DNA from: Crocinitomicaceae bacterium
GTDB lineage: Bacteria > Bacteroidota > Bacteroidia > Flavobacteriales_D > Sanyastnellaceae
Direction: 5' to 3'
NCBI GenBank assembly: GCA_002700285.1
Contig: PACT01000028.1
Coordinates: forward strand, 35,225 to 99,224
Length of the DNA: 64,000 nt
Both the position numbers and the translations under genes were made by a program. Positions 1 to 64,000 of the stretch are shown here, one piece after another. The notes beneath the pieces were generated by a model. The model was given only the letters and a program-made list of their open reading frames with translations, had not been told where the DNA came from and searched no databases. The first letter of the stretch is position 1. Each line of letters opens with the position of its first letter.

Positions 1-35
1 TTACAATATCTGCAAACTATCGCCTTTCATACAAG

Positions 36-1298
36 TTAAACGAGCATTAAAACGGGATTCTCAAGAAGGTTTTTAAAATCCTTTAAGAATGCAGCACCTG
101 TTGCGCCATCGACGACTCTGTGATCGCAACTAAGTGTTACTTTCATCACATGTCCTGGCACGACCTCTCCATTCTTAACGACAGGCACATCACTTATCCC
201 TCCAATGGCAAGAATACACGCATCTGGCGGATTAATAATCGCCGTGAAATTCTCTATACCAAACATTCCTAAATTAGAAATTGTAAACGTACTTCCCTCC
301 CAATCGCTGGGTTGCAATGTTTTGTCTTTTGCCTTTCCAGCAAATTCTCGAACCTCTTCTCCTATGGTTGCAAATGATTTGCTATCAGCAAACCTCACCA
401 CAGGAACTAACAATCCATCCTCAACTGCAACTGCAACACCAATGTTTACATGTTCGTTGTAGCGAATTTTATCTTCCAACCAACTGCTATTTACAGCTGG
501 GTTTTTCCTTAAAGACACAGCAGCAGATTTAACAACCATATCATTGAATGAGATTTTATACAAACCTTGGGCATTGATGGCATTTCTAGCCTGGATTGCA
601 TTTGACATATCAACGGATACGGACAGGTAGAAGTGGGGAGCCGAGAACTTACTTTCTGCCAGACGACGTGCAATGGTTTTACGCATTTGACTCACGCCGA
701 CCTCAGAAAACCTTTCCTGACTTATGACAGGCATGCCAGTAGCGCTTGCCATTTTAAAATTCTCCACGTCACTCTTGACAACACGTCCACCTTCACCAGA
801 TCCAGGGATTCTATCAAGAGAGAGGCCCAATTTGTCAGCCAATTTCTTCGCTAAAGGAGATGCAATTACACGAGTATTTTGGGGCCGGGATACCGGAGCA
901 GTAGCGGCAGCTACTGGCGCTGGTGAAGCCGGAGGTTTTTGTGGCGTGACGTCATTCGACACAATTGCAACAGGAGGTGTGTCATTCGATTCTGAAGCAG
1001 GTTCATCTGAAACAATATCTGCTTTGGCGGCATCGGCCAATAGTTTTTTAATGTCCTCTCCCTTTTCACCTAAAACACAAAGCACACCATCAACGGGCGC
1101 AGCATCTCCAGTTTGAACACCGATGTGTAATAGAACGCCGTCTTGAAATGATTCGAATTCCATCGTGGCTTTATCTGTTTCTATTTCGGCCAGAAGTTCT
1201 CCGCTTTCAACCACATCACCCACTTTTTTATGCCAAGCAGCCACAACTCCTTCAGTCATGGTATCACTTAATTTGGGCATACGTACAATCTCAGCCAT
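36..1298 (-). CDS. pdhC: Pyruvate dehydrogenase E2, dihydrolipoamide acetyltransferase
   Basis: Core acetyltransferase of the pyruvate dehydrogenase complex; it moves the acetyl group from lipoyl-lysine to CoA. One N-terminal lipoyl domain (about residues 1-78) carries the lipoylation motif ETDKAT with Lys43. An Ala/Pro-rich linker follows (about 95-140), then the peripheral-subunit-binding domain (about 144-180). The catalytic domain ends with the signature DHRVVDGATG, where His393 and Asp397 are the expected catalytic pair. It has a single lipoyl domain, whereas some E2 proteins have two or three. It lies 20 nt downstream of pdhA on the same strand, so the two are surely one operon. E1-beta is not in the window. 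Identification is secure; a branched-chain E2 is less likely given the E1-alpha neighbour. Confidence 0.95.
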   Translation of the reverse strand: MAEIVRMPKLSDTMTEGVVAAWHKKVGDVVESGELLAEIETDKATMEFESFQDGVLLHIGVQTGDAAPVDGVLCVLGEKGEDIKKLLADAAKADIVSDEPASESNDTPPVAIVSNDVTPQKPPASPAPVAAATAPVSRPQNTRVIASPLAKKLADKLGLSLDRIPGSGEGGRVVKSDVENFKMASATGMPVISQERFSEVGVSQMRKTIARRLAESKFSAPHFYLSVSVDMSNAIQARNAINAQGLYKISFNDMVVKSAAVSLRKNPAVNSSWLEDKIRYNEHVNIGVAVAVEDGLLVPVVRFADSKSFATIGEEVREFAGKAKDKTLQPSDWEGSTFTISNLGMFGIENFTAIINPPDACILAIGGISDVPVVKNGEVVPGHVMKVTLSCDHRVVDGATGAAFLKDFKNLLENPVLMLV

Positions 1299-1318
1299 GG
1301 CTCTATTATTTAGATATT

Positions 1319-2329
1319 TCAGTCTTTAACAAAAGGGTAATCTTCTTGAACATAAACGTCCTTGTATAACTCTGACGCATCAGGCTTGGGACTTTCCTCC
1401 GCAAATTTAACGGCTTCTTCTATCACCTCCTTCACTTTCTTTTCGACAGATTTCAACTGCGCTTCAGTCATCCATTTCTGATCTAACAGCACACCACGTA
1501 CGTACTTCACAGGATCTTGATCCTGGAAAGTAGATACCTCATCCTTGGTTCTGTATTTCTGAGGGTCTGACATCGAGTGACCTTTATATCTATACGTTTC
1601 AATATTTAACAACGTGGGACCTTCTCCCTTCCTCCCTCTATCTGCCGCGCGTTTTATCGCATCACATACTGCTTCAGGACTCATACCGTCCACAGTTTCT
1701 GAGGGCATGTCATAACTGTCGCCCATCTTAGATAAATCATGCACATTTGTGGTACGCTCGACACTTGTACCCATCGCATATTGATTGTTTTCGATGATGA
1801 AAATAACTGGTAATTTCCAGTTCATAGACATATTAAAGGTCTCGTGCAGAATACCTTGACGAGAAGCGCCATCACCCATAAAGCAAACGGTCACGTTGTC
1901 TTCTTCACGATATTTATCTGCAAAAGCAATGCCTGCACCGAGCCCAATTTGGCCTCCCACAATACCATGACCACCAAACAGGTTCTTGTCCTTGTCAAAC
2001 ATATGCATGGAGCCCCCTTTTCCCTTGGAGCAGCCTGTAATTTTACCATACAGCTCGGCCATTACAACTTTTGGATCCGTCCCTAAAACCAATGGATGCG
2101 CATGGTCACGGTAGGCTGTAATGACTCTATCAGTGGGTTTGATCGCCTCTTGCATACCAGAAAGCACTGCTTCTTGACCGATATATAAATGACAGAAGCC
2201 ACCAAATTTTTGTTGGATATACAACTGACCACACTTCTCCTCAAACTTACGCATGAGGTACATGTCTTTATACCACTTGCGGTACACGGCCTCTGAATGA
2301 GGGAGTTTGTTTAATTTCTTCTTTGCCAT
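1319..2329 (-). CDS. pdhA: Pyruvate dehydrogenase E1 component, alpha subunit
   Basis: Thiamine-diphosphate-dependent decarboxylase subunit of pyruvate dehydrogenase. The TPP/Mg-binding motif is visible as GDGASRQG followed about 25 residues later by ENN. The phosphorylation-loop-like segment YRYKGHSMSDP and the N-terminal GQEAV region are typical of E1-alpha. The ORF track starts five codons earlier (MHTLL-MAKKK). I prefer the internal ATG at 2329 because family members begin with a short Lys-rich tail. It is first in a two-gene operon with pdhC. The separate E1-beta gene must be elsewhere because no transketolase-type C-terminal domain is fused here. Confidence 0.95.
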   Translation of the reverse strand: MAKKKLNKLPHSEAVYRKWYKDMYLMRKFEEKCGQLYIQQKFGGFCHLYIGQEAVLSGMQEAIKPTDRVITAYRDHAHPLVLGTDPKVVMAELYGKITGCSKGKGGSMHMFDKDKNLFGGHGIVGGQIGLGAGIAFADKYREEDNVTVCFMGDGASRQGILHETFNMSMNWKLPVIFIIENNQYAMGTSVERTTNVHDLSKMGDSYDMPSETVDGMSPEAVCDAIKRAADRGRKGEGPTLLNIETYRYKGHSMSDPQKYRTKDEVSTFQDQDPVKYVRGVLLDQKWMTEAQLKSVEKKVKEVIEEAVKFAEESPKPDASELYKDVYVQEDYPFVKD

Positions 2330-2414
2330 GAGCAACGTATGCAAATTATTTCTTCATCTTATTAAACCTTTTAAAATAAAGATGGTCTAATTATCAGGCA
2401 AATATAACTTCCTG

Positions 2415-2422
2415 TACATTTG
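2415..2422 (+). promoter_or_regulatory. Putative -7 promoter box (TACATTTG) for the VTC/DUF4956 pair
   Basis: Matches the Bacteroidota -7 consensus TAnnTTTG and sits 26 nt before the GTG start of the VTC-domain gene. The -33 TTTG element is not clear. Support is by motif only. Confidence 0.35.
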
Positions 2423-2448
2423 CAACACCTAATATCAACCCATTTTTT

Positions 2449-3243
2449 GTGTCTGCAATCGAGAACTTTTTTAATTCGTATATACATATCGGCTTACAAG
2501 AGCTAGAAGATGTTGCGCTTATGGATAGAAGCGAGAAGAAATATGTCATTCCTATCGCATGGTGTGGTGACATTTCGAAGAAGCTGAGCACAGACTATAA
2601 TATCCTTGAAATTAAGAAAAAAAGGCACTTTAGATATGACAACCTGTACTTCGACACACCAGATAACATATGTCTACAGGATCATATTCGAGGCAGAAAA
2701 ATCAGGTTTAAAGTGCGCATAAGATCATATTCCAATTCTAACATCAGCTTTTTGGAAGTCAAATCACGAAATGTCTATGGCAGATCACAAAAGATGCGCA
2801 TTCAAAGAACGTCTGAGAAATGGGACAGTCCTCTTACCTCAAAAGAACAAGAATTTCTTGAAAAGTGTGTGTCTTTTGCTGCTGAGTTAAAACCTGTTCT
2901 TTATAGCAGTTATTCTCGATATACCATCGCCAATATTGAGAAAGGTGAGCGCATCACTTTCGACACCAATCTTGAATACAAAACACTCACAGGAGAAACA
3001 TACAAACCCCTTGATGGATTAGCTGTAGTTGAATTAAAGCAGGCCGAGACAGACAGAAGATCTCCTTTAATTAGTATCTTTCGAAACCGAAATGACAGAA
3101 GATCCCCTTTGGGAAGGACGATTAGAATAAGTAAATATATCTTGGGGCGATTGCATACAAACAAACACCTATCTGCCAAAGCTTATCATGAAAGCCTGAA
3201 GGAGCTGACTCGTGCAAAACAAGTCAGCATAAGTATTACCTGA
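2449..3243 (+). CDS. VTC-domain (polyphosphate polymerase-like) protein
   Basis: 264-residue soluble protein of the VTC/CYTH-like tunnel family. In yeast Vtc4 this fold makes polyphosphate from ATP; most bacterial members are uncharacterised. The expected run of strands with inward basic residues is present: ALMDRSEKKYVIP near residue 24, NLYFDTP near 65, KIRFKVRIRSY near 85, FLEVKSR near 102, SSYSRYTI near 150, and VVELKQAE near 193. The start is GTG at 2449. The next ATG (2521) would remove the conserved LEDVALMDR segment, so GTG is preferred. A DUF4956 membrane protein follows after 10 nt, a pairing seen widely in bacteria. The polyphosphate substrate is inferred from the fold; no assay-level evidence can come from sequence. 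Confidence 0.85.
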   Translation: MSAIENFFNSYIHIGLQELEDVALMDRSEKKYVIPIAWCGDISKKLSTDYNILEIKKKRHFRYDNLYFDTPDNICLQDHIRGRKIRFKVRIRSYSNSNISFLEVKSRNVYGRSQKMRIQRTSEKWDSPLTSKEQEFLEKCVSFAAELKPVLYSSYSRYTIANIEKGERITFDTNLEYKTLTGETYKPLDGLAVVELKQAETDRRSPLISIFRNRNDRRSPLGRTIRISKYILGRLHTNKHLSAKAYHESLKELTRAKQVSISIT

Positions 3244-3253
3244 ACAAAAAATA

Positions 3254-3868
3254 ATGAACCCAGAAACCATATCTCTCATCATCGGATTTATTGCAAATCT
3301 TGTGTCCAGTCTTATCGTTGTTAGACTTATTTACCACCTTGCATCAAAGCGACGAGACTATGTTTTCACATTTATGCTTGTATCATCATCTGTCTTTTTC
3401 CTTTGCACACTCCTCAGTGGAGTTGAAATAGAGATGGGATTCGCGCTTGGTCTATTTGCTATTTTCAGCATCATTCGATACAGAACTGATGCAATTCCAA
3501 TCAGGGAGATGACCTATCTCTTTATTGTTATTACACTTGCCGTGATAAACGCATTGGCTCCACAAGCAACAGGATGGGGTATCATCGTCATTGCAAACGC
3601 GGGTATTTGGGCGATTGCATTTGTTCTAGAACGACTTTGGTTTGTGAAGCATCTGGCCACAAAAATTGTCGTTTATGACAGAGTTGATTTAATTCATGCT
3701 GGAAGAAGAGAGGAGTTGAAAGCTGACCTTGAAGAACGCACAGGCGTTGATATCCATTCAATTATGATCGGAAAAGTTGATCTTCTAAGAGATACTGCAG
3801 TCATAAGGGTTCATTTCTATGCAGACTTACAGCCTGATCATTTTGAGGATTCTAACCAAATATCATAG
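3254..3868 (+). CDS. DUF4956 integral membrane protein
   Basis: 204-residue membrane protein with about four to five hydrophobic helices in the first 140 residues, then a soluble C-terminal region of about 60 residues that looks ferredoxin-like or regulatory (VDLIHAGRREELKADLEERTG). The segment ALGLFAIFSIIRYRTDAIP between helices is the recognisable DUF4956 signature. It is the second gene of the VTC pair (10-nt gap), so it probably anchors or serves as the membrane channel or partner of the VTC-domain enzyme (inference). It ends only 6 nt before convergent ispF. No function is established for the family. Confidence 0.85.
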   Translation: MNPETISLIIGFIANLVSSLIVVRLIYHLASKRRDYVFTFMLVSSSVFFLCTLLSGVEIEMGFALGLFAIFSIIRYRTDAIPIREMTYLFIVITLAVINALAPQATGWGIIVIANAGIWAIAFVLERLWFVKHLATKIVVYDRVDLIHAGRREELKADLEERTGVDIHSIMIGKVDLLRDTAVIRVHFYADLQPDHFEDSNQIS

Positions 3869-3874
3869 AGAAAC

Positions 3875-4363
3875 CTACTTCTTTTTCCTTTCCTTTAAGA
3901 GAACGACTGCATGGGCACTTATGCCGTCCTGAGTTCCAACGAAACCTAATTTTTCAGTCGTCGTGGCCTTGATGCTTATCCTGTCAAGTTCAACGTGAAG
4001 GATCTCTGCGATGACCTTACGCATGGCATCAATAGAATTTGACACCTTCGGTGTCTGAAGGCAGATTGTCGTGTCGAGATTCCCAAGCTCCCAACCCAGA
4101 TCCTCAATCTTATGCCAAGTTTCAGAAAGTAATTTCTTACTGTCTATGCCTTTGTATGCAGGATCATGATCTGGAAAATGGAACCCGATGTCTCTTAATG
4201 CAAGTGCGCCTAAAAAAGCATCGCATATCGCGTGGAGCAACACATCAGCGTCTGAATGACCCACCGCGCCTTTATGATGTGGCAATAAAATGCCACCTAG
4301 CCATAATTCCTCACCCACCTCAAGACGATGAACATCGTAACCATATCCAATCTTAATGTCCAT
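3875..4363 (-). CDS. ispF: 2-C-methyl-D-erythritol 2,4-cyclodiphosphate synthase
   Basis: MEP-pathway enzyme that cyclises CDP-ME-2-phosphate to MEcPP with release of CMP. The zinc ligands are visible as Asp10 and His12 in GYDVHRL and His44 in DVLLHAI. The motifs GHSDAD and FPDHDPAYKG are family hallmarks, and the C-terminal segment ISIKATTTEKLGFVG binds the cytidine moiety. Length 162 is normal. Its ATG overlaps the TAA stop of porV by one base (TAATG), so it is probably translated by re-initiation after porV. That is an unexpected partnership of isoprenoid synthesis with secretion. Confidence 0.96.
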   Translation of the reverse strand: MDIKIGYGYDVHRLEVGEELWLGGILLPHHKGAVGHSDADVLLHAICDAFLGALALRDIGFHFPDHDPAYKGIDSKKLLSETWHKIEDLGWELGNLDTTICLQTPKVSNSIDAMRKVIAEILHVELDRISIKATTTEKLGFVGTQDGISAHAVVLLKERKKK

Positions 4364-5619
4364 TAATTGATCGATTGAGACGCCGAAGCTAAATCGCTGA
4401 ATTGCATTCTCAAAGTAAAGCGAAGGGTGTTCGCTAGTGGATTTTGTTGCGTTGTACTCACGAGATAACTCAGATCGATAGTAAATACCGTGTACTTCAT
4501 ACCAGCACCCATTGTGATAAATTGTCTATTTCCTTTTGAAAAGTGCTCATAAAAGTATCCCGCTCTGAAGGCAAAAACCTCTGCAAACTCATATTCCAAA
4601 CCTCCACCAAGATTAATCTCTCTCAACTCCTCACGAAAAATACTGCCAGGCGTTACTGCGAATGTACCATCATCATTAAAATCAACAATACCCGGTGCAT
4701 CATAAAAAGACTGAACGATGCCCGTTGCGACACCTACATCAGGTGAATATCCACTCACGATTGTATTCCCATCATTCTGATCATAGACGGGCGCCGTAGG
4801 CACCAGTAGTTTATTTCCATCTATTGTAAAAGTCAATGCATTATAATCATCAAGCACCATTTTATAGGCCACCCCCAATCGGAGGTTCGCGGGAATGAAG
4901 TCACGGGCAGCGGTCTCCGTGTAACTCATTTTTGAGCCAATATTTGAAATGTTCATTCCGAAATTAAATGTTCCATCTTTTCCTCCCCAATTTGCTTGAT
5001 CGTTTGTATAAAACATACTCACATCCGCAGCTACAGAGATTCCTGGCTTTGATTCTGCGCCTGAAACACTCACGCCTCCGGTGAGATTTGAATGCACAAA
5101 TCGGCCCGCGATGCCTCCGCTAAATTTATCTGTAAAACGTTGAGAGAAACCTGCATCTAAACTTAATTCAGCAGGTTTAAAATCCCGAATCGTTGTGCCA
5201 ACCTCATCCGTAAATGTGATGTTTCCTAAACTGAAATATCGAAGTGCTACTCCATAAGCTTGCTTGCGGTTTACTTTACGAACCATCGTCAAGTAGGCAA
5301 GATTCATATCATCCACAAGCGCACGTAGCCATGGCGCATAGCTTAGACTCACCTCTAATTCATTCTCTGAGAAAGCCATTTTTGACGGATTCCAATGGAG
5401 ACTGTTTCCATCAGGGGAAAGTGCAACGCCAGCATCTCCCAAGGCACCTGATCGTGAATCTGGGGCGATCATCAAAAAAGGAACGGCAGTAGTAATGGTA
5501 TTAAGCTGAACTAATGAAGCCGCCTCGCCAGGATCTAACTGAGCCTGAAAGTTGCTGAGAGATAACAACATAATTGCTGTCATTACTGACACTCGAGATA
5601 AAAGAAAGATATTCTTCAT
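4363..5619 (-). CDS. porV: T9SS outer-membrane shuttle protein PorV (LptO)
   Basis: Outer-membrane beta-barrel of the FadL-like PorV family. It collects cargo bearing T9SS C-terminal domains from the translocon and delivers it to the PorU attachment complex. A signal peptide ends near residue 27 (NFQAQ). The mature start GEAASLVQLNTITTAVPFLMIAPDSRSGALGDAGVA is the diagnostic PorV beginning, followed by LSPDGNSLHWNPSKMAF. The C-terminal strands end with alternating hydrophobics (LRFTLRMQF). It sits 42 nt downstream of porU and overlaps ispF by 1 nt. The porU-porV neighbourhood is classical for Flavobacteriia. Confidence 0.94.
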   Translation of the reverse strand: MKNIFLLSRVSVMTAIMLLSLSNFQAQLDPGEAASLVQLNTITTAVPFLMIAPDSRSGALGDAGVALSPDGNSLHWNPSKMAFSENELEVSLSYAPWLRALVDDMNLAYLTMVRKVNRKQAYGVALRYFSLGNITFTDEVGTTIRDFKPAELSLDAGFSQRFTDKFSGGIAGRFVHSNLTGGVSVSGAESKPGISVAADVSMFYTNDQANWGGKDGTFNFGMNISNIGSKMSYTETAARDFIPANLRLGVAYKMVLDDYNALTFTIDGNKLLVPTAPVYDQNDGNTIVSGYSPDVGVATGIVQSFYDAPGIVDFNDDGTFAVTPGSIFREELREINLGGGLEYEFAEVFAFRAGYFYEHFSKGNRQFITMGAGMKYTVFTIDLSYLVSTTQQNPLANTLRFTLRMQFSDLASASQSIN

Positions 5620-5661
5620 GGATTTCTTTAAAAAAACAAATGTAATGACTCAAATTCTGGA

Positions 5662-8600
5662 TTATGGCCTCACAACGATAACTTTACTACCATATTGTGC
5701 AGAAACACCATTTTTCGTTGTCATTTTAATCTTAAAAACATAAACACCAGCAGGAACGTCACCGCCATTTCCGTCACGCAAATTCCATTCTGCAATATCT
5801 GTACGGTTTCCATGTGCCAAAAGTTCCGATTCAAACACTTTTATTTTCTTTCCAGTCACATCGTAAACTTCGACAAGTGCATCTACAACATTACAAACTT
5901 GGTTATGTGACACGCGGAAAGAAACATGATCATATGCTGGATTAGGATAGGCAATCACCGACGCCAATGCCACTTCTAAGGAATTAACAACCAAGAATTC
6001 CGTTGATGCAACCGCACTGTTATTCTGAACATCCCACACCTTTAACTCAAGAGAATGCGCACCGTCCTCAAGGTCATTGAATGGGTACTTTACCACACCA
6101 CTTTTGTAGGTATCCAAATCAGCAGAGAAATAGGTGTTTAAAATAAATGGCGATTCAAATTTGTCATCTAAGACCGCTTTAAGATCGTGACCTATTCCAT
6201 TGCCTACAGTGTTAATTCCACTTTCATCAAATAGCCGCGCATACAGCCAGGGATCTTCATTGGTAATGTCGCCCCTTACAAACAAAGAATCATTCATATA
6301 CAATTGAATGGTGGGTCCCAGATTGTCATTCCCCACATTTTCAGAAGTACCTCCGATCACAAAGTCTTCAGAAGCCCCATGCGCATCCAAATCTCCATCA
6401 ACGGCATAGAGACTTACTCTGCCTGAACCGTATGTGTAATCAATGTCTCTGGGTACGACAAACTCGAATTCAAAAACACCATCTATCACGCTCGCAACCC
6501 CTTTGTGGATGACGTTACGATACATTGTGTAGGAGAATGCGCCCGCCACATTATCATTGTCTAAAGTGCTTATTTGAGAGCGTTTGTCAAAAACTTTGGG
6601 ATAAACAAATCCGTTAAACTCATGTAAAGTGTCGCCCGAAGACGTTCCGACAAAACCACTCATTTTAACGAGATCGAGTGATTTAATCGTATCAGGTATT
6701 TCAGTCACAAATACTCTGTGAGTTGGATAGGCCAATTGCATTGCTGGATCTCCCAAAAGAGAGAAGTTTCTCATATTTGTGACACTCGTAACATCTGAGC
6801 TGTTTTTTGTGTCCTTACAAATATCTCCAAGGCATCTTAACTGCCCTGTCCCTTCATCCTCATCAAGAACTGTTTTAAAAAAAGCCGTATTGAGTTCCTG
6901 ATTTCCTCCACTAAAAACAGTACGTGTGGTCGTCAGCATTCCTACCGCTCCACCATCAGGATTAAACACGATCATCTCCCCTGCAGATTCGACTTCGGGG
7001 TCATCATATCTTGACAATTCGCATGTTGCAGTCATAAAGACAGGCAGACGTTTCTTGTTCGTCCACTCCCTAATCGTGGTCGTATTGAGAATGCGTTCAT
7101 GCGCCCAACCTCTGTCACCTCCATGACCGATATAATCAATAATCAAAGCCCCCTCTTCAACTTTTCGAGCTATTTCTGCTTCTGCTTCATTATATCGTTC
7201 TCCTCCGGGTGTCGCTTCTTGCAAATATGAATCTGGGTATATTTTAATAATATCGTATTCACCGTGTTCTTCTGAAACCCGATTAGAATGCACCTCACTG
7301 TCAGACATATGACGCCAACCATCATTGTTGTTGCCATCTTGATCATCTGTGACAAATATGATTCTGTTGCGCCAAGGGCCAAAAGTGGTCGATGACCCCT
7401 CTGTTTCGCATCCTGCGCCAGCTGTAGAATCCTCGTTCGCACCTGAATACGTTTCTACTTTTGACACAAATGCAAGGGCCTGCGACAAAGTTGGCGCGGG
7501 AATACGCCCCACACCTATTGCAAGTTTGTCCCCAGGAGATTCTCCCATACCTTCTTCTAAAAGTCCAAAATAATCATCCGTCACATAGCTGCTTACTGTA
7601 CTTTCTGAATTGGCGCTCTGAAACGTAAGAAGATTAACCCCATCTGGGTCAAGGTTTCGATTAAAGTACGAACCGTCACCCATAAGCTGAAGATACTTGG
7701 GCTTATCAGCATCACTTTCCGCCCTATCCCATAGCATCATCATCAACATTTTCAAAGCGGTGGGATCAGGAGAACCAGAAGAAAATGCATCAAAAACTTC
7801 GCGTTGACTCACGACCGCCACACGCATTCCCTGATTTGCATGTAACGTTGCGAGTCTCCGTGCTGCTGAGTCCAAAAGAGGCACCGTTACAATGACCAAA
7901 TCCAAATGGCCCAAGCCATGCAAATCTATATTATCAACGGATCCCATGGGTCTTACGCTCTTGGCAGCACCATATCTAAAGGCAACAAAACGCCTTGTTG
8001 TATCTTGTTGGGCTTTCCAAGTTGTTACGTCTCCTTCTTGGCTCAGGAGATTCCGGCGGGGAGAAAGGGGGTCGGTGACGTCCCAAATTTGGTCGACTGA
8101 AGAGGATTCTGTCAAACGATATCTTGCCGCATGATTGAACGACATGTTTTCTGTGCCATTTATAAAAAATTGACCACTTGAAAAAACCAATGCCTGCCTT
8201 GCCTGTACCCTGACATAATCAATCCAACCTTCAGCATCCGCATTTCCTGGTTCAAAAGACATTTCAACATTGACACCATCACCACTCATAGGGACATGAA
8301 GCGATAGGTTTCGTTTCTGAGCGAGAAGCAAACTGCTCTCACTGAGAGAGATGTCAGTGGTACTCACCTCTGTCCCATTACACTGCATCAAGTAATTGCT
8401 CGTAGCGCCAAGGGTTCTTCCTGCGATTCTTGAATCCACCCATCCAGAATCTCCAATGAGATTGGGGATGTTAAATGAAAAACCATAGATTTGACTCCCT
8501 AAACTGGTAAAGCGTTCTCCATAAAATTCTCTGCCACTCTTCGCAATGTTATGAGACTCTATTTCGTGAAATTCTTTTGCCAAATGAGTCTCTAATTCAT

Positions 8601-9477
8601 CTAAAACAGGCAACGACACATCTGCTGCATTTTCAATTCTACTCCCGAATACATTTTGAGGACCATTGATTCTAAGAAAATAATATGCACTGTCAGACCA
8701 AGGATTGAGTTCGTGTTGCCATCGCTCCGAGGATGGATTCCAGTTCCAAGAATCAACACCCGAAGCGTAAAAATAAATGGCATCCTCTTGATTAAATATG
8801 CCATCTGTAGCGCCATCTGCATGAACTTTTATCAATGGCAAGTCCAGTGGTCTGTCATCATTGTTTTGAAAGGGTAAAGCCCTGCCTCCTCCTCCAAACA
8901 ATTGAATGGATGCGAAATCAATCGTATCTGGATTCACACCCGAAGCGACCAAGTCTGCGTAACCAATTTTGAATATACCCTCTTGGCCTGTGGCAAATTT
9001 CAGCCAGGCACCATCAGATAAGACCGAATGTTCTGGCCATACTCTTTGAAACCTACTTCCCCCCACAGGTGAACTCCCTAGCATGCCTGACCAATTCGTG
9101 AGTTTCTCTATGCCCCCCTCCGCGTTCATTCTGTATTTGGGAGATCTGAACTGCGCATACCATTCTTTAGAATGTGTCCCCCTCACAATTCTCCAACCCG
9201 TTTGAATATTATCGTTAATCTCCACTTCACCGTTGCCTTGAACAAGTATCCAATTCAAATCTTGATCGAGCACTTCGATTCCAGACCAATGTGAGGGGAT
9301 TTTCACTTCACCTATGACAAAATTTAAATTTTCGTCATTAAACGACAAATCTGCAACAACAACTTCACCTAAAACAGAGACTTCATCTTGCCCAAAAACA
9401 CCGCATAAAAAAATGACATTTAAGCTGAAAAGCAGAGCGAATAAACGAAGTCGTGTGAATATCATTTTATACTGCAT
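5662..9477 (-). CDS. porU: T9SS C-terminal signal peptidase/sortase PorU (C25 family)
   Basis: Gingipain-like cysteine protease at the cell surface that removes the T9SS sorting domain from cargo and links cargo to lipopolysaccharide. The C25 catalytic dyad is present: His in YIGHGGDRGW (about residue 785) and Cys in TATCELSRYDD (about 819). A large N-terminal beta-rich part precedes the peptidase. The last 90 residues form a type A sorting domain (AYPNPAYDHVSF ... VYDVTGKKI ... PAGVYVFKI), which PorU is known to retain. The ORF track start lies 13 codons upstream. I chose the ATG at 9477 because it directly precedes the signal peptide MIFTRLRLFALLFSLNVIF. It is the first gene of porU-porV-ispF. 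Confidence 0.95.
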   Translation of the reverse strand: MQYKMIFTRLRLFALLFSLNVIFLCGVFGQDEVSVLGEVVVADLSFNDENLNFVIGEVKIPSHWSGIEVLDQDLNWILVQGNGEVEINDNIQTGWRIVRGTHSKEWYAQFRSPKYRMNAEGGIEKLTNWSGMLGSSPVGGSRFQRVWPEHSVLSDGAWLKFATGQEGIFKIGYADLVASGVNPDTIDFASIQLFGGGGRALPFQNNDDRPLDLPLIKVHADGATDGIFNQEDAIYFYASGVDSWNWNPSSERWQHELNPWSDSAYYFLRINGPQNVFGSRIENAADVSLPVLDELETHLAKEFHEIESHNIAKSGREFYGERFTSLGSQIYGFSFNIPNLIGDSGWVDSRIAGRTLGATSNYLMQCNGTEVSTTDISLSESSLLLAQKRNLSLHVPMSGDGVNVEMSFEPGNADAEGWIDYVRVQARQALVFSSGQFFINGTENMSFNHAARYRLTESSSVDQIWDVTDPLSPRRNLLSQEGDVTTWKAQQDTTRRFVAFRYGAAKSVRPMGSVDNIDLHGLGHLDLVIVTVPLLDSAARRLATLHANQGMRVAVVSQREVFDAFSSGSPDPTALKMLMMMLWDRAESDADKPKYLQLMGDGSYFNRNLDPDGVNLLTFQSANSESTVSSYVTDDYFGLLEEGMGESPGDKLAIGVGRIPAPTLSQALAFVSKVETYSGANEDSTAGAGCETEGSSTTFGPWRNRIIFVTDDQDGNNNDGWRHMSDSEVHSNRVSEEHGEYDIIKIYPDSYLQEATPGGERYNEAEAEIARKVEEGALIIDYIGHGGDRGWAHERILNTTTIREWTNKKRLPVFMTATCELSRYDDPEVESAGEMIVFNPDGGAVGMLTTTRTVFSGGNQELNTAFFKTVLDEDEGTGQLRCLGDICKDTKNSSDVTSVTNMRNFSLLGDPAMQLAYPTHRVFVTEIPDTIKSLDLVKMSGFVGTSSGDTLHEFNGFVYPKVFDKRSQISTLDNDNVAGAFSYTMYRNVIHKGVASVIDGVFEFEFVVPRDIDYTYGSGRVSLYAVDGDLDAHGASEDFVIGGTSENVGNDNLGPTIQLYMNDSLFVRGDITNEDPWLYARLFDESGINTVGNGIGHDLKAVLDDKFESPFILNTYFSADLDTYKSGVVKYPFNDLEDGAHSLELKVWDVQNNSAVASTEFLVVNSLEVALASVIAYPNPAYDHVSFRVSHNQVCNVVDALVEVYDVTGKKIKVFESELLAHGNRTDIAEWNLRDGNGGDVPAGVYVFKIKMTTKNGVSAQYGSKVIVVRP

Positions 9478-9592
9478 GTCATTTATTATAATAATAATGC
9501 CAAATTTCGGGCACAATCATGAAACAAACGCAAACAATACAAGGTTATTGCCACCTTAAAGTCGATAAAATTTCCGTATTATTGTGGGTTCA

Positions 9593-10609
9593 ATGGGAAC
9601 CTCTATGTTGAAAACACCTCTAATATCCGTTTTTGGATTCGCGCTACTTGCGGGAATCATGCTTGTTTGCACATCCAATGATGCGCAAGCTCAAGATCCA
9701 GAATTCACGCAATACTATGCGAACCCTCTGTTCTTAAACCCCGCTTTCGCTGGGTCCGACAGATGCCCTCGCATGGTTATGGCATACCGAAATCAATGGC
9801 CTGCCATGAGTGGATCCTATGTCACTCAAGCTGTTTCATATGACCAACACCTTCAAAGTATTCAAGGTGGTTTAGGTCTTACCGTCTTGCGTGATCAGGC
9901 TGGCCAAAACACACTTTCTACGACTCGAGTCACTGGAATGTATGCATATCAGCAAGCACTTACGCGTAAGATTTCGATACGCGCAGCGCTGGAAGCAAGT
10001 TACTTTCAGAAAGCACTCGATTGGAGCAATCTGACATTTGGTGACATGATTGATCCCCGACGTGGATTCATCTATGAAACCCAAGACACCCCCAGAGGCG
10101 GCACAGTTCAAAATGTAGATTTCGGTGCAGGGATGCTCGTATTCACTGAGAAATTTCATCTCGGTTTCGCTGCTCACCATCTGAATGAGCCAAATGAGTC
10201 TTTGGTTGTAGGATTAAGTCGTCTGCCTATGAAGCTCACAATTCATGGAGGCGGTAAATTCCCATTAAAGACAAATATTCGTAGAGAAGTAGTCGCATCT
10301 ATCTCTCCAAGTTTTCTCTTCCGTCAACAAGGTGAGTTTAAGCAAATGAATCTCGGCCTGTTCGTCAATAAAGGACCTCTCTTTGGAGGGGTTTGGTACC
10401 GAGGCGTTGTTTTTACTGACTACCGCGATGCTTTAATTGCTGTTGTAGGTGTCGAAACAGACATCATGCGTTTCGGGTACAGTTACGATATAACAATATC
10501 AGAGCTCACGCCCGCTACTGGTGGTGCTCACGAGCTAAGTATGACCTTAAAATTCGATTGCTCACAAAAAAAAGGCAAGTTCCGCAAAATACCTTGCCCT
10601 ACTTTTTAG
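9593..10609 (+). CDS. PorP/SprF family type IX secretion membrane protein
   Basis: Outer-membrane barrel of the PorP/SprF family; members help export or anchor specific T9SS substrates such as SprB-type adhesins. A signal peptide ends at AQAQD, followed by the family signature PEFTQYYANPLFLNPAFAGS and then YRNQWPAMSGSYVT. Three in-frame starts exist: GTG 9584, ATG 9593 and ATG 9605. A TATTATTG box at 9577-9584 resembles a -7 element and would overlap the GTG, so I favour 9593. It is divergent from porU and runs toward gldJ. Whether it is the PorP core subunit or a SprF paralogue cannot be decided, because no porK/L/M/N or sprB gene is adjacent. Confidence 0.88.
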   Translation: MGTSMLKTPLISVFGFALLAGIMLVCTSNDAQAQDPEFTQYYANPLFLNPAFAGSDRCPRMVMAYRNQWPAMSGSYVTQAVSYDQHLQSIQGGLGLTVLRDQAGQNTLSTTRVTGMYAYQQALTRKISIRAALEASYFQKALDWSNLTFGDMIDPRRGFIYETQDTPRGGTVQNVDFGAGMLVFTEKFHLGFAAHHLNEPNESLVVGLSRLPMKLTIHGGGKFPLKTNIRREVVASISPSFLFRQQGEFKQMNLGLFVNKGPLFGGVWYRGVVFTDYRDALIAVVGVETDIMRFGYSYDITISELTPATGGAHELSMTLKFDCSQKKGKFRKIPCPTF

Positions 10610-10690
10610 TTATATATGAACCTATAGATCTATTATCGGTCAAGCTAACCTGCAAGAACGATAAACTAACATTCTCAAAATATATATAAG

Positions 10691-12442
10691 ATGACCTGGA
10701 AAAATTCTTCAAGCATTCTTTCGCTTTTTATACTACTGACGGTACTTTCTGGCTGTTATTACGAACGTTCTGGTGCGACTGGATGGGCTTACAACGACGC
10801 AGCAAATGGTGGTTTTGAAAAAAGCACATTCTTTGAACAACAAACTGGCCCTGGATTGATTCTTGTCGAAGGAGGAACATTCACCATGGGACAAGTCGAA
10901 GACGATTTGATGGGGTCATGGGACAATTCGCCACGCAGGGTGACCGTTTCCACCTTCTATATGGACGAAACAGAAGTGACGAATCATTTTTGGCTAGAAT
11001 ATATCGCATGGTTAGAACGAATTTATGGTGACAACAACTCTGAAATAGTAGAAAGAGCGCTCCCTGACACGCTTGCTTGGCGCGAAAAACTTGCATACAA
11101 TGAGCCATTGGTGAAATACTACCTAAGACATCCTGCCTACCGTGAATATCCAGTTGTGGGGGTTTCTTGGAGACAAGCTAATGAATTCTGTAAATGGCGC
11201 ACCGACCGTGTGAATGAAGGTATTCTCATTAGAGAGGGACTGTTGGTTGACAATCCATACGGTCAATCAGATTTGGAGCACTTTACAACAGAGACTTATC
11301 TGAACAATCAGTATGTAGGGACTGGCGAAGTAGAAGGCGTGAAATCCTATGGTCAATCTGAATTCCGTGACATCTCACTTGAAGATGGATTGCTTCTCCC
11401 CGACTACAGATTGCCTACAGAAGCAGAGTGGGAATATGCAGCGCTGGGCCTCATCGGAAATAGCTACGGCGAACTTATTGAAGAGCGTAGAACGTATCCA
11501 TGGGACGGGCACTACATCAGAAATGATGAACTGAGATCGAAAGAATATGGAAACATCAACGCGAACTTTGTTCGTGGACGTGGTGACTTTATGGGTATCG
11601 CTGGAGATCTAGATGATTTTGGCGACATTACAGTAGATGTTCATCAATATGCACCAAACGATTACGGGCTATTTAATATGGCCGGAAATGTCAACGAATG
11701 GGTAATGGATGTGTATCGTCCATTTTCAAGTTTAGACAACGAGGAATTCCGTCCATTCAGAGGGAATAACTACCAAACAAAGGTGCTTAATGCTGAAGGA
11801 GATCCTGATGAAAAATACGAGTATGTTGTTTACGATCTGAACCGCATTGGAAATTTCCTATCCGATTACATGACAGAAAAAAGCAAAGGAGGAAGAGGAA
11901 TGGGTAAAGAAGATGAAGAGTTGATTGGTGCTGTCGAAATTGTGGTTGATGAAGCGATTGAGAAAAGTCAGGATAATCAAGACGAAGAAAGTGTGATGAC
12001 TTTGATTGCTGACGTGATGGAGGTCATTAAAGACAGCGATGCATTAATCGCAGCTGACTTGAGAAAAGGATTCAGTGAAAATATTGTTGCTGTGCCAGGT
12101 GACATGAAATACCGTGACGTTACTTTGGAAGAAAATCTAGGTCGATCCAACTACCGCGTCTCTGACAACATTGATTACAGGGATGGAGACACACATAGTT
12201 CTACATCATATAATACGCCAGAGGATGCAAATGCAAATTCGAGCCGCATGTATGATTACGGGAATTCGACATTGGTCAACAACGAATCTCGCGTATACAA
12301 AGGTGGAAGTTGGAATGATCGAGCGTACTGGCTTGTACCTGGTACCAGACGATTTTTAGACGAAAGGAAATCTTCATCAACTGTAGGGTTTCGTTGCGCA
12401 ATGACGCGTGTAGGGGCACCGGTACCTTTCCAGGGTCAATAA
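10691..12442 (+). CDS. gldJ: Gliding motility / T9SS lipoprotein GldJ
   Basis: Outer-membrane lipoprotein essential for gliding and T9SS function; it also stabilises GldK. A lipoprotein signal ends LTVLSG with Cys22. The sulfatase-modifying-factor (FGE-like) fold is split over the chain: VEGGTFTMGQ and FYMDETEVTNHFW near residues 55-100, RLPTEAEWEYAA near 240, NMAGNVNEWVMDVYRP near 335, and YKGGSWNDRAYW plus VGFRCAMT at the end. An acidic insert of about 100 residues (about 380-490) separates the last two parts and is typical of GldJ. Length 583 fits GldJ better than the shorter GldK. A strong terminator follows. Confidence 0.92.
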   Translation: MTWKNSSSILSLFILLTVLSGCYYERSGATGWAYNDAANGGFEKSTFFEQQTGPGLILVEGGTFTMGQVEDDLMGSWDNSPRRVTVSTFYMDETEVTNHFWLEYIAWLERIYGDNNSEIVERALPDTLAWREKLAYNEPLVKYYLRHPAYREYPVVGVSWRQANEFCKWRTDRVNEGILIREGLLVDNPYGQSDLEHFTTETYLNNQYVGTGEVEGVKSYGQSEFRDISLEDGLLLPDYRLPTEAEWEYAALGLIGNSYGELIEERRTYPWDGHYIRNDELRSKEYGNINANFVRGRGDFMGIAGDLDDFGDITVDVHQYAPNDYGLFNMAGNVNEWVMDVYRPFSSLDNEEFRPFRGNNYQTKVLNAEGDPDEKYEYVVYDLNRIGNFLSDYMTEKSKGGRGMGKEDEELIGAVEIVVDEAIEKSQDNQDEESVMTLIADVMEVIKDSDALIAADLRKGFSENIVAVPGDMKYRDVTLEENLGRSNYRVSDNIDYRDGDTHSSTSYNTPEDANANSSRMYDYGNSTLVNNESRVYKGGSWNDRAYWLVPGTRRFLDERKSSSTVGFRCAMTRVGAPVPFQGQ

Positions 12443-12474
12443 ACGTAAGGTATACAAAGACTTGAGACATGAAT

Positions 12475-12510
12475 AAAAGCCCCAACGTACGATTGTACGT
12501 TGGGGCTTTT
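12475..12510 (+). terminator. Rho-independent terminator after gldJ
   Basis: Perfect inverted repeat: AAAAGCCCCAACGTAC, a 4-nt GATT loop, then GTACGTTGGGGCTTTT. The 16-bp GC-rich stem ends in a T run, 32 nt after the gldJ stop and 26 nt before murF. It separates the T9SS block from the murF-tyrS genes. Confidence 0.9.
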
Positions 12511-12536
12511 AGTTGAAAATATATCAGGGTTGATAA

Positions 12537-13847
12537 ATGAATTTAAAAAAGTTATATAAACTTTACCAAGGCGCAGAAAACGGTGTCACCACAGACTCTC
12601 GGAAATGTGGCCCTGGGATGTTGTTTTTTGCAATCAAGGGAGAAAATTTTGATGGCAACAGGTTTGCACAAGAAGCCTTAAAAAAGGGATGTATTGCATC
12701 AGTAGTCGATGACGTGGAGATCGGTAAATCAGAGGGGATAGTTCATGTCGATAACGTCCTTGCGACGATTCAGAAATTGGCGACAATGCACCGAAGAAAC
12801 TTTGACATCCCCGTACTGGGACTTACGGGAAGCAATGGAAAGACAACCACAAAAGAGCTCATCAAGCTCGTTTTGTCAAATAAGTATAACGTTCACGCAA
12901 CAGAAGGAAATTTAAACAACCACCTTGGAGTGCCATTGACCCTTTTATCAATGCCCGTTGATTGTGAATTTCTAGTGGTCGAAATGGGCGCAAACCACAT
13001 GGGTGAAATCGCAGAATTGGCAAACATTGCAGAACCAAATTTCGGCATCATCACAAATATTGGTTTGGCTCATTTAGAGGGATTTGGAAGTGCAGAAGGC
13101 GTGAAAAAAGGAAAGACGGAGCTTTTTGATTACCTGCGCAGCACAAATAATTTGGATGGAAGTCACAAAATGGCCTTTGTACACGGAGGACATCCTGTAT
13201 TAATTGAAGTGTCTGAAGGGATGGAGAGAATTATCTTTGGAACTGATCAAGAAAAACCGCGGGTTGTGTTTAGCGGAGAAGGAATGAGACGCCAATTTAT
13301 GTGGGATGAAGACGGATACAAAAGCAACCCAGCCCCGATTCTATTGGAGGGTGATTACAATCTAGATAACATTTCTGCAGCCATCGCTGTGGGTCGGTTC
13401 TTCGACATCGAAAGAGAGGCTATAACAGCTTCAATCAGCAACTATGTTCCAACAAATAATAGATCACAGACGATCACAACTGATTCAAATGAGATTCTAT
13501 TAGATGCGTACAATGCAAATCCCTCAAGCATGGAGCAAGCGCTAAAATCCTTCGCATTACACAAAAAGAACCCGCGATTGGTGATTTTAGGTGACATGCG
13601 AGAACTCGGAACACATTCAATGCATTCACATTCCAGAATCGTGGAACTTTGTCATGAATTGGCATTAAATGCAATATTTGTGGGGGAAGCCTTTGGAGAA
13701 GTCTCACAAGTCAAAAACACCGGGCGTTTCTTCTCTTCCTTAGAGGAATTAATCTCTGAAATAAAGGGTGGGAAGATCAAAGGTGAAAATATTTTACTAA
13801 AAGGAAGTAGAGGAATGGCAATGGAACGTTTACTCCCCCTCCTCTAA
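12537..13847 (+). CDS. murF: UDP-N-acetylmuramoyl-tripeptide--D-alanyl-D-alanine ligase
   Basis: Cytoplasmic Mur ligase that adds D-Ala-D-Ala to the UDP-MurNAc tripeptide in peptidoglycan synthesis. The ATP-binding loop GLTGSNGKTTTKELI lies near residue 98. EGNLNNHLGVPLTLL and VVEMGANHMGEI are Mur-ligase central-domain motifs, and LLDAYNANPSSM plus LGDMRELG in the C-terminal domain are MurF-specific. Length 436 is normal. It stands alone rather than in a dcw cluster, as is common when murF neighbours gldJ in Flavobacteriia. tyrS follows after 16 nt. Confidence 0.95.
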   Translation: MNLKKLYKLYQGAENGVTTDSRKCGPGMLFFAIKGENFDGNRFAQEALKKGCIASVVDDVEIGKSEGIVHVDNVLATIQKLATMHRRNFDIPVLGLTGSNGKTTTKELIKLVLSNKYNVHATEGNLNNHLGVPLTLLSMPVDCEFLVVEMGANHMGEIAELANIAEPNFGIITNIGLAHLEGFGSAEGVKKGKTELFDYLRSTNNLDGSHKMAFVHGGHPVLIEVSEGMERIIFGTDQEKPRVVFSGEGMRRQFMWDEDGYKSNPAPILLEGDYNLDNISAAIAVGRFFDIEREAITASISNYVPTNNRSQTITTDSNEILLDAYNANPSSMEQALKSFALHKKNPRLVILGDMRELGTHSMHSHSRIVELCHELALNAIFVGEAFGEVSQVKNTGRFFSSLEELISEIKGGKIKGENILLKGSRGMAMERLLPLL

Positions 13848-13850
13848 TCA

Positions 13851-13858
13851 TATCTTTG
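13851..13858 (+). promoter_or_regulatory. Putative -7 box TATCTTTG immediately before tyrS
   Basis: Perfect TAnnTTTG match overlapping the 16-nt gap between murF and tyrS. The tyrS ATG starts only 5 nt after the box, so any transcript from it would be leaderless or nearly so. Confidence 0.45.
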
Positions 13859-13863
13859 CGACA

Positions 13864-15135
13864 ATGGATTTGATCGAAGAATTAAAATGGCGGGGAATGC
13901 TACACGACATCATGCCCGGGCTAGAAGACCAATTAAAAAAAGAAGCTACCACGGGATACGTGGGGTTTGACCCTACAGCGGACTCACTTCATATCGGGAA
14001 TCTCGTTCCGGTGATGCTCCTTGTGCATTGGCAAAGAGCGGGGCACAAACCCATGGTTTTGGTGGGTGGAGCGACTGGAATGGTCGGGGATCCAAGCGGA
14101 AAGACAAAAGAAAGACAGCTTCTGGATTTGGAAGTCATGCAACACAATCTTGACTGTCAGAAAGCGCAATTGAGTCGTTTTTTAGATTTTGAAGGAAAGA
14201 ATGGAGCGGCCGTCGTCAACAACTTTGATTGGTTTAAGAATATTAATTTCCTTGAGTTCATTCGTGACGTGGGGAAACATATCACCGTTAATTACATGAT
14301 GTCAAAAGACAGTGTGAAAAATAGACTGGAATCAGGGATGAGTTTTACGGAATTCTCTTACCAACTTGTTCAGGGGTACGATTTCTTCCACCTCTGGAAG
14401 AATGAAAACTGCATGGTGCAAATGGGTGGTAGTGACCAATGGGGAAATATAGTGACTGGCACTGAGCTGATTCGTAAAAAAGGTGGAGGTCAAGCATTTG
14501 CTCTGACAGCTCCGCTGCTCACAAAAGCCGATGGAAGTAAGTTTGGAAAGTCTGAAGGAGGGAATATTTGGATCGACAAAAAGAAAACGTCTGCATACAA
14601 ATTCTACCAGTACTGGATCAATTCCGCAGATGAAGATTCTGGGAAGTATCTCAGAATATTTACGTTAAAAGGAAAGGAGGAAATTGAATCTCTTGAAGCT
14701 CAGCATGCTGAAAACCCACGTGCCAGAATCCTACAAAAAGCATTGGCAGAGGACATCACGCTTCGCATACACGGACAAGAGGATTTAAAAACCGCAATAG
14801 CGGCGTCTGGTATTTTGTTTGGAAAAAGCGTCAAGGCTGACTTAGAAGCGTTGCCTGAATCGGAGTTTTTATCTGTCTTTGAAGGTGTTGATCAAACGAC
14901 CATCAAGGCCGATGTGTTATCAAATGGGATAGGAATTGTAGAATTACTTAGTGAACTCACTGGATTCCTCCCTTCAAAAGGTGAGGCGAGACGCGCATTG
15001 AAGGAAAACAGTATAAGAGTCAACAAAGACCTTGTAGATGATACGACGTCGATTACAACATCCGACCTTCTGAACGGCCGTCAATTGCTTCTCCAAAGAG
15101 GCAAGAAGACCTATTTCCTCGTATCAGTAGAATGA
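13864..15135 (+). CDS. tyrS: Tyrosyl-tRNA synthetase
   Basis: Class I aminoacyl-tRNA synthetase charging tRNA-Tyr. The HIGH-type motif is HIGN (about residue 42, DSLHIGNLVPVM). The KMSKS-type loop is KFGKS (about 226) in the typical TyrRS context ADGSKFGKSEGGNIW. The tyrosine pocket motif QGYDFFHLW and QMGGSDQWGNI are present. A C-terminal S4 RNA-binding domain (about 355-423) contains PSKGEARRALKENSIRVN. Length is normal for the bacterial TyrS type. Its stop is 1 nt from the stop of the convergent LuxE-like gene. Confidence 0.97.
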   Translation: MDLIEELKWRGMLHDIMPGLEDQLKKEATTGYVGFDPTADSLHIGNLVPVMLLVHWQRAGHKPMVLVGGATGMVGDPSGKTKERQLLDLEVMQHNLDCQKAQLSRFLDFEGKNGAAVVNNFDWFKNINFLEFIRDVGKHITVNYMMSKDSVKNRLESGMSFTEFSYQLVQGYDFFHLWKNENCMVQMGGSDQWGNIVTGTELIRKKGGGQAFALTAPLLTKADGSKFGKSEGGNIWIDKKKTSAYKFYQYWINSADEDSGKYLRIFTLKGKEEIESLEAQHAENPRARILQKALAEDITLRIHGQEDLKTAIAASGILFGKSVKADLEALPESEFLSVFEGVDQTTIKADVLSNGIGIVELLSELTGFLPSKGEARRALKENSIRVNKDLVDDTTSITTSDLLNGRQLLLQRGKKTYFLVSVE

Positions 15136-15136
15136 C

Positions 15137-16198
15137 TCAGAGCGATAGCAGATTACACCCCCTCACCTCAGCGTGATCAAATCTACCAAGCACTTCAAAC
15201 ATAGGCGTGTCTTCGTTGACTTTCATGCGGCCTAAGTCAGAGGTGGAGATAAATGCACAACTGTCAATATTTGCCAAATCAATGATCTGCAACCTGCCAG
15301 TTCTCCCAGGATTCAATATACATCCTGGATCAGCAGGGTCTCTCACAATGACTCTCATCCATGGTGGCGATTGAAAGAATCGACCATCAAGACTGTACGC
15401 CTGAGACAAAAGCTCTGTCATTCCATATTCACTTATGATTCGTACAAAAGGAAGTACACTTTGAATTCTAGCATGAACTTCTTCTCGGATAGGTTCTCGA
15501 CCATGCCCCTTCATCCCTCCTGTCTCTATAATTGTGAGAGACCACCCTTTTTCAACTCCTTTTTTTGCCCAAACGCCTGCTTCAATGCTCTCTAGCCATT
15601 TTAAAAGTGCGTGAGTAACACCTATCACAACAACGTCTTCATTTCTGTCTATCGACTTCTCAAGCTCATCTTCTAATGCTCTGTGATTGTCCAAATAAAA
15701 TTTATCATCCTGACCTGATATGCGCATAAATGACTTTGCCATGGCCACCAGAGAGGCATCTTCTCTTTCAATATATCCTGGAAGAAGCGCATAAAAAACA
15801 GAATTCTTTACAGGACTTACCAATTTACTATAGATGCGATTGGAGATTTCATGATACCACTCTAGAGACCGAACAAGATGTTTTGAACGAGATTTTGAGT
15901 GCGTTGTTCCAGAACTTCGATAGATGACTTCAGGATTGAATACACCAGTACAGATGTCATGATCACGAAAAGATTCCACCGGAAGACATGGAATATCTCT
16001 GTAGTCTCTGACATCCTCCGGATGGACATGAAGGAAGTCTGTGAAATTTTTATAGACTTTGTTGTTTTGGTACTGAAATCTAAAGACATCTAAGGCAAGT
16101 GACTGAAAATCTTCCTCATGACCAATAAATCCAAGGTTTCGTACACGAGAAATTAACTCATTTCGAGATGTATCAGGGAAATTTTCAGATAAATTCAT
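15137..16198 (-). CDS. LuxE-like acyl-protein synthetase/acyl-activating enzyme
   Basis: 353-residue member of the LuxE/phenylacetate-CoA-ligase-like adenylating family. YRSSGTTHSKSRSKHLV resembles the Ser/Thr/Gly-rich AMP-binding loop, ISEYGMTELLSQAYS is the A5-like YGxTE motif, and GRFDHAEVRGCN near the end corresponds to the hinge region. No luxC, luxD or luciferase gene is nearby, so bioluminescence is not implied. A role in activating a fatty or aromatic acid for transfer to a protein or other acceptor is inferred from the family. It is divergent from the lipoprotein at 16232 with only 33 nt between starts. Confidence 0.75.
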   Translation of the reverse strand: MNLSENFPDTSRNELISRVRNLGFIGHEEDFQSLALDVFRFQYQNNKVYKNFTDFLHVHPEDVRDYRDIPCLPVESFRDHDICTGVFNPEVIYRSSGTTHSKSRSKHLVRSLEWYHEISNRIYSKLVSPVKNSVFYALLPGYIEREDASLVAMAKSFMRISGQDDKFYLDNHRALEDELEKSIDRNEDVVVIGVTHALLKWLESIEAGVWAKKGVEKGWSLTIIETGGMKGHGREPIREEVHARIQSVLPFVRIISEYGMTELLSQAYSLDGRFFQSPPWMRVIVRDPADPGCILNPGRTGRLQIIDLANIDSCAFISTSDLGRMKVNEDTPMFEVLGRFDHAEVRGCNLLSL

Positions 16199-16218
16199 GG
16201 ACGCAAGTTCGGAAGTGG

Positions 16219-16226
16219 TAGCTTTG
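16219..16226 (+). promoter_or_regulatory. Putative -7 box TAGCTTTG for the small lipoprotein gene
   Basis: Matches TAnnTTTG and lies 5 nt before the ATG at 16232, inside the 33-nt divergent spacer shared with the LuxE-like gene. On the other strand, AACTTGCG (16202-16209) is a weaker candidate for that gene. Confidence 0.4.
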
Positions 16227-16231
16227 AATGA

Positions 16232-16744
16232 ATGAAAAACGTCAATTTAAGTTCTCGCGTCACATTAATATGTGCACTTTCTGCTTGTTTTGGTCTAGCT
16301 GGCTGCATTCCAGATCCCAATTATCCCATTGAACCTGAAATTGAATTCCTTTCTTTTAACGTTGATGAAAGTGAAAATGCGTTACTCTCTATTCATTTTA
16401 CCGATGGGGATGGGGATTTGGGATTAAATCAAAGCGATACGCTTGCACCATATTGTAGTACATGTGACCATCACTTCAATCTGAAATGTGAATACGACGA
16501 ACTCCGAAATGGTGTGTGGACGCACATCCCTTTAATTCCTGCCCAAGGACAGGTTCCGTTTTACTACCGAGTTCCCCGCGTTGAACCCTCCGGAACTCAC
16601 CCTGCGCTTAATGGCACGATTGAAATAGCAATGAACACCTGGTATCTTCAGTCTAATTTCGATACACTGAGATTTAGAATGACGCTAGAAGATAGAGACC
16701 TCAACATCTCCAATCAAGACACCACACGGTTAATTGTGAAGTAG
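16232..16744 (+). CDS. Hypothetical lipoprotein
   Basis: 170 residues with a lipoprotein signal ending GLAGC (Cys25), then PDPNYPIEPEIEF. The body contains an acidic motif TDGDGDLGLNQSDT that looks like a calcium-binding loop, and two CxxC-spaced cysteines (YCSTCDHHFNLKC). Small surface or periplasmic lipoproteins with a DGDGDLG loop are common in Bacteroidota, but I know no function for them. A hairpin follows. Confidence 0.8.
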   Translation: MKNVNLSSRVTLICALSACFGLAGCIPDPNYPIEPEIEFLSFNVDESENALLSIHFTDGDGDLGLNQSDTLAPYCSTCDHHFNLKCEYDELRNGVWTHIPLIPAQGQVPFYYRVPRVEPSGTHPALNGTIEIAMNTWYLQSNFDTLRFRMTLEDRDLNISNQDTTRLIVK

Positions 16745-16762
16745 AAAAATCGTGTTGCACTA

Positions 16763-16791
16763 AAATGGGCACCCTTTACGAGTGCCCATTT
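16763..16791. terminator. Hairpin between convergent genes
   Basis: AAATGGGCAC and GTGCCCATTT form a perfect 10-bp stem with a 9-nt loop between the convergent lipoprotein and lamin-tail genes. It could stop transcription from both sides; T runs are short. Confidence 0.65.
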
Positions 16792-16845
16792 CTCTATACA
16801 AATAGAGTACGATCAGAAAGTCCGATATCTATTTTATATATGCTA

Positions 16846-19800
16846 TTAACAGTTTTGTCCGAAGGCAGAAAGAAATAAAAGAAGATCGGCAGCTGTGATC
16901 GTACCGTCATTATTTATATCTGCTGGGCAATCACTTCCTGCGGGAGCGAAAGTACAAGTACCATCATCTACAGTAGCTCCATTTGTGAAGTTCTCAGCAT
17001 CAGTGTACGTACACCCATAGCAGTCGTAAGTACATGATGAATTGTCTGCCAAGTATGCAGTCGCATTGTAATTACAAGCTTCAGCATCGTTACATCCAAA
17101 AGCAGATGAATTCGCCGCTCCAGGTGTACCTCCATCCACCCAAGACGCTTGCCAGTTATTTCCAAACGCGTTATCTGCAGAAATTGTTCCTGCAATATAA
17201 GTCGCGAGAATTTCCGGGATATATTCGAGTGAAGCTCCGCCACCGTTCGGGTTACCAATCAGCGTACTGCCTAGAATACTGAACCCTGCACCTGGCCAAA
17301 GACCTGATGAAGCATAAGTTACTGCATCGACAACATTGCCCCAGGCATCTTCAAGTGAAATTGCTTCACCACCGTTAGAGAAGTTGCCAAGCTCCATTTC
17401 GAACACCTGATATCCATTTCCAGAATAGTTAAGTGTTCCTCCACCTCCAGCAACAGTCACAATCACAAACTCTCCAGCAGCGATAGAAGTTCCTGCTGGG
17501 AAGACCAATCCCAATTGAGACGAACCAGATGCTGAGTTAAAGAAATGATATCCACTCAAATCTGCTGCAAGATCTCCTGTGTTATATAATTCACAGAATT
17601 CCCAATCAAAATCATCCCCTTGAGCAATGCTAGAGTTATAATGGATCTCATTGATTACGATGGAAGGTAAAGTGTAGTAACAAAGCGTGTTATCAACGAC
17701 TGTCGCATTGGCATTGTAGTTTAATGCGAGTGGGTCAAAACATCCTGTAACAATACATGTTCCATCATCAGTCACAGCAGCAGGATCATAATTGTCTGCT
17801 GTAGGGTCTGTACATCCTGGGATGTTAGAACAAGAGCCATCATCTTCCGCAGCCAAAGGATCATAATTCACAAATGAGACATCCATACACCCAAGACGGA
17901 CAACGTCCGTTGCAAGTACTGGGACCAATTTCCAAGATCCGTATGAATAAAAATTCGGCGCAGTAACACGGTAAGTAACACCCAATTCAACAACCGGCAT
18001 CATAATACCATCCACATCAACACTGTCATCTACTGCATCGTAACCCAAGTTAGCAACCTTAGCGTTACCAGAGCCGTCGTCTAGTAACCAATCACCGTAA
18101 CCTGCATTTTCGTTAGAAACTGGAGCGAGAAGCTGAGTTAGTACGCTTTCCCACTGCTCGTCATTGACTGCATCAGTAGTAAGAAGTTCTGCTTCTGGAA
18201 GTGTGTTTCCTGAAGACACAACGATCGATACAGCACCTACAATTTGGCGTAAGCCATATATCTCAGATACAGTTCCAGAAATATCAACTAAATCTCCTGC
18301 GACCACACCTTGTCCAAGACACCAAATAGCTGAATAAGGTCCTGTTTCATTTTGAATGACATAAGAAGCGCTTCCACCCAAAGAACCAGAAGCTGCATAG
18401 ACTGCTGTGACGACACCGCTCGTTAATACTTGGCCTGTCACAAGTCCACTTTGAATTTCCTGAATTGTTAAGTTGGGAATGAACACACAAGATCCGTCAT
18501 CAGTTGTGGCAGCGGGGTCATAGTTAGACGCTCCAGGGTCAGTACATCCACCCGTATTAACAGCACATCCACTGGTAAACTCATGAGAATCGATATTGCT
18601 CCAATCGTTAGATGGATTTACAATCCACTCACCATCAAATTCATTTGTACCCGCAGAGGCGAGCCACATTCCAGCGTTACCAGCATTTACGTCAGACTTA
18701 CGAACCAGTGTACCATTTTGAGTCGCATTTAAGATACCTGACACTGTGAATCCAGAACCGGGATCAGGTCCTATATCACCTATGAGGTCAACAAGTACAG
18801 TATCAGCACCCATAATTTCAGCAAGTGCATACGTATCGTCGCCATTTGACAGGTATATGTAAGTCATATCTGCAACCGCAAGAATCAATGGATCTGCAGA
18901 AGGGTGTGCGATAATGTACGTGCTGTTTGGAGCAACAGTTGCACCAGCGGGAAAAGTTAATGACCAGTAATCAAATTGATCCGTAATATAAAGTGCATCA
19001 GGAGTATCACATCCATTGCTACAATTGGCCATTGTGTACTGATCTAGAAAAACAGTAGAACCAGTCGGGTTGTAAAGCTCAATGTATTTATTGTTTGAAG
19101 ACCCTTCTGCTATCTCTGACACAAAGAGTGTACAAGATGTGCCAGTAAACACGCAACTTCCGTCATCCACTGAAGCCGATGAATCATAATTGTCCGCTGC
19201 GTCTGATGTACAACCGAAGAGAAGAACGTCGTTGACATCACGTGGTTGGATTTTAAATTCTCCAAAGGAATAATCAACAGACCCTGAAACTTGAACACTT
19301 GCGCCAACAGTCGTCAGACCCGCAGCGATTGCATTGAATCCTGCATCATCGAGTACAACTGCGCCAGAAGCATCGTTCACAGACCATTCGTTGTTGCCCA
19401 ATGCATCACTTTCAACCACTCCAGAAGTTTGAACCAAAACACCTTCCCACTGTTCTGCAGACACATCTAATGTTGACAGCACTTCAGAAGCAGGAAGTAC
19501 ATTGCCTTGACTGTTAATCGTGACTGAAGGCGAAGTGAGTTGTGTTAAGCCGAAATTCTCGGCAACAGTAGCAGACACATCAACAGAATCACCAACCTGA
19601 AGCGCCACATTTGATCCATCTATCCAAATACCAGAATAAGCACCAGCGCCATCTTGTATAGTCGCTCTGCCACCATACACGCCTGTAACGATACCTGAAG
19701 TCAAAACTGCGACACCCTCAAAAAGCGCTGATTCCTGACCGATTTGAATGTCAGAGATTAAAGTGTATGGAGAAGCCACACAAGATCCATCATCGAAATC

Positions 19801-20877
19801 AGCAGCCGAATTGTAGTTGGGCGCAACTGCATCCGTACATCCACCCACACCCACAGTAATGGTTCCTACCATACCTGCAGCAGCGTGCCCATATTGTGAA
19901 CAATCATAAGCGTAAACGCCTGGGATTGTAAAAGTGTGTGAGCCTATACATACGCCTGAAGCATCACCAGATACAATATCAAAGTAAAAAGATTCAGGGT
20001 TTCCAAAAGAAAGTCCAGTTTGTGTGTCAATATCTCCGTTTGCATTGTGTGATCCACCATTGTTTACCCAAAACACAAGTGAACCTATATCAACTGTTAA
20101 GTCAGCAGGCACAAATGTTAAACCAGAAGTTGCAACTTCTATACCATCAAGATTACATGCATTTGCGAATGTGCAAGATCCATCATCTTCGTTGGCAGTG
20201 GCATCGTAGTTCGTGGCATTTGAATTCGTGCAACCTTGCACAACAGGACCACAAGAGCCTGTAAAAGTGTGGAGACCTAAATCTGTCCATGTATCTATTG
20301 GCATAACGATCCACTCAGAAGAAGCTTCATCTGTTCCTGCAGATAAAGCCCAATCTGTATTTCCATTGATGACTGAAGACTTACGAACCAGAACATGATC
20401 TTTCGTTGCTTCTGTAACTCCGGCAACATCCCATCCAGACCCTGGATCAGCATAGTCTAGGTCTGTTATATTTTGACCTATGACATCAAGAACCACAAAG
20501 TCTGTCTCTGTACCCTGAACAAGTGCGTAACCATCATCACCATTAGATAAGTAAGTATGATTTTGATTAGACAAGGCAAGGATAGAAGGATCGGATGACC
20601 CGTGAGATATGATATAAAAACCACCAGCTGGGACTATAGCGCCCGGAGTAAAAGTATTCCAGTATTCAAACTCACCTGGTGTAGTTGGAGCATTTGAAAC
20701 ACTCGGAAAAGCATAGCCATCTAGGGAAATATCTGCATTTGTGGGATTGAAAATCTCCAAATATTTATTGTTAGAAGACCCTTCAGCGTACTCTGAGAAG
20801 AAAAGGTCACACTGAGCGTGTGTTGTAAATAGCGAAAAGAAAGTGGCTATTAGAAAGAAAATATTAATGCGTTTCAT
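16846..20877 (-). CDS. Giant secreted lamin-tail-domain protein with cupredoxin domain
   Basis: 1343 residues with a signal peptide ending THAQ. Recognisable modules: lamin-tail domain 1 (about 22-125, LFFSEYAEGSSNNKYLEIFNP); a plastocyanin-like domain (about 245-345) with a complete type I copper ligand set, His277, Cys326, His331 and Met336 (DCSQYGHAAAGM). Two OB-fold/DUF5689-like segments follow (about 370-550 and 805-990), with lamin-tail domain 2 (about 582-690) and domain 3 (about 1075-1200). Nine short Cys repeats of the form GCTDxxAxNYDxxAxxDDGSC separate the modules. The protein ends with a dockerin-like CPADINNDGTITAADLLLFL segment, not a canonical T9SS sorting domain. Function unknown; a surface or extracellular matrix protein is likely. 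Confidence 0.85.
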   Translation of the reverse strand: MKRINIFFLIATFFSLFTTHAQCDLFFSEYAEGSSNNKYLEIFNPTNADISLDGYAFPSVSNAPTTPGEFEYWNTFTPGAIVPAGGFYIISHGSSDPSILALSNQNHTYLSNGDDGYALVQGTETDFVVLDVIGQNITDLDYADPGSGWDVAGVTEATKDHVLVRKSSVINGNTDWALSAGTDEASSEWIVMPIDTWTDLGLHTFTGSCGPVVQGCTNSNATNYDATANEDDGSCTFANACNLDGIEVATSGLTFVPADLTVDIGSLVFWVNNGGSHNANGDIDTQTGLSFGNPESFYFDIVSGDASGVCIGSHTFTIPGVYAYDCSQYGHAAAGMVGTITVGVGGCTDAVAPNYNSAADFDDGSCVASPYTLISDIQIGQESALFEGVAVLTSGIVTGVYGGRATIQDGAGAYSGIWIDGSNVALQVGDSVDVSATVAENFGLTQLTSPSVTINSQGNVLPASEVLSTLDVSAEQWEGVLVQTSGVVESDALGNNEWSVNDASGAVVLDDAGFNAIAAGLTTVGASVQVSGSVDYSFGEFKIQPRDVNDVLLFGCTSDAADNYDSSASVDDGSCVFTGTSCTLFVSEIAEGSSNNKYIELYNPTGSTVFLDQYTMANCSNGCDTPDALYITDQFDYWSLTFPAGATVAPNSTYIIAHPSADPLILAVADMTYIYLSNGDDTYALAEIMGADTVLVDLIGDIGPDPGSGFTVSGILNATQNGTLVRKSDVNAGNAGMWLASAGTNEFDGEWIVNPSNDWSNIDSHEFTSGCAVNTGGCTDPGASNYDPAATTDDGSCVFIPNLTIQEIQSGLVTGQVLTSGVVTAVYAASGSLGGSASYVIQNETGPYSAIWCLGQGVVAGDLVDISGTVSEIYGLRQIVGAVSIVVSSGNTLPEAELLTTDAVNDEQWESVLTQLLAPVSNENAGYGDWLLDDGSGNAKVANLGYDAVDDSVDVDGIMMPVVELGVTYRVTAPNFYSYGSWKLVPVLATDVVRLGCMDVSFVNYDPLAAEDDGSCSNIPGCTDPTADNYDPAAVTDDGTCIVTGCFDPLALNYNANATVVDNTLCYYTLPSIVINEIHYNSSIAQGDDFDWEFCELYNTGDLAADLSGYHFFNSASGSSQLGLVFPAGTSIAAGEFVIVTVAGGGGTLNYSGNGYQVFEMELGNFSNGGEAISLEDAWGNVVDAVTYASSGLWPGAGFSILGSTLIGNPNGGGASLEYIPEILATYIAGTISADNAFGNNWQASWVDGGTPGAANSSAFGCNDAEACNYNATAYLADNSSCTYDCYGCTYTDAENFTNGATVDDGTCTFAPAGSDCPADINNDGTITAADLLLFLSAFGQNC
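16950..20236 (-). repeat. Nine Cys-bounded acidic repeats within the lamin-tail protein
   Basis: Protein-level repeat of about 21 residues, consensus GCTDPxAxNYDPxAxxDDGSC, used as a linker between larger domains. Copies include GCTNSNATNYDATANEDDGSC-type and a degenerate GCFDPLALNYNANATVVDN-type. Each has two Cys at the edges and an Asp-rich centre, suggesting a disulfide-closed metal loop (inference). Coordinates span the first to the last copy, not a continuous array. Confidence 0.8.
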
Positions 20878-20972
20878 TTGGAACGTTTTGGTTTTTATGA
20901 TGACGCAATTTAACGATTTATGTACAAAAAAAGGTGTTTCGTGGCGTTTTTATTAACTTTTATCGACACTCA

Positions 20973-21566
20973 CTATTTAGGGAGCAATTGAAACGTCATG
21001 CGGTGAAAGGGTGATACACCACACGTCTTGATCGCTTCCCTATGAGCCTTAGTCGGATACCCGAAATTTGAATCCCAGTGATACGCTGGGTATTCAATAC
21101 TTTTTTTGTGCATAAACTGATCCCGATGTGTCTTTGCAAGGATACTCGCAGCGGCAATAGATGCAAACTTGGCGTCACCCTTGATGATGCATGTATGAGG
21201 TGGCATTGTCGGAGAAGACACAAATCTATTTCCGTCAATAAGGATGTGATCCGGACGAATGAAAAGGGTGTCAACCGATTCTCGCATGGCCAAAAAGGAG
21301 GCCTGAAGGATGTTGATTTCATCAATTTTATCGTGAGAAACGAAAGAAACTGACCAGGCAATGGCCCTTGATTCTATTTGAATTCTGAGTGCGTTTCGCT
21401 TTTTTTCAGAAAGCTTTTTACTGTCGTTTAACCCGAGTTCAGTTGCTGTTTCTAGATCTAAAATAACTGCGGCAGCCACAACAGGCCCCGCGAGACAACC
21501 TCTTCCTGCTTCATCACAACCCGCCTCGACTCGATTGGGTTTGACATACGGAAGCAGCTTTATCAT
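20973..21566 (-). CDS. rnhB: Ribonuclease HII
   Basis: Endonuclease that removes ribonucleotides and RNA primers from RNA-DNA hybrids. The first catalytic Asp-Glu pair is in AGCDEAGRGCLAGPVVAAAV near residue 20. LNDSKKLSEKKR, LIDGNRF and ASIAAASILAKTHRDQ carry the remaining acidic residues and family motifs. Length 197 is normal. Its start overlaps the stop of the upstream glycosyltransferase by 4 nt (ATGA), so the two are co-translated. Confidence 0.96.
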   Translation of the reverse strand: MIKLLPYVKPNRVEAGCDEAGRGCLAGPVVAAAVILDLETATELGLNDSKKLSEKKRNALRIQIESRAIAWSVSFVSHDKIDEINILQASFLAMRESVDTLFIRPDHILIDGNRFVSSPTMPPHTCIIKGDAKFASIAAASILAKTHRDQFMHKKSIEYPAYHWDSNFGYPTKAHREAIKTCGVSPFHRMTFQLLPK

Positions 21567-22672
21567 AGTTCACTTAACATTTCATCTAAGGCCTGTGAAA
21601 ACAGGTGCGCACTCTTCTCCCATGAGAATTCGGCAGCGCGCTTGATGCCTTGTTTAGATTTTTCCTCATGCAAATCCTTGTCTTCATCAAGTCTCAGTAA
21701 TGCCTCAGCTGCGCCCTTTGCGTCTGTCGGACTTACCAACGCCGCCGCCGCACCCCCACATACTTCTGGGATTGAAGTCGTATTGCTTGCAATCACAGGA
21801 ACCCCACACGCCATCGCTTCGACAATAGGGACTCCGAAACCTTCGAAAAAAGGAAGATATAGAAGCGCATTTGCTCCTGCGACAGCACTTACGAGTTCAT
21901 CGTCGTTTAAGCGCCCTACCCAATGAACATTTGCAGTGTCAAACATCTCTTGCTTCCACATTTCAGCGCCTACAATGACAAGGTCTGAATGGCCTCCCAT
22001 ACTTCGATAGACCTTGTGCGCATTGAGCATGCCGCGAATATTCTTTCGCGGATGAATTGAACCTACAAAGACATTGTATTTATTCCCCGAAGCAAACTTT
22101 ATTCTTGAAGCGTTACGTTTTTCGGAAACCAAAGGTTTGAAAGAAGCATCAGGTGCGTTGGGGATGATTGAGATTGACGCTTCATCGATATGATAGGTTC
22201 GAGAAATATCTCCTCTGCTGAATTCAGAAACAGTGCATAATTTTGAAGACTTCCTGGCATATTGAGGGAAACGTGCTCTAAAATGTCTTGCAAACCTTGG
22301 GGGAAGCCACTCTGGATGATGCTCGAAATTTATATCGTGAATCACATTGAGTTGCGCTACAGCACTTCTCCTTGAAATATATCCATCTGTGGAGACGAAG
22401 GCATCCGCACGCCACTGTTTAAGCTTCCAGGCAATGGCATAGTCAAACCATAAATCAAACAACCAAGGCCTCCTAGCAGGAGGAAATAAGCACACGGAAG
22501 TTGAATTCGATCCATAGTCAAATTCTACAGAAGGTTTCCTATCAAAAATGAGAAGAAAAGTGTCATTGGGCCTTGATTTAATAATTCTTTTATAGCACTG
22601 ATGAGTAAAGCGCCCCGTTCCTTCAAGCTTACCTGGAATTAATAATCTAGCGTTTAAAGCAATCCTTGCCAT
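21563..22672 (-). CDS. Glycosyltransferase family 4 (GT-B fold)
   Basis: 369-residue retaining GT-B glycosyltransferase. The C-terminal nucleotide-sugar-binding half shows GSIHPRKNIRGML and the E-x7-E motif region FFEGFGVPIVEAMACGVPVIASNTTSIPE. The N-terminal acceptor half has FDLWFDYAIAWKLKQWRAD. No membrane segment is seen, so it probably works at the inner face of the membrane. It is divergent from the Wzz-like and O-antigen-ligase-like genes (110-nt spacer), which suggests a part in lipopolysaccharide or exopolysaccharide assembly. The donor and acceptor sugars cannot be told. A TAACTTTG box lies 4 nt before the ATG. Confidence 0.9.
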   Translation of the reverse strand: MARIALNARLLIPGKLEGTGRFTHQCYKRIIKSRPNDTFLLIFDRKPSVEFDYGSNSTSVCLFPPARRPWLFDLWFDYAIAWKLKQWRADAFVSTDGYISRRSAVAQLNVIHDINFEHHPEWLPPRFARHFRARFPQYARKSSKLCTVSEFSRGDISRTYHIDEASISIIPNAPDASFKPLVSEKRNASRIKFASGNKYNVFVGSIHPRKNIRGMLNAHKVYRSMGGHSDLVIVGAEMWKQEMFDTANVHWVGRLNDDELVSAVAGANALLYLPFFEGFGVPIVEAMACGVPVIASNTTSIPEVCGGAAAALVSPTDAKGAAEALLRLDEDKDLHEEKSKQGIKRAAEFSWEKSAHLFSQALDEMLSEL

Positions 22673-22676
22673 GTTC

Positions 22677-22684
22677 CAAAGTTA
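22677..22684 (-). promoter_or_regulatory. Putative -7 box TAACTTTG for the glycosyltransferase-rnhB operon
   Basis: Exact TAnnTTTG match on the minus strand, separated from the ATG by GAAC only. As at tyrS and queA, the arrangement predicts a leaderless or very short-leader transcript. Confidence 0.45.
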
Positions 22685-22746
22685 GAAAACAAAGGGTGGC
22701 ATAATTACGGCAACTTTAAAGTTTAGTAGTAAGAGAATAACAAACG

Positions 22747-22754
22747 TAACTTTG
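22747..22754 (+). promoter_or_regulatory. Putative -7 box TAACTTTG for the Wzz-like gene
   Basis: TAnnTTTG match 28 nt before the ATG at 22783. A GTTTAG sequence about 20 nt upstream may serve as a weak -33 element. Confidence 0.45.
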
Positions 22755-22782
22755 CGACGTTCTATTTTCAAAATAATCAGGT

Positions 22783-23805
22783 ATGACATCAATAAACGAC
22801 AACCGTGATTCATCGCGTTTAGACTCGACTCATCTACTTCTGTTTGTATACGACAGATTGAGGACCTTCATATTCGTAGGCCTACTTGCTGTCATTATTT
22901 CGGCCGGAGTTTCTTTGTTAATGGATGAGAAATTCGAGTCAAGCGTAATCATGTTTGCGACAACGCAAAGTTCGATTGGTGAACAGTTTTTTGAAGAAAG
23001 TAAGCAAGGCGATCTATTGGCTTATGGAGAAACGGAGGACGCAGAACGTCTTTTACAGCTCCTGAATTCTAATCGCGTTCGTGCTCAAATTATCGGAAAC
23101 CACAACTTGAGCGAACACTACGACATCGACCTCAATGAACCCGGCGCAAGAACACTCCTTCAAAAAGAATACGACAGTAATGTGGGCGCTGATTTAACCA
23201 GGTTTGGTTCTATCAGAATACATGTGTTGGATACAGACCCAAACATTGCAAAGGACATCGCAAATGACCTGGTTTTCTTGGTCGATAGCCTTGCGAATTC
23301 ACTCAGAAATGACCGCGCTCAAAATGCGTTAATATTGGCTGAAAATTCATATAACAATGCGGTTCTAGAAATTCAAGAAGCAGAGGATGGTCTTGGAAAA
23401 CTTCACGCGCAAGGCATTTATGATTTTGAAGCACAAGTTGAAGGGCTTACTGCAGAATATGGAAGAGCTGTGGCAGACAATAACATGAAAGGCGCCAGAA
23501 TTATTCAGAAGGATTTGGAAAGGATTTCGACGCTGGCAAACGAGTATAACAAGTTGACAAATTTCCTCGAACCCGCCTACGAACAACTCGCCACACTTAA
23601 AAAGAGGTACGATTTGATGAAAGTTGATGCCTCAACACAATTGCCATCTAGCTTGGTTGTCGATTATGCCCAAACAGCAGATAAGAAGTCATATCCGGTA
23701 CGTTGGTTTATCGTCGTTGTTAGTGCAATGTCTTCTCTTGCGATGACACTTATCTTACTACTCATTTTTGACAGCATCAAGGGCGCTGAAATTCGCAATA
23801 AGTGA
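22783..23805 (+). CDS. Wzz-like polysaccharide co-polymerase (chain-length determinant)
   Basis: 340-residue inner-membrane protein with one N-terminal helix (about 30-50, TFIFVGLLAVIISAGVSLL), a long periplasmic region with predicted coiled coil (about 185-275), and a C-terminal helix (about 305-330, VVVSAMSSLAMTLILLLIF). This is the Wzz/PCP topology. There is no C-terminal kinase domain, so it is not a Wzc-type protein. The following O-antigen-ligase-like gene begins with GTG overlapping this stop by 4 nt (GTGA), so the two act together in polysaccharide polymerisation or transfer. Confidence 0.82.
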   Translation: MTSINDNRDSSRLDSTHLLLFVYDRLRTFIFVGLLAVIISAGVSLLMDEKFESSVIMFATTQSSIGEQFFEESKQGDLLAYGETEDAERLLQLLNSNRVRAQIIGNHNLSEHYDIDLNEPGARTLLQKEYDSNVGADLTRFGSIRIHVLDTDPNIAKDIANDLVFLVDSLANSLRNDRAQNALILAENSYNNAVLEIQEAEDGLGKLHAQGIYDFEAQVEGLTAEYGRAVADNNMKGARIIQKDLERISTLANEYNKLTNFLEPAYEQLATLKKRYDLMKVDASTQLPSSLVVDYAQTADKKSYPVRWFIVVVSAMSSLAMTLILLLIFDSIKGAEIRNK

Positions 23806-25271
23806 ACGCTGGATGGATGGATAGAACGGCCCTGATTGGGGCGTCAATTTTCTCTGCTTTATTAGGCATTGCTGTTTACTTTGACTTTATATGGTTCGCG
23901 CTATTGCCCTTCTTGATATTGTTGTCTTGGTGGGGAATAAAACGATTGGATTTGTTCATCGGCACGATCTTAATCACAGTCCCATTAAGTTTAAATCTAC
24001 AGGAATTTAGTGACACTTCCCTTGGTTTATATATGCCAACGGAACCCTTGCTGTTTCTTGGATTATTAATCTTTGTCTTTAGATCCTTAAAAGGATGGCC
24101 CGTTGACAAAAGACTCTTGACGCACCCTATATCCATCATCATCAGCCTCATGATGTTGTGGATGCTGATCACAACTGTGACGAGTTTTGACCCCATCGTA
24201 TCTCTTAAGTTTACAATCTCCAGAGCGTGGTTTATTGCAGGTTTTTTCTTTTTTCTAGGACACATCATGCTTCACAAACCCGAGTATCGTGAACGTATGG
24301 TTATGCTGATGATTTTTCCATTGTGTATCGTGATTGTCTACACGCTGATTCGTCATGCTGAATTTGGTTTTGAAAAGCATGCCGGCCACTGGGTCATGAA
24401 GCCTTTTTTCAAGGACCACACGTCATATGGCGCAGTGATGGCCATGTTTTTACCTCCTGCCATTGCATTGTTGTCAAAACGCAGCCGCCCCACCTTAACG
24501 AAGGTGATGTTGGCGATTGCAACTGGTGTCATCGCTTTGGGGCTCGTCTTTTCTTTTACAAGAGCTGCCTGGGTTTCACTCGTTGTTGTTGCTGCGATTT
24601 ATGCTGCAATGAGATTCGGCTTCAAACTGAGGACGCTTGTCGGCATTGGCGTCATTATGCTCGCATTGGTTTGGACGAGTAAAGATGCAATCATCATAGA
24701 ATTACAACGCAACAAACAGGACTCATCAGACAATCTTACGGAACATGTGGAGTCCATCTCTAATGTTTCGAGCGATGACTCGAATCTTGAAAGGTTAAAT
24801 CGATGGAGTTGTGCCCTCGCCTTATTTAAAGAACGACCAGTTACAGGGTGGGGTCCCGGTACATACCAATTCGTATACGCGCCGTTTCAACAATCTGACC
24901 TCAAAACAATCATAAGCACAAACAATGCAGATGGGGGAAATGCGCACAGTGAATATTTAGGTCCGCTCGCAGAGCAAGGCGTTCTTGGCGCACTATTTAT
25001 GATTTTATTAATTTGGTGGGCCTCAAAAATTGGATTTCGACTCTGGCATCATATCAAGAATCTCGATGACCGAAATTTAGCGGTCTCCGTTTATCTGGGA
25101 TTGATGAGTTACTTTATTCATGGGGTACTCAACAACTATCTCGACACAGACAAAGCAAATGCTCCCTTTTGGGGGTTCTTGGTGCTTTTAGTCATTCTTG
25201 ACATCGAACTGAAACAAGGGGGAGATTCCAGATTACTTAAATCTGCAACTCAACAAAGCCGTGTCGTCTAA
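23802..25271 (+). CDS. O-antigen ligase/polymerase family (Wzy_C) membrane protein
   Basis: 489-residue protein with about 11 hydrophobic segments. The Wzy_C signature is clear: FSFTRAAW in the middle, then a periplasmic loop with NRWSCALALFKERPVTGWGPGTYQF and the conserved NAHSEYLGPLAEQGVLG. It joins lipid-linked sugar chains to lipid A-core or polymerises repeat units; sequence does not separate WaaL from Wzy. The GTG start overlaps the Wzz-like stop. The last 39 nt overlap the 3' end of the convergent phosphatase gene. A waaL role would be relevant to T9SS, where cargo can be anchored to A-type LPS (inference). Confidence 0.88.
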   Translation: MNAGWMDRTALIGASIFSALLGIAVYFDFIWFALLPFLILLSWWGIKRLDLFIGTILITVPLSLNLQEFSDTSLGLYMPTEPLLFLGLLIFVFRSLKGWPVDKRLLTHPISIIISLMMLWMLITTVTSFDPIVSLKFTISRAWFIAGFFFFLGHIMLHKPEYRERMVMLMIFPLCIVIVYTLIRHAEFGFEKHAGHWVMKPFFKDHTSYGAVMAMFLPPAIALLSKRSRPTLTKVMLAIATGVIALGLVFSFTRAAWVSLVVVAAIYAAMRFGFKLRTLVGIGVIMLALVWTSKDAIIIELQRNKQDSSDNLTEHVESISNVSSDDSNLERLNRWSCALALFKERPVTGWGPGTYQFVYAPFQQSDLKTIISTNNADGGNAHSEYLGPLAEQGVLGALFMILLIWWASKIGFRLWHHIKNLDDRNLAVSVYLGLMSYFIHGVLNNYLDTDKANAPFWGFLVLLVILDIELKQGGDSRLLKSATQQSRVV

Positions 25272-26480
25272 GAGCGCCGTTTCTCCTCTAAAATTGGACA
25301 ATTCTTTGACCATCTCAACATGCATTTCATCCAAGGATGAGCGCGTGTTATCTCTCACCACTTTTTCCATTCGAGACATCCCAAAGGCAATTTCCTCAGC
25401 GTTTTCTTGTTCTACAAGGCCATCGGTATAACAGATCAAAGAACTCCCTGGGAGGGCCATCAATTCACCTGATTCAATGGTAGGTAAGCGATCAAACATT
25501 CCCAAACCTACTGAACCGATTTCTAAGCATGAGGAAACACCTTTCTCGTCTATCCAAAGCGGAGGATTGTGACCACAATTCACATACTTAATGAGTTTGG
25601 ACGAACGGTGGTAAATGGCTGCGAAAAAAGTAATGTATTTTTCTCCTTTTGCACTGTCCATCACCCGCTCATTTAAGATCTTGACTTTTGATATAAGATC
25701 ACTGTCATCTCCCTGAAAGATTGCTTTTACATTTGCCTGGAAGTTTGACATGAGAAGCGCAGCACCTATGCCCTTTCCACTTACATCTGCCATACATATA
25801 ACGAGACAGTCTGCACCCCATTCAAAGCAATCGTAGTAATCACCTCCTATTTGATGATGCGGCTGATAATAACCAGAAACATCAATTTGCGCATCTACTG
25901 GCCAAGACGTAGGCACGAGAAGAGACTGCATCTCACCCGCGAGTTCCAATTCTCTTTTGAGTCCTTCTTGTCTTAAATTCTCATCTACCAGCTCCCTGTT
26001 TCTTAATGCAACGACTAAAACATTCGTCAGTGTCTGAAGGAAATTAAGGTGCTTAACTACGGGGCTCATCCCCCTGGTGTCTTCTTTCTCGTCACCGGCA
26101 AGAACAAAAGCGATGACTTCATCATTTTGAGATACGGGAACAACGACATCGAAGGCATGGTTATCTAAGCCATCACTTCCCACTATAGAAATCCCACCAG
26201 AATTTAGTTTTTCAAAAAAATGAGCCGGCTGTGTCTCTGGCACAAATCCCGAAACACCAGTTGAAATAAGTAATCGCCAAAACGCCCCCCCTAAATCAAG
26301 CGCATACAGGACAATTCTACTTATGCCCAAATATGTTTGAAGCGCTTTACTGTATTGATTAAGAAGATCCTTTTCTGAAGATTGAGCGTTAATGGCGCGC
26401 GTCACTTCCAATAGAGCTTTGAGCTTAAACTCTCTGAGTTCTAGCTTTTCAATAAGTCTTGATTCGCGCGATTTTGTCAT
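25233..26480 (-). CDS. GAF-SpoIIE (RsbU-like) PP2C protein phosphatase
   Basis: 415-residue soluble Ser/Thr phosphatase. A GAF-like sensor region covers about residues 35-180. The SpoIIE PP2C domain follows (about 205-412) with metal ligands in IGGDYYDCFEW and MADVSGKGIGAALLMSN, then YVNCGHNPPLW and ICYTDGLVEQEN. RsbU-type enzymes dephosphorylate anti-anti-sigma STAS proteins, but no STAS or anti-sigma gene is near, so its partner is unknown. It lies 18 nt downstream of efp and overlaps the convergent O-antigen-ligase-like gene by 39 nt. Confidence 0.9.
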   Translation of the reverse strand: MTKSRESRLIEKLELREFKLKALLEVTRAINAQSSEKDLLNQYSKALQTYLGISRIVLYALDLGGAFWRLLISTGVSGFVPETQPAHFFEKLNSGGISIVGSDGLDNHAFDVVVPVSQNDEVIAFVLAGDEKEDTRGMSPVVKHLNFLQTLTNVLVVALRNRELVDENLRQEGLKRELELAGEMQSLLVPTSWPVDAQIDVSGYYQPHHQIGGDYYDCFEWGADCLVICMADVSGKGIGAALLMSNFQANVKAIFQGDDSDLISKVKILNERVMDSAKGEKYITFFAAIYHRSSKLIKYVNCGHNPPLWIDEKGVSSCLEIGSVGLGMFDRLPTIESGELMALPGSSLICYTDGLVEQENAEEIAFGMSRMEKVVRDNTRSSLDEMHVEMVKELSNFRGETALLDDTALLSCRFK

Positions 26481-26498
26481 CTGATTTTTTTGGACAAA

Positions 26499-27065
26499 TT
26501 ACTTCTTAACTCTCTCAGAATATTCCTTTTTCTTTGTATCCACCTTAATGAAATCTCCTGTATTAATAAACAGGGGAACTCTTACTTCAACGCCTGTATC
26601 TACCGTAGCGGGCTTAAGCGTGTTCGTGGCAGTATCTCCTTTAATCCCAGGTTCAGTATACGTAATCTCGACCTCAATAAACTGTGGAAGTTCACAAGAA
26701 ATCACCCGTTCTTCCTCAGCGTAGAACACCACAAGACAATGCAGGCCATCTTTAAGGAATTCAGGGGTGTTAATGAGATGTTTCTCTATAGAAATCTGTT
26801 CATAATTCTCACAATTCATAAAGTGAAATCCCATATCATCATTATATAGGTATTGATATTCTCGAGTTTCTATCCTCACAGGATCAATCTTAAAACCTGA
26901 ATTGAAGGTGTGATCCACAATACGACCTGTCTCAATATTCTTTAACTTGGTCCTGACGAATGCAGGCCCCTTACCCGGCTTGACATGCAGGAATTCTACG
27001 ATTTGCCACAAACCATTGTTGTGATTCAAACACATGCCATTTTTAATATCTGAAGTAGTTGCCAT
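26499..27065 (-). CDS. efp: Elongation factor P
   Basis: Translation factor that relieves ribosome stalling at polyproline. The KOW-like N-terminal domain has the tip loop [11 protein letters not shown] with Lys32 at the position modified in other bacteria. Two OB domains follow, ending with [23 protein letters not shown], the standard EF-P C-terminus. Length 188 is exact for the family. No epmA, epmB or earP gene is in the window, so the modification type is open. It is in line with the two envelope genes upstream (43-nt gap) and the phosphatase downstream. Confidence 0.97.
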
Positions 27066-27108
27066 AGGTCAATTTGAATTCATATGAGTCTGCAAGATAC
27101 ATCTACCG

Positions 27109-28776
27109 TCACTTGCCTTCAAGTCGTATTGAGATTCGATGTATTGAAGTTGTGTTTTCCCAAACAGACCAAACCTTTTCAATCGAAAAAACCAACCTAT
27201 CTGGTATGATATCAAAGGAAAAAATTGCCCGAGATGTCGGATCACCTACTGAAAACAATCGATATCCTCGTGCTGTAGGAAGCAATTGGAACAACCTGCC
27301 TTCCATCCCAACAACGCCATTCATTACGGCAACTGTCATTGATCTTCGATGCTTAACATCCACCCTGAATGCTCTACCAAAACCTGGGGCACTGTCCCAC
27401 GATTTATAACATTCAGCCGTCAATCTGAATAGATTCAGATCCCACCTCATTCTCGCACCACATGAAAATACCCCATCAATGTTACAATCGATGCTAAATC
27501 TAGATGATATCTTACCCGCATTAACAATCGTATGATTCCAACTCATGGTCGATCGAAGCGAAGCACGTCCTTGATCCACTTCAGATTTCACAACAAATCG
27601 TTTATTGTCAGGACCTAAAGAAAATCCGACTATTCCTTCCCATTGATTTACAGCGCCCGTCTTCACCCCCCAATTTCTTCCTGGATGAAGAACACTCGTC
27701 TTATCGATTGAATAAAACAGAAAGAAATGTCTACTCGCTGTGAGCACTGCGCGATTATGCATCTTGAAATCCCCTTTAAAAAATCCCACCTCTGTTTCAA
27801 AACTAAATGCATTTTTTTCCATGCGAAACACCGCTCCAAATAATCCAGAGAAAGTAGACCCGACGGTTTGGCCGAGTTCACCGATAAAACCAAATTGAGA
27901 CAATTTATTCACGCGAAATGCAGAAAACCCGAATCGATTCACATGAATCTCGGATCTATTGCGTTCATTTTGGTCTCGGTGGAGACCTGTATCGAACCAC
28001 GTAAATTCAGACAAAGCATTCTGAGTAAATGCTCTCTTTTGTGAATCAAATGAGGATGCAAACCACCATAAACCCATGTTTTTCCGACATGCAATGCCGC
28101 GTCGAAAGGGGGAGCCATCTCCTGAATACACACCATCAAAACCTCTGCTCACCTGACCTAATCTATGGGGAGACCTCATGGATTGAAAGGGGTCATACCT
28201 GTTAATTATTGCACCTGAACCCCAATGAATACGATGATCACCTATAATCCAGGTGACCCCTTGATGTCCTGTCCCTTGAATATATCCTCCTATAAAATCT
28301 AGCCCAACCTCTCCGACATCTCGCTCAGCAACCAATCCCCAATTCCCTCCCTTTAACCGTGCGACGCACCCCACATTAGAACCCACATATTCTTCATCAT
28401 TTAAATCAACCTGCCCCACAATACTTGATTTTACTTGACTCAGTTGAGGTCTGTACGTTTCTCCAGAGCCTTCTTCTTTTCCCCACCCACACCATTTTCT
28501 CCACTTTGCACTTTTTGATAGTATGTCGGAACATTCTGGTCTCAATCCAGAGATCGCCCAAACCTCTTCTGGAACCACAGGCCAACCATACTTTTCTATA
28601 TGAATCCTGATGAGTTCAGCATCCGACACTTCCATCCAACCTTCTTCTATGGCAGGTATAAGCAGCTTATTGATGGCCAAAAGAGACTGAGACAAAAGAC
28701 CATTATAAAACAAACCAATGGCAAAGAACAACAAGAAAATCAAAGTCACTTTTTTTCTTACCACGACACCATCCAT
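27109..28776 (-). CDS. Hypothetical envelope protein with degenerate helix-hairpin-helix-like N-terminus
   Basis: 555 residues with an N-terminal hydrophobic segment (about 10-30) acting as signal or anchor. Residues 33-85 hold a short alpha-helical section (IEKYGWPVVPEEVWAISGLRPE) that resembles the helix-hairpin-helix start of some Bacteroidota outer-membrane proteins, but it is degenerate. The rest is rich in aromatic and Gly residues with alternating strands (WIIGDHRIHWGSGAII, FGFIGELGQTVGSTFSGLFGAVF), consistent with a beta-barrel. I do not recognise a named family. Its start overlaps the preceding gene by 19 nt, so the pair is translationally coupled. Confidence 0.7.
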   Translation of the reverse strand: MDGVVVRKKVTLIFLLFFAIGLFYNGLLSQSLLAINKLLIPAIEEGWMEVSDAELIRIHIEKYGWPVVPEEVWAISGLRPECSDILSKSAKWRKWCGWGKEEGSGETYRPQLSQVKSSIVGQVDLNDEEYVGSNVGCVARLKGGNWGLVAERDVGEVGLDFIGGYIQGTGHQGVTWIIGDHRIHWGSGAIINRYDPFQSMRSPHRLGQVSRGFDGVYSGDGSPFRRGIACRKNMGLWWFASSFDSQKRAFTQNALSEFTWFDTGLHRDQNERNRSEIHVNRFGFSAFRVNKLSQFGFIGELGQTVGSTFSGLFGAVFRMEKNAFSFETEVGFFKGDFKMHNRAVLTASRHFFLFYSIDKTSVLHPGRNWGVKTGAVNQWEGIVGFSLGPDNKRFVVKSEVDQGRASLRSTMSWNHTIVNAGKISSRFSIDCNIDGVFSCGARMRWDLNLFRLTAECYKSWDSAPGFGRAFRVDVKHRRSMTVAVMNGVVGMEGRLFQLLPTARGYRLFSVGDPTSRAIFSFDIIPDRLVFSIEKVWSVWENTTSIHRISIRLEGK

Positions 28777-29504
28777 TGAGAATTGCCACCAAACGAGCCA
28801 TATCTATGACTGAGAGACTTCGTGAATGCTCCATAAAGAATGAGACTGCAAGACATTCTCAAATCTGGTCCCTCAACAATCAAGTGAGCATTCAACTTGC
28901 CCAATCTACGGCCCACAAGAAGGTGCCAGTCCCTGCCATATAAACTTGATTTCATGCCTAACCCAACTTGAAACCCATGCGTATTGGGGGGGGTGATTAA
29001 CCCCGACACACGCCATGGCCATTCACCACCCATCACATCCGGTGAAATCATCAACGAACACATACCAGATGGAAAAGTTGTTGTTACGCCTATACTGGAT
29101 AACATGCGAAAAGAGCGTTTTTGTAATTCTGTCAAGACTTCTAAATGCGCACCTAAATGAAGCCAACCGTAAATCACAATATTCTCTTCGACAACACCTA
29201 TCAGTTTTTCATGGCCCCACCATACCTCACTCCTGTTCCACGCTTCCCATCCACACCAACTCCCACCTGCTCTAGAACCGGGAATTGACTTGATGGTTTT
29301 TTCAATATTGAATGCGTGTAATTTGGCCCCCCAAATGATTTGTTCTCCACGTATCCGCCAATCAAATGTGTCAGACAACACAAAATCCGTACGTAAGGAT
29401 GACTGAAACTCACTTTGAGCGATGAAAATCGAAGGGCGTAGTAGAATGAGGTAAACACAACAAATCCTAACAATAACAGCCATATTTATACCTTGAACTT
29501 TCAT
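28758..29504 (-). CDS. Hypothetical Trp-rich secreted or outer-membrane protein
   Basis: About 248 residues from the chosen ATG (the ORF track adds 15 codons). A hydrophobic signal (VIVRICCVYLILLRPSIFIAQ) is followed by a Trp/Gly-rich body with alternating hydrophobic strands (VGLGMKSSLYGRDWHLLVGRRLGKL), suggesting a small beta-barrel or sandwich. A CACCTTGCC sequence just before this ATG resembles the -7 box plus short leader of other genes here, which decided the start. No family is recognised. It is the first gene of a minus-strand group with the 555-residue barrel-like protein, efp and the phosphatase. Confidence 0.6.
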   Translation of the reverse strand: MKVQGINMAVIVRICCVYLILLRPSIFIAQSEFQSSLRTDFVLSDTFDWRIRGEQIIWGAKLHAFNIEKTIKSIPGSRAGGSWCGWEAWNRSEVWWGHEKLIGVVEENIVIYGWLHLGAHLEVLTELQKRSFRMLSSIGVTTTFPSGMCSLMISPDVMGGEWPWRVSGLITPPNTHGFQVGLGMKSSLYGRDWHLLVGRRLGKLNAHLIVEGPDLRMSCSLILYGAFTKSLSHRYGSFGGNSQWMVSW

Positions 29505-29577
29505 CTTGGCAAGGTGCGATCTCAAGGGAAACACCTTGAAAACAAACAAACACGTGTTCGCTATAAATTTATTAGTG

Positions 29578-29604
29578 TTGTTACGCTCCTAGGTCCTATC
29601 TTTG
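29578..29604 (+). promoter_or_regulatory. Promoter of tRNA-Leu
   Basis: TTG at 29578 and a perfect -7 box TATCTTTG at 29597-29604 with a 16-nt spacer, ending 16 nt before the mature tRNA. This is the clearest Bacteroidota-type promoter in the window. Confidence 0.6.
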
Positions 29605-29620
29605 CGCCCCGATTTGGATT

Positions 29621-29702
<82 letters not shown>

Positions 29703-29740
29703 CAATTCCAAACAACGGGCAGATTCTATATTAGAACGCC

Positions 29741-31096
29741 ATGAATATTACCCAGGAACCTATTGATGCGCTGAGAGCGCAAGTCACTGTTAAATTAGAA
29801 AAACAGGATTACGAAGGACGATGTGAGAAGATTCTGCAACATCAACGCAAACAAATTGTGATGCCAGGGTTCAGAAAAGGGAAGGTTCCAATGGACATTG
29901 TGAAAAAGCAGTATGGGAAAACTATCTTGGCGGATGAGCTCAATAAACTTTTGAGTGAGAGCCTTCAGAAGCACATCACGGAAAATAAACTTCATGTTTT
30001 AGGAAACCCTATACCAGCAGAAGAACAAGAAGAAAATGGGGATTGGGATAATCCTGATGCTTTTACGTTTACGTATGAATTGGGCCTCGCTCCAGAGGTA
30101 GATTTAAAATTTGGTTGGAGAGCTCGGTTTACAAGACACACCATCCCAGTTGACAAGAAAGCCATTGACAACCGTGTCCTTGACATGCAACGTCAGCATG
30201 GTTCGGTCAGCGATGCGTCGATCTCTGAGGGAAAAGATATGCTCATTGGAACATTTGTTCAACTTGAAGAAAGTGGCGCGCAGCTGGAAGGCGGAATCAA
30301 CAACAAAAGCTCTATTTCAATAGAATTCACTGACGACAAAGCAACAAAAAACAAGCTTATAGGGATATCTGTAGGGTCGGACATCGTGGTGGACCCACAT
30401 AAAGTGAGTAAGAACCACGAGGACCTAGGCAAAATGCTAGGAATTTCACTTGAGCAGGTTCACGATTTGAAGGGTGACTTTAAATTTACTGTTGAAGAGA
30501 TTAAAAGACTGCATCCCCATGAAGTAGGGCAGTCATTGTTTGATAAAATTTATCCAAAGGGGGAAGTAAAAGACGAAAAGGATTTTCGGTCTCGCATCGA
30601 AAAAGATCTTGAAGGCCATTTTGACAGAGATGCTGAATGGGTCTTTCGACGTCGATTTATTGTGGATTTGATCGAGTACATGAAGATTCCTCTTCCAGAA
30701 GTGTTTTTAAAGCGCTGGATTAAGCTTTCTAATGACAAACCCGTCACTGAAGAACAAATCGAAAGCGAGTTTGCTGGATATGCTGATTCCTTGAGATGGC
30801 AATTGCTTCAACAAACAGTCATGAAGGATCAGGAGATGAAGATTACAGCGGATGAACTGGAGTCTGAGGCGCGTAAATTCGTCGGCGCTCAGTATGCTCA
30901 GTATGGCATGCCTTTAGATGAAGAAGCGATGGATCAAGTGGCGAAAGGCGTTCTTGCAAAAGAAGAAGAGAGAAGGAAAATTGCAGATGTCATTATCGAA
31001 CGAAAAGTCGTTGACTACCTAAAGACGAAAGTCAGCATTAAGGACAAGTCAGTGTCTTATGAAAAGTTCTCTGAACTTGCCGCAGCGGTCAAATAA
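29741..31096 (+). CDS. tig: Trigger factor
   Basis: Ribosome-bound chaperone meeting nascent chains at the exit tunnel. The ribosome-docking signature GFRKGKVP is at about residues 44-51. The central FKBP-like domain (about 150-250) is strongly degenerate; the aromatic active-site pattern of a prolyl isomerase is not visible, so chaperone activity without PPIase is likely. The C-terminal helical arms (about 265-440) contain YAGYADSLRWQLL-like helix patterns typical of Tig. Length 451 is slightly above the E. coli protein. It leads the standard tig-clpP-clpX order. Confidence 0.93.
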   Translation: MNITQEPIDALRAQVTVKLEKQDYEGRCEKILQHQRKQIVMPGFRKGKVPMDIVKKQYGKTILADELNKLLSESLQKHITENKLHVLGNPIPAEEQEENGDWDNPDAFTFTYELGLAPEVDLKFGWRARFTRHTIPVDKKAIDNRVLDMQRQHGSVSDASISEGKDMLIGTFVQLEESGAQLEGGINNKSSISIEFTDDKATKNKLIGISVGSDIVVDPHKVSKNHEDLGKMLGISLEQVHDLKGDFKFTVEEIKRLHPHEVGQSLFDKIYPKGEVKDEKDFRSRIEKDLEGHFDRDAEWVFRRRFIVDLIEYMKIPLPEVFLKRWIKLSNDKPVTEEQIESEFAGYADSLRWQLLQQTVMKDQEMKITADELESEARKFVGAQYAQYGMPLDEEAMDQVAKGVLAKEEERRKIADVIIERKVVDYLKTKVSIKDKSVSYEKFSELAAAVK

Positions 31097-31114
31097 TTTA
31101 TGTAGGTATTCAAC

Positions 31115-31132
31115 GATAGATTACAATCTATC
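31115..31132. promoter_or_regulatory. Dyad GATAGATT-AC-AATCTATC upstream of clpP
   Basis: Perfect 8-bp inverted repeat with 2-nt centre in the 113-nt tig-clpP gap. It may be an operator half-site pair or a weak 7-bp hairpin; there is no T run. Confidence 0.35.
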
Positions 31133-31209
31133 ATTTGTGAATATCCAAGAAAAACACGTGTGTAAAATCAAGTGTTGAAGACTAAATTGCAGACATATTA
31201 TCAAGCACC

Positions 31210-31887
31210 ATGAACAATCGTAAAGAATTTTTAAAGTTTGCCGTCAAAGATCAGGGGTTAAGTAGCCACACTGTTGGGGATTTCATATCGTCTGCATACG
31301 GCCCTGAGAATATGACCCGTACAGTTATTGAGGAGAGAACAATGCCCTTTCGTGAAGTGGATGTCTTTTCTCGTTTAATGGCGGATCGGATCATTTTTAT
31401 GGGAACAGGGGTGGATGATTACATCGCCAACATTATTCAAGCGCAACTGTTGTTTCTCGAGTCAACCGACCCGAAAAAAGACATTCAGATTTACATTAAC
31501 TCACCAGGCGGAAGTGTATACGCTGGCTTAGGAATTTACGATACCATGCAGTACATCCGTCCTGACATCGCAACGATATGCACGGGCATGGCTGCGTCTA
31601 TGGGAGCGGTTCTTCTGTGTGGTGGTGCAGCTGGGAAACGGACCGGTCTTAAGCACAGTCGCATCATGATTCACCAACCCTTAGGTGGCGCAAGAGGACA
31701 GGCATCTGATATTGAAATTACGGCACGTGAAATTCAAAAGCTTAAAAAAGAGCTTTACGAAATTATCGCGCACCACAGTGGTAAAAAATACGACGACGTT
31801 TGGAAGGACAGTGACAGAGATTACTGGATGACGGCTGAAGAAGCTAAGAAATATGGGATGATTGATGAAGTACTGAGTCGTCAATAA
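31210..31887 (+). CDS. clpP: ATP-dependent Clp protease proteolytic subunit
   Basis: Serine protease subunit forming the tetradecameric ClpP barrel. The active-site Ser is in [13 protein letters not shown] and the His in [16 protein letters not shown]; the Asp is expected in the [16 protein letters not shown] region. The oxyanion motif [11 protein letters not shown] is present. The N-terminal 30-odd residues precede the usual ClpP core, a normal Bacteroidota extension. clpX follows after 30 nt, so they form one unit with tig upstream. Confidence 0.97.
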
Positions 31888-31917
31888 GATTGTTTACGAG
31901 AAAAATTTGAGCGTTAG

Positions 31918-33141
31918 ATGGCAAAAGAAATAGAGGCTGTTTGTTCCTTTTGCGGAAGGGAAAAAGAGGATGTAGAAATCCTTATTGCAGGAATTTCGGG
32001 GCATATCTGTGATGTTTGTGTGAAGGAAGCCGACACAATTGTCGAGAACGAAAGTGACAAGAATGTTGTCGAAAAGCTTGATTTAAAGCTCAAGAAACCC
32101 GTCGAGATAAATGCACATATCGATGACTATGTCATAGGGCAGGAAAAGGCAAAAAGAACACTTTCAGTTGCAGTATATAACCATTATAAACGCCTTCTCA
32201 ATCCTCCGACAGATGATTGCGAAGTTGAACTTGACAAGTCAAATGTCATTCTAGTCGGCGAGACAGGTACTGGAAAAACACTGCTAGCAAAAACAATAGC
32301 TCGGATGCTAGATGTTCCATTTTGTATTGCAGACGCAACTGTTTTGACAGAAGCGGGCTATGTTGGTGAAGATGTAGAAAGTGTGCTATCAAGACTTCTA
32401 CAAACTGCAGACTTTGATGTTGACGCTGCTCAGAGAGGAATCATCTTTATCGATGAAATAGATAAAATTGCTCGGAAGAGTGACAATGCATCAATCACAA
32501 GAGATGTAAGTGGAGAGGGGGTTCAACAAGCATTGCTTAAACTGCTTGAAGGAACCGATGTACATGTCCCCCCGCAAGGAGGTCGAAAGCACCCAGAACA
32601 AAAACTGATTACAGTCAATACCCAGAACATTCTCTTTATTTGTGGTGGTGCCTTTTCAGGAATTGAGAATCACATAGAACGTCGTATCAGCAGATCTACA
32701 ATTGGATTCAAAAGCAAAGGGACAGAAAATAAAGATGAGAATATACTTTCTCACATTGCGCCGTCAGACTTAAGAAGTTTCGGTTTAATTCCTGAGCTTG
32801 TCGGTAGATTCCCTGTACTCACTCACTTAAACACCCTCGATGGCCAAGCTTTGAGACGCATCCTCACTGAGCCCAAGAATGCGATTATCAAGCAGTACAT
32901 ACATCTATTCAGTTTAGACAATATTGAATTAAAATTCAAAGCAGACGCCCTAGATTGGATCGTGGAACAAGCGTTAAAATTTAAGCTTGGTGCACGTGGA
33001 TTGAGAGGGATCCTTGAGACGGTTCTTACAGACGATATGTTTGAACTCCCAAGTAGCGACGTGAAAGAACTCGTCGTAGATAGGAAATATTGCGAAGGTC
33101 ACAAGGGGAATATTGCATCTCAAGAATTAAAAGTGGCATAA
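31918..33141 (+). CDS. clpX: ATP-dependent Clp protease ATPase subunit ClpX
   Basis: AAA+ unfoldase that feeds ClpP. The N-terminal zinc-binding domain has CSFCGRE and CDVC (four Cys). Walker A is GETGTGKT, Walker [13 protein letters not shown], and the pore and ClpP-docking (IGF) region is present as STIGFKSKG. The ClpX-specific C-terminus [15 protein letters not shown] is intact. Length 407 is normal. It is co-directional with clpP and shares a promoter with it. Confidence 0.97.
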
Positions 33142-33247
33142 ATCCCCGCCAATTGTTTGTCACTTGTGAACAATCATTGAACTTCTAGAGGTGTTATAGG
33201 GACGAACCTTTCTAATTTGGTCACGACTATTCTAAACTAAAAAAGAC

Positions 33248-35878
33248 GTGGCAGGTAAGGTTACACCTTTGATGAAGCAATATAATCGGATTAAGGAAAA
33301 ACATCCGGATACCATTTTGCTTTTTCGCGTAGGCGATTTTTACGAAACCTTCGGAAAAGATGCCGTTGTGACGGCCCGTGTGCTCAATATTATTTTAACC
33401 AAACGTGGAAGTGGAAGCGCATCGGAGATCGAACTCGCAGGGTTCCCTCATCATTCGTTAGACAATTATCTGCCAAAATTGGTTCGGTCTGGGTTAAAGG
33501 TTGCCGTTTGTGATCAACTGGAAGATCCTAAGCAGGCAAAAGGGCTTGTGAAGAGAGGTGTGACAGAATTGGTGACACCAGGTGTAGTCATGCACGATCA
33601 AGTCCTCAAATCTAGCGAGAACCATTATCTGGCAGCGATACACTGGACTAGAAAAGGGTGTGGGGTTGCGTTTCTCGATATCTCCACGGGCGAGTTTATG
33701 GCGGCAGAGGGTGATTCCGATTGGATTGATAGGCTATTGAAGAGTCTCAACCCCAAAGAGTGGGTATGCCAAAAACAATTTGAAAATGATTTAAAATCCC
33801 TATTCGGAGATGATACACCTATCTCCAAACTCGATGATTGGGTCTTTTCCGAGGAATTTGCGACCGAAAAACTACATGGTCAGTTTGGCACGACCTCACT
33901 GAAAGGCTTTGGACTCGATGATGCGCCTTTGGCCAAGATTGCAGCAGGCGTCATTCTTCAGTATTTGGAATTTACGCATCACACAAAACTTGGGCATCTT
34001 CAAGGTGTGAAAAGGTTGAGGGAGCAAGATGGGATGTGGCTTGATCGATTTACGGTGAGAAATCTGGAGATTATCTACCCCACACACCCCGATGGACAGT
34101 CACTCGCTGATAACATCGATCGAACATCGACCCCTATGGGAGCCAGAATGATGAGGAGGTGGTTGGTGATGCCCCTTACGGATATTGAGGAAATTCAATT
34201 GAGACAAAATGCTGTTTCTGTTTTGTCTGAGGACGAACAACTGCAGAGTCAATTGAAGAAAATACTATCTGGAGTTGGAGATTTGGAGCGCCTGGCGTCA
34301 AAAGCCAGTTCGGCAAGAATTAATCCAAGAGAACTCGTTCAGGTAAGACGCGGACTCGAAGCGGTTCTGATGATTGCAGAAGTAACTGCTGGGGAGGAAG
34401 CCCTGATTCCAACATTGGAGCGTCTTTCACCGTGTGATGACTTACTAAAAAGACTGACTGAGGAATTAGAAGATGACGCACCTACACAAGTGGGGAAAGG
34501 AGCGGTAATCAAAGCAGGGGTAGATGCAGGACTTGATGAAATTAGAAGTTTGGCCTTTGAAAGTGACAAAGCACTTGAAGCAATTCGAATTCGAGAAACA
34601 GGGCTCACAGGAATAAGTTCACTGAAGATCGGCTTTAACAATGTTTTCGGATACTATCTGGAAGTAAGGCATGCACATAAGGATAAAGTGCCTGAAGAAT
34701 GGATCAGGAAGCAAACCCTGACGCAAGCTGAAAGGTATATTACAGAAGAGCTTAAAGAACTGGAAACACGTATTCTAGACGCAAAGGACAAGGCGTTGTA
34801 TATGGAGCAACGCCTGTATGAATCCCTTGTATCAGAGACTGTAAAAAATACCACTGAATTAATCACAAACGCCAGGGCCATAGGGGCAACAGATGTACTG
34901 GTCAGTTTTGCTGAAGTGGCTACAGATTTCGGATATACACGACCGAGAATGAAGGAATCGCATGGAATAAGCATCGTTGGAGGTCGTCATCCAGTGATTG
35001 AACGACAACTTCCTTTGGGCGAATCGTACGTCGCAAACGACCTCACGCTCAATCCAGAAAACGCTCAAATATTAATGATTACCGGACCAAATATGGCTGG
35101 TAAAAGTGCACTCCTCAGACAAACAGCGCTTATCTCGTTGATGGCTCAATGTGGCAGTTTCGTTCCAGCAAGAAGTGCGGAACTCGGGATTCTAGATCGA
35201 ATCTTTACGCGCGTCGGTGCCTCGGACAATATCTCGAGTGGAGAATCTACGTTTATGGTTGAGATGAACGAAACCGCATCGATACTTAACAGTGTCACAG
35301 ATAGAAGTTTGGTTCTTCTTGATGAGATCGGACGAGGCACAAGTACATACGATGGTGTAAGCATCGCATGGGCCATTGCTGAGTATCTGCACGGGTCAGA
35401 TAAATTAAGACCCCTTACATTATTTGCAACACACTACCACGAGCTAAATGAGATGCAAGCCATCTTTTCTCGGATAAGAAATTACAACGTAAGTGTTCGA
35501 GAAGTTGGCGGAAAGATTGTGTTTCTCAGAAAGCTTGTCGCTGGAGGTTCAAATCACAGTTTCGGAATTAATGTGGCAAAACTTGCAGGTATGCCTCGAA
35601 GCCTTGTTCGTCGAGCAGAAGAAGTCCTTGTCAAATTAGAAGAACACAAGCGAGACAGATCCGAAACGCAAACAGGACCTACAGTAGACCCCGTGAAGCT
35701 TCCAGGTTCTTCAAATATACACTCTGAAAATGGCGTGCAGATGAGCTTTTTTCAACTAGACGACCCTGCACTTGAAGATGTTCGTGATCGATTGTTGGAT
35801 CTCGACATTGACAACCTTACCCCGCTAGATGCGCTCATGAAGCTTCATGAGATCAGAAAAGTTGTGGGCGGGAAATAA
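33248..35878 (+). CDS. mutS: DNA mismatch repair protein MutS
   Basis: Mismatch-recognition ATPase. The N-terminal mismatch-binding Phe-x-Glu motif is in RVGDFYETFGKDA (about residue 30). The clamp and lever domains follow, then the ABC ATPase with Walker A GPNMAGKSALLRQ (about 617), the signature DNISSGESTFMVEM, Walker B LVLLDEIGRGTS, and the ATHYHELNEM switch. A C-terminal tail helix ends LTPLDALMKLHEIRKV. Length 876 is normal for MutS1. The start is GTG, supported by the usual short GKVTPLMKQYN N-terminus. Confidence 0.97.
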   Translation: MAGKVTPLMKQYNRIKEKHPDTILLFRVGDFYETFGKDAVVTARVLNIILTKRGSGSASEIELAGFPHHSLDNYLPKLVRSGLKVAVCDQLEDPKQAKGLVKRGVTELVTPGVVMHDQVLKSSENHYLAAIHWTRKGCGVAFLDISTGEFMAAEGDSDWIDRLLKSLNPKEWVCQKQFENDLKSLFGDDTPISKLDDWVFSEEFATEKLHGQFGTTSLKGFGLDDAPLAKIAAGVILQYLEFTHHTKLGHLQGVKRLREQDGMWLDRFTVRNLEIIYPTHPDGQSLADNIDRTSTPMGARMMRRWLVMPLTDIEEIQLRQNAVSVLSEDEQLQSQLKKILSGVGDLERLASKASSARINPRELVQVRRGLEAVLMIAEVTAGEEALIPTLERLSPCDDLLKRLTEELEDDAPTQVGKGAVIKAGVDAGLDEIRSLAFESDKALEAIRIRETGLTGISSLKIGFNNVFGYYLEVRHAHKDKVPEEWIRKQTLTQAERYITEELKELETRILDAKDKALYMEQRLYESLVSETVKNTTELITNARAIGATDVLVSFAEVATDFGYTRPRMKESHGISIVGGRHPVIERQLPLGESYVANDLTLNPENAQILMITGPNMAGKSALLRQTALISLMAQCGSFVPARSAELGILDRIFTRVGASDNISSGESTFMVEMNETASILNSVTDRSLVLLDEIGRGTSTYDGVSIAWAIAEYLHGSDKLRPLTLFATHYHELNEMQAIFSRIRNYNVSVREVGGKIVFLRKLVAGGSNHSFGINVAKLAGMPRSLVRRAEEVLVKLEEHKRDRSETQTGPTVDPVKLPGSSNIHSENGVQMSFFQLDDPALEDVRDRLLDLDIDNLTPLDALMKLHEIRKVVGGK

Positions 35879-35918
35879 AAACCATCCTCACCCTTGAGGG
35901 ACGACACAAACTGATGAA

Positions 35919-37136
35919 TCAGTAGGCCGCAAGTAGAAGGTCTAATTCTTTATAAGAGAGACCACGTTCTTCTGCAATCCCTTGATGTGTAATCACCCCT
36001 TTATACATGTAAATTCCTGACTTCACAATATTGGAGCTTCTGATAGAAGGAACAAGACCTCCATCAGAAACGACGCCTAAAATAAATGGTGCGAGGATGT
36101 TACTTAATGCCTGACTTGCTGTTCCAGATACGCTTGAAGCTATGTTAGGAACACAGTAGTGAATGACGTCATGATGAACGAATGTTGGGTTTTCGTGGCT
36201 GGTCATCCGCGATGTTTCAAAGCATCCTCCTTTGTCAATACTTACATCGATAATGACAGCGCCTTCTTTCATCGAGCTTACCATGGTGTCGCTTACAACT
36301 ACAGGCGTTCTTTGGCTTTCCCCTCGCAACGCACCAATCGCAACATCTGCTGTTTTTAACGCTTGATTTAACACTGAAGGCTGTATCGTGGACGTCCATA
36401 CCCTTGCCCCCAACCTCTGTTGAACACGAACCAACCGATGCTGTCTGTCATCAAATATCTTCACTTGTGCACCCAAACCCATCGCTGCTCTTGCAGCAAA
36501 CTCCCCCACAGTACCTGCGCCCAATATGACAACTTCGCATGGCCTCACGCCACTAATTCCTCCCAGCAGGGTTCCCCTGCTCTTCTCTCCTGAGAGCAAT
36601 GCCCCAGCAATGAGAATTGATACATTTCCGGCGATTTCGCCCATCGCACGCACCAGAGGGTAAAGTCCGTTTTTGTTCTTTAAATAATCCCAAGCAATTG
36701 CTGTAATCTTCTTTTTACCTAACTCTTCCAGAAGATTTTCACTCTGTACGCTAAGTTGAAGCGCACTTACGAGCGTTGCGCTTCGAGACATCATATCAAC
36801 TTCCTCTAAAGAAGGTGGCTCGACCTTTAAGACCAAACCAGCCTGAAAGACCTTCTTTCTATCATAAATAATTCTCGCACCTGACTCACTGTAGTCGATA
36901 TCTGTAAAATGAGACAACATTCCCGCTTCAGATTCAACCAATACTTCATGACCATGGGCGACGAGTAACGCTACGGCCTCAGGCACCAATGCCACTCTCT
37001 TTTCTTGTAAGCTTGTTTCTTTTGGAATTCCAATTGTAAGGTTTTCCTGACCCGCCTTTACTTGGAGCAGTTCTTCTTGCGGCAATAGTGCCGCTTCTTT
37101 TGCTAATGCTTTAATGGCTTTTCGTCCTGTATCCAT
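35919..37136 (-). CDS. ald: Alanine dehydrogenase (Bacteroidota type)
   Basis: NAD-dependent enzyme of the alanine dehydrogenase/transhydrogenase-alpha family, interconverting alanine and pyruvate plus ammonia. The N-terminal substrate lobe has IGIPKETSLQEKRVALVPE (about 35-52). The NAD lobe has GAGTVGEFAARAAMGLGA (about 202) and the catalytic-loop Asp in IIDVSIDKGG. The position of the B. subtilis active-site His96 (YLHLA) reads ALQLS here, so Gln replaces His; I recall this substitution in other Bacteroidota members. An N-terminal extension of about 30 residues is present. It is last in a porX-tsaE-ald group (30-nt gap from tsaE). Confidence 0.88.
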   Translation of the reverse strand: MDTGRKAIKALAKEAALLPQEELLQVKAGQENLTIGIPKETSLQEKRVALVPEAVALLVAHGHEVLVESEAGMLSHFTDIDYSESGARIIYDRKKVFQAGLVLKVEPPSLEEVDMMSRSATLVSALQLSVQSENLLEELGKKKITAIAWDYLKNKNGLYPLVRAMGEIAGNVSILIAGALLSGEKSRGTLLGGISGVRPCEVVILGAGTVGEFAARAAMGLGAQVKIFDDRQHRLVRVQQRLGARVWTSTIQPSVLNQALKTADVAIGALRGESQRTPVVVSDTMVSSMKEGAVIIDVSIDKGGCFETSRMTSHENPTFVHHDVIHYCVPNIASSVSGTASQALSNILAPFILGVVSDGGLVPSIRSSNIVKSGIYMYKGVITHQGIAEERGLSYKELDLLLAAY

Positions 37137-37166
37137 ATCTTGGTGAAATTAACGATTTCTTTACGC

Positions 37167-37664
37167 CTAACTGCGTATTTGACGTAGTAAAGTTAGTTTT
37201 CTTTTTGAGTTGAAGGTCTCATCTGAATTTTCAGACATCAATTCCTCAATTTTTAACAACAAAACATGATCAGGCAAGGAACGGGAAATGCGTTCTGGCC
37301 ACTCCACAAACGATAGGCCTTGCTGCTCAAAAGTATCAAACACCCCCGCCTCTTGAGCCTCGTCTTCATCTTTCAATCGATACAAGTCAATGTGATGGAT
37401 CGTTCTGCTTGTCGCCTGCGACTCTCCAGGTATTTCGTAGACGTTCACCAATCCGTAGGTCGGACTTGAGACTTCATCCACCACACCCAGCATTCTACAT
37501 AATGTCTTCACCAGCGTGGTTTTTCCGACTCCCATTTCTCCGTGGAGTGCAATCACTCCGTGGTCGGGGAACTTCATGACAAGCTGACTTGCGACATCAT
37601 CCAAGTCTTTTAAAGCATAGGCCTCAATCTCTAATATGCACTCTAAGCTTGCTCCTTCTTTCAT
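37167..37664 (-). CDS. tsaE: tRNA threonylcarbamoyladenosine biosynthesis ATPase TsaE
   Basis: Small P-loop ATPase that drives the TsaB-TsaD-TsaE complex making t6A in ANN-reading tRNAs. Walker A is GEMGVGKTTLVK (about residue 44). SPTYGLVNVYE, IHHIDLYRLKDEDE and FVEWPERI are the classical TsaE motifs in order. Length 165 is normal. It begins 5 nt after the porX stop, so it is co-transcribed with the T9SS regulator. Confidence 0.96.
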   Translation of the reverse strand: MKEGASLECILEIEAYALKDLDDVASQLVMKFPDHGVIALHGEMGVGKTTLVKTLCRMLGVVDEVSSPTYGLVNVYEIPGESQATSRTIHHIDLYRLKDEDEAQEAGVFDTFEQQGLSFVEWPERISRSLPDHVLLLKIEELMSENSDETFNSKRKLTLLRQIRS

Positions 37665-37669
37665 GTTAT

Positions 37670-39244
37670 TTACTTGGCATCTAAAATCGCAAAAGGGACA
37701 ATGACTTCCTCTAAACTCACACCACCATGCTGAAATGTATCCTTAAAATATTTTACAAACTGATGATAATTGTTTGGATACACAAAAAAGTCTCTCTCAC
37801 GTGCAAATACATATCCTGTACTTACGTGGTTTTTAGGGAGGCCAAACTTCTCTGGATCAACTGCAGCAAATACTTCCTTTTTCTCATAACCCAGGTTTCT
37901 CCCTACTTTATACCTTAGGTTGCTATTCGTACTTCTGTCCCCTCGAACCTTAATGTCATTGTTCACTCTGACCGTTCCATGATCGGTTGTGACAATGACT
38001 CTGCCGTTGGCCGCGGCCATTTTATCTAAAAGTTCTTTCAATGCACTATGCTCAAACCATGTTAACGTCAATGATCTGTATGCTGCTTCATCATCTGCAA
38101 GTTCCTTAATCACCTCCATATCTGTTCTTGCGTGACTGAGCATATCCACAAAATTATAGACCACAGTAGTTAAAGTCTCACCCTTTGTTTCATGGAATTG
38201 ATCGGCGAGTTTTCTTCCTGCTGCCAAGTTTGTCACCTTGTGATAACTCGTCTTGCCCTCAATGCCTAGTCTATCTAACAAGGACTTGAGCAATTCTGCC
38301 TCGTACTTGTTTTTCGAGCCTTCATCTTCTTCTGTAATCCAATAATCGGGATGTAAACGCTTAATATCTGCAGGCATCATCCCCGCAAACAGTGCATTCC
38401 TCGCATATTGGGTTGCTGTAGGTAGAATACTCATGTATTTGTCGTCTAGCACGATAGAAAATATATTCTTTAACATCGGTTCAATGGCACGCCATTGATC
38501 CAGTCTCAAATTATCTATCACCACCAAAAACACCTGTCTACCACCGGCTGTCTTAATGGCTTCGGGCAAATAATGTGGAAGCACCCGATGTGATAACAAA
38601 GGGACATCTCCCTGACCGCTTCCGTCTCCATGCTGCACCCAGGTTTCATAATTACTTTCTATGAATTTACCGAATTGCCTATTTGCATCCTCAAACTGCA
38701 TACATAATACCTCTTGCATACTGTCATCATCCGACTTCTCAAGCTCCAGCGTCGAATGGGTCAGTCGACCGTAAACCTCATACCAATCCTCAGCTTCCAT
38801 CCGACCTGCCATTTTCATTCCGAGTTCACGGAATTCAAGCTGATAGTCAGTCATCACCTTTTCACTTAACAACCTTTTGCCGTCAAGACATTTCTTAACC
38901 GCAAGTAAAATTTGATTGGGATTCACTGGTTTAATCAAATAATCACTAATCTTAGATCCTATGGCCTCCTCCATAATATGCTCTTCCTCACTCTTTGTAA
39001 TCATGATAACAGGCAGATGAGGCCTCATTTTCTTGATTCTTTGAAGTGTCTCTATACCATTTATCCCCGGCATATTCTCATCTAAGAAGACCAAATCAAA
39101 CAACGCTTCCCCCACCATGTCAAGCGCCTCTACGCCACTATTTACTGGTGTTACAGAGTATCCCTTTCCTTCCAAAAAAAGAATGTGAGGCTTGAGCATA
39201 TCGATTTCATCATCGGCCCAAAGTATATGTGGTTGTCTCGTCAT
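37670..39244 (-). CDS. porX: T9SS two-component response regulator PorX (receiver-PglZ)
   Basis: Response regulator that controls T9SS genes and partners with the PorY kinase in Porphyromonas. The receiver domain (about 1-125) has ILWADDEIDM with the acidic pocket, the phospho-acceptor Asp55 in FLDENMPG, and Lys in DYLIKPVN. The C-terminal PglZ domain of the alkaline-phosphatase fold has metal-site motifs VIDNLRLDQW, PTATQYARNALF and TTDHGTVRV. The ORF track start is 22 codons too early; MTRQPHILWADDE is the natural start. porY is not in the window. It heads a porX-tsaE-ald operon. Confidence 0.95.
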   Translation of the reverse strand: MTRQPHILWADDEIDMLKPHILFLEGKGYSVTPVNSGVEALDMVGEALFDLVFLDENMPGINGIETLQRIKKMRPHLPVIMITKSEEEHIMEEAIGSKISDYLIKPVNPNQILLAVKKCLDGKRLLSEKVMTDYQLEFRELGMKMAGRMEAEDWYEVYGRLTHSTLELEKSDDDSMQEVLCMQFEDANRQFGKFIESNYETWVQHGDGSGQGDVPLLSHRVLPHYLPEAIKTAGGRQVFLVVIDNLRLDQWRAIEPMLKNIFSIVLDDKYMSILPTATQYARNALFAGMMPADIKRLHPDYWITEEDEGSKNKYEAELLKSLLDRLGIEGKTSYHKVTNLAAGRKLADQFHETKGETLTTVVYNFVDMLSHARTDMEVIKELADDEAAYRSLTLTWFEHSALKELLDKMAAANGRVIVTTDHGTVRVNNDIKVRGDRSTNSNLRYKVGRNLGYEKKEVFAAVDPEKFGLPKNHVSTGYVFARERDFFVYPNNYHQFVKYFKDTFQHGGVSLEEVIVPFAILDAK

Positions 39245-39308
39245 GTGCTTAAGTATCTTGCGCAAAGAAACATCAACGTACGTAATTTGCGTTTCGTATA
39301 CCAGATTC

Positions 39309-40562
39309 ATGTCAACAATTATGTCTAAGACAAATCGTCATAAAATTCTAAACGACCCCATTTATGGTTTCGTTACACTTCGTCATGCATTTACTTTGGA
39401 CATATTAGACCATCCATTTGTGCAACGTTTAAGGCGAATAAGTCAATTGGGTCTAAGTCATTTGGTATATCCAGGTGCTGTTCATAACAGATTTCATCAT
39501 GCAGTGGGAAGTATGTTCCTTATGCAGGAAGCGATTGATAGCCTTCGGTCTAAGGGCGTGGAAATCACGCCTGAAGAGGACGAGGCCGTTTGTTTTGCGA
39601 TTTTACTTCACGATGTAGGTCATGGACCTTTCAGCCACGCCTTAGAACACAGCATTGTGAATGAAATCCATCACGAAGATATCAGCTCAATCATTATGGA
39701 TCGCCTGAACATTGACTTTCATGGCAAGCTCGATTTGGCAATTAAGATTTTCAAAAACAAATACAAGAAAAAATTCCTTCACCAACTCGTGTCCTCCCAA
39801 TTAGATATGGACCGACTTGATTATTTGGCGCGAGACAGCTTTTACTCTGGTGTAACAGAAGGAAAAGTGGGTTCTGAGCGGATCATAAAGATGCTCTCGG
39901 TAGTGAACGACAAGTTAGTGATTGAAGAAAAAGGCATTTATAGCATCGAAAAATTCATTGTAGCTCGCCGCTTAATGTATTGGCAAGTGTATTTACACAG
40001 AACGGTGATTAGTGCAGAACATATGCTCACTTTAATTCTACGCAGAGCCAAATATCTCACAAAAAACAAGGTGGAGTTATTTGCTTCTCCGTCACTGTTA
40101 CGTTTTTTACAAAACGATTATGACATCCAATCTTTCATGTCAAACCCGAAAGTACTCGATTGTTTTTGTGACCTCGACGACTCCGACATCTATTGTGCCA
40201 TGAAGTCGTGGCGTTATCACGGCGATAAAGTTCTCTCCAAATTAAGCGGTCGACTCCTCGACAGGCAACTGTTCCGCATAGAGCTGAGATCTCAACCCTT
40301 TACAGACCGTGAGGTGCATGAGCGTGTCAAAATAATTTCTGAAGCATGGGGCCTCACAACAGATGAAGCCTCTTACTTTGTATCGAATGACACAATACAA
40401 AACCAAGCTTATACGCCAAATGGCATCCTGATCAAATATAAGGATGGATCTGTTTTAGATTTTGCAGAAGCGAACGATCATCTTTCACTGACACACCTGA
40501 CACGTCCAGTTGTAAAATCCTTCCTCTGTTATCCAAAAGACATTGTAACTAAAGAGAGATAA
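39309..40562 (+). CDS. HD-domain phosphohydrolase
   Basis: About 417-residue metal-dependent HD phosphohydrolase of the dNTPase/SAMHD-like group. Visible motifs are RLRRISQLGLSHLVYPGAVHNRFHHAVGS (first His ligand), FAILLHDVGHGPFSHALEH (the HD pair), and QLDMDRLDYLARD (late Asp). The ORF track begins 39 codons earlier, overlapping porX antisense; I start at ATG 39309, with ATG 39321 also possible. The pairing of porX with this divergent HD gene recurs in Flavobacteriia. The substrate (dNTP or a nucleotide signal) is not known. Confidence 0.88.
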   Translation: MSTIMSKTNRHKILNDPIYGFVTLRHAFTLDILDHPFVQRLRRISQLGLSHLVYPGAVHNRFHHAVGSMFLMQEAIDSLRSKGVEITPEEDEAVCFAILLHDVGHGPFSHALEHSIVNEIHHEDISSIIMDRLNIDFHGKLDLAIKIFKNKYKKKFLHQLVSSQLDMDRLDYLARDSFYSGVTEGKVGSERIIKMLSVVNDKLVIEEKGIYSIEKFIVARRLMYWQVYLHRTVISAEHMLTLILRRAKYLTKNKVELFASPSLLRFLQNDYDIQSFMSNPKVLDCFCDLDDSDIYCAMKSWRYHGDKVLSKLSGRLLDRQLFRIELRSQPFTDREVHERVKIISEAWGLTTDEASYFVSNDTIQNQAYTPNGILIKYKDGSVLDFAEANDHLSLTHLTRPVVKSFLCYPKDIVTKER

Positions 40563-40563
40563 A

Positions 40564-42171
40564 TCATTCAGCTACAACGAGCTCTTCTCCCTTTTCTGTG
40601 TATAGATGGTATTCTAAAATTTCCATCGAAGAGTTGCTTTCTAACTCGAGTGAAATACCCAATTCCTTTTCCCACTTAATTCTAACTGAAGATCCATACC
40701 ATCCTTTAAAAAGCTTGATGGGTTCACCATGGATTAAGTAGGCTTCAAGAATTGGATGAAGTAAAATCGTGATTTTTTTATGACCTTTACTTTTTGAAAA
40801 ATACTTTAAGCTAGACTTAATTGTATCAGTAACCAATATGGCTGCTTGAATATTGCCTGAGCCATTACAAGAAGGGCAACGATCTTGTGTTTGGACATTC
40901 GCGACATCACGAACTCTTTGTCGCGTAAGCTCCATCACACCAAACTTACTTGGTGATGCAATATTGTGCTTCGCCTTGTCACCCTTCATCGCTGCTTTCA
41001 TGGTATCAGTAAGCAGTTTATTATGCTCTCGTTTTGCCATATCAATGAAATCAATGGCAATAATCCCCCCGATATCTCTTAAGCGAAGTAAACGTGCGAT
41101 TTCAGCTACACATTCTAAATTAGTCTGGAGCGCATTCTCTTCCTGACTAGATGCGCCCTTCTTGCGCCCTCCACTGTTCACGTCAATGACAAACATCGCT
41201 TCGGTTTGCTCAATAATAAGATACGCGCCACTCTGAAGACTGACTTTAATTCCGAAAGTGGCTTTAATCTGACGGTAAATAGAAAGGGAATTAAAGAGAT
41301 CCTTGTCCTTTATGAATTTGACAATGTCGGCTTGATCGGATCCAATGCTACTTAGATAGGTTTTTACCTCATCCGCAAGTTTTTCATCATTGACACGAAT
41401 CAATTCACACTCAGGTCTGAGAACATCTCTTAGTACTGTATTCGTCTTATTGAGCTCCCCAAGAATTCTATTGCCTGGTTTGGCGCGTTTGAGATTGTCA
41501 AACAGCTCTCCCCACCTTTTAATTAAATCCGACAAATCACTATGTAAATCTGCGGACCCCTTCTCCTGAGCAACTGTTCTCACAATGATACCAAACCCTG
41601 GAGGCCTAATACTTTGAATCAAACTCTTAAGTCTCTTCCTCTCTGTCTCGCCTTTAATGCGAGAAGAAAGACTGACTTTATCAGAGAAAGGTACGAGAAC
41701 GAGAAACCTACCTGGAAGGGTGATTTCTGCAGATAGACGTGGCCCTTTCGAACTGATGGGTTCTTTTGTCACTTGGACCAGAACGAGTTGAGAAGAACTC
41801 ACATAGTCCTTCATAGCCCCCCGCTTTTCAATTTTAGGTTCCAGCTTAAACTTTTCGATATCGCTCACAGGCAACTTTCCTGTCATGACGCGTTTCGTCC
41901 ATTTCTGCTGCGTCTTATATTGAACACCTAGGTCACTGTGATGAAGAAAGGCATCTCTGTCATATCCAACGTCGATAAAACCGGCATTCAAATTAGGCAT
42001 CACCTTCCTCACACGACCTAAGTAAATGTCACCTACTCTGTAGGATGTCTCACCTGGGTCACGATGAAGCTCAACGAGCTTGCCTTCTTCAAGGATCGCT
42101 AATTCAACTCCTTTGGAAGTTGAATTGATTATTAGTTCTGATTTCAAGGCACGTAAATTATCACCTAGCAA
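40564..42171 (-). CDS. rng: Ribonuclease E/G family endoribonuclease
   Basis: Endoribonuclease for rRNA maturation and mRNA decay. An S1 domain (about 38-130) follows the start motif SELIINSTSKGVELAILEEGKLVELHRD. The catalytic DNase I-like core includes the metal-site segment FVIDVNSGG and GGIIAIDFIDM. The zinc link Cys pair is in DRCPSCNGSG. No long unstructured RNase E tail is present, so RNase G is the better name. There is no ATG: TTG at 42171 or TTG at 42147 must serve. The latter gives the family-like MKSELIIN start. A small CCTAG/CTAGG repeat (42164-42179) surrounds the first TTG. Confidence 0.93.
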   Translation of the reverse strand: MLGDNLRALKSELIINSTSKGVELAILEEGKLVELHRDPGETSYRVGDIYLGRVRKVMPNLNAGFIDVGYDRDAFLHHSDLGVQYKTQQKWTKRVMTGKLPVSDIEKFKLEPKIEKRGAMKDYVSSSQLVLVQVTKEPISSKGPRLSAEITLPGRFLVLVPFSDKVSLSSRIKGETERKRLKSLIQSIRPPGFGIIVRTVAQEKGSADLHSDLSDLIKRWGELFDNLKRAKPGNRILGELNKTNTVLRDVLRPECELIRVNDEKLADEVKTYLSSIGSDQADIVKFIKDKDLFNSLSIYRQIKATFGIKVSLQSGAYLIIEQTEAMFVIDVNSGGRKKGASSQEENALQTNLECVAEIARLLRLRDIGGIIAIDFIDMAKREHNKLLTDTMKAAMKGDKAKHNIASPSKFGVMELTRQRVRDVANVQTQDRCPSCNGSGNIQAAILVTDTIKSSLKYFSKSKGHKKITILLHPILEAYLIHGEPIKLFKGWYGSSVRIKWEKELGISLELESNSSMEILEYHLYTEKGEELVVAE

Positions 42172-42195
42172 AACCTAGGCAGTAAAGAAACATAC

Positions 42196-42224
42196 ATCTC
42201 AAAGCTGAAAAACAGCTTAGAGAT
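42196..42224 (-). terminator. Hairpin downstream of the 30-residue basic protein gene
   Basis: ATCTC-A-AAGCTG and CAGCTT-A-GAGAT form an 11-bp stem with one A-A mismatch and an AAAAA loop, 5 nt after the stop of the small ORF on the minus strand. It lies before the rng start, so it may reduce read-through into rng. Confidence 0.6.
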
Positions 42225-42229
42225 GTGGC

Positions 42230-42322
42230 TTATTTCTTCTTCTTGTGACGATTCTTACGAAGACGCTTCTTCCTTTTGTGGGTGGCCATCTTATGACGCT
42301 TGCGCTTTTTTCCGCTTGGCAT
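42230..42322 (-). CDS. 30-residue highly basic Bacteroidota protein (AURKAIP1/COX24-like)
   Basis: Not in the ORF track. Translation gives MPSGKKRKRHKMATHKRKKR followed by LRKNRHKKKK, a protein of which about two thirds is Lys or Arg. I recognise it as the conserved tiny Bacteroidota protein annotated as AURKAIP1/COX24 domain-containing, a family related to mitochondrial ribosomal protein mS38. A ribosome- or rRNA-binding role is therefore likely (inference). Its own ATG and a hairpin after the stop frame the gene. It sits between the HU gene and rng, both nucleic-acid proteins. The short length is complete, not a fragment. Confidence 0.85.
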   Translation of the reverse strand: MPSGKKRKRHKMATHKRKKRLRKNRHKKKK

Positions 42323-42412
42323 GATAACTAATTTTATTCGTTTGGGTCAAACACCACACTGATGTTGACTTTGAGTCTAATGTTTTTATTCAACTAAAAC
42401 CCATGAAATGAG

Positions 42413-42700
42413 TTAAACCGCAACTTTGGTTTTAACGTTCTCCATAAATTCCTTTGCAGGTTTGAATGAAGGGATGTTATGAGCTGGTATACGGATTGAT
42501 TTCTTTGCAAGGATATTTCTACCTGTCTTTGCTGCTCTTGTTTTCACAATAAAGCTACCAAAACCACGTAAATAAACATTTTCTCCACCTTCAACATTGT
42601 CACGTACGGTACGCATAAATGCCTCAACTGTTACCTGCACATCGTGCTTCTCCATACCTGTCTTATCTGCAATTTGACTTACAATATCCGCTTTTGTCAT
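42413..42700 (-). CDS. hup: HU/IHF-family DNA-binding protein
   Basis: 95-residue histone-like DNA-bending protein. The start MTKADIVSQIADKTGMEKHDV is the standard HU beginning; the 24 extra ORF-track codons upstream are not part of the family and are dropped. GGENVYLRGFGSFIVKTRAAKTGRN covers the beta-arm base, IPAHNIPSFKPAKEF the second half of the arm. The tip reads RNILAKKSIRIPAHNIP. It binds DNA as a homo- or heterodimer. It is divergent from ssb. Confidence 0.95.
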   Translation of the reverse strand: MTKADIVSQIADKTGMEKHDVQVTVEAFMRTVRDNVEGGENVYLRGFGSFIVKTRAAKTGRNILAKKSIRIPAHNIPSFKPAKEFMENVKTKVAV

Positions 42701-42872
42701 TTTTAAATGTAGTTGCTTGACTAATAATGCTCTGCAAATAATTATGCAAAGTTCCCATGAATTGGGATGCAAAAATACATCTATTCAATTGAAAACGAAA
42801 CGTGGAAGCAAGTTTCTATCAAAAGTTGTAAAAAAATGTTCTAATTCGTGAAGAATACATACCTTAGCTAAC

Positions 42873-43322
42873 ATGGCAGGAATCAATAAAGTAATCTTAG
42901 TCGGCAACCTTGGCCGAGACCCAGAAATGCGCTACACACCTAACAGTATAGCGGTTTGTTCTTTCTCAGTAGCGACCTCTGAGACCTACAAGGATAAAAA
43001 TTCTGGAGAGCGAATCACACAAACTGAATGGCATAATATTGTATTGTGGCGCGGTTTGGCCGAAACTTCTGAAAAATACCTCAGAAAAGGATCCAAAGTT
43101 TACATTGAAGGTAAACTGAAGACCAGGAAATGGGATGACAAGCAAGGCATCACAAGGTATTCTACAGAAATCGTCGCTGATGTTATGCAAATGCTTGACA
43201 AGAAAGTAACCGACTCACCTGAGTCTTTTGTTTCTAAAACCACTGAAGTAAAGCAAGCGGTTGAGCCGTCTATTTCTTCTGAAATGGGTGAGGAAATAAA
43301 AGGTGACGATTTGCCGTTCTGA
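42873..43322 (+). CDS. ssb: Single-stranded DNA-binding protein
   Basis: 149-residue SSB with an N-terminal OB fold (about 1-108: [48 protein letters not shown]) and an acidic C-terminal tail ending DDLPF, the docking peptide for repair and replication partners. It begins the plus-strand series ssb-gldE-gldD and is followed by gldE after 14 nt. In Flavobacterium mutY often lies between HU and ssb; here that gap has only 172 nt and no mutY. Confidence 0.96.
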
Positions 43323-43336
43323 CCAAATAACAACCA

Positions 43337-44686
43337 GTGGACCCAGATATTTTGGTATTTCTAAACCCCTATTTAGCAACAGGACTCATTTTGGTACTGT
43401 TGATGTGTAGTGCGCTAATTTCTGCGTCTGAAGTTGCCTTTTTCTCGCTTAAACCAACAGACCTAGAAGACTTAGAGGGAGATGAGAGAATCGCCTCAAT
43501 GAATGTGCTTTCACTTCTTAGGCACCCCAACGCTTTAGAAGGTCCCAGACATCTACTCGCCACAATACTTGTATTAAACAATTTGATTAATGTGGCAATC
43601 GTATTGATTGCTACTGTGACGGCGCAGCAATTATTCCCAATTGAATCACTCCCTTATTGGCTGGGAATTGTCATTCACATTGCTGGCGTAACCTTGCTGT
43701 TGGTGTTATTTGGAGAGGTCATCCCTAAGCTTTTTGCAACAGCTCACAATGTGAAAGTCGCACGGTTTACTTCAGGCCTACTCCTTGTTTGCCAAAAACT
43801 ACTTTTTCCATTTTGGAAACCACTTGTGGCAATCGGTCACGCCTTAGACAAGAACATCAAAAGTCCTGTACAAGATTTATCTGCAAAAGATCTTGAGAAC
43901 GCGCTTTTTCTGACTGACAACGAGAGTCGAAGTACGGACGAAAAAGAAATTTTAGAACGGATTGTAAAATTTGGTGACAAAGACGCCAAACAGGTAATGA
44001 CTCCCCGAACCGACATCACAGCCTTCAGTATGGAAGAGTCATGGGATGTGGTTAAAGCGGCAGTAATCGCAAGTGGCTTTTCTAGAATACCAATCCACAA
44101 AGGAACCGTAGATGATGTGGTCGGTGTTTTACATGTCAAGGATTTGATTCCTTTGTTAAGTACAGAGAGTGCTGTCTGGAATACTTTGCTTCGCGCGCCA
44201 TTTTTCATCCCAGAAAACATGAAAATTGACGACCTCCTTCGTGAATTTCAGGGGAGAAAAGTTCATATGGCTTTAGTTGTGGATGAATATGGCGGCACAA
44301 GTGGAGTCATCACCTTAGAGGACGTCTTGGAAGAAATCGTCGGAGATATCACAGATGAGTTTGATGCCGAAGAGGTAGCTTACTCCAGACTAGATGATCT
44401 CACCTTTTTAATGGAAGGTAAAACAGCGCTTATTGATTTCTATAGAATCCTGAATTTAGATGAACAGGCGTGGGAAGAATCAAAAGGGGAAAGCGACACG
44501 ATCGGTGGATTTGTCACTGAACAAGCAGGTAATATTCCTAAAATAGGGGAATTTATTGTGTTTAACAATGTCACTCTTTTTGTGGATGCCGGAGATCACA
44601 AACGTATCGATCGGGTGAAGATCATTCTACCCCCACTTGAACAAGATGATGAATCTGGTACGGATAGCACTGAGATATCATCATGA
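43337..44686 (+). CDS. gldE: Gliding-associated CNNM/CorC-type transporter GldE
   Basis: 449-residue membrane protein of the HlyC/CorC (CNNM, DUF21) family; GldE supports GldD in gliding and secretion. About four hydrophobic segments fill residues 10-165 (FLNPYLATGLILVLLMCSAL, LIHIAGVTLLLVLFGEVIP). Two CBS domains follow (about 200-335, with VMTPRTDITAF and VDEYGGTSGVITLEDVLEEIVGDI), then a C-terminal CorC_HlyC domain. The GTG start at 43337 is used. The stop overlaps gldD by 4 nt (ATGA), and the gldE-gldD order supports the name over a generic CNNM label. Confidence 0.9.
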   Translation: MDPDILVFLNPYLATGLILVLLMCSALISASEVAFFSLKPTDLEDLEGDERIASMNVLSLLRHPNALEGPRHLLATILVLNNLINVAIVLIATVTAQQLFPIESLPYWLGIVIHIAGVTLLLVLFGEVIPKLFATAHNVKVARFTSGLLLVCQKLLFPFWKPLVAIGHALDKNIKSPVQDLSAKDLENALFLTDNESRSTDEKEILERIVKFGDKDAKQVMTPRTDITAFSMEESWDVVKAAVIASGFSRIPIHKGTVDDVVGVLHVKDLIPLLSTESAVWNTLLRAPFFIPENMKIDDLLREFQGRKVHMALVVDEYGGTSGVITLEDVLEEIVGDITDEFDAEEVAYSRLDDLTFLMEGKTALIDFYRILNLDEQAWEESKGESDTIGGFVTEQAGNIPKIGEFIVFNNVTLFVDAGDHKRIDRVKIILPPLEQDDESGTDSTEISS

Positions 44687-45264
44687 TGAAAGATCGACCT
44701 TTTATTTGTGCTCTTTTTATATGCGTTGGGTTCTTAAGTTGCAGCTCTCCGGCAATACCGAGACCAGAAGGATATTTCAGGATTGAATTGCCTAAAATAG
44801 ATTTCAAAAAAAGCGATGGATTATGCGGGAATGAATTTGAAATCCCCGAATACAGCATTATAGAAGAAGTGAAATCATCGCAGAAAGATGTGTGCTGGTA
44901 CAATGTTCGTTTCCCCATTTTTAATGCCAGGCTTCACTGTACTGATCTGATGTTAGACAACAACCTCGAGGTCTTAATCAAAGATGCGCAAGACCTTGTC
45001 TTTAGCCACGACCACAAAGCAAATGGGATCCGTCGTATTCGAGTTGTTAATGAACAAACAAACGGTGGTGCAAGAGGTGTGCTTTACCATTTGGAAGGGC
45101 CTGTCGCCACTCCCATTCAATTTTTTGTCACAGATAGCACGCAGCATTTCTTGCGTGGATCCTTGTACTTTGACAACAAACCAAATCCAGATAGCACAGC
45201 TCCAGTCATCGCGCGATTGATCTCAGATGTAGAACATTTTATGAGAACTGTGACATGGGAGTAA
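44683..45264 (+). CDS. gldD: Gliding motility lipoprotein GldD
   Basis: 193-residue lipoprotein; the lipobox is GFLSC with Cys20, preceded by a hydrophobic core. The sequence after the lipid anchor, IPRPEGYFRIELPK, is the hallmark GldD start, and the segment GGARGVLYHLEGPVATPIQFFVTDS is also family-typical. GldD is needed for gliding and T9SS function with GldE. It overlaps gldE by 4 nt and coaX by 10 nt, so three genes are tightly coupled. Confidence 0.92.
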   Translation: MMKDRPFICALFICVGFLSCSSPAIPRPEGYFRIELPKIDFKKSDGLCGNEFEIPEYSIIEEVKSSQKDVCWYNVRFPIFNARLHCTDLMLDNNLEVLIKDAQDLVFSHDHKANGIRRIRVVNEQTNGGARGVLYHLEGPVATPIQFFVTDSTQHFLRGSLYFDNKPNPDSTAPVIARLISDVEHFMRTVTWE

Positions 45265-46058
45265 GGTCAAGCGGCAACGTTGTGTGGATTGTGGAAAAGG
45301 GGAACTCAAGATGGAAAATCGGGGTGTTTCTAGATGGCAAAATTGTTGATGCCACACATTTAAATCCTGGAGAAGAGTTATGTCTTGAGCATCTACCTCA
45401 AGGCCAAATAGATGGTGTATTGTTGGCTGGAAGTGGTGAGTGGAATACTGAAATCGCAGACATGTTGCGCACACGTTCAAAGGGGGACGTCACCGAAATG
45501 AAACATGGAGATCCCCATCCACTTGAAACAGACGTCGAAAATCCCGGCTCTCTGGGAACAGATCGTGTGGCAAACGCCTTTGCGGTTCAGTCAGGAGTGA
45601 TTCAGGGGCTCGAACAATGCAAGGTATGGATGATTGTGGATGTGGGGACTTGTGTCACAACTGACGTGGTTAGAGACGGACGCCATTTGGGAGGAAGCAT
45701 CTCTCCTGGATTATCAATGCGAATAAACGCCATGAGAGAAGGAACTGCAGCACTTCCTGGAGTAGAGAAAGAGGCATGGGTGAGGTTGAAACCGTTTAAA
45801 GGAGAAACCATCGGAAAAACAACTCAACAAGCCTTAATAAAGGGCGCGGCTGACGGGATTTCGGCTGAAATAATTGGCAGATGGCAGATCTTAAATGAGC
45901 AGGTTGGAGACGAACAGGTCGTTGGGGTCATCTTAACAGGAGGAGACAGCACACTTTTGGAACTCGGCCGAGTAATGCCGAGATTCGCGGATTCTAATTT
46001 GACCCTCAAAGGGTATTATGCAATATTTAGTCACCTACAACTTTCATCGAAAATTTAA
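45255..46058 (+). CDS. coaX: Type III pantothenate kinase
   Basis: First enzyme of CoA synthesis, phosphorylating pantothenate. ASKHA-fold motifs: the phosphate-1 loop reads VEKGNSRWKIG (family D-x-G-N-T/S), so Glu14 replaces the usual Asp. GTDRVANAFA carries the catalytic Asp, DVGTCVTTDVV is the phosphate-2 motif, and GGSISPGLSMRINAM matches the family. Length 267 is normal. The gene overlaps gldD by 10 nt. Coupling of coaX to gldD and an outer-membrane protein is common in Flavobacteriia. The Asp-to-Glu change is conservative, so activity is probable but not certain. Confidence 0.9.
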   Translation: MGVRSSGNVVWIVEKGNSRWKIGVFLDGKIVDATHLNPGEELCLEHLPQGQIDGVLLAGSGEWNTEIADMLRTRSKGDVTEMKHGDPHPLETDVENPGSLGTDRVANAFAVQSGVIQGLEQCKVWMIVDVGTCVTTDVVRDGRHLGGSISPGLSMRINAMREGTAALPGVEKEAWVRLKPFKGETIGKTTQQALIKGAADGISAEIIGRWQILNEQVGDEQVVGVILTGGDSTLLELGRVMPRFADSNLTLKGYYAIFSHLQLSSKI

Positions 46059-46068
46059 TATTGACACC

Positions 46069-47487
46069 ATGTTGACATTAATTCGTATCAAGTTGTTTTT
46101 TATACTCGCACTCATTTTGTGTGCTTCAACATCCACTCGAACTTTAGGTCAAGAAACAGAGACATCACCTTGGTCAAGGTTTGGCATGGGGCTTTCGATA
46201 CCCACATTGTCTTCACCTCAATTGATGATGGGAGGAGTGAGCGCACCTATTTTAGATGGGCATGTCATTAATCCCGATCAACCAGCTTCAGCAGCTGGAA
46301 GTGTAACAACGCTTTTGCAGACTTCTCTTCATGGTACAAATGTGAATATGACAGAGGGTGACTCAACAGCGACGGTAAACAGTGGCTCACTGGGTTCAAT
46401 ATCCTTGGTCGTTAAAAAGCCAGGTGGAAAGACAGCTTATATGATGGGGATTACGCCCTATTCAGCGAAAGGATATAGTGTATCAAGATCATTTAACGAC
46501 TCCTTAAATAACAACATTGGGAATATTGTCGAAACGTATTCAGGCGCGGGCGGAACAGCCAAAAGTTATCTGGGAATATCTCATGGTTTTAAGGGCAAGA
46601 AATGGATCCCTGCGGGCAAGTTAGACAGTGTACTTGTATCCAGTCGCGCGCTTTTTCTTGGCGCTCAAGTCTCCATGTTATTTGGGGAAGTAACGTCAAC
46701 AGGGCGGTTAGATATTGAAGAGGTGACCTATCTTGATAACAGAACGAGGACATCAATGAGACATCGATCTCTGGGAGGGCTCTTTGGTGCTCAGGCTTTA
46801 CAATTGCTGTGGGCCAAATATGATGAAAAACGAAACTTCAAAGGATCTGCAACATTATATGTCGGCGCGACATATTCCCCAGGATCCTTATTATATACAG
46901 ATTACGAGAAAAGTGTAGAAAACGTTCAATTGCTAAGCAGTATAGAGACTGTGATAGACACAGCTTCATACATCAACACCTTGGATGCTGAAGGACGTAT
47001 TCCAGCAAAATTCTCAGCGGGTGGCGCACTCGTTTATGAAAACGCAAACGGTAGTCGATTCCTGATTTCTGGAGAGTACATGCAAGAAGATTGGGGATCT
47101 ATTTCCGATTCTTTTGAAATAGATATTCTTGATGGAGATGCATCTTGGGCAAAGGCCTCACGTACTTCTCTAGGGGTGACTGTCATCCCAGGTTCAGGGG
47201 GCGCATCTTATAAAGCAGGGTTCGCTTTAGACGCTTACCCAGTCGCATACAATGGAAGCCAATTGTCAGGATGGCGCGCATCTGCCGGAATGACTATTCC
47301 TCTTGAAGGAAGTCGCTCTACAAGTCGTCTACACTTCGGTGTAGAAATGGGACATCGGGGCCTTGACTCAGAGAATGGCACAGTTTTAGAAGGTACCCTA
47401 GAAGAATCTTTATTAAAAATTCAAATTGGAGTGACACTCGCTCCATTTTTTAAAAATCTTTGGCTTACACCAAAACTCTACGATTAA
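46069..47487 (+). CDS. Outer-membrane beta-barrel protein (OmpP1/FadL-like)
   Basis: 472 residues from MLTLIRIKLFFILALILCAS, a clear signal peptide ending TLGQ. The ORF track start is 17 codons upstream and overlaps coaX. The mature start SPWSRFGMGLSIPTLSSPQLMMGGV is reminiscent of PorV/FadL-like barrels that pair with coaX in Flavobacteriia. Later strands alternate (FLISGEYMQEDWGSISDSF, RLHFGVEMGHRG), as in outer-membrane barrels. Substrate unknown. It starts 10 nt after coaX and ends 4 nt before the TPR gene. Confidence 0.8.
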   Translation: MLTLIRIKLFFILALILCASTSTRTLGQETETSPWSRFGMGLSIPTLSSPQLMMGGVSAPILDGHVINPDQPASAAGSVTTLLQTSLHGTNVNMTEGDSTATVNSGSLGSISLVVKKPGGKTAYMMGITPYSAKGYSVSRSFNDSLNNNIGNIVETYSGAGGTAKSYLGISHGFKGKKWIPAGKLDSVLVSSRALFLGAQVSMLFGEVTSTGRLDIEEVTYLDNRTRTSMRHRSLGGLFGAQALQLLWAKYDEKRNFKGSATLYVGATYSPGSLLYTDYEKSVENVQLLSSIETVIDTASYINTLDAEGRIPAKFSAGGALVYENANGSRFLISGEYMQEDWGSISDSFEIDILDGDASWAKASRTSLGVTVIPGSGGASYKAGFALDAYPVAYNGSQLSGWRASAGMTIPLEGSRSTSRLHFGVEMGHRGLDSENGTVLEGTLEESLLKIQIGVTLAPFFKNLWLTPKLYD

Positions 47488-47491
47488 TAAA

Positions 47492-48895
47492 ATGATGAAT
47501 ACCAGCAAACAACTCTTTCTTTTAATATCGTTCGTCATTCCCTTAAATTTTTTCGCTCAGAATGATTTAAAATATGGGGATACCGAAGACAAGCAAATCC
47601 TTTGCAAAGAAGCGCTAAGCGTCTATAAGAGTTATAAAACTCAGAAAAACTACTCTGAAGCTTATGATCAGTGGGAGAAGGCATGCGCGGTTTGCCCGCC
47701 ACAAGTCCAGGAATCATTGTACACAAACGGAAGTACTTTTATTAAGTATGAGATAAAAGAAGCCAAAGCAGCAGGGGACCTGGAACGCAAGGCAGTTCTT
47801 GTGGATAGCTTGATGTGGGTGTACGACACGAGAATGGAACTTTTTCCATCAACGAAGAAAAAGCCAAACAACCGTTGTCACATTTTAGGACGCAAAGCGT
47901 CCGATTATTACAGCTTCAATAAGGACTCCATTCAGGGTGCATTCGAGATGTTTAAAGAAAGCGTCGAATGTCTCGGAGCCATGAGTTCAGCGTCAGTGCT
48001 AAGCGGGTACTATGTCACGTCCTTCTACGCGATGAAAAAGGTCAACAAAATTGACAAAGAGGCTGGAACAGCAAAGAAGATTAAAATGTTAACGGATTAC
48101 CTAATGTTAATGGACTATTGCAATGAGGCTCTCGCAAATGCTGAAGCTGCTGAAAATAACAGAAACATCAAGGGGTACACAAAGGCAAAAGAAAACATTG
48201 AGAAGACGTTTGTTGCCATTGCAAAATGTGACGAGATGGTGGAGGTGCTTCAAGCAAGCATAGATGCCGATCCAGAAAATTTCGATCTTAAGAAAAAGGT
48301 GTTGCGAATTCTCACGAACAGAGAATGCACAGAAAATGACTTATTCCTTCCTGTAGCTACTGCTGTATATGAATTTGAACCCAGTCATGACGCCGCCTTC
48401 GCGATCGGTATGGGATACGCAAAGCAATCGAAACTAACTGACAGCTTTAAGTACATGGAGGAGGCTATATCACGATGTGACAGTTGTCCAAAACAGATGG
48501 CTTACCTTTTGAAAACAGGACAAATAGCAAGTGCTTTAAAACGATCTGGCACCGCTAAACGTTATGCCAATCAAGTCATCGCACTAGACCCAAATAACGC
48601 AGATGCATATATGCTTATCGGAGATGCTATCGCAGGAGCCTCTAGTGCTTGTAACGACGGAGCTTTAGGAAAAAGATCCGTTTATTGGGTCGCGCATGAT
48701 TATTATTCCAGAGCAAAGAGAATGAATCCAGAGTTGGCAGAAAAAGCAAACGCTAGGATGAGTAAAATGTCCAAGCAATTCCCAACAATAGATGAGGTTT
48801 TCACGCAAGGTCTTCAAGCCGGAACGTCATTTACAGTGAAGCAAGTTTCTGGATGTCCTTGTTCAGGCATGACCACAAATATTAGGGTTCGTTAA
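47492..48895 (+). CDS. Secreted TPR-repeat protein
   Basis: 467-residue protein with a signal peptide (LFLLISFVIPLNFFAQ) and helical TPR-like repeats over most of its length (for example AYDQWEKACAVCPPQVQESLY, GYAKQSKLTDSFKYMEEAISRC, ANQVIALDPNNADAYMLIGDAI). Several CxxC-like pairs and a C-terminal CPCSG motif may form disulfides. The family has no precise function; the operon (OMP, lptC) suggests a periplasmic assembly factor. Its stop overlaps the lptC ATG by one base (TAATG). Confidence 0.85.
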   Translation: MMNTSKQLFLLISFVIPLNFFAQNDLKYGDTEDKQILCKEALSVYKSYKTQKNYSEAYDQWEKACAVCPPQVQESLYTNGSTFIKYEIKEAKAAGDLERKAVLVDSLMWVYDTRMELFPSTKKKPNNRCHILGRKASDYYSFNKDSIQGAFEMFKESVECLGAMSSASVLSGYYVTSFYAMKKVNKIDKEAGTAKKIKMLTDYLMLMDYCNEALANAEAAENNRNIKGYTKAKENIEKTFVAIAKCDEMVEVLQASIDADPENFDLKKKVLRILTNRECTENDLFLPVATAVYEFEPSHDAAFAIGMGYAKQSKLTDSFKYMEEAISRCDSCPKQMAYLLKTGQIASALKRSGTAKRYANQVIALDPNNADAYMLIGDAIAGASSACNDGALGKRSVYWVAHDYYSRAKRMNPELAEKANARMSKMSKQFPTIDEVFTQGLQAGTSFTVKQVSGCPCSGMTTNIRVR

Positions 48896-49440
48896 TGAAA
48901 ACACCATCCGGATTTTCAATCTATTTACATCTGATCTTTTCAATATTCTACATGGGATGCATCACGAGTGATGACACCCTCACGGAATCCATCTCAGAAA
49001 TGGAGGATATGTCCACTCAGGTCATAACAAGTGGAGAGTTTGTTTATTCTGAAAAAGGGGAGGTGAAAAATATTTTGGAGGCCGGAAGATTGGAACGTAG
49101 TGACGATACCGAAATCTGGGATGTGAGTGCAGGCTTTCGGTTATTTATAGGTGGCGACAAGTATAATCATCAAGCGATCTTAAGTGGAGGAAGAGGCAAC
49201 TACGACCCCAATTCTGGGCATTTAATCGCACTAGATGATGTGGAATTAGTGAATCTTGAAGGAGAACGATTGAATACTGAATACCTTGTTTGGTCTCACG
49301 ATTCTGACAAAGTACATACAGACCGTCTTGTAAGTATTCATACCTCAACAGGAACACTTCACGGCAAAGGATTAGAGGCAGACAGTAGATTTGAACATTA
49401 CCGAATTCTTGACCCCACAGGGTCATTTAACCTACCTTAG
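48895..49440 (+). CDS. lptC: LPS export ABC transporter periplasmic protein LptC
   Basis: 181-residue lipoprotein-like LptC: hydrophobic N-terminus ending FYMGC (Cys22), then the beta-jellyroll segment VITSGEFVYSEKGEVKNILEAGRLER, YDPNSGHLIALDDVELVNLEGERLNTEYLVW and GTLHGKGLEAD. LptC links the LptBFG extractor to the LptA bridge for lipopolysaccharide transport. A Cys lipobox in place of a membrane helix is frequent in Bacteroidota LptC. The start is translationally coupled to the TPR gene. Confidence 0.9.
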   Translation: MKTPSGFSIYLHLIFSIFYMGCITSDDTLTESISEMEDMSTQVITSGEFVYSEKGEVKNILEAGRLERSDDTEIWDVSAGFRLFIGGDKYNHQAILSGGRGNYDPNSGHLIALDDVELVNLEGERLNTEYLVWSHDSDKVHTDRLVSIHTSTGTLHGKGLEADSRFEHYRILDPTGSFNLP

Positions 49441-49444
49441 GGAC

Positions 49445-49672
49445 ATGGAGCCTAAACGAGTCTTGCAAGTCACACGTGCAGCAGAAAAATTTTGGCTTGT
49501 ATCTTCAATCATTGTCACAGGTGTATCTTTATGGATAATCTTGAGTGAAGGTTGGGAGAACAACCAAATGCTTCCACTTGTCCCTGCGCTGTCATGGCTG
49601 TGGTATTTTGTGAGACGAGGGTTTCGCAAACGCCTTCAGAAGGACATGGATTCTAACAAGTCGCGTAATTAA
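49445..49672 (+). CDS. Small two-helix membrane protein
   Basis: 75 residues from MEPKRVLQVTRAAEKFW (the ORF track start lies inside lptC and is less likely). Two hydrophobic helices are seen: VSSIIVTGVSLWIILSEGW and MLPLVPALSWLWYFV, followed by a basic tail RRGFRKRLQKDM. It sits between lptC and the second CNNM gene, 4 nt after the lptC stop. A conserved small protein at this spot is usual in Flavobacteriia, but I do not know its function. Confidence 0.7.
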   Translation: MEPKRVLQVTRAAEKFWLVSSIIVTGVSLWIILSEGWENNQMLPLVPALSWLWYFVRRGFRKRLQKDMDSNKSRN

Positions 49673-49684
49673 TCAAACAAACAA

Positions 49685-50962
49685 ATGGACCCCGACCCCT
49701 CCAGTTCAATCTTTATAATTCTTGCCTCTTTGGCCGCTTCTGCATTCTTTTCAGGAATGGAGATTGCCTTTGTTTCTGCAAACCGGTTGCAAATTGAGCT
49801 TAATGCAAAACAAGGATGGAGAGGACAACTTGCTTCTTCCTTTTTTAAGCGTCCCCAACTGTTCATTGCGGTGATGCTGGTGGGCAATAACATTGCTCTC
49901 GTGATCTGCGGTATGGAATCAGGCGCTTTAATAAGCCAACAGATTTTCAGCTCCAGCGATTGGTTATCAGCACCTTCACCTATTTTTGCGCTTGTAGTCC
50001 AGACACTTGTCACAACTTTAGTGGTCATTGTCACTGCTGAATTCATCCCTAAATCACTCTTTCTTCGAAACCCTGCGCAATGGCTGAAGAGATTAAGTGT
50101 TCCCCTTCTTATGATTAATACCGTATTGGCAATTCCAGCATGGATCATCATCGGGCTAAGTAAGATTTTCTTGTTTCCATTTACGACAGGCCGCTTGGAG
50201 TCCGTCACAAGGGGATTAGGTCCCACTGATTTAAACCATTTTTTAGAATCAGCAAGTGGAAATATGATTCCAGAACAGGATCTAGAACACGAGTTATTGA
50301 TGCTTCAAAATGCCCTGAAACTTAACCAGGTGCAAGCGAGAGATTGCCTCGTCCCCAGGAATGAAGTGGTTTCGGTGTCAACAAATACATCTATCGACGA
50401 CATAAAAACAATTTTTTCAGATACTGGATTATCGAAAATAGTCGTCTACGAAAATGATATTGACAATATCATTGGGTACATACATGTGAAAGATCTTTTC
50501 AAATCACCACAATCAATCAAAGAAGTTTTGCTGCCCACTTTTTTCATTCCTGAGCCTATGACTGGTGACATTTTGTTAAAGCAATTCATGGTCAGAAAAC
50601 GCCACTTGGCTGTTGTTTTAGATGAGTTTGGTGGTACGGCCGGGATTCTTACAATGGAAGACATTGTGGAAGAGTTATTAGGCGAAATAGAGGACGAACA
50701 CGACGTAGAAATTCTGATTGAAGACCAAATTGATGACAAATCTTGGATCCTTTCAGCGCGACATGATGTCGAATACCTGAACGAAAAACTGGGCCTCAAT
50801 ATGCCCGAGGAAGATGCTTACGAAACTCTGGGAGGCCTTATTCTACATAGACTTGCAGCAATGCCAAAAAAGGGAGATCAGTTAACAATTAACGATATAA
50901 ATGTGGAAATAAAAGAAGTCAAGGGGTCTAAAATAATCCTGGTTCATCTCATGTTATTATGA
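49685..50962 (+). CDS. CNNM/CorC-type membrane protein, GldE paralogue
   Basis: 425-residue DUF21-CBS-CBS-CorC_HlyC protein, the same architecture as GldE at 43337. About four helices occupy residues 8-175 (FIILASLAASAFFSGMEIAFVS is the DUF21 start). The CBS pair includes LVPRNEVVSVS and VVLDEFGGTAGILTMEDIVEELLGEIEDE, and a C-terminal domain follows. The family is linked to magnesium or cobalt transport or sensing. Two paralogues only 6 kb apart bracket gldD, coaX and lptC. Confidence 0.88.
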   Translation: MDPDPSSSIFIILASLAASAFFSGMEIAFVSANRLQIELNAKQGWRGQLASSFFKRPQLFIAVMLVGNNIALVICGMESGALISQQIFSSSDWLSAPSPIFALVVQTLVTTLVVIVTAEFIPKSLFLRNPAQWLKRLSVPLLMINTVLAIPAWIIIGLSKIFLFPFTTGRLESVTRGLGPTDLNHFLESASGNMIPEQDLEHELLMLQNALKLNQVQARDCLVPRNEVVSVSTNTSIDDIKTIFSDTGLSKIVVYENDIDNIIGYIHVKDLFKSPQSIKEVLLPTFFIPEPMTGDILLKQFMVRKRHLAVVLDEFGGTAGILTMEDIVEELLGEIEDEHDVEILIEDQIDDKSWILSARHDVEYLNEKLGLNMPEEDAYETLGGLILHRLAAMPKKGDQLTINDINVEIKEVKGSKIILVHLMLL

Positions 50963-50977
50963 TGCGGAATAATTTCT

Positions 50978-50985
50978 TATCTTCG
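50978..50985 (+). promoter_or_regulatory. Near-consensus -7 box TATCTTCG before ppiD-like gene
   Basis: One mismatch to TAnnTTTG, 28 nt before the ATG. It suggests the last gene of the envelope operon also has its own promoter. Confidence 0.35.
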
Positions 50986-51013
50986 CGCACCTGACATTTA
51001 AAACGTCTTTACC

Positions 51014-53068
51014 ATGGCAATGATTGAAAATATTCGCAACCGACAAGGTTTGTTGATGGTGTTCCTAGGAATAGGTATGCTAGGTTTCTTAGTCCCTTTT
51101 GATGCTGTATTAGCGCTCATGGGCCAAGGAGCATCCACTGAGGTTGGAAGTGTAAACGGCGCTGGAATAACAAGTACAGAGTATCAAGTTGCTGTTCAAC
51201 AAAGGAGAGGCTTGGGTTTTTCAGGGGAGCAGCTCCCTAACGAGGTTTGGGAAGACATGACGACTTCAAAGTATATGAGTGATGAATACTCTGATATTGG
51301 ATTAACTGTAAGCGACAAAGAATACCAAGAAATGCTTTTTGGCGATCTTGTATCCCCATATGTTTCTAGTGCTTTTTATAGCAATGGAGATAACAAACGC
51401 ACATGGGTACAGAATTTTCAAAATATGCTTTCAACGCCTCAAGGAAAGGCAAACTTCCTTAAGTACAAGAGTGTCATTGTTGCGAAACGTAAAAAAGAGA
51501 AGTTTGAAGCATTGGCACAAGCTGGGGCATATTCAAATGCACTCGAAGGCAAGTATGATTACCTGAGTACAGAACGTAAAGCAGAATTTAAATATGTTGT
51601 CAAATTATTTACGTCAATCGCTGACAGCGTTGTCAATGTGAGCGAAAGAGATGTACAGGTATACTTCAACGAACATAAAGATGACAAAAAGTTTCAACAA
51701 TTACAAGGTCGAGATCTTACAATCGTAAAGATTCCAGTAGGCGCGTCTTCTGGAGATGTCGAGAACATTACTGCAGAACTTGAAGGCATTGCAACAGCAT
51801 GGGATTTGGCCGATGATGCTGTTGAATTTGCAACATCAAATGGCACCGGAGAGGAAGTTATCAGCACCATCCGTCTTGCTGACGTTGAAACTGATGTGAA
51901 TGAGTCAACATTCTTTGATATTGAAATTGGAACAATCGTCGGACCTTATCAAAAAGGCAATGTGCTTACGGTTGCAAACATCCTTGGTAGATCTATGGTA
52001 CCAGATACAGCTGCTTCTGTAAGACATATCCTATTACAAGCGAAAGATGTGAAAGATGCCAAAGAAATGGCTGCCCTTAATTCTAAAGCTGATAGTTTGG
52101 TGAGGCTTCTTAAAAATGGTGCTGACTTTACAGATTTTGCAACGAGATTCTCTGATGACCCCGGCTCGAAATCTAACGGTGGCGTATATGATTTTTTTCC
52201 GCAGAATAGAATGGTGAAACCCTTTAATGACTTCAGTTTTAACAAGCCTGTGGGTTCAATTGGATCTGTTGAAACAAGCTACGGTGTTCATGTGATTGAA
52301 GTTCTCGATCGACGTAAAAAAGTAGAAGAAGTGGAGGTTGCAAAAATCACACGTCAACTTGATGCATCTGACAAAACAAGGCGTGACGCTTACTCGGACG
52401 CCAATGAATTTGCCATTGAATCTTCTGACAGAGCTACTTTAGAAAGCGCTGCAAAAGAAGCCGGATATACTGTCAGCGAAGCCGTTGATGTGAGAAGAAA
52501 CTCTACTTCAATCGCAGGTATGACAAACGTCAATGAACTTGTAAATTGGGCGTACAATTCTGAAGTAGGCGAAATCAGCCAACCTCTATTGATCGATAAT
52601 AACTACATTGTTGCAACCCTTAATTCCTCAAGAGAAAAAGGCACACCAGACTTTGACGCTGTAGAAGAGAAGATGAGAGCTGGGGCGCTTAAAAAAGCAA
52701 AAGGCGAGTACTATGCGCTACTTATGGCAGGCGATAATTTAGACGAAGTGGCTGCAGCTGCAGGCGCAACTGTAAAGACTGCACTGAATGTAAATATTAA
52801 AACATCTACAATCGCAGGAAGTGGTGCATCAGCTGAACCAGAAGTTGCAGGATTGGCTTTTTCTATTCCTGTTGGCGAAATGTCAAACCCGATTATTGGC
52901 AACAATGGCGTATGGGTCATTGCGCCTTCAAACATCACTGAGGCTGCTGAGAAAACAGACTTCTTATCTGAACAAAGTGCTCTAGTCACTAAGGCGCTTA
53001 ACGGATTTTCTCTTTCGATCAAGAATGCGATCCGCGATGGGTCTGACGTGATCGATAATAGGAATTAG
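51014..53068 (+). CDS. ppiD: PpiD/SurA-type peptidyl-prolyl isomerase chaperone
   Basis: 684-residue membrane-anchored periplasmic chaperone. An N-terminal helix (GLLMVFLGIGMLGFLVPFDAVLALM) is followed by a SurA_N-like region (about 40-230). One parvulin PPIC domain lies at about 335-435 (VRHILLQAKDVKDAKEMAAL, FATRFSDDPGSKSNGGVYDFF, NKPVGSIGSVETSYGVHVIEVLDRR). A second, less obvious PPIC-like region may occupy 520-640. It probably escorts outer-membrane proteins. It closes the 10-kb plus-strand envelope operon. Confidence 0.88.
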   Translation: MAMIENIRNRQGLLMVFLGIGMLGFLVPFDAVLALMGQGASTEVGSVNGAGITSTEYQVAVQQRRGLGFSGEQLPNEVWEDMTTSKYMSDEYSDIGLTVSDKEYQEMLFGDLVSPYVSSAFYSNGDNKRTWVQNFQNMLSTPQGKANFLKYKSVIVAKRKKEKFEALAQAGAYSNALEGKYDYLSTERKAEFKYVVKLFTSIADSVVNVSERDVQVYFNEHKDDKKFQQLQGRDLTIVKIPVGASSGDVENITAELEGIATAWDLADDAVEFATSNGTGEEVISTIRLADVETDVNESTFFDIEIGTIVGPYQKGNVLTVANILGRSMVPDTAASVRHILLQAKDVKDAKEMAALNSKADSLVRLLKNGADFTDFATRFSDDPGSKSNGGVYDFFPQNRMVKPFNDFSFNKPVGSIGSVETSYGVHVIEVLDRRKKVEEVEVAKITRQLDASDKTRRDAYSDANEFAIESSDRATLESAAKEAGYTVSEAVDVRRNSTSIAGMTNVNELVNWAYNSEVGEISQPLLIDNNYIVATLNSSREKGTPDFDAVEEKMRAGALKKAKGEYYALLMAGDNLDEVAAAAGATVKTALNVNIKTSTIAGSGASAEPEVAGLAFSIPVGEMSNPIIGNNGVWVIAPSNITEAAEKTDFLSEQSALVTKALNGFSLSIKNAIRDGSDVIDNRN

Positions 53069-53086
53069 AAAGAAGTCAACTTCTTA

Positions 53087-54301
53087 CTATAGTTCAAAGA
53101 GACAACCATCTCCATAACTGAGGAATCGGTACTTTTTCTCAATTGCTTCTGCATATACATCTCTCCAAGGCTTGCTTGAAAATGCTGCGATAAGGCACAG
53201 TAGCGTACTGCCCGGTTGATGAAAATTTGTCACAAGTCCTATCACTGATTGGATTTTATACCCTGGCTTTATCATGATTTGGGTTTTAAAATCCCAAGGT
53301 GAATCCAGCGGGGCGTTGTTGAGGAGATATCTCATAGACGCCTCATACGAAGCAAAAACCACATCTCTACTTTGTGAATGGTCTTCGTTATAGGGAATCC
53401 ATTGACCTAGAGTTTCCGGAAACTCACCCGTTTCCATATGCACTACAGCCATCCAAAACAAACTCTCAAGCGTTCTCAGTGTTGTCGTTCCTGTGGCGAC
53501 TCTTTTACGAGTTGACGCAAGATTTTCAAGTATATCTCGTGTCACAATACATCGTTCTGCATGCATTGTGTGATCCGAGATATCACCCTCTGAAAGCGGC
53601 CTAAATGTCCCCGCCCCAACATGAAGCGTTAATCGACTAAGCGCGAGATCTTGATCTGCAAGTTTCGTGAGCAAATGGTCATCATAATGCAACCCGGCAG
53701 TAGGCGCAGCTACACTGCCTGGGAGACGTGCAAAAACGGTTTGGTAATCATTTGCATCATTGATGTCCGAATCGCGTTGCATGTATGGGGGAAGTGGCAT
53801 TCGACCTAGCTTCTCAAGAACATCCGCAAACGAAAGCGCGCCCGTCCATGTGAATGTCAGCTGAAAAGACCCTCCATCTTCCCTTATTAATCCAGCAGCA
53901 GGGTCAATCGGTGAAGCATGAAGCGTCAAACCATCTGTTACAATTGAAGCTGTTTCAGCTGTCCATTTGTTTCCTCCTCTGACGAGACATCTCCAAGAAG
54001 ATGTCTGAACGGCAGAAAGCGCGACTTCGGGGACAACATCTACGGGTTCAAGAAGAAAAATTTCTAGTCGTCCTCCGGTGGGTTTTCTCAGATAAAGACG
54101 GGCTTGGATGACTTTTGTTTCGTTTGCCCAAAGACCATCACACCCAATGTCCTTTAAATATTTGGGGAGATCTTCAAACGTTCCATGTTCAAATCCTCCT
54201 TGCGGGTTTATACGAAGAAGTTTTGCACTGCGGCGTGGAGAGACAGGATATCTTGCGATATCATCGTCATTTAATGTATATTCAAACTCATCAGATTGCA
54301 C
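53087..54301 (-). CDS. queA: S-adenosylmethionine:tRNA ribosyltransferase-isomerase
   Basis: Transfers and isomerises the ribose of SAM onto preQ1-tRNA to form epoxyqueuosine. Family motifs are LLRINPQGGFEHGTFEDLPKYL near the N-terminus, LPPYMQRDSDINDANDYQTVFARLPGSVAAPTAGLH in the middle and LHVGAGTFRPL later; GSTLLCLIAAF is near the end. Length 404 is on the long side (E. coli 356), with extra loop sequence around residues 95-150. The start is GTG at 54301, placed 4 nt after a TACCTTTG -7 box. It is divergent from the threonine dehydrogenase gene with a 34-nt spacer. Confidence 0.95.
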   Translation of the reverse strand: MQSDEFEYTLNDDDIARYPVSPRRSAKLLRINPQGGFEHGTFEDLPKYLKDIGCDGLWANETKVIQARLYLRKPTGGRLEIFLLEPVDVVPEVALSAVQTSSWRCLVRGGNKWTAETASIVTDGLTLHASPIDPAAGLIREDGGSFQLTFTWTGALSFADVLEKLGRMPLPPYMQRDSDINDANDYQTVFARLPGSVAAPTAGLHYDDHLLTKLADQDLALSRLTLHVGAGTFRPLSEGDISDHTMHAERCIVTRDILENLASTRKRVATGTTTLRTLESLFWMAVVHMETGEFPETLGQWIPYNEDHSQSRDVVFASYEASMRYLLNNAPLDSPWDFKTQIMIKPGYKIQSVIGLVTNFHQPGSTLLCLIAAFSSKPWRDVYAEAIEKKYRFLSYGDGCLFEL

Positions 54302-54305
54302 GGTA

Positions 54306-54313
54306 CAAAGGTA
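54306..54313 (-). promoter_or_regulatory. Putative -7 box TACCTTTG for queA
   Basis: TAnnTTTG match 4 nt upstream of the GTG start. It lies in the same 34-nt divergent spacer as the threonine dehydrogenase box, so the two promoters are back to back. Confidence 0.45.
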
Positions 54314-54321
54314 TCTAGTCT

Positions 54322-54329
54322 TATCTTTC
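54322..54329 (+). promoter_or_regulatory. Near-consensus -7 box TATCTTTC for threonine dehydrogenase
   Basis: One mismatch to TAnnTTTG, 6 nt before the ATG at 54336. Confidence 0.35.
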
Positions 54330-54335
54330 CACCCA

Positions 54336-55274
54336 ATGGAAAAACATCTTGTTATAGGCGCATCTGGTCAGCTCGGAATTGAACTGACTTTAGGGATGCA
54401 AGCCAGATATGGCATTGATGCCGTTGTCGTATCTGACATTCGGCAGTCTACTGACCCAGAAGTAAATAGAAGTGAGTTTATTTTTCTTGATGCTTCAGAT
54501 GCTCATGCCGTTCGAAAAGTGCTTACCGAAGGTAAGTTCACACACGTATATCATTTGGTTGCCATGCTATCAGCAAGAGGAGAACAAAACCCTTTGGATG
54601 CTTGGGACTTAAATATGAAGTCACTTATAAACGTATTAGAGTGTGCAAAGGAAGGTTTATTTGAAAAGATGTTTTGGCCAAGTTCTATTGCTGTATTTGG
54701 CCCAAACGCCCCTAAAACACAGACCCCTCAAAATACGTTCTGTGACCCAACGACTGTATATGGCGTTTCTAAAGTCGCTGGCGAATTATGGACAAAGTAT
54801 TATTTTGAACATTATGGCGTAGATGTAAGAAGTATCAGATATCCAGGACTCATAGGGCATCGATCTCAACCTGGAGGAGGGACCACAGATTACGCAGTAG
54901 AAGCCTTTTATTGTGCCCTAGAGGACAAGCCATTTGAATGTTATTTGGAACATTACGAAACACTTCCCATGATGCATATGGAAGATGCCGTAAGGGCGAC
55001 ACTGGAATTGATGGAAACGTCAAAAGAGAATATTACCGTCCGGACGTCATATAATTTGGCGGGTTGTTCATTCTCCCCCTCAGAATTAAATTCTGAAATC
55101 GTAAAAATCATTCCGGAATTTTCGACCTCGTACAAACCTGATTTGAGACAACAGATTGCTGCGTCATGGCCTGACAGCATAAACGATGATGAAGCGCGTG
55201 CAGATTGGGGTTGGTCGGCAAAGTATAACATGGCCGAATTAATTAAAGCCATGCTCCAAGCATTGAAAGTGTGA
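54336..55274 (+). CDS. L-threonine 3-dehydrogenase, short-chain (SDR/epimerase) type
   Basis: 312 residues from MEKHLVIGASGQLGIEL; the ORF track start is 76 codons too early and lies antisense to queA. The extended-SDR Rossmann motif GASGQLG and active-site YGVSK (Tyr/Lys) are present. The segment GVDVRSIRYPGLIG plus PGGGTTDYAVEAFY is the hallmark of the Flavobacterium-type threonine dehydrogenase, which oxidises threonine to 2-amino-3-ketobutyrate with NAD. A general NAD-dependent epimerase is the fallback name. It stands alone; no kbl gene is adjacent. Confidence 0.88.
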   Translation: MEKHLVIGASGQLGIELTLGMQARYGIDAVVVSDIRQSTDPEVNRSEFIFLDASDAHAVRKVLTEGKFTHVYHLVAMLSARGEQNPLDAWDLNMKSLINVLECAKEGLFEKMFWPSSIAVFGPNAPKTQTPQNTFCDPTTVYGVSKVAGELWTKYYFEHYGVDVRSIRYPGLIGHRSQPGGGTTDYAVEAFYCALEDKPFECYLEHYETLPMMHMEDAVRATLELMETSKENITVRTSYNLAGCSFSPSELNSEIVKIIPEFSTSYKPDLRQQIAASWPDSINDDEARADWGWSAKYNMAELIKAMLQALKV

Positions 55275-55334
55275 CAATTAAATTCGGTTAACGCGCCTGA
55301 TTGGTTTTTCTTTGTAGGATATTAAACGAAAGAC

Positions 55335-56822
55335 ATGCAACCACTTCAAATTCAAAATAGCTTAACGGGTAAGAAGGAAGTCTTTGAAGCTCTGAATCCC
55401 CCAAACGTCGGGATGTACGTTTGCGGACCTACAGTTTACAGCAATGTTCATTTGGGGAACGTTCGTACATTTTTGTCATTTGACATCATATACCGTTACC
55501 TTGAATTTATCGGATATAAAGTCCGATACGTAAGAAACATCACTGATGTGGGACATTTGGTAGGTGATGCCGATGAAGGCGAAGATAAAATCGGGAAGAT
55601 GGCTCGCCTACAGAAAGTAGAACCTATGGAGATCGTTCAGAAATACACGAATGACTTCCACGATGTGATGCGTGTTTTTAATATCCTTTCTCCGTCAATT
55701 GAACCGACCGCAACAGGTCATATTATTGAACAAATTACAGCAATAGAGAAAATTTTAGACAACGAATATGCCTATGAAGTCAATGGAAATGTTTACTTCA
55801 GTGTAAGAAGATTCAGTGAAGACTACCCTTATGGAGAGCTTTCAGGGAGGAAAATAGATGAACTTCTGAGCAATACACGAGATCTGGATGGCCAAAGTGA
55901 AAAACATGACCCCTTGGACTTTGCGCTTTGGAAAAAAGCCGACGAAACCCACCTCATGCAATGGCCTTCACCTTGGGGGATGGGATTCCCAGGATGGCAT
56001 CTGGAATGCTCTGTCATGAGTACAAAATATTTGGGGAATAGATTTGACATACATGGAGGAGGAATGGACTTAAAATTCCCTCATCACGAATGTGAAATCG
56101 CCCAAAATGTCGCTGCAAACAAAGTTGAAAAGACAGTTAACTATTGGATTCACGGCAACATGCTTACCGTGAATGGCCGGAAGATGGCAAAGTCAGAGGG
56201 CAACGGATTTACGCCCGAGGAACTCATCACAGGAAACCACAAACTTCTTGAAAGAGGTTACAGTCCTATGACGGTAAGATTCTTTATGCTTATGGGACAC
56301 TATGGCAGCACTCTGGACTTCTCGAATGATGCACTTATTGCAGCTGAAAAAGGACTTACAAAGTTGACAAAAGCGGTAGAAACCCTTCAAAAGCTAACGC
56401 CAACAGAAAAGGAAAACAAAAATATCAGCGTGAGTGATCTGTCAGACAAATGCTATGCGGCGATGAATGATGACTTCAATACACCTGTTCTCATTGCATC
56501 ATTGTTTGAGGGAGTGAAATGGATTAACTCTGCTTCTGATGAGCGAATCGAATTAAATCAAGACCAAATAGATGGCCTCAAAACGATCTATACAGGATTC
56601 TTAGGAAATGTATTGGGCCTCGAAAACGAAGACCTGAACGCTGAAAAAAGCAGTGGCGGAGAAGATTTAGCGACAAATTTATTGGACCTCTTGGTGGAGC
56701 TCAGAACAGATGCAAAAGCAAACAAAGATTATGCTGGCGCAGACAGAATCAGGAACACATTAAGTGATTTAGGTGTGAATGTCACGGATGGAAAAGACGG
56801 AAGTTCATGGTCTCATGAATAG
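55335..56822 (+). CDS. cysS: Cysteinyl-tRNA synthetase
   Basis: Class I synthetase for tRNA-Cys. The HIGH-type motif is HLGN (about residue 40, SNVHLGNVRTF). The KMSKS loop is KMAKS in NGRKMAKSEGNGFTPEE (about 280). The zinc ligands are visible as CGPTVY, LECSVM and FPHHECE. The C-terminal anticodon-binding helices end with RTDAKANKDYAGADRIRNTL. Length 495 is normal. The last 8 nt overlap the start of the following M28 lipoprotein gene. Confidence 0.97.
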   Translation: MQPLQIQNSLTGKKEVFEALNPPNVGMYVCGPTVYSNVHLGNVRTFLSFDIIYRYLEFIGYKVRYVRNITDVGHLVGDADEGEDKIGKMARLQKVEPMEIVQKYTNDFHDVMRVFNILSPSIEPTATGHIIEQITAIEKILDNEYAYEVNGNVYFSVRRFSEDYPYGELSGRKIDELLSNTRDLDGQSEKHDPLDFALWKKADETHLMQWPSPWGMGFPGWHLECSVMSTKYLGNRFDIHGGGMDLKFPHHECEIAQNVAANKVEKTVNYWIHGNMLTVNGRKMAKSEGNGFTPEELITGNHKLLERGYSPMTVRFFMLMGHYGSTLDFSNDALIAAEKGLTKLTKAVETLQKLTPTEKENKNISVSDLSDKCYAAMNDDFNTPVLIASLFEGVKWINSASDERIELNQDQIDGLKTIYTGFLGNVLGLENEDLNAEKSSGGEDLATNLLDLLVELRTDAKANKDYAGADRIRNTLSDLGVNVTDGKDGSSWSHE

Positions 56823-57819
56823 ACATCTTTCTTCTATCGCAGTTATCCTACTCAGCGCTGTAATTTTCGCGCTAGTAAGTTGCTCAGATGAGAAGCCATC
56901 AAATGACAAGAATACACTGGAAGTTGAAGAGGTCATTGTAACACCGGATTTCTCGAGTGATTCTGCTTACTATTATGTAGAGAAACAAGTGGGGTTTGGG
57001 CCTCGGGTTCCAAATACATTAGAACACAACACATGCGGGGTTTGGCTTGCTGATGAGTTAAGGAGACATGGAGCGGAGGTCATCGTTCAGGAGGCTCGAG
57101 CAAAGGCCTTTGACGGAAAGATCCTTGAATTACAGAACATTGTAGGACAGTATAACCTAGAAGCGAAAAGCCGCGTTATGCTATATGCTCATTGGGATAC
57201 AAGACCTTTTGCCGACAAGGACACCGTGCGTAAAAACGACCCCATAGACGGGGCAAATGACGGTGGTTCTGGGGTAGGAATACTGTTGGAAGTTGCACGT
57301 CAATTCAGCATTAAAGCGCCGAGCATTGGCGTTGATATTGTTTTCTTTGACGGAGAGGACTATGGGAGTCCTGACGGTTTACCATCTACAAATACGAGTT
57401 ATTTGTATTGGTGTTTAGGGAGCCAAGAATGGGCCAAACAACCTCACAGATACGGTTATCGTGCAAGATTCGGCATCTTACTCGACATGGTCGGCGCAAA
57501 GGATGCGGTTTTTAATAGAGAGGGCACTTCGATGAAGTATGCGCCGAATATCGTCAGAAAGATTTGGTCTAGAGCCTCAGAATTGGGTCATGGCAAACTG
57601 TTTCGCAACCGAGAGACTCCTCCCACAATCGACGACAACCTCTTCGTGAGTGAATTGGGCGGCGTGCCCAGTGCAAATATTGTGGATTATCGCATGCAAG
57701 TCATCCCTATGGGATACGGTCCATTTCACCATACTCACGGGGACAACATGAGCATCATCGACAAAGGCACGTTACAGGCAGTGGGTGAAACAGTCCTTTC
57801 AGTTGTCTACAGTGAGTAG
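56815..57819 (+). CDS. M28-family glutaminyl cyclase-like lipoprotein
   Basis: About 334 residues from MNRHLSSIAVILLSAVIF with lipobox FALVSC (Cys23); the ORF track start is 12 codons early. The zinc-peptidase fold is intact: YAHWDTRPFAD, DGANDGGSGVGILLEVAR (Asp ligand), FFDGEDYGSP (Glu pair), LLDMVGAKDAVF (Asp) and the late His in FHHTHGDNM. The pattern and the DDNLFVSELGGVPSANIVDY segment match glutaminyl-peptide cyclotransferases, which make N-terminal pyroglutamate. An aminopeptidase role is the alternative. The start overlaps cysS by 8 nt, and the next gene continues in the same frame after its UAG. Confidence 0.9.
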   Translation: MNRHLSSIAVILLSAVIFALVSCSDEKPSNDKNTLEVEEVIVTPDFSSDSAYYYVEKQVGFGPRVPNTLEHNTCGVWLADELRRHGAEVIVQEARAKAFDGKILELQNIVGQYNLEAKSRVMLYAHWDTRPFADKDTVRKNDPIDGANDGGSGVGILLEVARQFSIKAPSIGVDIVFFDGEDYGSPDGLPSTNTSYLYWCLGSQEWAKQPHRYGYRARFGILLDMVGAKDAVFNREGTSMKYAPNIVRKIWSRASELGHGKLFRNRETPPTIDDNLFVSELGGVPSANIVDYRMQVIPMGYGPFHHTHGDNMSIIDKGTLQAVGETVLSVVYSE

Positions 57820-57918
57820 TCCATAACCCGCTTTGATTGTCTCCAAGTCGGAGCAACTGCAAGGTATTTTAGTGACATCATAAGGCTTGTCAACATATCC
57901 TTCATTTTCCTCTTCTCA

Positions 57919-59607
57919 TTGAGTGGCTTTTCAGCCCAAAACGAGAACGCCTTGTCTCTCTTATCCAGAGCTGACAGCCTTGTTGAAGCAGGCAAGCCAG
58001 TCGCTGCACTCAGTTTATATCGGTCCGTAGGTGAAACGACTCTAGATTACTGCATTATTGCCCAATCTGAAGTAGGAAAAGGGCGTATTCAACAAAGCGC
58101 AGGGAATTTAGAAAGAGCGTCAAAAGCATGGCGGTCCGTGGAAAACAATTGTTCAATGTGTCCTTCCAAAATCAGGAGTGAGCTGGTTTATTATACTGTA
58201 GAAGGATGGATTAGTCAAGGAGAAGAAACCATGGCGATGAACTTAATCGATTTGGAAACCAGCAGAAAGCCATATCAAACATGGGAATCAAAACTAGCAC
58301 TTCTTCGGGCGAGGATATACTTCCTAAATGGTGAATGGAACAAAGCACGTGAGGCATCTATTCCCGATTTGGAGAACGGGGAGGTCGACATTGACCGATT
58401 AATATTGTGGGTGCAGTCAGGTGTCCTAGAAGGGTTAGGAATTGATGAGTCAGGGATCGAACATCTAGAAAAAATGAGAACGGAAGGGGACATCGGGAAA
58501 ATTGATGCTGCTTACGCAAACCTGCACACGTTGCTCGTCACTGAGAATCGATACGCTGAAGCACTTGATTGGTCCAAATCGATGCTTCTGCATTCTGACC
58601 CGGTGACACATCCGGAGGGTTGGATTTTAGGCCAAATTAGAATCGCAACATCCGCCGAGTTATCAGGAAAAACATTGGATGCGCTTTTGGCGCATCATGA
58701 AGCTGTGAGAGCCGCTGAAATATTAGGGAATGACCTATTAACTGCACGCACGTGTAGAGAACGCGCTCGATTTGATGCAATGAGAGGAGACGACAAATCA
58801 GCGTACATTTATTTGCACAAAGCGGATAGCTTGGCGCTTGCAATGATCGCAGCTGCAGAAATAGGCCGGGAACCCAAATCGTTTAAAAACCACCCGCTTC
58901 CTGAGCTTGACCCTTTCGATCTCGCTTCTGCAAATGCTGCCAAAACCTCAGAGCCCGGGGCATGGCCATTCGCAGCTGCTTTAATCGCTCTTGGACTTAT
59001 TGCATTCATGATTAGGAACTTCGATTTAAGACGTACGCTACGAAAAGAACGACTTCGTACGATGCGACTGCACACCATGTTTGGTAAAAACAGCACCCCT
59101 GATATCGGCACCTTAGAAAGTGAAACCACAGAAGAAATCGTCGAAATATTAGAAACACAATTTGCCAACTCATCTGAAGATTGGGAAAGAAGAGTAAGTG
59201 CAAATGCACTTGACTTTGATGATGTCATTGCATCTCTCGAAATGGAGCTTGGAACTGTGGTAGAATGGGATTTGGAAAATGACAAAAAAGCACCTGAAGC
59301 GCCTGAAGGACTGCTTCCTCTCCTATTAATTACACTTAGGCGATTGCTCCCTGAGGATGTCTCCCAAGAAACAGCATCTCCATTAAAAGCGACAATACGA
59401 AATGATTGGAGAGGCGTCCGAATTATGTTTGAGGGAGCACCGAGTTCTGCAACACAAGAATTGAAATCGCTTTTTTCAGGACATTCATCCTCCCCTACTT
59501 GGTCACCGGTATTTGAACAAGCCGAACGAATGGCTGGAAGAGTCCTGTTAGAATGCAATCAAATCGGCGCTCATTCAGTCGTTTTAGATCTTCCGCACGC
59601 AAAGTAA
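57919..59607 (+). CDS. TPR protein with transmembrane helix and degenerate histidine-kinase-like tail
   Basis: 562 residues in the track from a TTG at 57919, but the reading frame is open back to the UAG at 57817. The missing 5' part would encode a signal peptide (RLVNISFIFLFSLSGFSAQ). No ATG, GTG or TTG lies upstream in frame; ATC 57877 or ATA 57880 are the only plausible starts for it. TPR-like helices fill about 10-310, one membrane helix is at about 345-365 (PFAAALIALGLIAFMI). A cytoplasmic tail follows (EEIVEILETQF ... AERMAGRVLLECNQIGAHSVVLDLP) that resembles a decayed HATPase domain without a phospho-His or N/G boxes. Family not recognised. Confidence 0.75.
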   Translation: MSGFSAQNENALSLLSRADSLVEAGKPVAALSLYRSVGETTLDYCIIAQSEVGKGRIQQSAGNLERASKAWRSVENNCSMCPSKIRSELVYYTVEGWISQGEETMAMNLIDLETSRKPYQTWESKLALLRARIYFLNGEWNKAREASIPDLENGEVDIDRLILWVQSGVLEGLGIDESGIEHLEKMRTEGDIGKIDAAYANLHTLLVTENRYAEALDWSKSMLLHSDPVTHPEGWILGQIRIATSAELSGKTLDALLAHHEAVRAAEILGNDLLTARTCRERARFDAMRGDDKSAYIYLHKADSLALAMIAAAEIGREPKSFKNHPLPELDPFDLASANAAKTSEPGAWPFAAALIALGLIAFMIRNFDLRRTLRKERLRTMRLHTMFGKNSTPDIGTLESETTEEIVEILETQFANSSEDWERRVSANALDFDDVIASLEMELGTVVEWDLENDKKAPEAPEGLLPLLLITLRRLLPEDVSQETASPLKATIRNDWRGVRIMFEGAPSSATQELKSLFSGHSSSPTWSPVFEQAERMAGRVLLECNQIGAHSVVLDLPHAK

Positions 59608-59612
59608 ACTTT

Positions 59613-59639
59613 AAGTTGTACAACTTTTTAAAAGTTGTA
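59613..59639. terminator. Nested inverted repeats between convergent TPR gene and pheS
   Basis: AAGTTGTACAACTT is a perfect 14-bp palindrome. Its second half also pairs with the next copy: TACAACTTTT, one T, AAAAGTTGTA form a perfect 10-bp stem (59619-59639). Three alternating copies of the half-site allow two exclusive hairpins. The position between convergent stops suggests a two-way terminator. Confidence 0.6.
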
Positions 59640-60662
59640 TTAGCGCTCTCCACTAAATTGATCTAAGAAACGCTTGTCGTTCTCAAAGAAAAGTCGAAGG
59701 TCTGAGATTTGATATTTAAGCATCGTGATGCGTTCAATTCCCATTCCAAAAGCAAAGCCACTGTACTTTTTTGAATCAATTCCATTTGCCTCTAAAACAT
59801 GAGGGTCAACCATGCCGCATCCAAGAATTTCTAACCATCCAGTACCTTTGGTGATTCGCTTGTCCACCTCCGTTTCTAGACCCCAATACACATCCACTTC
59901 AGCACTGGGCTCAGTGAAAGGAAAGTAAGATGGTCTTAAACGAATCTTTGTCTCTGGACCGAAAAACAGTTTCGCAAAATGCAGTAAATTCTGTTTAAGA
60001 TCTGCAAAAGAAACATCTTCATCTATATACAGTCCTTCAATCTGGTGAAACATACAATGTGCGCGCGCAGAAACAGCTTCATTCCTAAACACTCGCCCTG
60101 GCATGATAATCCTCATAGGTGGTTGACGTCTCTCCATTTCTCTAACTTGGACTGAACTTGTATGCGTTCTTAGAAGGAGATCTGGATTTCGTTCCACAAA
60201 GAACGTGTCCTGCATATCCCTTGCAGGATGTTCTGGGGGGAAGTTGAGTCCACTAAACACATGCCAATCATCTTCGATTTCCGGCCCTTCCACAACGCCA
60301 TATCCCATGTTCTTAAAGATGCTGACGATCTCTCGTCGCACGACCTGTAGTGGGTGATGCGTGCCCAGTGAAACGCCACCTGCAGGTCGTGAAAAATCAA
60401 TTCCACTTGCGTTTGCAGCTTCTTTGTTGTTAAAGTTTGATTGTTCTTGGGCCACTCTTGCTTCAACAGCACCTTTCACTTGATTAATAAGGGGGCCGAG
60501 TTCACGCTTGAGCTCAGGAGCAACGTTTCTAAACTGCACCATTAAGTTCTTCATCTTTCCATTACGTCCGATGAATTCAACACGAAACGCTTCTACTTGA
60601 TCTGCAGAATCAAATTTTCTGCTTTCAATATCAATGAGCAATGCCTCTAATTCCTCCTTCAT
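59640..60662 (-). CDS. pheS: Phenylalanyl-tRNA synthetase alpha subunit
   Basis: Catalytic class II subunit of PheRS. A coiled-coil N-terminal part (about 1-90) precedes the core. Motif 2 is GRVFRNEAVSARAHCMFHQIEG, TFFVERNPDLLLRTHTSSVQ is the substrate-site segment, and GCGMVDPHVLEANG with AFGMGIERITML is motif 3. Length 340 is normal. The start overlaps the cyclophilin stop by 1 nt (TAATG). pheT is not adjacent in an operon but lies 1.7 kb away on the other strand. Confidence 0.97.
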   Translation of the reverse strand: MKEELEALLIDIESRKFDSADQVEAFRVEFIGRNGKMKNLMVQFRNVAPELKRELGPLINQVKGAVEARVAQEQSNFNNKEAANASGIDFSRPAGGVSLGTHHPLQVVRREIVSIFKNMGYGVVEGPEIEDDWHVFSGLNFPPEHPARDMQDTFFVERNPDLLLRTHTSSVQVREMERRQPPMRIIMPGRVFRNEAVSARAHCMFHQIEGLYIDEDVSFADLKQNLLHFAKLFFGPETKIRLRPSYFPFTEPSAEVDVYWGLETEVDKRITKGTGWLEILGCGMVDPHVLEANGIDSKKYSGFAFGMGIERITMLKYQISDLRLFFENDKRFLDQFSGER

Positions 60663-61372
60663 TATTTCAAAACTTCAACTATAAATTTAACATCCTCAAC
60701 GGGTCTGTTACCTGAAGCGACTTTAACGCCCGCAATGGAATCAAGAATATCCAATCCATCAATGACGAGGCCAAATACAGTGTAATTCATATCTAAGAAT
60801 GGCGTCCCTCCTATTTCAGAATAGAGTGATTTCATCTCTTCAGTATAGGCAAAGTCAGGAAATTGGGCTTGAATCTTACGCTCTAAACTCATAAGCTCAC
60901 CAGGCTTCCATGTTTTACCTTGTACGATGTAAAACTGACTCCCTGATGAATTCTTTTTAGGATTTACATTGTCAGGTTGTCGTGCAGCAGCAAGAGCGCC
61001 TTTGATATGAACGAGGTCTGACCTCATCTCTTCTTCAATTGTATACCCAGGACCACCGCTGCCCAAACGCACCCCAGAATCCGCATTCAAGCTTTTTGGA
61101 TCTCCACCTTGCACCATAAACCCTTGCATCACACGATGAAAAAGCAGATTGTCGTAAAACCCCTCTTCTGCCAATTTGATAAAATTATCTCTGTGTTCGG
61201 GAGTCGAATCCGACAAGACCACGGTAATATCTCCTAAATCCGTGTGAATGATGGCTTTTCGCGGAGTGTTAGACTGTCTATTTTGATCACATCCAGAAGC
61301 GGACATCATAAAAAACGACGCTAAAATGACAGCGAATGTCCCTAAAAATGTTTGTGTCTGAGATTTTTTCAT
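60662..61372 (-). CDS. Cyclophilin-type peptidyl-prolyl isomerase lipoprotein
   Basis: 236 residues with a lipobox MSASGC (Cys28). The cyclophilin core has HTDLGDITVVLSDSTPEHRDNFIKLA, YDNLLFHRVMQGFMVQGGDP (active-site Arg/Phe/Gln region) and FYIVQGKTWKPGEL. The end contains DSIAGVKVASGNRPVEDVKF, a usual bacterial cyclophilin close. An insert of about 35 residues (AQFPDFAYTEEMKSLYSEIGG) is typical for Bacteroidota lipoprotein versions. It likely folds envelope proteins. It is coupled to pheS by a 1-nt overlap. Confidence 0.93.
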   Translation of the reverse strand: MKKSQTQTFLGTFAVILASFFMMSASGCDQNRQSNTPRKAIIHTDLGDITVVLSDSTPEHRDNFIKLAEEGFYDNLLFHRVMQGFMVQGGDPKSLNADSGVRLGSGGPGYTIEEEMRSDLVHIKGALAAARQPDNVNPKKNSSGSQFYIVQGKTWKPGELMSLERKIQAQFPDFAYTEEMKSLYSEIGGTPFLDMNYTVFGLVIDGLDILDSIAGVKVASGNRPVEDVKFIVEVLK

Positions 61373-61423
61373 GATATTTGTGTTCCTTGGAATTCAATCC
61401 GCTAAGTTATAACCCTACCTGCA

Positions 61424-61807
61424 ATGAACCGCCTATTTCCCACATTCACTCTCGCAGCAATTGCAATCGCAATTTCTAGCTGCTATGAAGTTGACCCCAC
61501 TATCGCAAATATTCAGGTTTATCGTGTAGACCAAGTCGGGGAGAAGATTCCTGTAGCTGGATGTGATGTACGCTTATATGCTTTGGGGTCATTAGATGAA
61601 GACTTCGTCGGTGAGCCAAGGTTTGACACCACTCAAACAACATCAGAAGAAGGGTTTGTCTCATTTAACTTCTCTGACATGTATGTGGGAGGACAAGCAG
61701 GTTTCGCAGTCTTAGATGTTGAGGCTTCAAAAGGTTCGCTTTATGGATCAGGTCTCATTAAAATTGAAGAGATGGTGACCAACGAGGAGGAAGTTGTCGT
61801 AGAATAA
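61424..61807 (+). CDS. Hypothetical small lipoprotein
   Basis: 127 residues with lipobox IAISSC (Cys20). The body is a single beta-sandwich-like domain: NIQVYRVDQVGEKIPVAGCDVRLYAL, then SEEGFVSFNFSDMYVGGQAGFAVLDVEA. The pattern resembles small carboxypeptidase-regulatory or transthyretin-like domains of Bacteroidota lipoproteins. No function is assigned. It is divergent from the cyclophilin and convergent with the 113-residue hypothetical gene (5-nt gap). Confidence 0.75.
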   Translation: MNRLFPTFTLAAIAIAISSCYEVDPTIANIQVYRVDQVGEKIPVAGCDVRLYALGSLDEDFVGEPRFDTTQTTSEEGFVSFNFSDMYVGGQAGFAVLDVEASKGSLYGSGLIKIEEMVTNEEEVVVE

Positions 61808-61812
61808 CTGAA

Positions 61813-62154
61813 TTAATCCGAGATCCAAGCCGCGAAGTATTCGATAAGTTGACGCTTCATCATAAGTTCTTGTTCGTCGGAATTTAATTCTGGCAACTCC
61901 CCTATCCGCTCAAAATGCGGCCAACCATCCTCATCAAGTCCCAAAGATTTGTAATACCCAAGTGGCTCAAGCAAGGTGCAAACCCCAACATGCATCAGGT
62001 TGACTTTGTCATCTTTTTTATACTCACGTGGGCCGAGTGAGACTTCTTGAAGCCCAACGGCAAAAACAATGGCGGTGACATCTGGCTGATCGCCAAACCT
62101 TTCCAACATCAATTTTAAAAGTTTATTCCACTCCCGTTCGAATTCAAAATCCAT
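61813..62154 (-). CDS. Conserved hypothetical cytoplasmic protein
   Basis: 113 residues, no signal peptide or membrane segment. It starts MDFEFEREWNKLLKLMLERFG and has VTAIVFAVGLQEVSLG, VNLMHVGVCTLLEPLGYY and a Met/Leu-rich C-terminal helix. It looks like a single alpha/beta domain and I recall similar short proteins in other Bacteroidota, without function. It lies between a lipoprotein gene and tRNA-Pro. Confidence 0.7.
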   Translation of the reverse strand: MDFEFEREWNKLLKLMLERFGDQPDVTAIVFAVGLQEVSLGPREYKKDDKVNLMHVGVCTLLEPLGYYKSLGLDEDGWPHFERIGELPELNSDEQELMMKRQLIEYFAAWISD

Positions 62155-62264
62155 ATTTACTTCTTCGTTGCGGTAAAATTAGACTACGAACCTCTACCTT
62201 TTACTTGATAATCCTTTCTCTGGAATACCTTAAAATAATGAGCGCAACAGCATTCATTTAATAG

Positions 62265-62337
62265 TCGGGATGACAGGACTTGAACCTGCGACTTCACGTC
62301 CCCCAGACGCGTACTCTACCAACTGAGCTACATCCCG
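62265..62337 (-). tRNA. tRNA-Pro (anticodon GGG)
   Basis: On the minus strand: acceptor CGGGATG pairs with CATCCCG, D-arm GCTCAGTTGGTAGAGT, anticodon arm CGCGT-CTGGGGG-ACGTG giving anticodon GGG, T-arm GCAGGTTCAAGTCCTGT. The discriminator is A, and CCA is not encoded. Confidence 0.95.
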
Positions 62338-62348
62338 ATTTGGAGACG

Positions 62349-62356
62349 CAAAGTTA
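62349..62356 (-). promoter_or_regulatory. Putative -7 box TAACTTTG for tRNA-Pro
   Basis: TAnnTTTG match on the minus strand, 11 nt before the mature tRNA 5' end, with a CTTTTA about 18 nt further upstream. pheT starts divergently at 62385, only 28 nt away. Confidence 0.5.
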
Positions 62357-62384
62357 GTAACTTAGCCTCACATTAAAAGCAGTT

Positions 62385-64000
62385 ATGAAGGTATCATATA
62401 GAAAGATAAATGAATTCTTAGATTTTCAATTGTCCGCAATGGATGCGGCCACTGTATTAACTGCAACTGGACTAGAAATTGAAGGCGTAGAAACAGTTGA
62501 TGACATTCAAGGTGGATTAAGAGGACTCGTTGTGGGGGCTATTATTCAATGTGAACAACACCCAAATGCAGACAGACTTCGTTGTTGCAAAGTAGATATT
62601 GGAGAGGGTGAGCCATTGGACATCGTCTGCGGGGCGCCAAATGCAGCAACAGGATTAAAGGTTGTTGTGGCGACGATTGGAACAGAACTGTTTCCCAAAG
62701 GTGGAGAACCGTTCAAAATTAAAAAAGGAAAAATACGCGGTGAAGTAAGCAATGGAATGTTATGTGGTGCAGAGGAAGTAGGAGTTGGAGAGCCAAATGG
62801 AGGCATTATTGAACTCGACAAAAAGTGGGGGCCCGGGACTGGTTTAAGTGAAGTTTTCGGCGTGGGATCTGATTCCGTTTTAGAAATCGGCCTGACACCC
62901 AACAGAAATGATGCCATGGGACATTGGGGTGTCGCAAGAGATCTTAGAGCAGGGCTTTTACATGGAACCGTTCAAGAATTCACTCAAAAAAATCTTCCTG
63001 AAGTGCGTATGCTGAAACGCATGGAAATTGACTTCGAAAGGGGGTTAAGTAATGGAGTGAAAGCAAAAATAGACGTAAGTGCATCGGAGCTGACACCACG
63101 ATATACATTAATTGAGATTGAAGGGCTTAAAATTGGCCCTTCACCTGATCACGCTCAAAGATTTCTGAGGAGTATCGGATGTGCGCCCATAAATAATATC
63201 GTAGATGCAACAAATTACGTGCTGCATGAGTTAGGCCAACCGCTTCATGCATTTGATGCTGACACCATTCAGGGAGGATTAAGCGTGCGACTTGCCTCAA
63301 AAGACGAGAAGATTACAACGCTTGATGAAGAAAACCGTGAACTCAATGAAAAAGATTTGGTCATTTCTGATTCACATGAGGCCATGTGTATCGCTGGCGT
63401 ATTTGGAAGTAAGAAACATGGCGTGACCAATAAGACGAAACGTATTCTTCTAGAATCCGCATTTTTCAATCCTGTATCAATCCGAAAATCAGCGAAAAGA
63501 CATGGTTTATCAACAGATGCATCATTCAGATTTGAAAGAGAAGTAGACCCGAATTTAATTCAAGCTGCTGGTGAGCGGGCCGCCGAACTTATTTGTGAAT
63601 GGAGTGGAGGTCATGTTGTGGGGGCTATAGAATTGGGCAAGACTGGAGTCGCACCTGGTTATCAGGTTGAGCTTGAATGGGAAATGTTAGATAAGTTGAT
63701 TGGACAAAAACTTGATCGAACACATGTGATGTCCATTTTAAAATCTCTGGAGATAGATGTGATTCAAGAAAGTGCAGTCAAATTAAACTTGATGGTTCCT
63801 GCATACAGAAGCGATGTGACGCGTCCTGCAGACATTGTTGAGGAGATTCTGAGAATACATGGCTTTGACCAAATCAATATCCCTACGCGTATATCTAGTA
63901 CACTTGAGATCCCTTCTGGACCAGACAGAGAAGATATTCTTTTCGGATTAAGCGCCACACTTGTCGCACGTGGATTTAATGAGATCATGTCAAATTCTCT
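62385..64000 (+). CDS. pheT: Phenylalanyl-tRNA synthetase beta subunit (5' part)
   Basis: Not in the ORF track because the frame is open to the window end. Translation starts MKVSYRKINEFLDFQLSAMD and runs about 538 codons without a stop; the full protein is usually near 800. A tRNA-binding OB domain (about 40-150) has VVGAIIQCEQHPNADRL and SNGMLCGAEEVG. The B3/B4 editing domain follows (IGCAPINNIVDATNYVLHELGQPLHAFD), then a B5 domain (IVEEILRIHGFDQI). It is divergent from tRNA-Pro with a 47-nt spacer. Confidence 0.95.
   Translation, partial: MKVSYRKINEFLDFQLSAMDAATVLTATGLEIEGVETVDDIQGGLRGLVVGAIIQCEQHPNADRLRCCKVDIGEGEPLDIVCGAPNAATGLKVVVATIGTELFPKGGEPFKIKKGKIRGEVSNGMLCGAEEVGVGEPNGGIIELDKKWGPGTGLSEVFGVGSDSVLEIGLTPNRNDAMGHWGVARDLRAGLLHGTVQEFTQKNLPEVRMLKRMEIDFERGLSNGVKAKIDVSASELTPRYTLIEIEGLKIGPSPDHAQRFLRSIGCAPINNIVDATNYVLHELGQPLHAFDADTIQGGLSVRLASKDEKITTLDEENRELNEKDLVISDSHEAMCIAGVFGSKKHGVTNKTKRILLESAFFNPVSIRKSAKRHGLSTDASFRFEREVDPNLIQAAGERAAELICEWSGGHVVGAIELGKTGVAPGYQVELEWEMLDKLIGQKLDRTHVMSILKSLEIDVIQESAVKLNLMVPAYRSDVTRPADIVEEILRIHGFDQINIPTRISSTLEIPSGPDREDILFGLSATLVARGFNEIMSNS

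Follow-up and report, generated by a model that had tools for sequence, protein, structure and literature searches.

Gene and Module Organization

The window, meaning the whole stretch of 64,000 nucleotides that was analysed, carries on its minus strand at 16846..20877 a gene for P0001, a secreted modular protein of 1343 aa; the modules and residues of P0001 given below by window position all lie on this strand. Read by eye, residues 1-21 form a signal peptide (20815..20877) that lacks a lipobox; cleavage is predicted before Gln22, in keeping with the Q-rule of Bacteroidetes (PMC5837995). The first module is lamin-tail domain 1 (LTD1, residues 23-209, 20251..20811; PF00932 match G000:C24:55718-56047). 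It is followed by Cys-rich GC repeat 1 (residues 215-235, 20173..20235), the cupredoxin domain (residues 241-345, 19843..20157), and GC repeat 2 (residues 346-366, 19780..19842), both repeats having been located by a regular-expression scan. Next come an OB-like region of ExeM/NucH type without a nuclease domain (OB1, residues 370-553, 19219..19770; NF033681 match at 411-485, below the cut-off), lamin-tail domain 2 (LTD2, residues 582-771, 18565..19134; PF00932 match G000:C24:54041-54358), and a second OB-like region that is a homologous repeat of the first (OB2, residues 800-995, 17893..18480). OB2 finds support in a tRNA_anti-codon OB match in the relative L074, which is itself below the cut-off. 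Three further GC repeats from the same scan (residues 996-1066, 17680..17892) precede lamin-tail domain 3 (LTD3, residues 1071-1255, 17113..17667; Pfam 1071-1189), and the last GC repeats (residues 1261-1308, 16954..17097; scan and sequence) lead to a dockerin-like C-terminal tail (residues 1317-1343, 16849..16929). In Pfam, P0001 belongs to the lamin tail family, with 137.7 bits over three stretches against a cut-off of 34.3.

The arrangement resembles ExeM/NucH-type extracellular nucleases in the order of its lamin-tail and OB-like modules. Unlike those enzymes, P0001 lies far under the family cut-offs (86.4 bits against 1300 for the ExeM model NF033680, and 44 against 300), and a Pfam scan found no endonuclease domain in it. 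P0001 is a secreted scaffold of lamin-tail and OB-like modules linked by Cys-rich repeats, and it is probably held at the cell surface. The first-pass annotation had put a cupredoxin between lamin-tail domains of a large secreted protein. The large secreted lamin-tail protein is borne out, but the domain does not lie directly between two lamin-tail domains: it is directly flanked by two GC repeats, between LTD1 and the ExeM-type OB-like region.

The dockerin-like tail replaces a T9SS sorting domain and misses the model for GC-type dockerin anchored proteins (NF041540, 25.0 bits, cut-off 29). In the genome of the window (G000) there are 28 matches to this tail (CPADxNxDG...DLLxFLxxFGxxC), which end about two dozen open frames, alongside T9SS Por_Secre tails on about 60 open frames. 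The tail may serve as an additional signal for sorting or anchoring; a search for a cohesin partner found none. Elsewhere in the window, a Peptidase C25 protein (5662-9516, minus strand) with a weak T9SS-tail match has the size and domains of the PorU sortase.

The genes around the locus are rnhB, a glycosyltransferase, a lipoprotein, a LuxE-like gene, and TyrRS. No redox partner and no copper gene, including copper efflux, was recognised near the locus. A copper-gene neighbourhood or operon was rejected, the adjoining genes being housekeeping ones apart from that for a conserved lipoprotein. A multicopper oxidase was also set aside as partner: the sole Cu-oxidase_3 protein of the genome sits on another contig and shows no link to the locus. 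The small lipoprotein (16232-16744, plus strand) has no Pfam match, features an invariant CxxC pair and a DGDGxxGL motif, and is kept beside the P0001 gene across genera.

The Cupredoxin Domain

An intact type I copper site had been proposed on the basis of four residues, His277 (20047..20049), Cys326 (19900..19902), His331 (19885..19887), and Met336 (19870..19872), in C-x4-H-x4-M spacing. All four are exactly at these positions, and a pattern scan finds the spaced motif once in P0001; plastocyanin alignment and conservation also mark them as the ligands. Pfam Copper-bind (PF00127) matches residues 248-342 (36.1 bits, gathering cut-off 21.2; E 9e-9), the domain alone reaches 43.0 bits, and the same model matches 36 of 36 members of alignment A2 at E<=0.01. 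Plastocyanins are top-ranked in a phmmer search of the PDB (E 3e-6), where the four residues fall on the copper-binding residues of plastocyanin (1pcs), with two extra residues between Cys and the second His. The domain thus presents the type I ligand set, defined as a pair of His, a Cys, and an axial Met or Gln, each in the homologous place.

Structure prediction, which had been suggested as a check, gave a cupredoxin fold of nine strands for residues 236-347 (AF2 with an alignment of 36 sequences; pLDDT 94.2, pTM 0.87). Foldseek matched this model to plastocyanin, auracyanin, amicyanin, pseudoazurin, and NirK in the PDB with probability 1.00 and E down to 1e-7, and the plastocyanin match 1bxu has a TM of 0.80 on the target and an rmsd of 2.8. 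An AF2 model of residues 20-575 (pTM 0.35) is too poor for domain packing or site exposure, with the cupredoxin part again best predicted. Judged by profile and modelled fold, residues 241-345 are a genuine type I cupredoxin domain with a complete ligand set, and it is very likely that this domain binds copper.

Ligand Spacing and Relation to Named Copper Proteins

The spacing had been called plastocyanin-type, which is wrong. The ligands of plastocyanin, 37/84/87/92, give Cx2Hx4M (PMC517927 Table 1), whereas P0001 has Cx4Hx4M, and Cx2Hx4M is absent from every row of a 74-row alignment of the domain. Ligand steps of 5 + 5 are those of plantacyanin, cucumber basic protein, rusticyanin, sulfocyanin, and auracyanin (PMC517927). 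The P0001 positions 326/331/336 therefore share the spacing of rusticyanin 138/143/148, sulfocyanin 171/176/181, auracyanin 122/127/132, and the phytocyanins 74/79/84 (PMC517927). Also, the sulfocyanin signature CGI[AL]GHA..GM is similar to CSIGSHA..GM of the P0001-type family. Despite this shared spacing, the overall domain sequence is nearer to plastocyanin than to these proteins.

Plastocyanin (PF00127; TIGR02656) is alike in its His-Cys-His-Met ligands and heads the PDB matches both by sequence and by fold; P0001 differs in its Cx4Hx4M loop, its extra Cys pair, and its setting in a 1343-aa extracellular protein. Plastocyanin proper is excluded by the loop length and by the equivalog model TIGR02656, for which P0001 scores 29.5 and 35.3 bits against a cut-off of 87.85. 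The rusticyanin model TIGR03095 gives about 14-17.2 bits (cut-off 146.7). The domain is in fact far under the cut-offs of all the NCBIfam plastocyanin, halocyanin, pseudoazurin, rusticyanin, and CopI models, and is therefore a PF00127 cupredoxin outside those named subfamilies.

Conservation and Distribution of the Domain

The 74 alignment rows were drawn from the genome of the window and from loci of other genomes; one row repeats the window copy, which leaves 73 distinct domains. His277, Cys326, and Met336 are each retained in 73/73 and His331 in 72/73, the exception being the fasciclin protein L092, which has Asn there. The ligand loop is among the best-conserved stretches (mean pairwise identity 0.80). 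Cys241 (20155..20157) and Cys310 (19948..19950) either co-occur or are both missing in the inspected sequences, a pattern that points to a probable disulfide characteristic of the subfamily. Where computable, dN/dS of the domain is 0.04-0.28, and the domain is under purifying selection.

The genome of the window encodes four such domains in four genes, all with their ligands kept. Besides the P0001 gene, two of them stand in tandem on contig 46 (about 8108-9446), their products carrying Cys repeats and T9SS tails, and the fourth, on contig 19, encodes a protein of 402 aa. An order-wide search at E<=0.001 found the domain in 123 of 355 genomes, though the weakest matches may be ordinary cupredoxins. 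The same module also occurs in Fib_succ_major proteins and alone with a T9SS-type tail. In L081, L084, and L092 it is fused to fasciclin, and L081 additionally features an AhpC/TSA-like domain and an LTD.

Orthologues, Synteny, and Domain Loss

A survey of the pairing of the domain with lamin tails, as had been proposed, compared 58 LTD2-OB2 matches (E below 1e-90, one family) with the cupredoxin matches. Of these orthologous matches, 49 share a contig with the cupredoxin, mostly in one reading frame, with ORFs of 1290-1570 aa. Five of the remaining nine are short ORFs of 595-940 aa, consistent with contig ends. The module order LTD-GC-cupredoxin-GC-OB-GC-LTD-GC-OB-GCs-LTD-GC-tail is common across genera, with some variation in the GC repeats. 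The first-pass view that this is an unusual place for such a domain therefore holds against textbook cupredoxins but not within the syntenic orthologue family, where it is the usual state.

Synteny extends beyond the gene, and rnhB, the glycosyltransferase, and the small lipoprotein gene adjoin P0001 orthologues across genera. The closest named loci are in Flavobacteriales MAGs, some labelled Crocinitomicaceae. One locus, L065 (PBNL01000005.1), is labelled 'Euryarchaeota archaeon' and carries the flavobacterial locus; since this locus is fully syntenic, the record is probably mis-binned or mis-labelled.

Three more of these nine, the full-length orthologues L122-L124 (G097, G089, G093), are without the cupredoxin domain. 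They too adjoin rnhB, which indicates that gain or loss of the domain occurred in place. In the last of the nine, L125 (G024 contig 95), the domain is present but has Ser for Cys326 and Asp for His331; His277 and the Cys241/Cys310 pair are kept. Homologues lacking the Cys/His/Met set had been named as evidence that would count against a copper site; such homologues exist (L125 and L092), but they are rare. The domainless L122-L124 and the ligand-less L125 indicate that the scaffold can do without copper.

Mosaic Divergence of the Gene

Among close relatives (the window, L023, and L047-L051), LTD1, the cupredoxin domain, and OB2 differ blockwise, while adjacent modules are near-identical. Nucleotide identity between the window and L047 is 92% in LTD1, 77% in the cupredoxin, 93% in OB1, 79% in OB2, and 95% in LTD3. 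For LTD1, cupredoxin, and OB1 in that order, the values are 69, 97, and 98% between L047 and L048, 54, 83, and 66% between the window and L023, and 91, 72, and 66% between L023 and L048. The same pattern is found in dS, which between the window and L047 is 0.34 in LTD1, 1.00 in the cupredoxin, and 0.28 in OB1. Because dS mirrors the module identities, the block pattern does not reflect protein rate alone. The simplest reading of these comparisons is that module-sized blocks have been exchanged by recombination between relatives, with the changes near the Cys-rich repeats. All four ligands are retained in the aligned alleles.

Role of the Copper Site

The best explanation of the whole, to which we give a probability of about 0.6, is a secreted scaffold with a genuine type I copper site that serves as an electron relay at the cell surface. 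The type I cupredoxin domain is inserted after the first lamin-tail module of the scaffold. According to this proposal, it would bind one copper after export through His277, Cys326, His331, and Met336, and the site would relay electrons one at a time between small molecules or soluble redox partners on the outside of the cell. The remainder of P0001 would hold the cupredoxin in place at its presumed surface location. Taken by itself, single-electron relay is the most likely of the roles considered, at somewhat less than even odds, because the site is type I.

A somewhat less probable role is that the domain captures or buffers extracellular copper, like the copper-tolerance cupredoxin CopI (NF051440). 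CopI is likewise a cupredoxin tied to copper handling outside the cytoplasm, and 16 of 36 family members match its model at E<=0.01. Metal-holding would also fit with the several secreted copies that a genome can carry in unrelated hosts, and with the lack of partner genes. However, the P0001 domain scores 16.1 bits with the CopI model, far under its cut-off of 280, P0001 is not in a copper operon, and no gene for copper efflux was recognised beside the locus. Furthermore, CopI is known for His/Met-rich regions (PMC13308877), and such regions are not seen in the P0001 domain.

That the fold is simply another beta-sandwich module, a spacer or a binding unit in which copper is incidental, is unlikely. 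It would account for the shuffling of the domain among fasciclin, LTD, and Fib_succ_major proteins, for its absence from some syntenic orthologues, and for L125 and L092, which keep the domain and the Cys pair without the full ligand set. It does not sit well with the near-complete conservation of the four ligands over distant copies and diverged alleles, nor with the high identity of the ligand loop. Least probable by far is that the His/Cys/Met pattern arose by chance and marks no copper site, or that the site has decayed. The loop of P0001, CSQYGH, does fail PROSITE PS00196, which 60 of 74 rows match, but all the HMM, fold, and conservation evidence contradicts this reading. Profile, fold, and conservation rule out a chance pattern, and the ligand set stands well beyond chance because relatives share both the domain and its ligands.

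Novelty and Significance

Soluble blue-copper proteins are usually small carriers in respiratory or photosynthetic chains. What is new in P0001 is the arrangement, as its parts are already known: cupredoxins, lamin-tail domains, and Cys-rich repeats. A literature search for a bacterial combination of cupredoxin and lamin tail found nothing relevant among the papers covered. A bolder interpretation, which we regard as doubtful, is that the domain represents a distinct extracellular type I copper subfamily of marine Flavobacteriales (Cx4Hx4M, an extra disulfide, TGxSFGNPE), cassette-swapped between Cys-rich repeats of mosaic surface proteins and performing copper redox chemistry at the outer surface that would be new for these bacteria.

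In marine flavobacteria the P0001-type module forms part of large secreted scaffolds, of which a genome often has several. Should the site be loaded with copper at the surface, this would point to redox chemistry that depends on copper, or to copper capture, on the outside of the cells. Through block exchange at constant ligands, related genomes offer intact, swapped, missing, and ligand-less versions of one gene, and thus a natural experiment.
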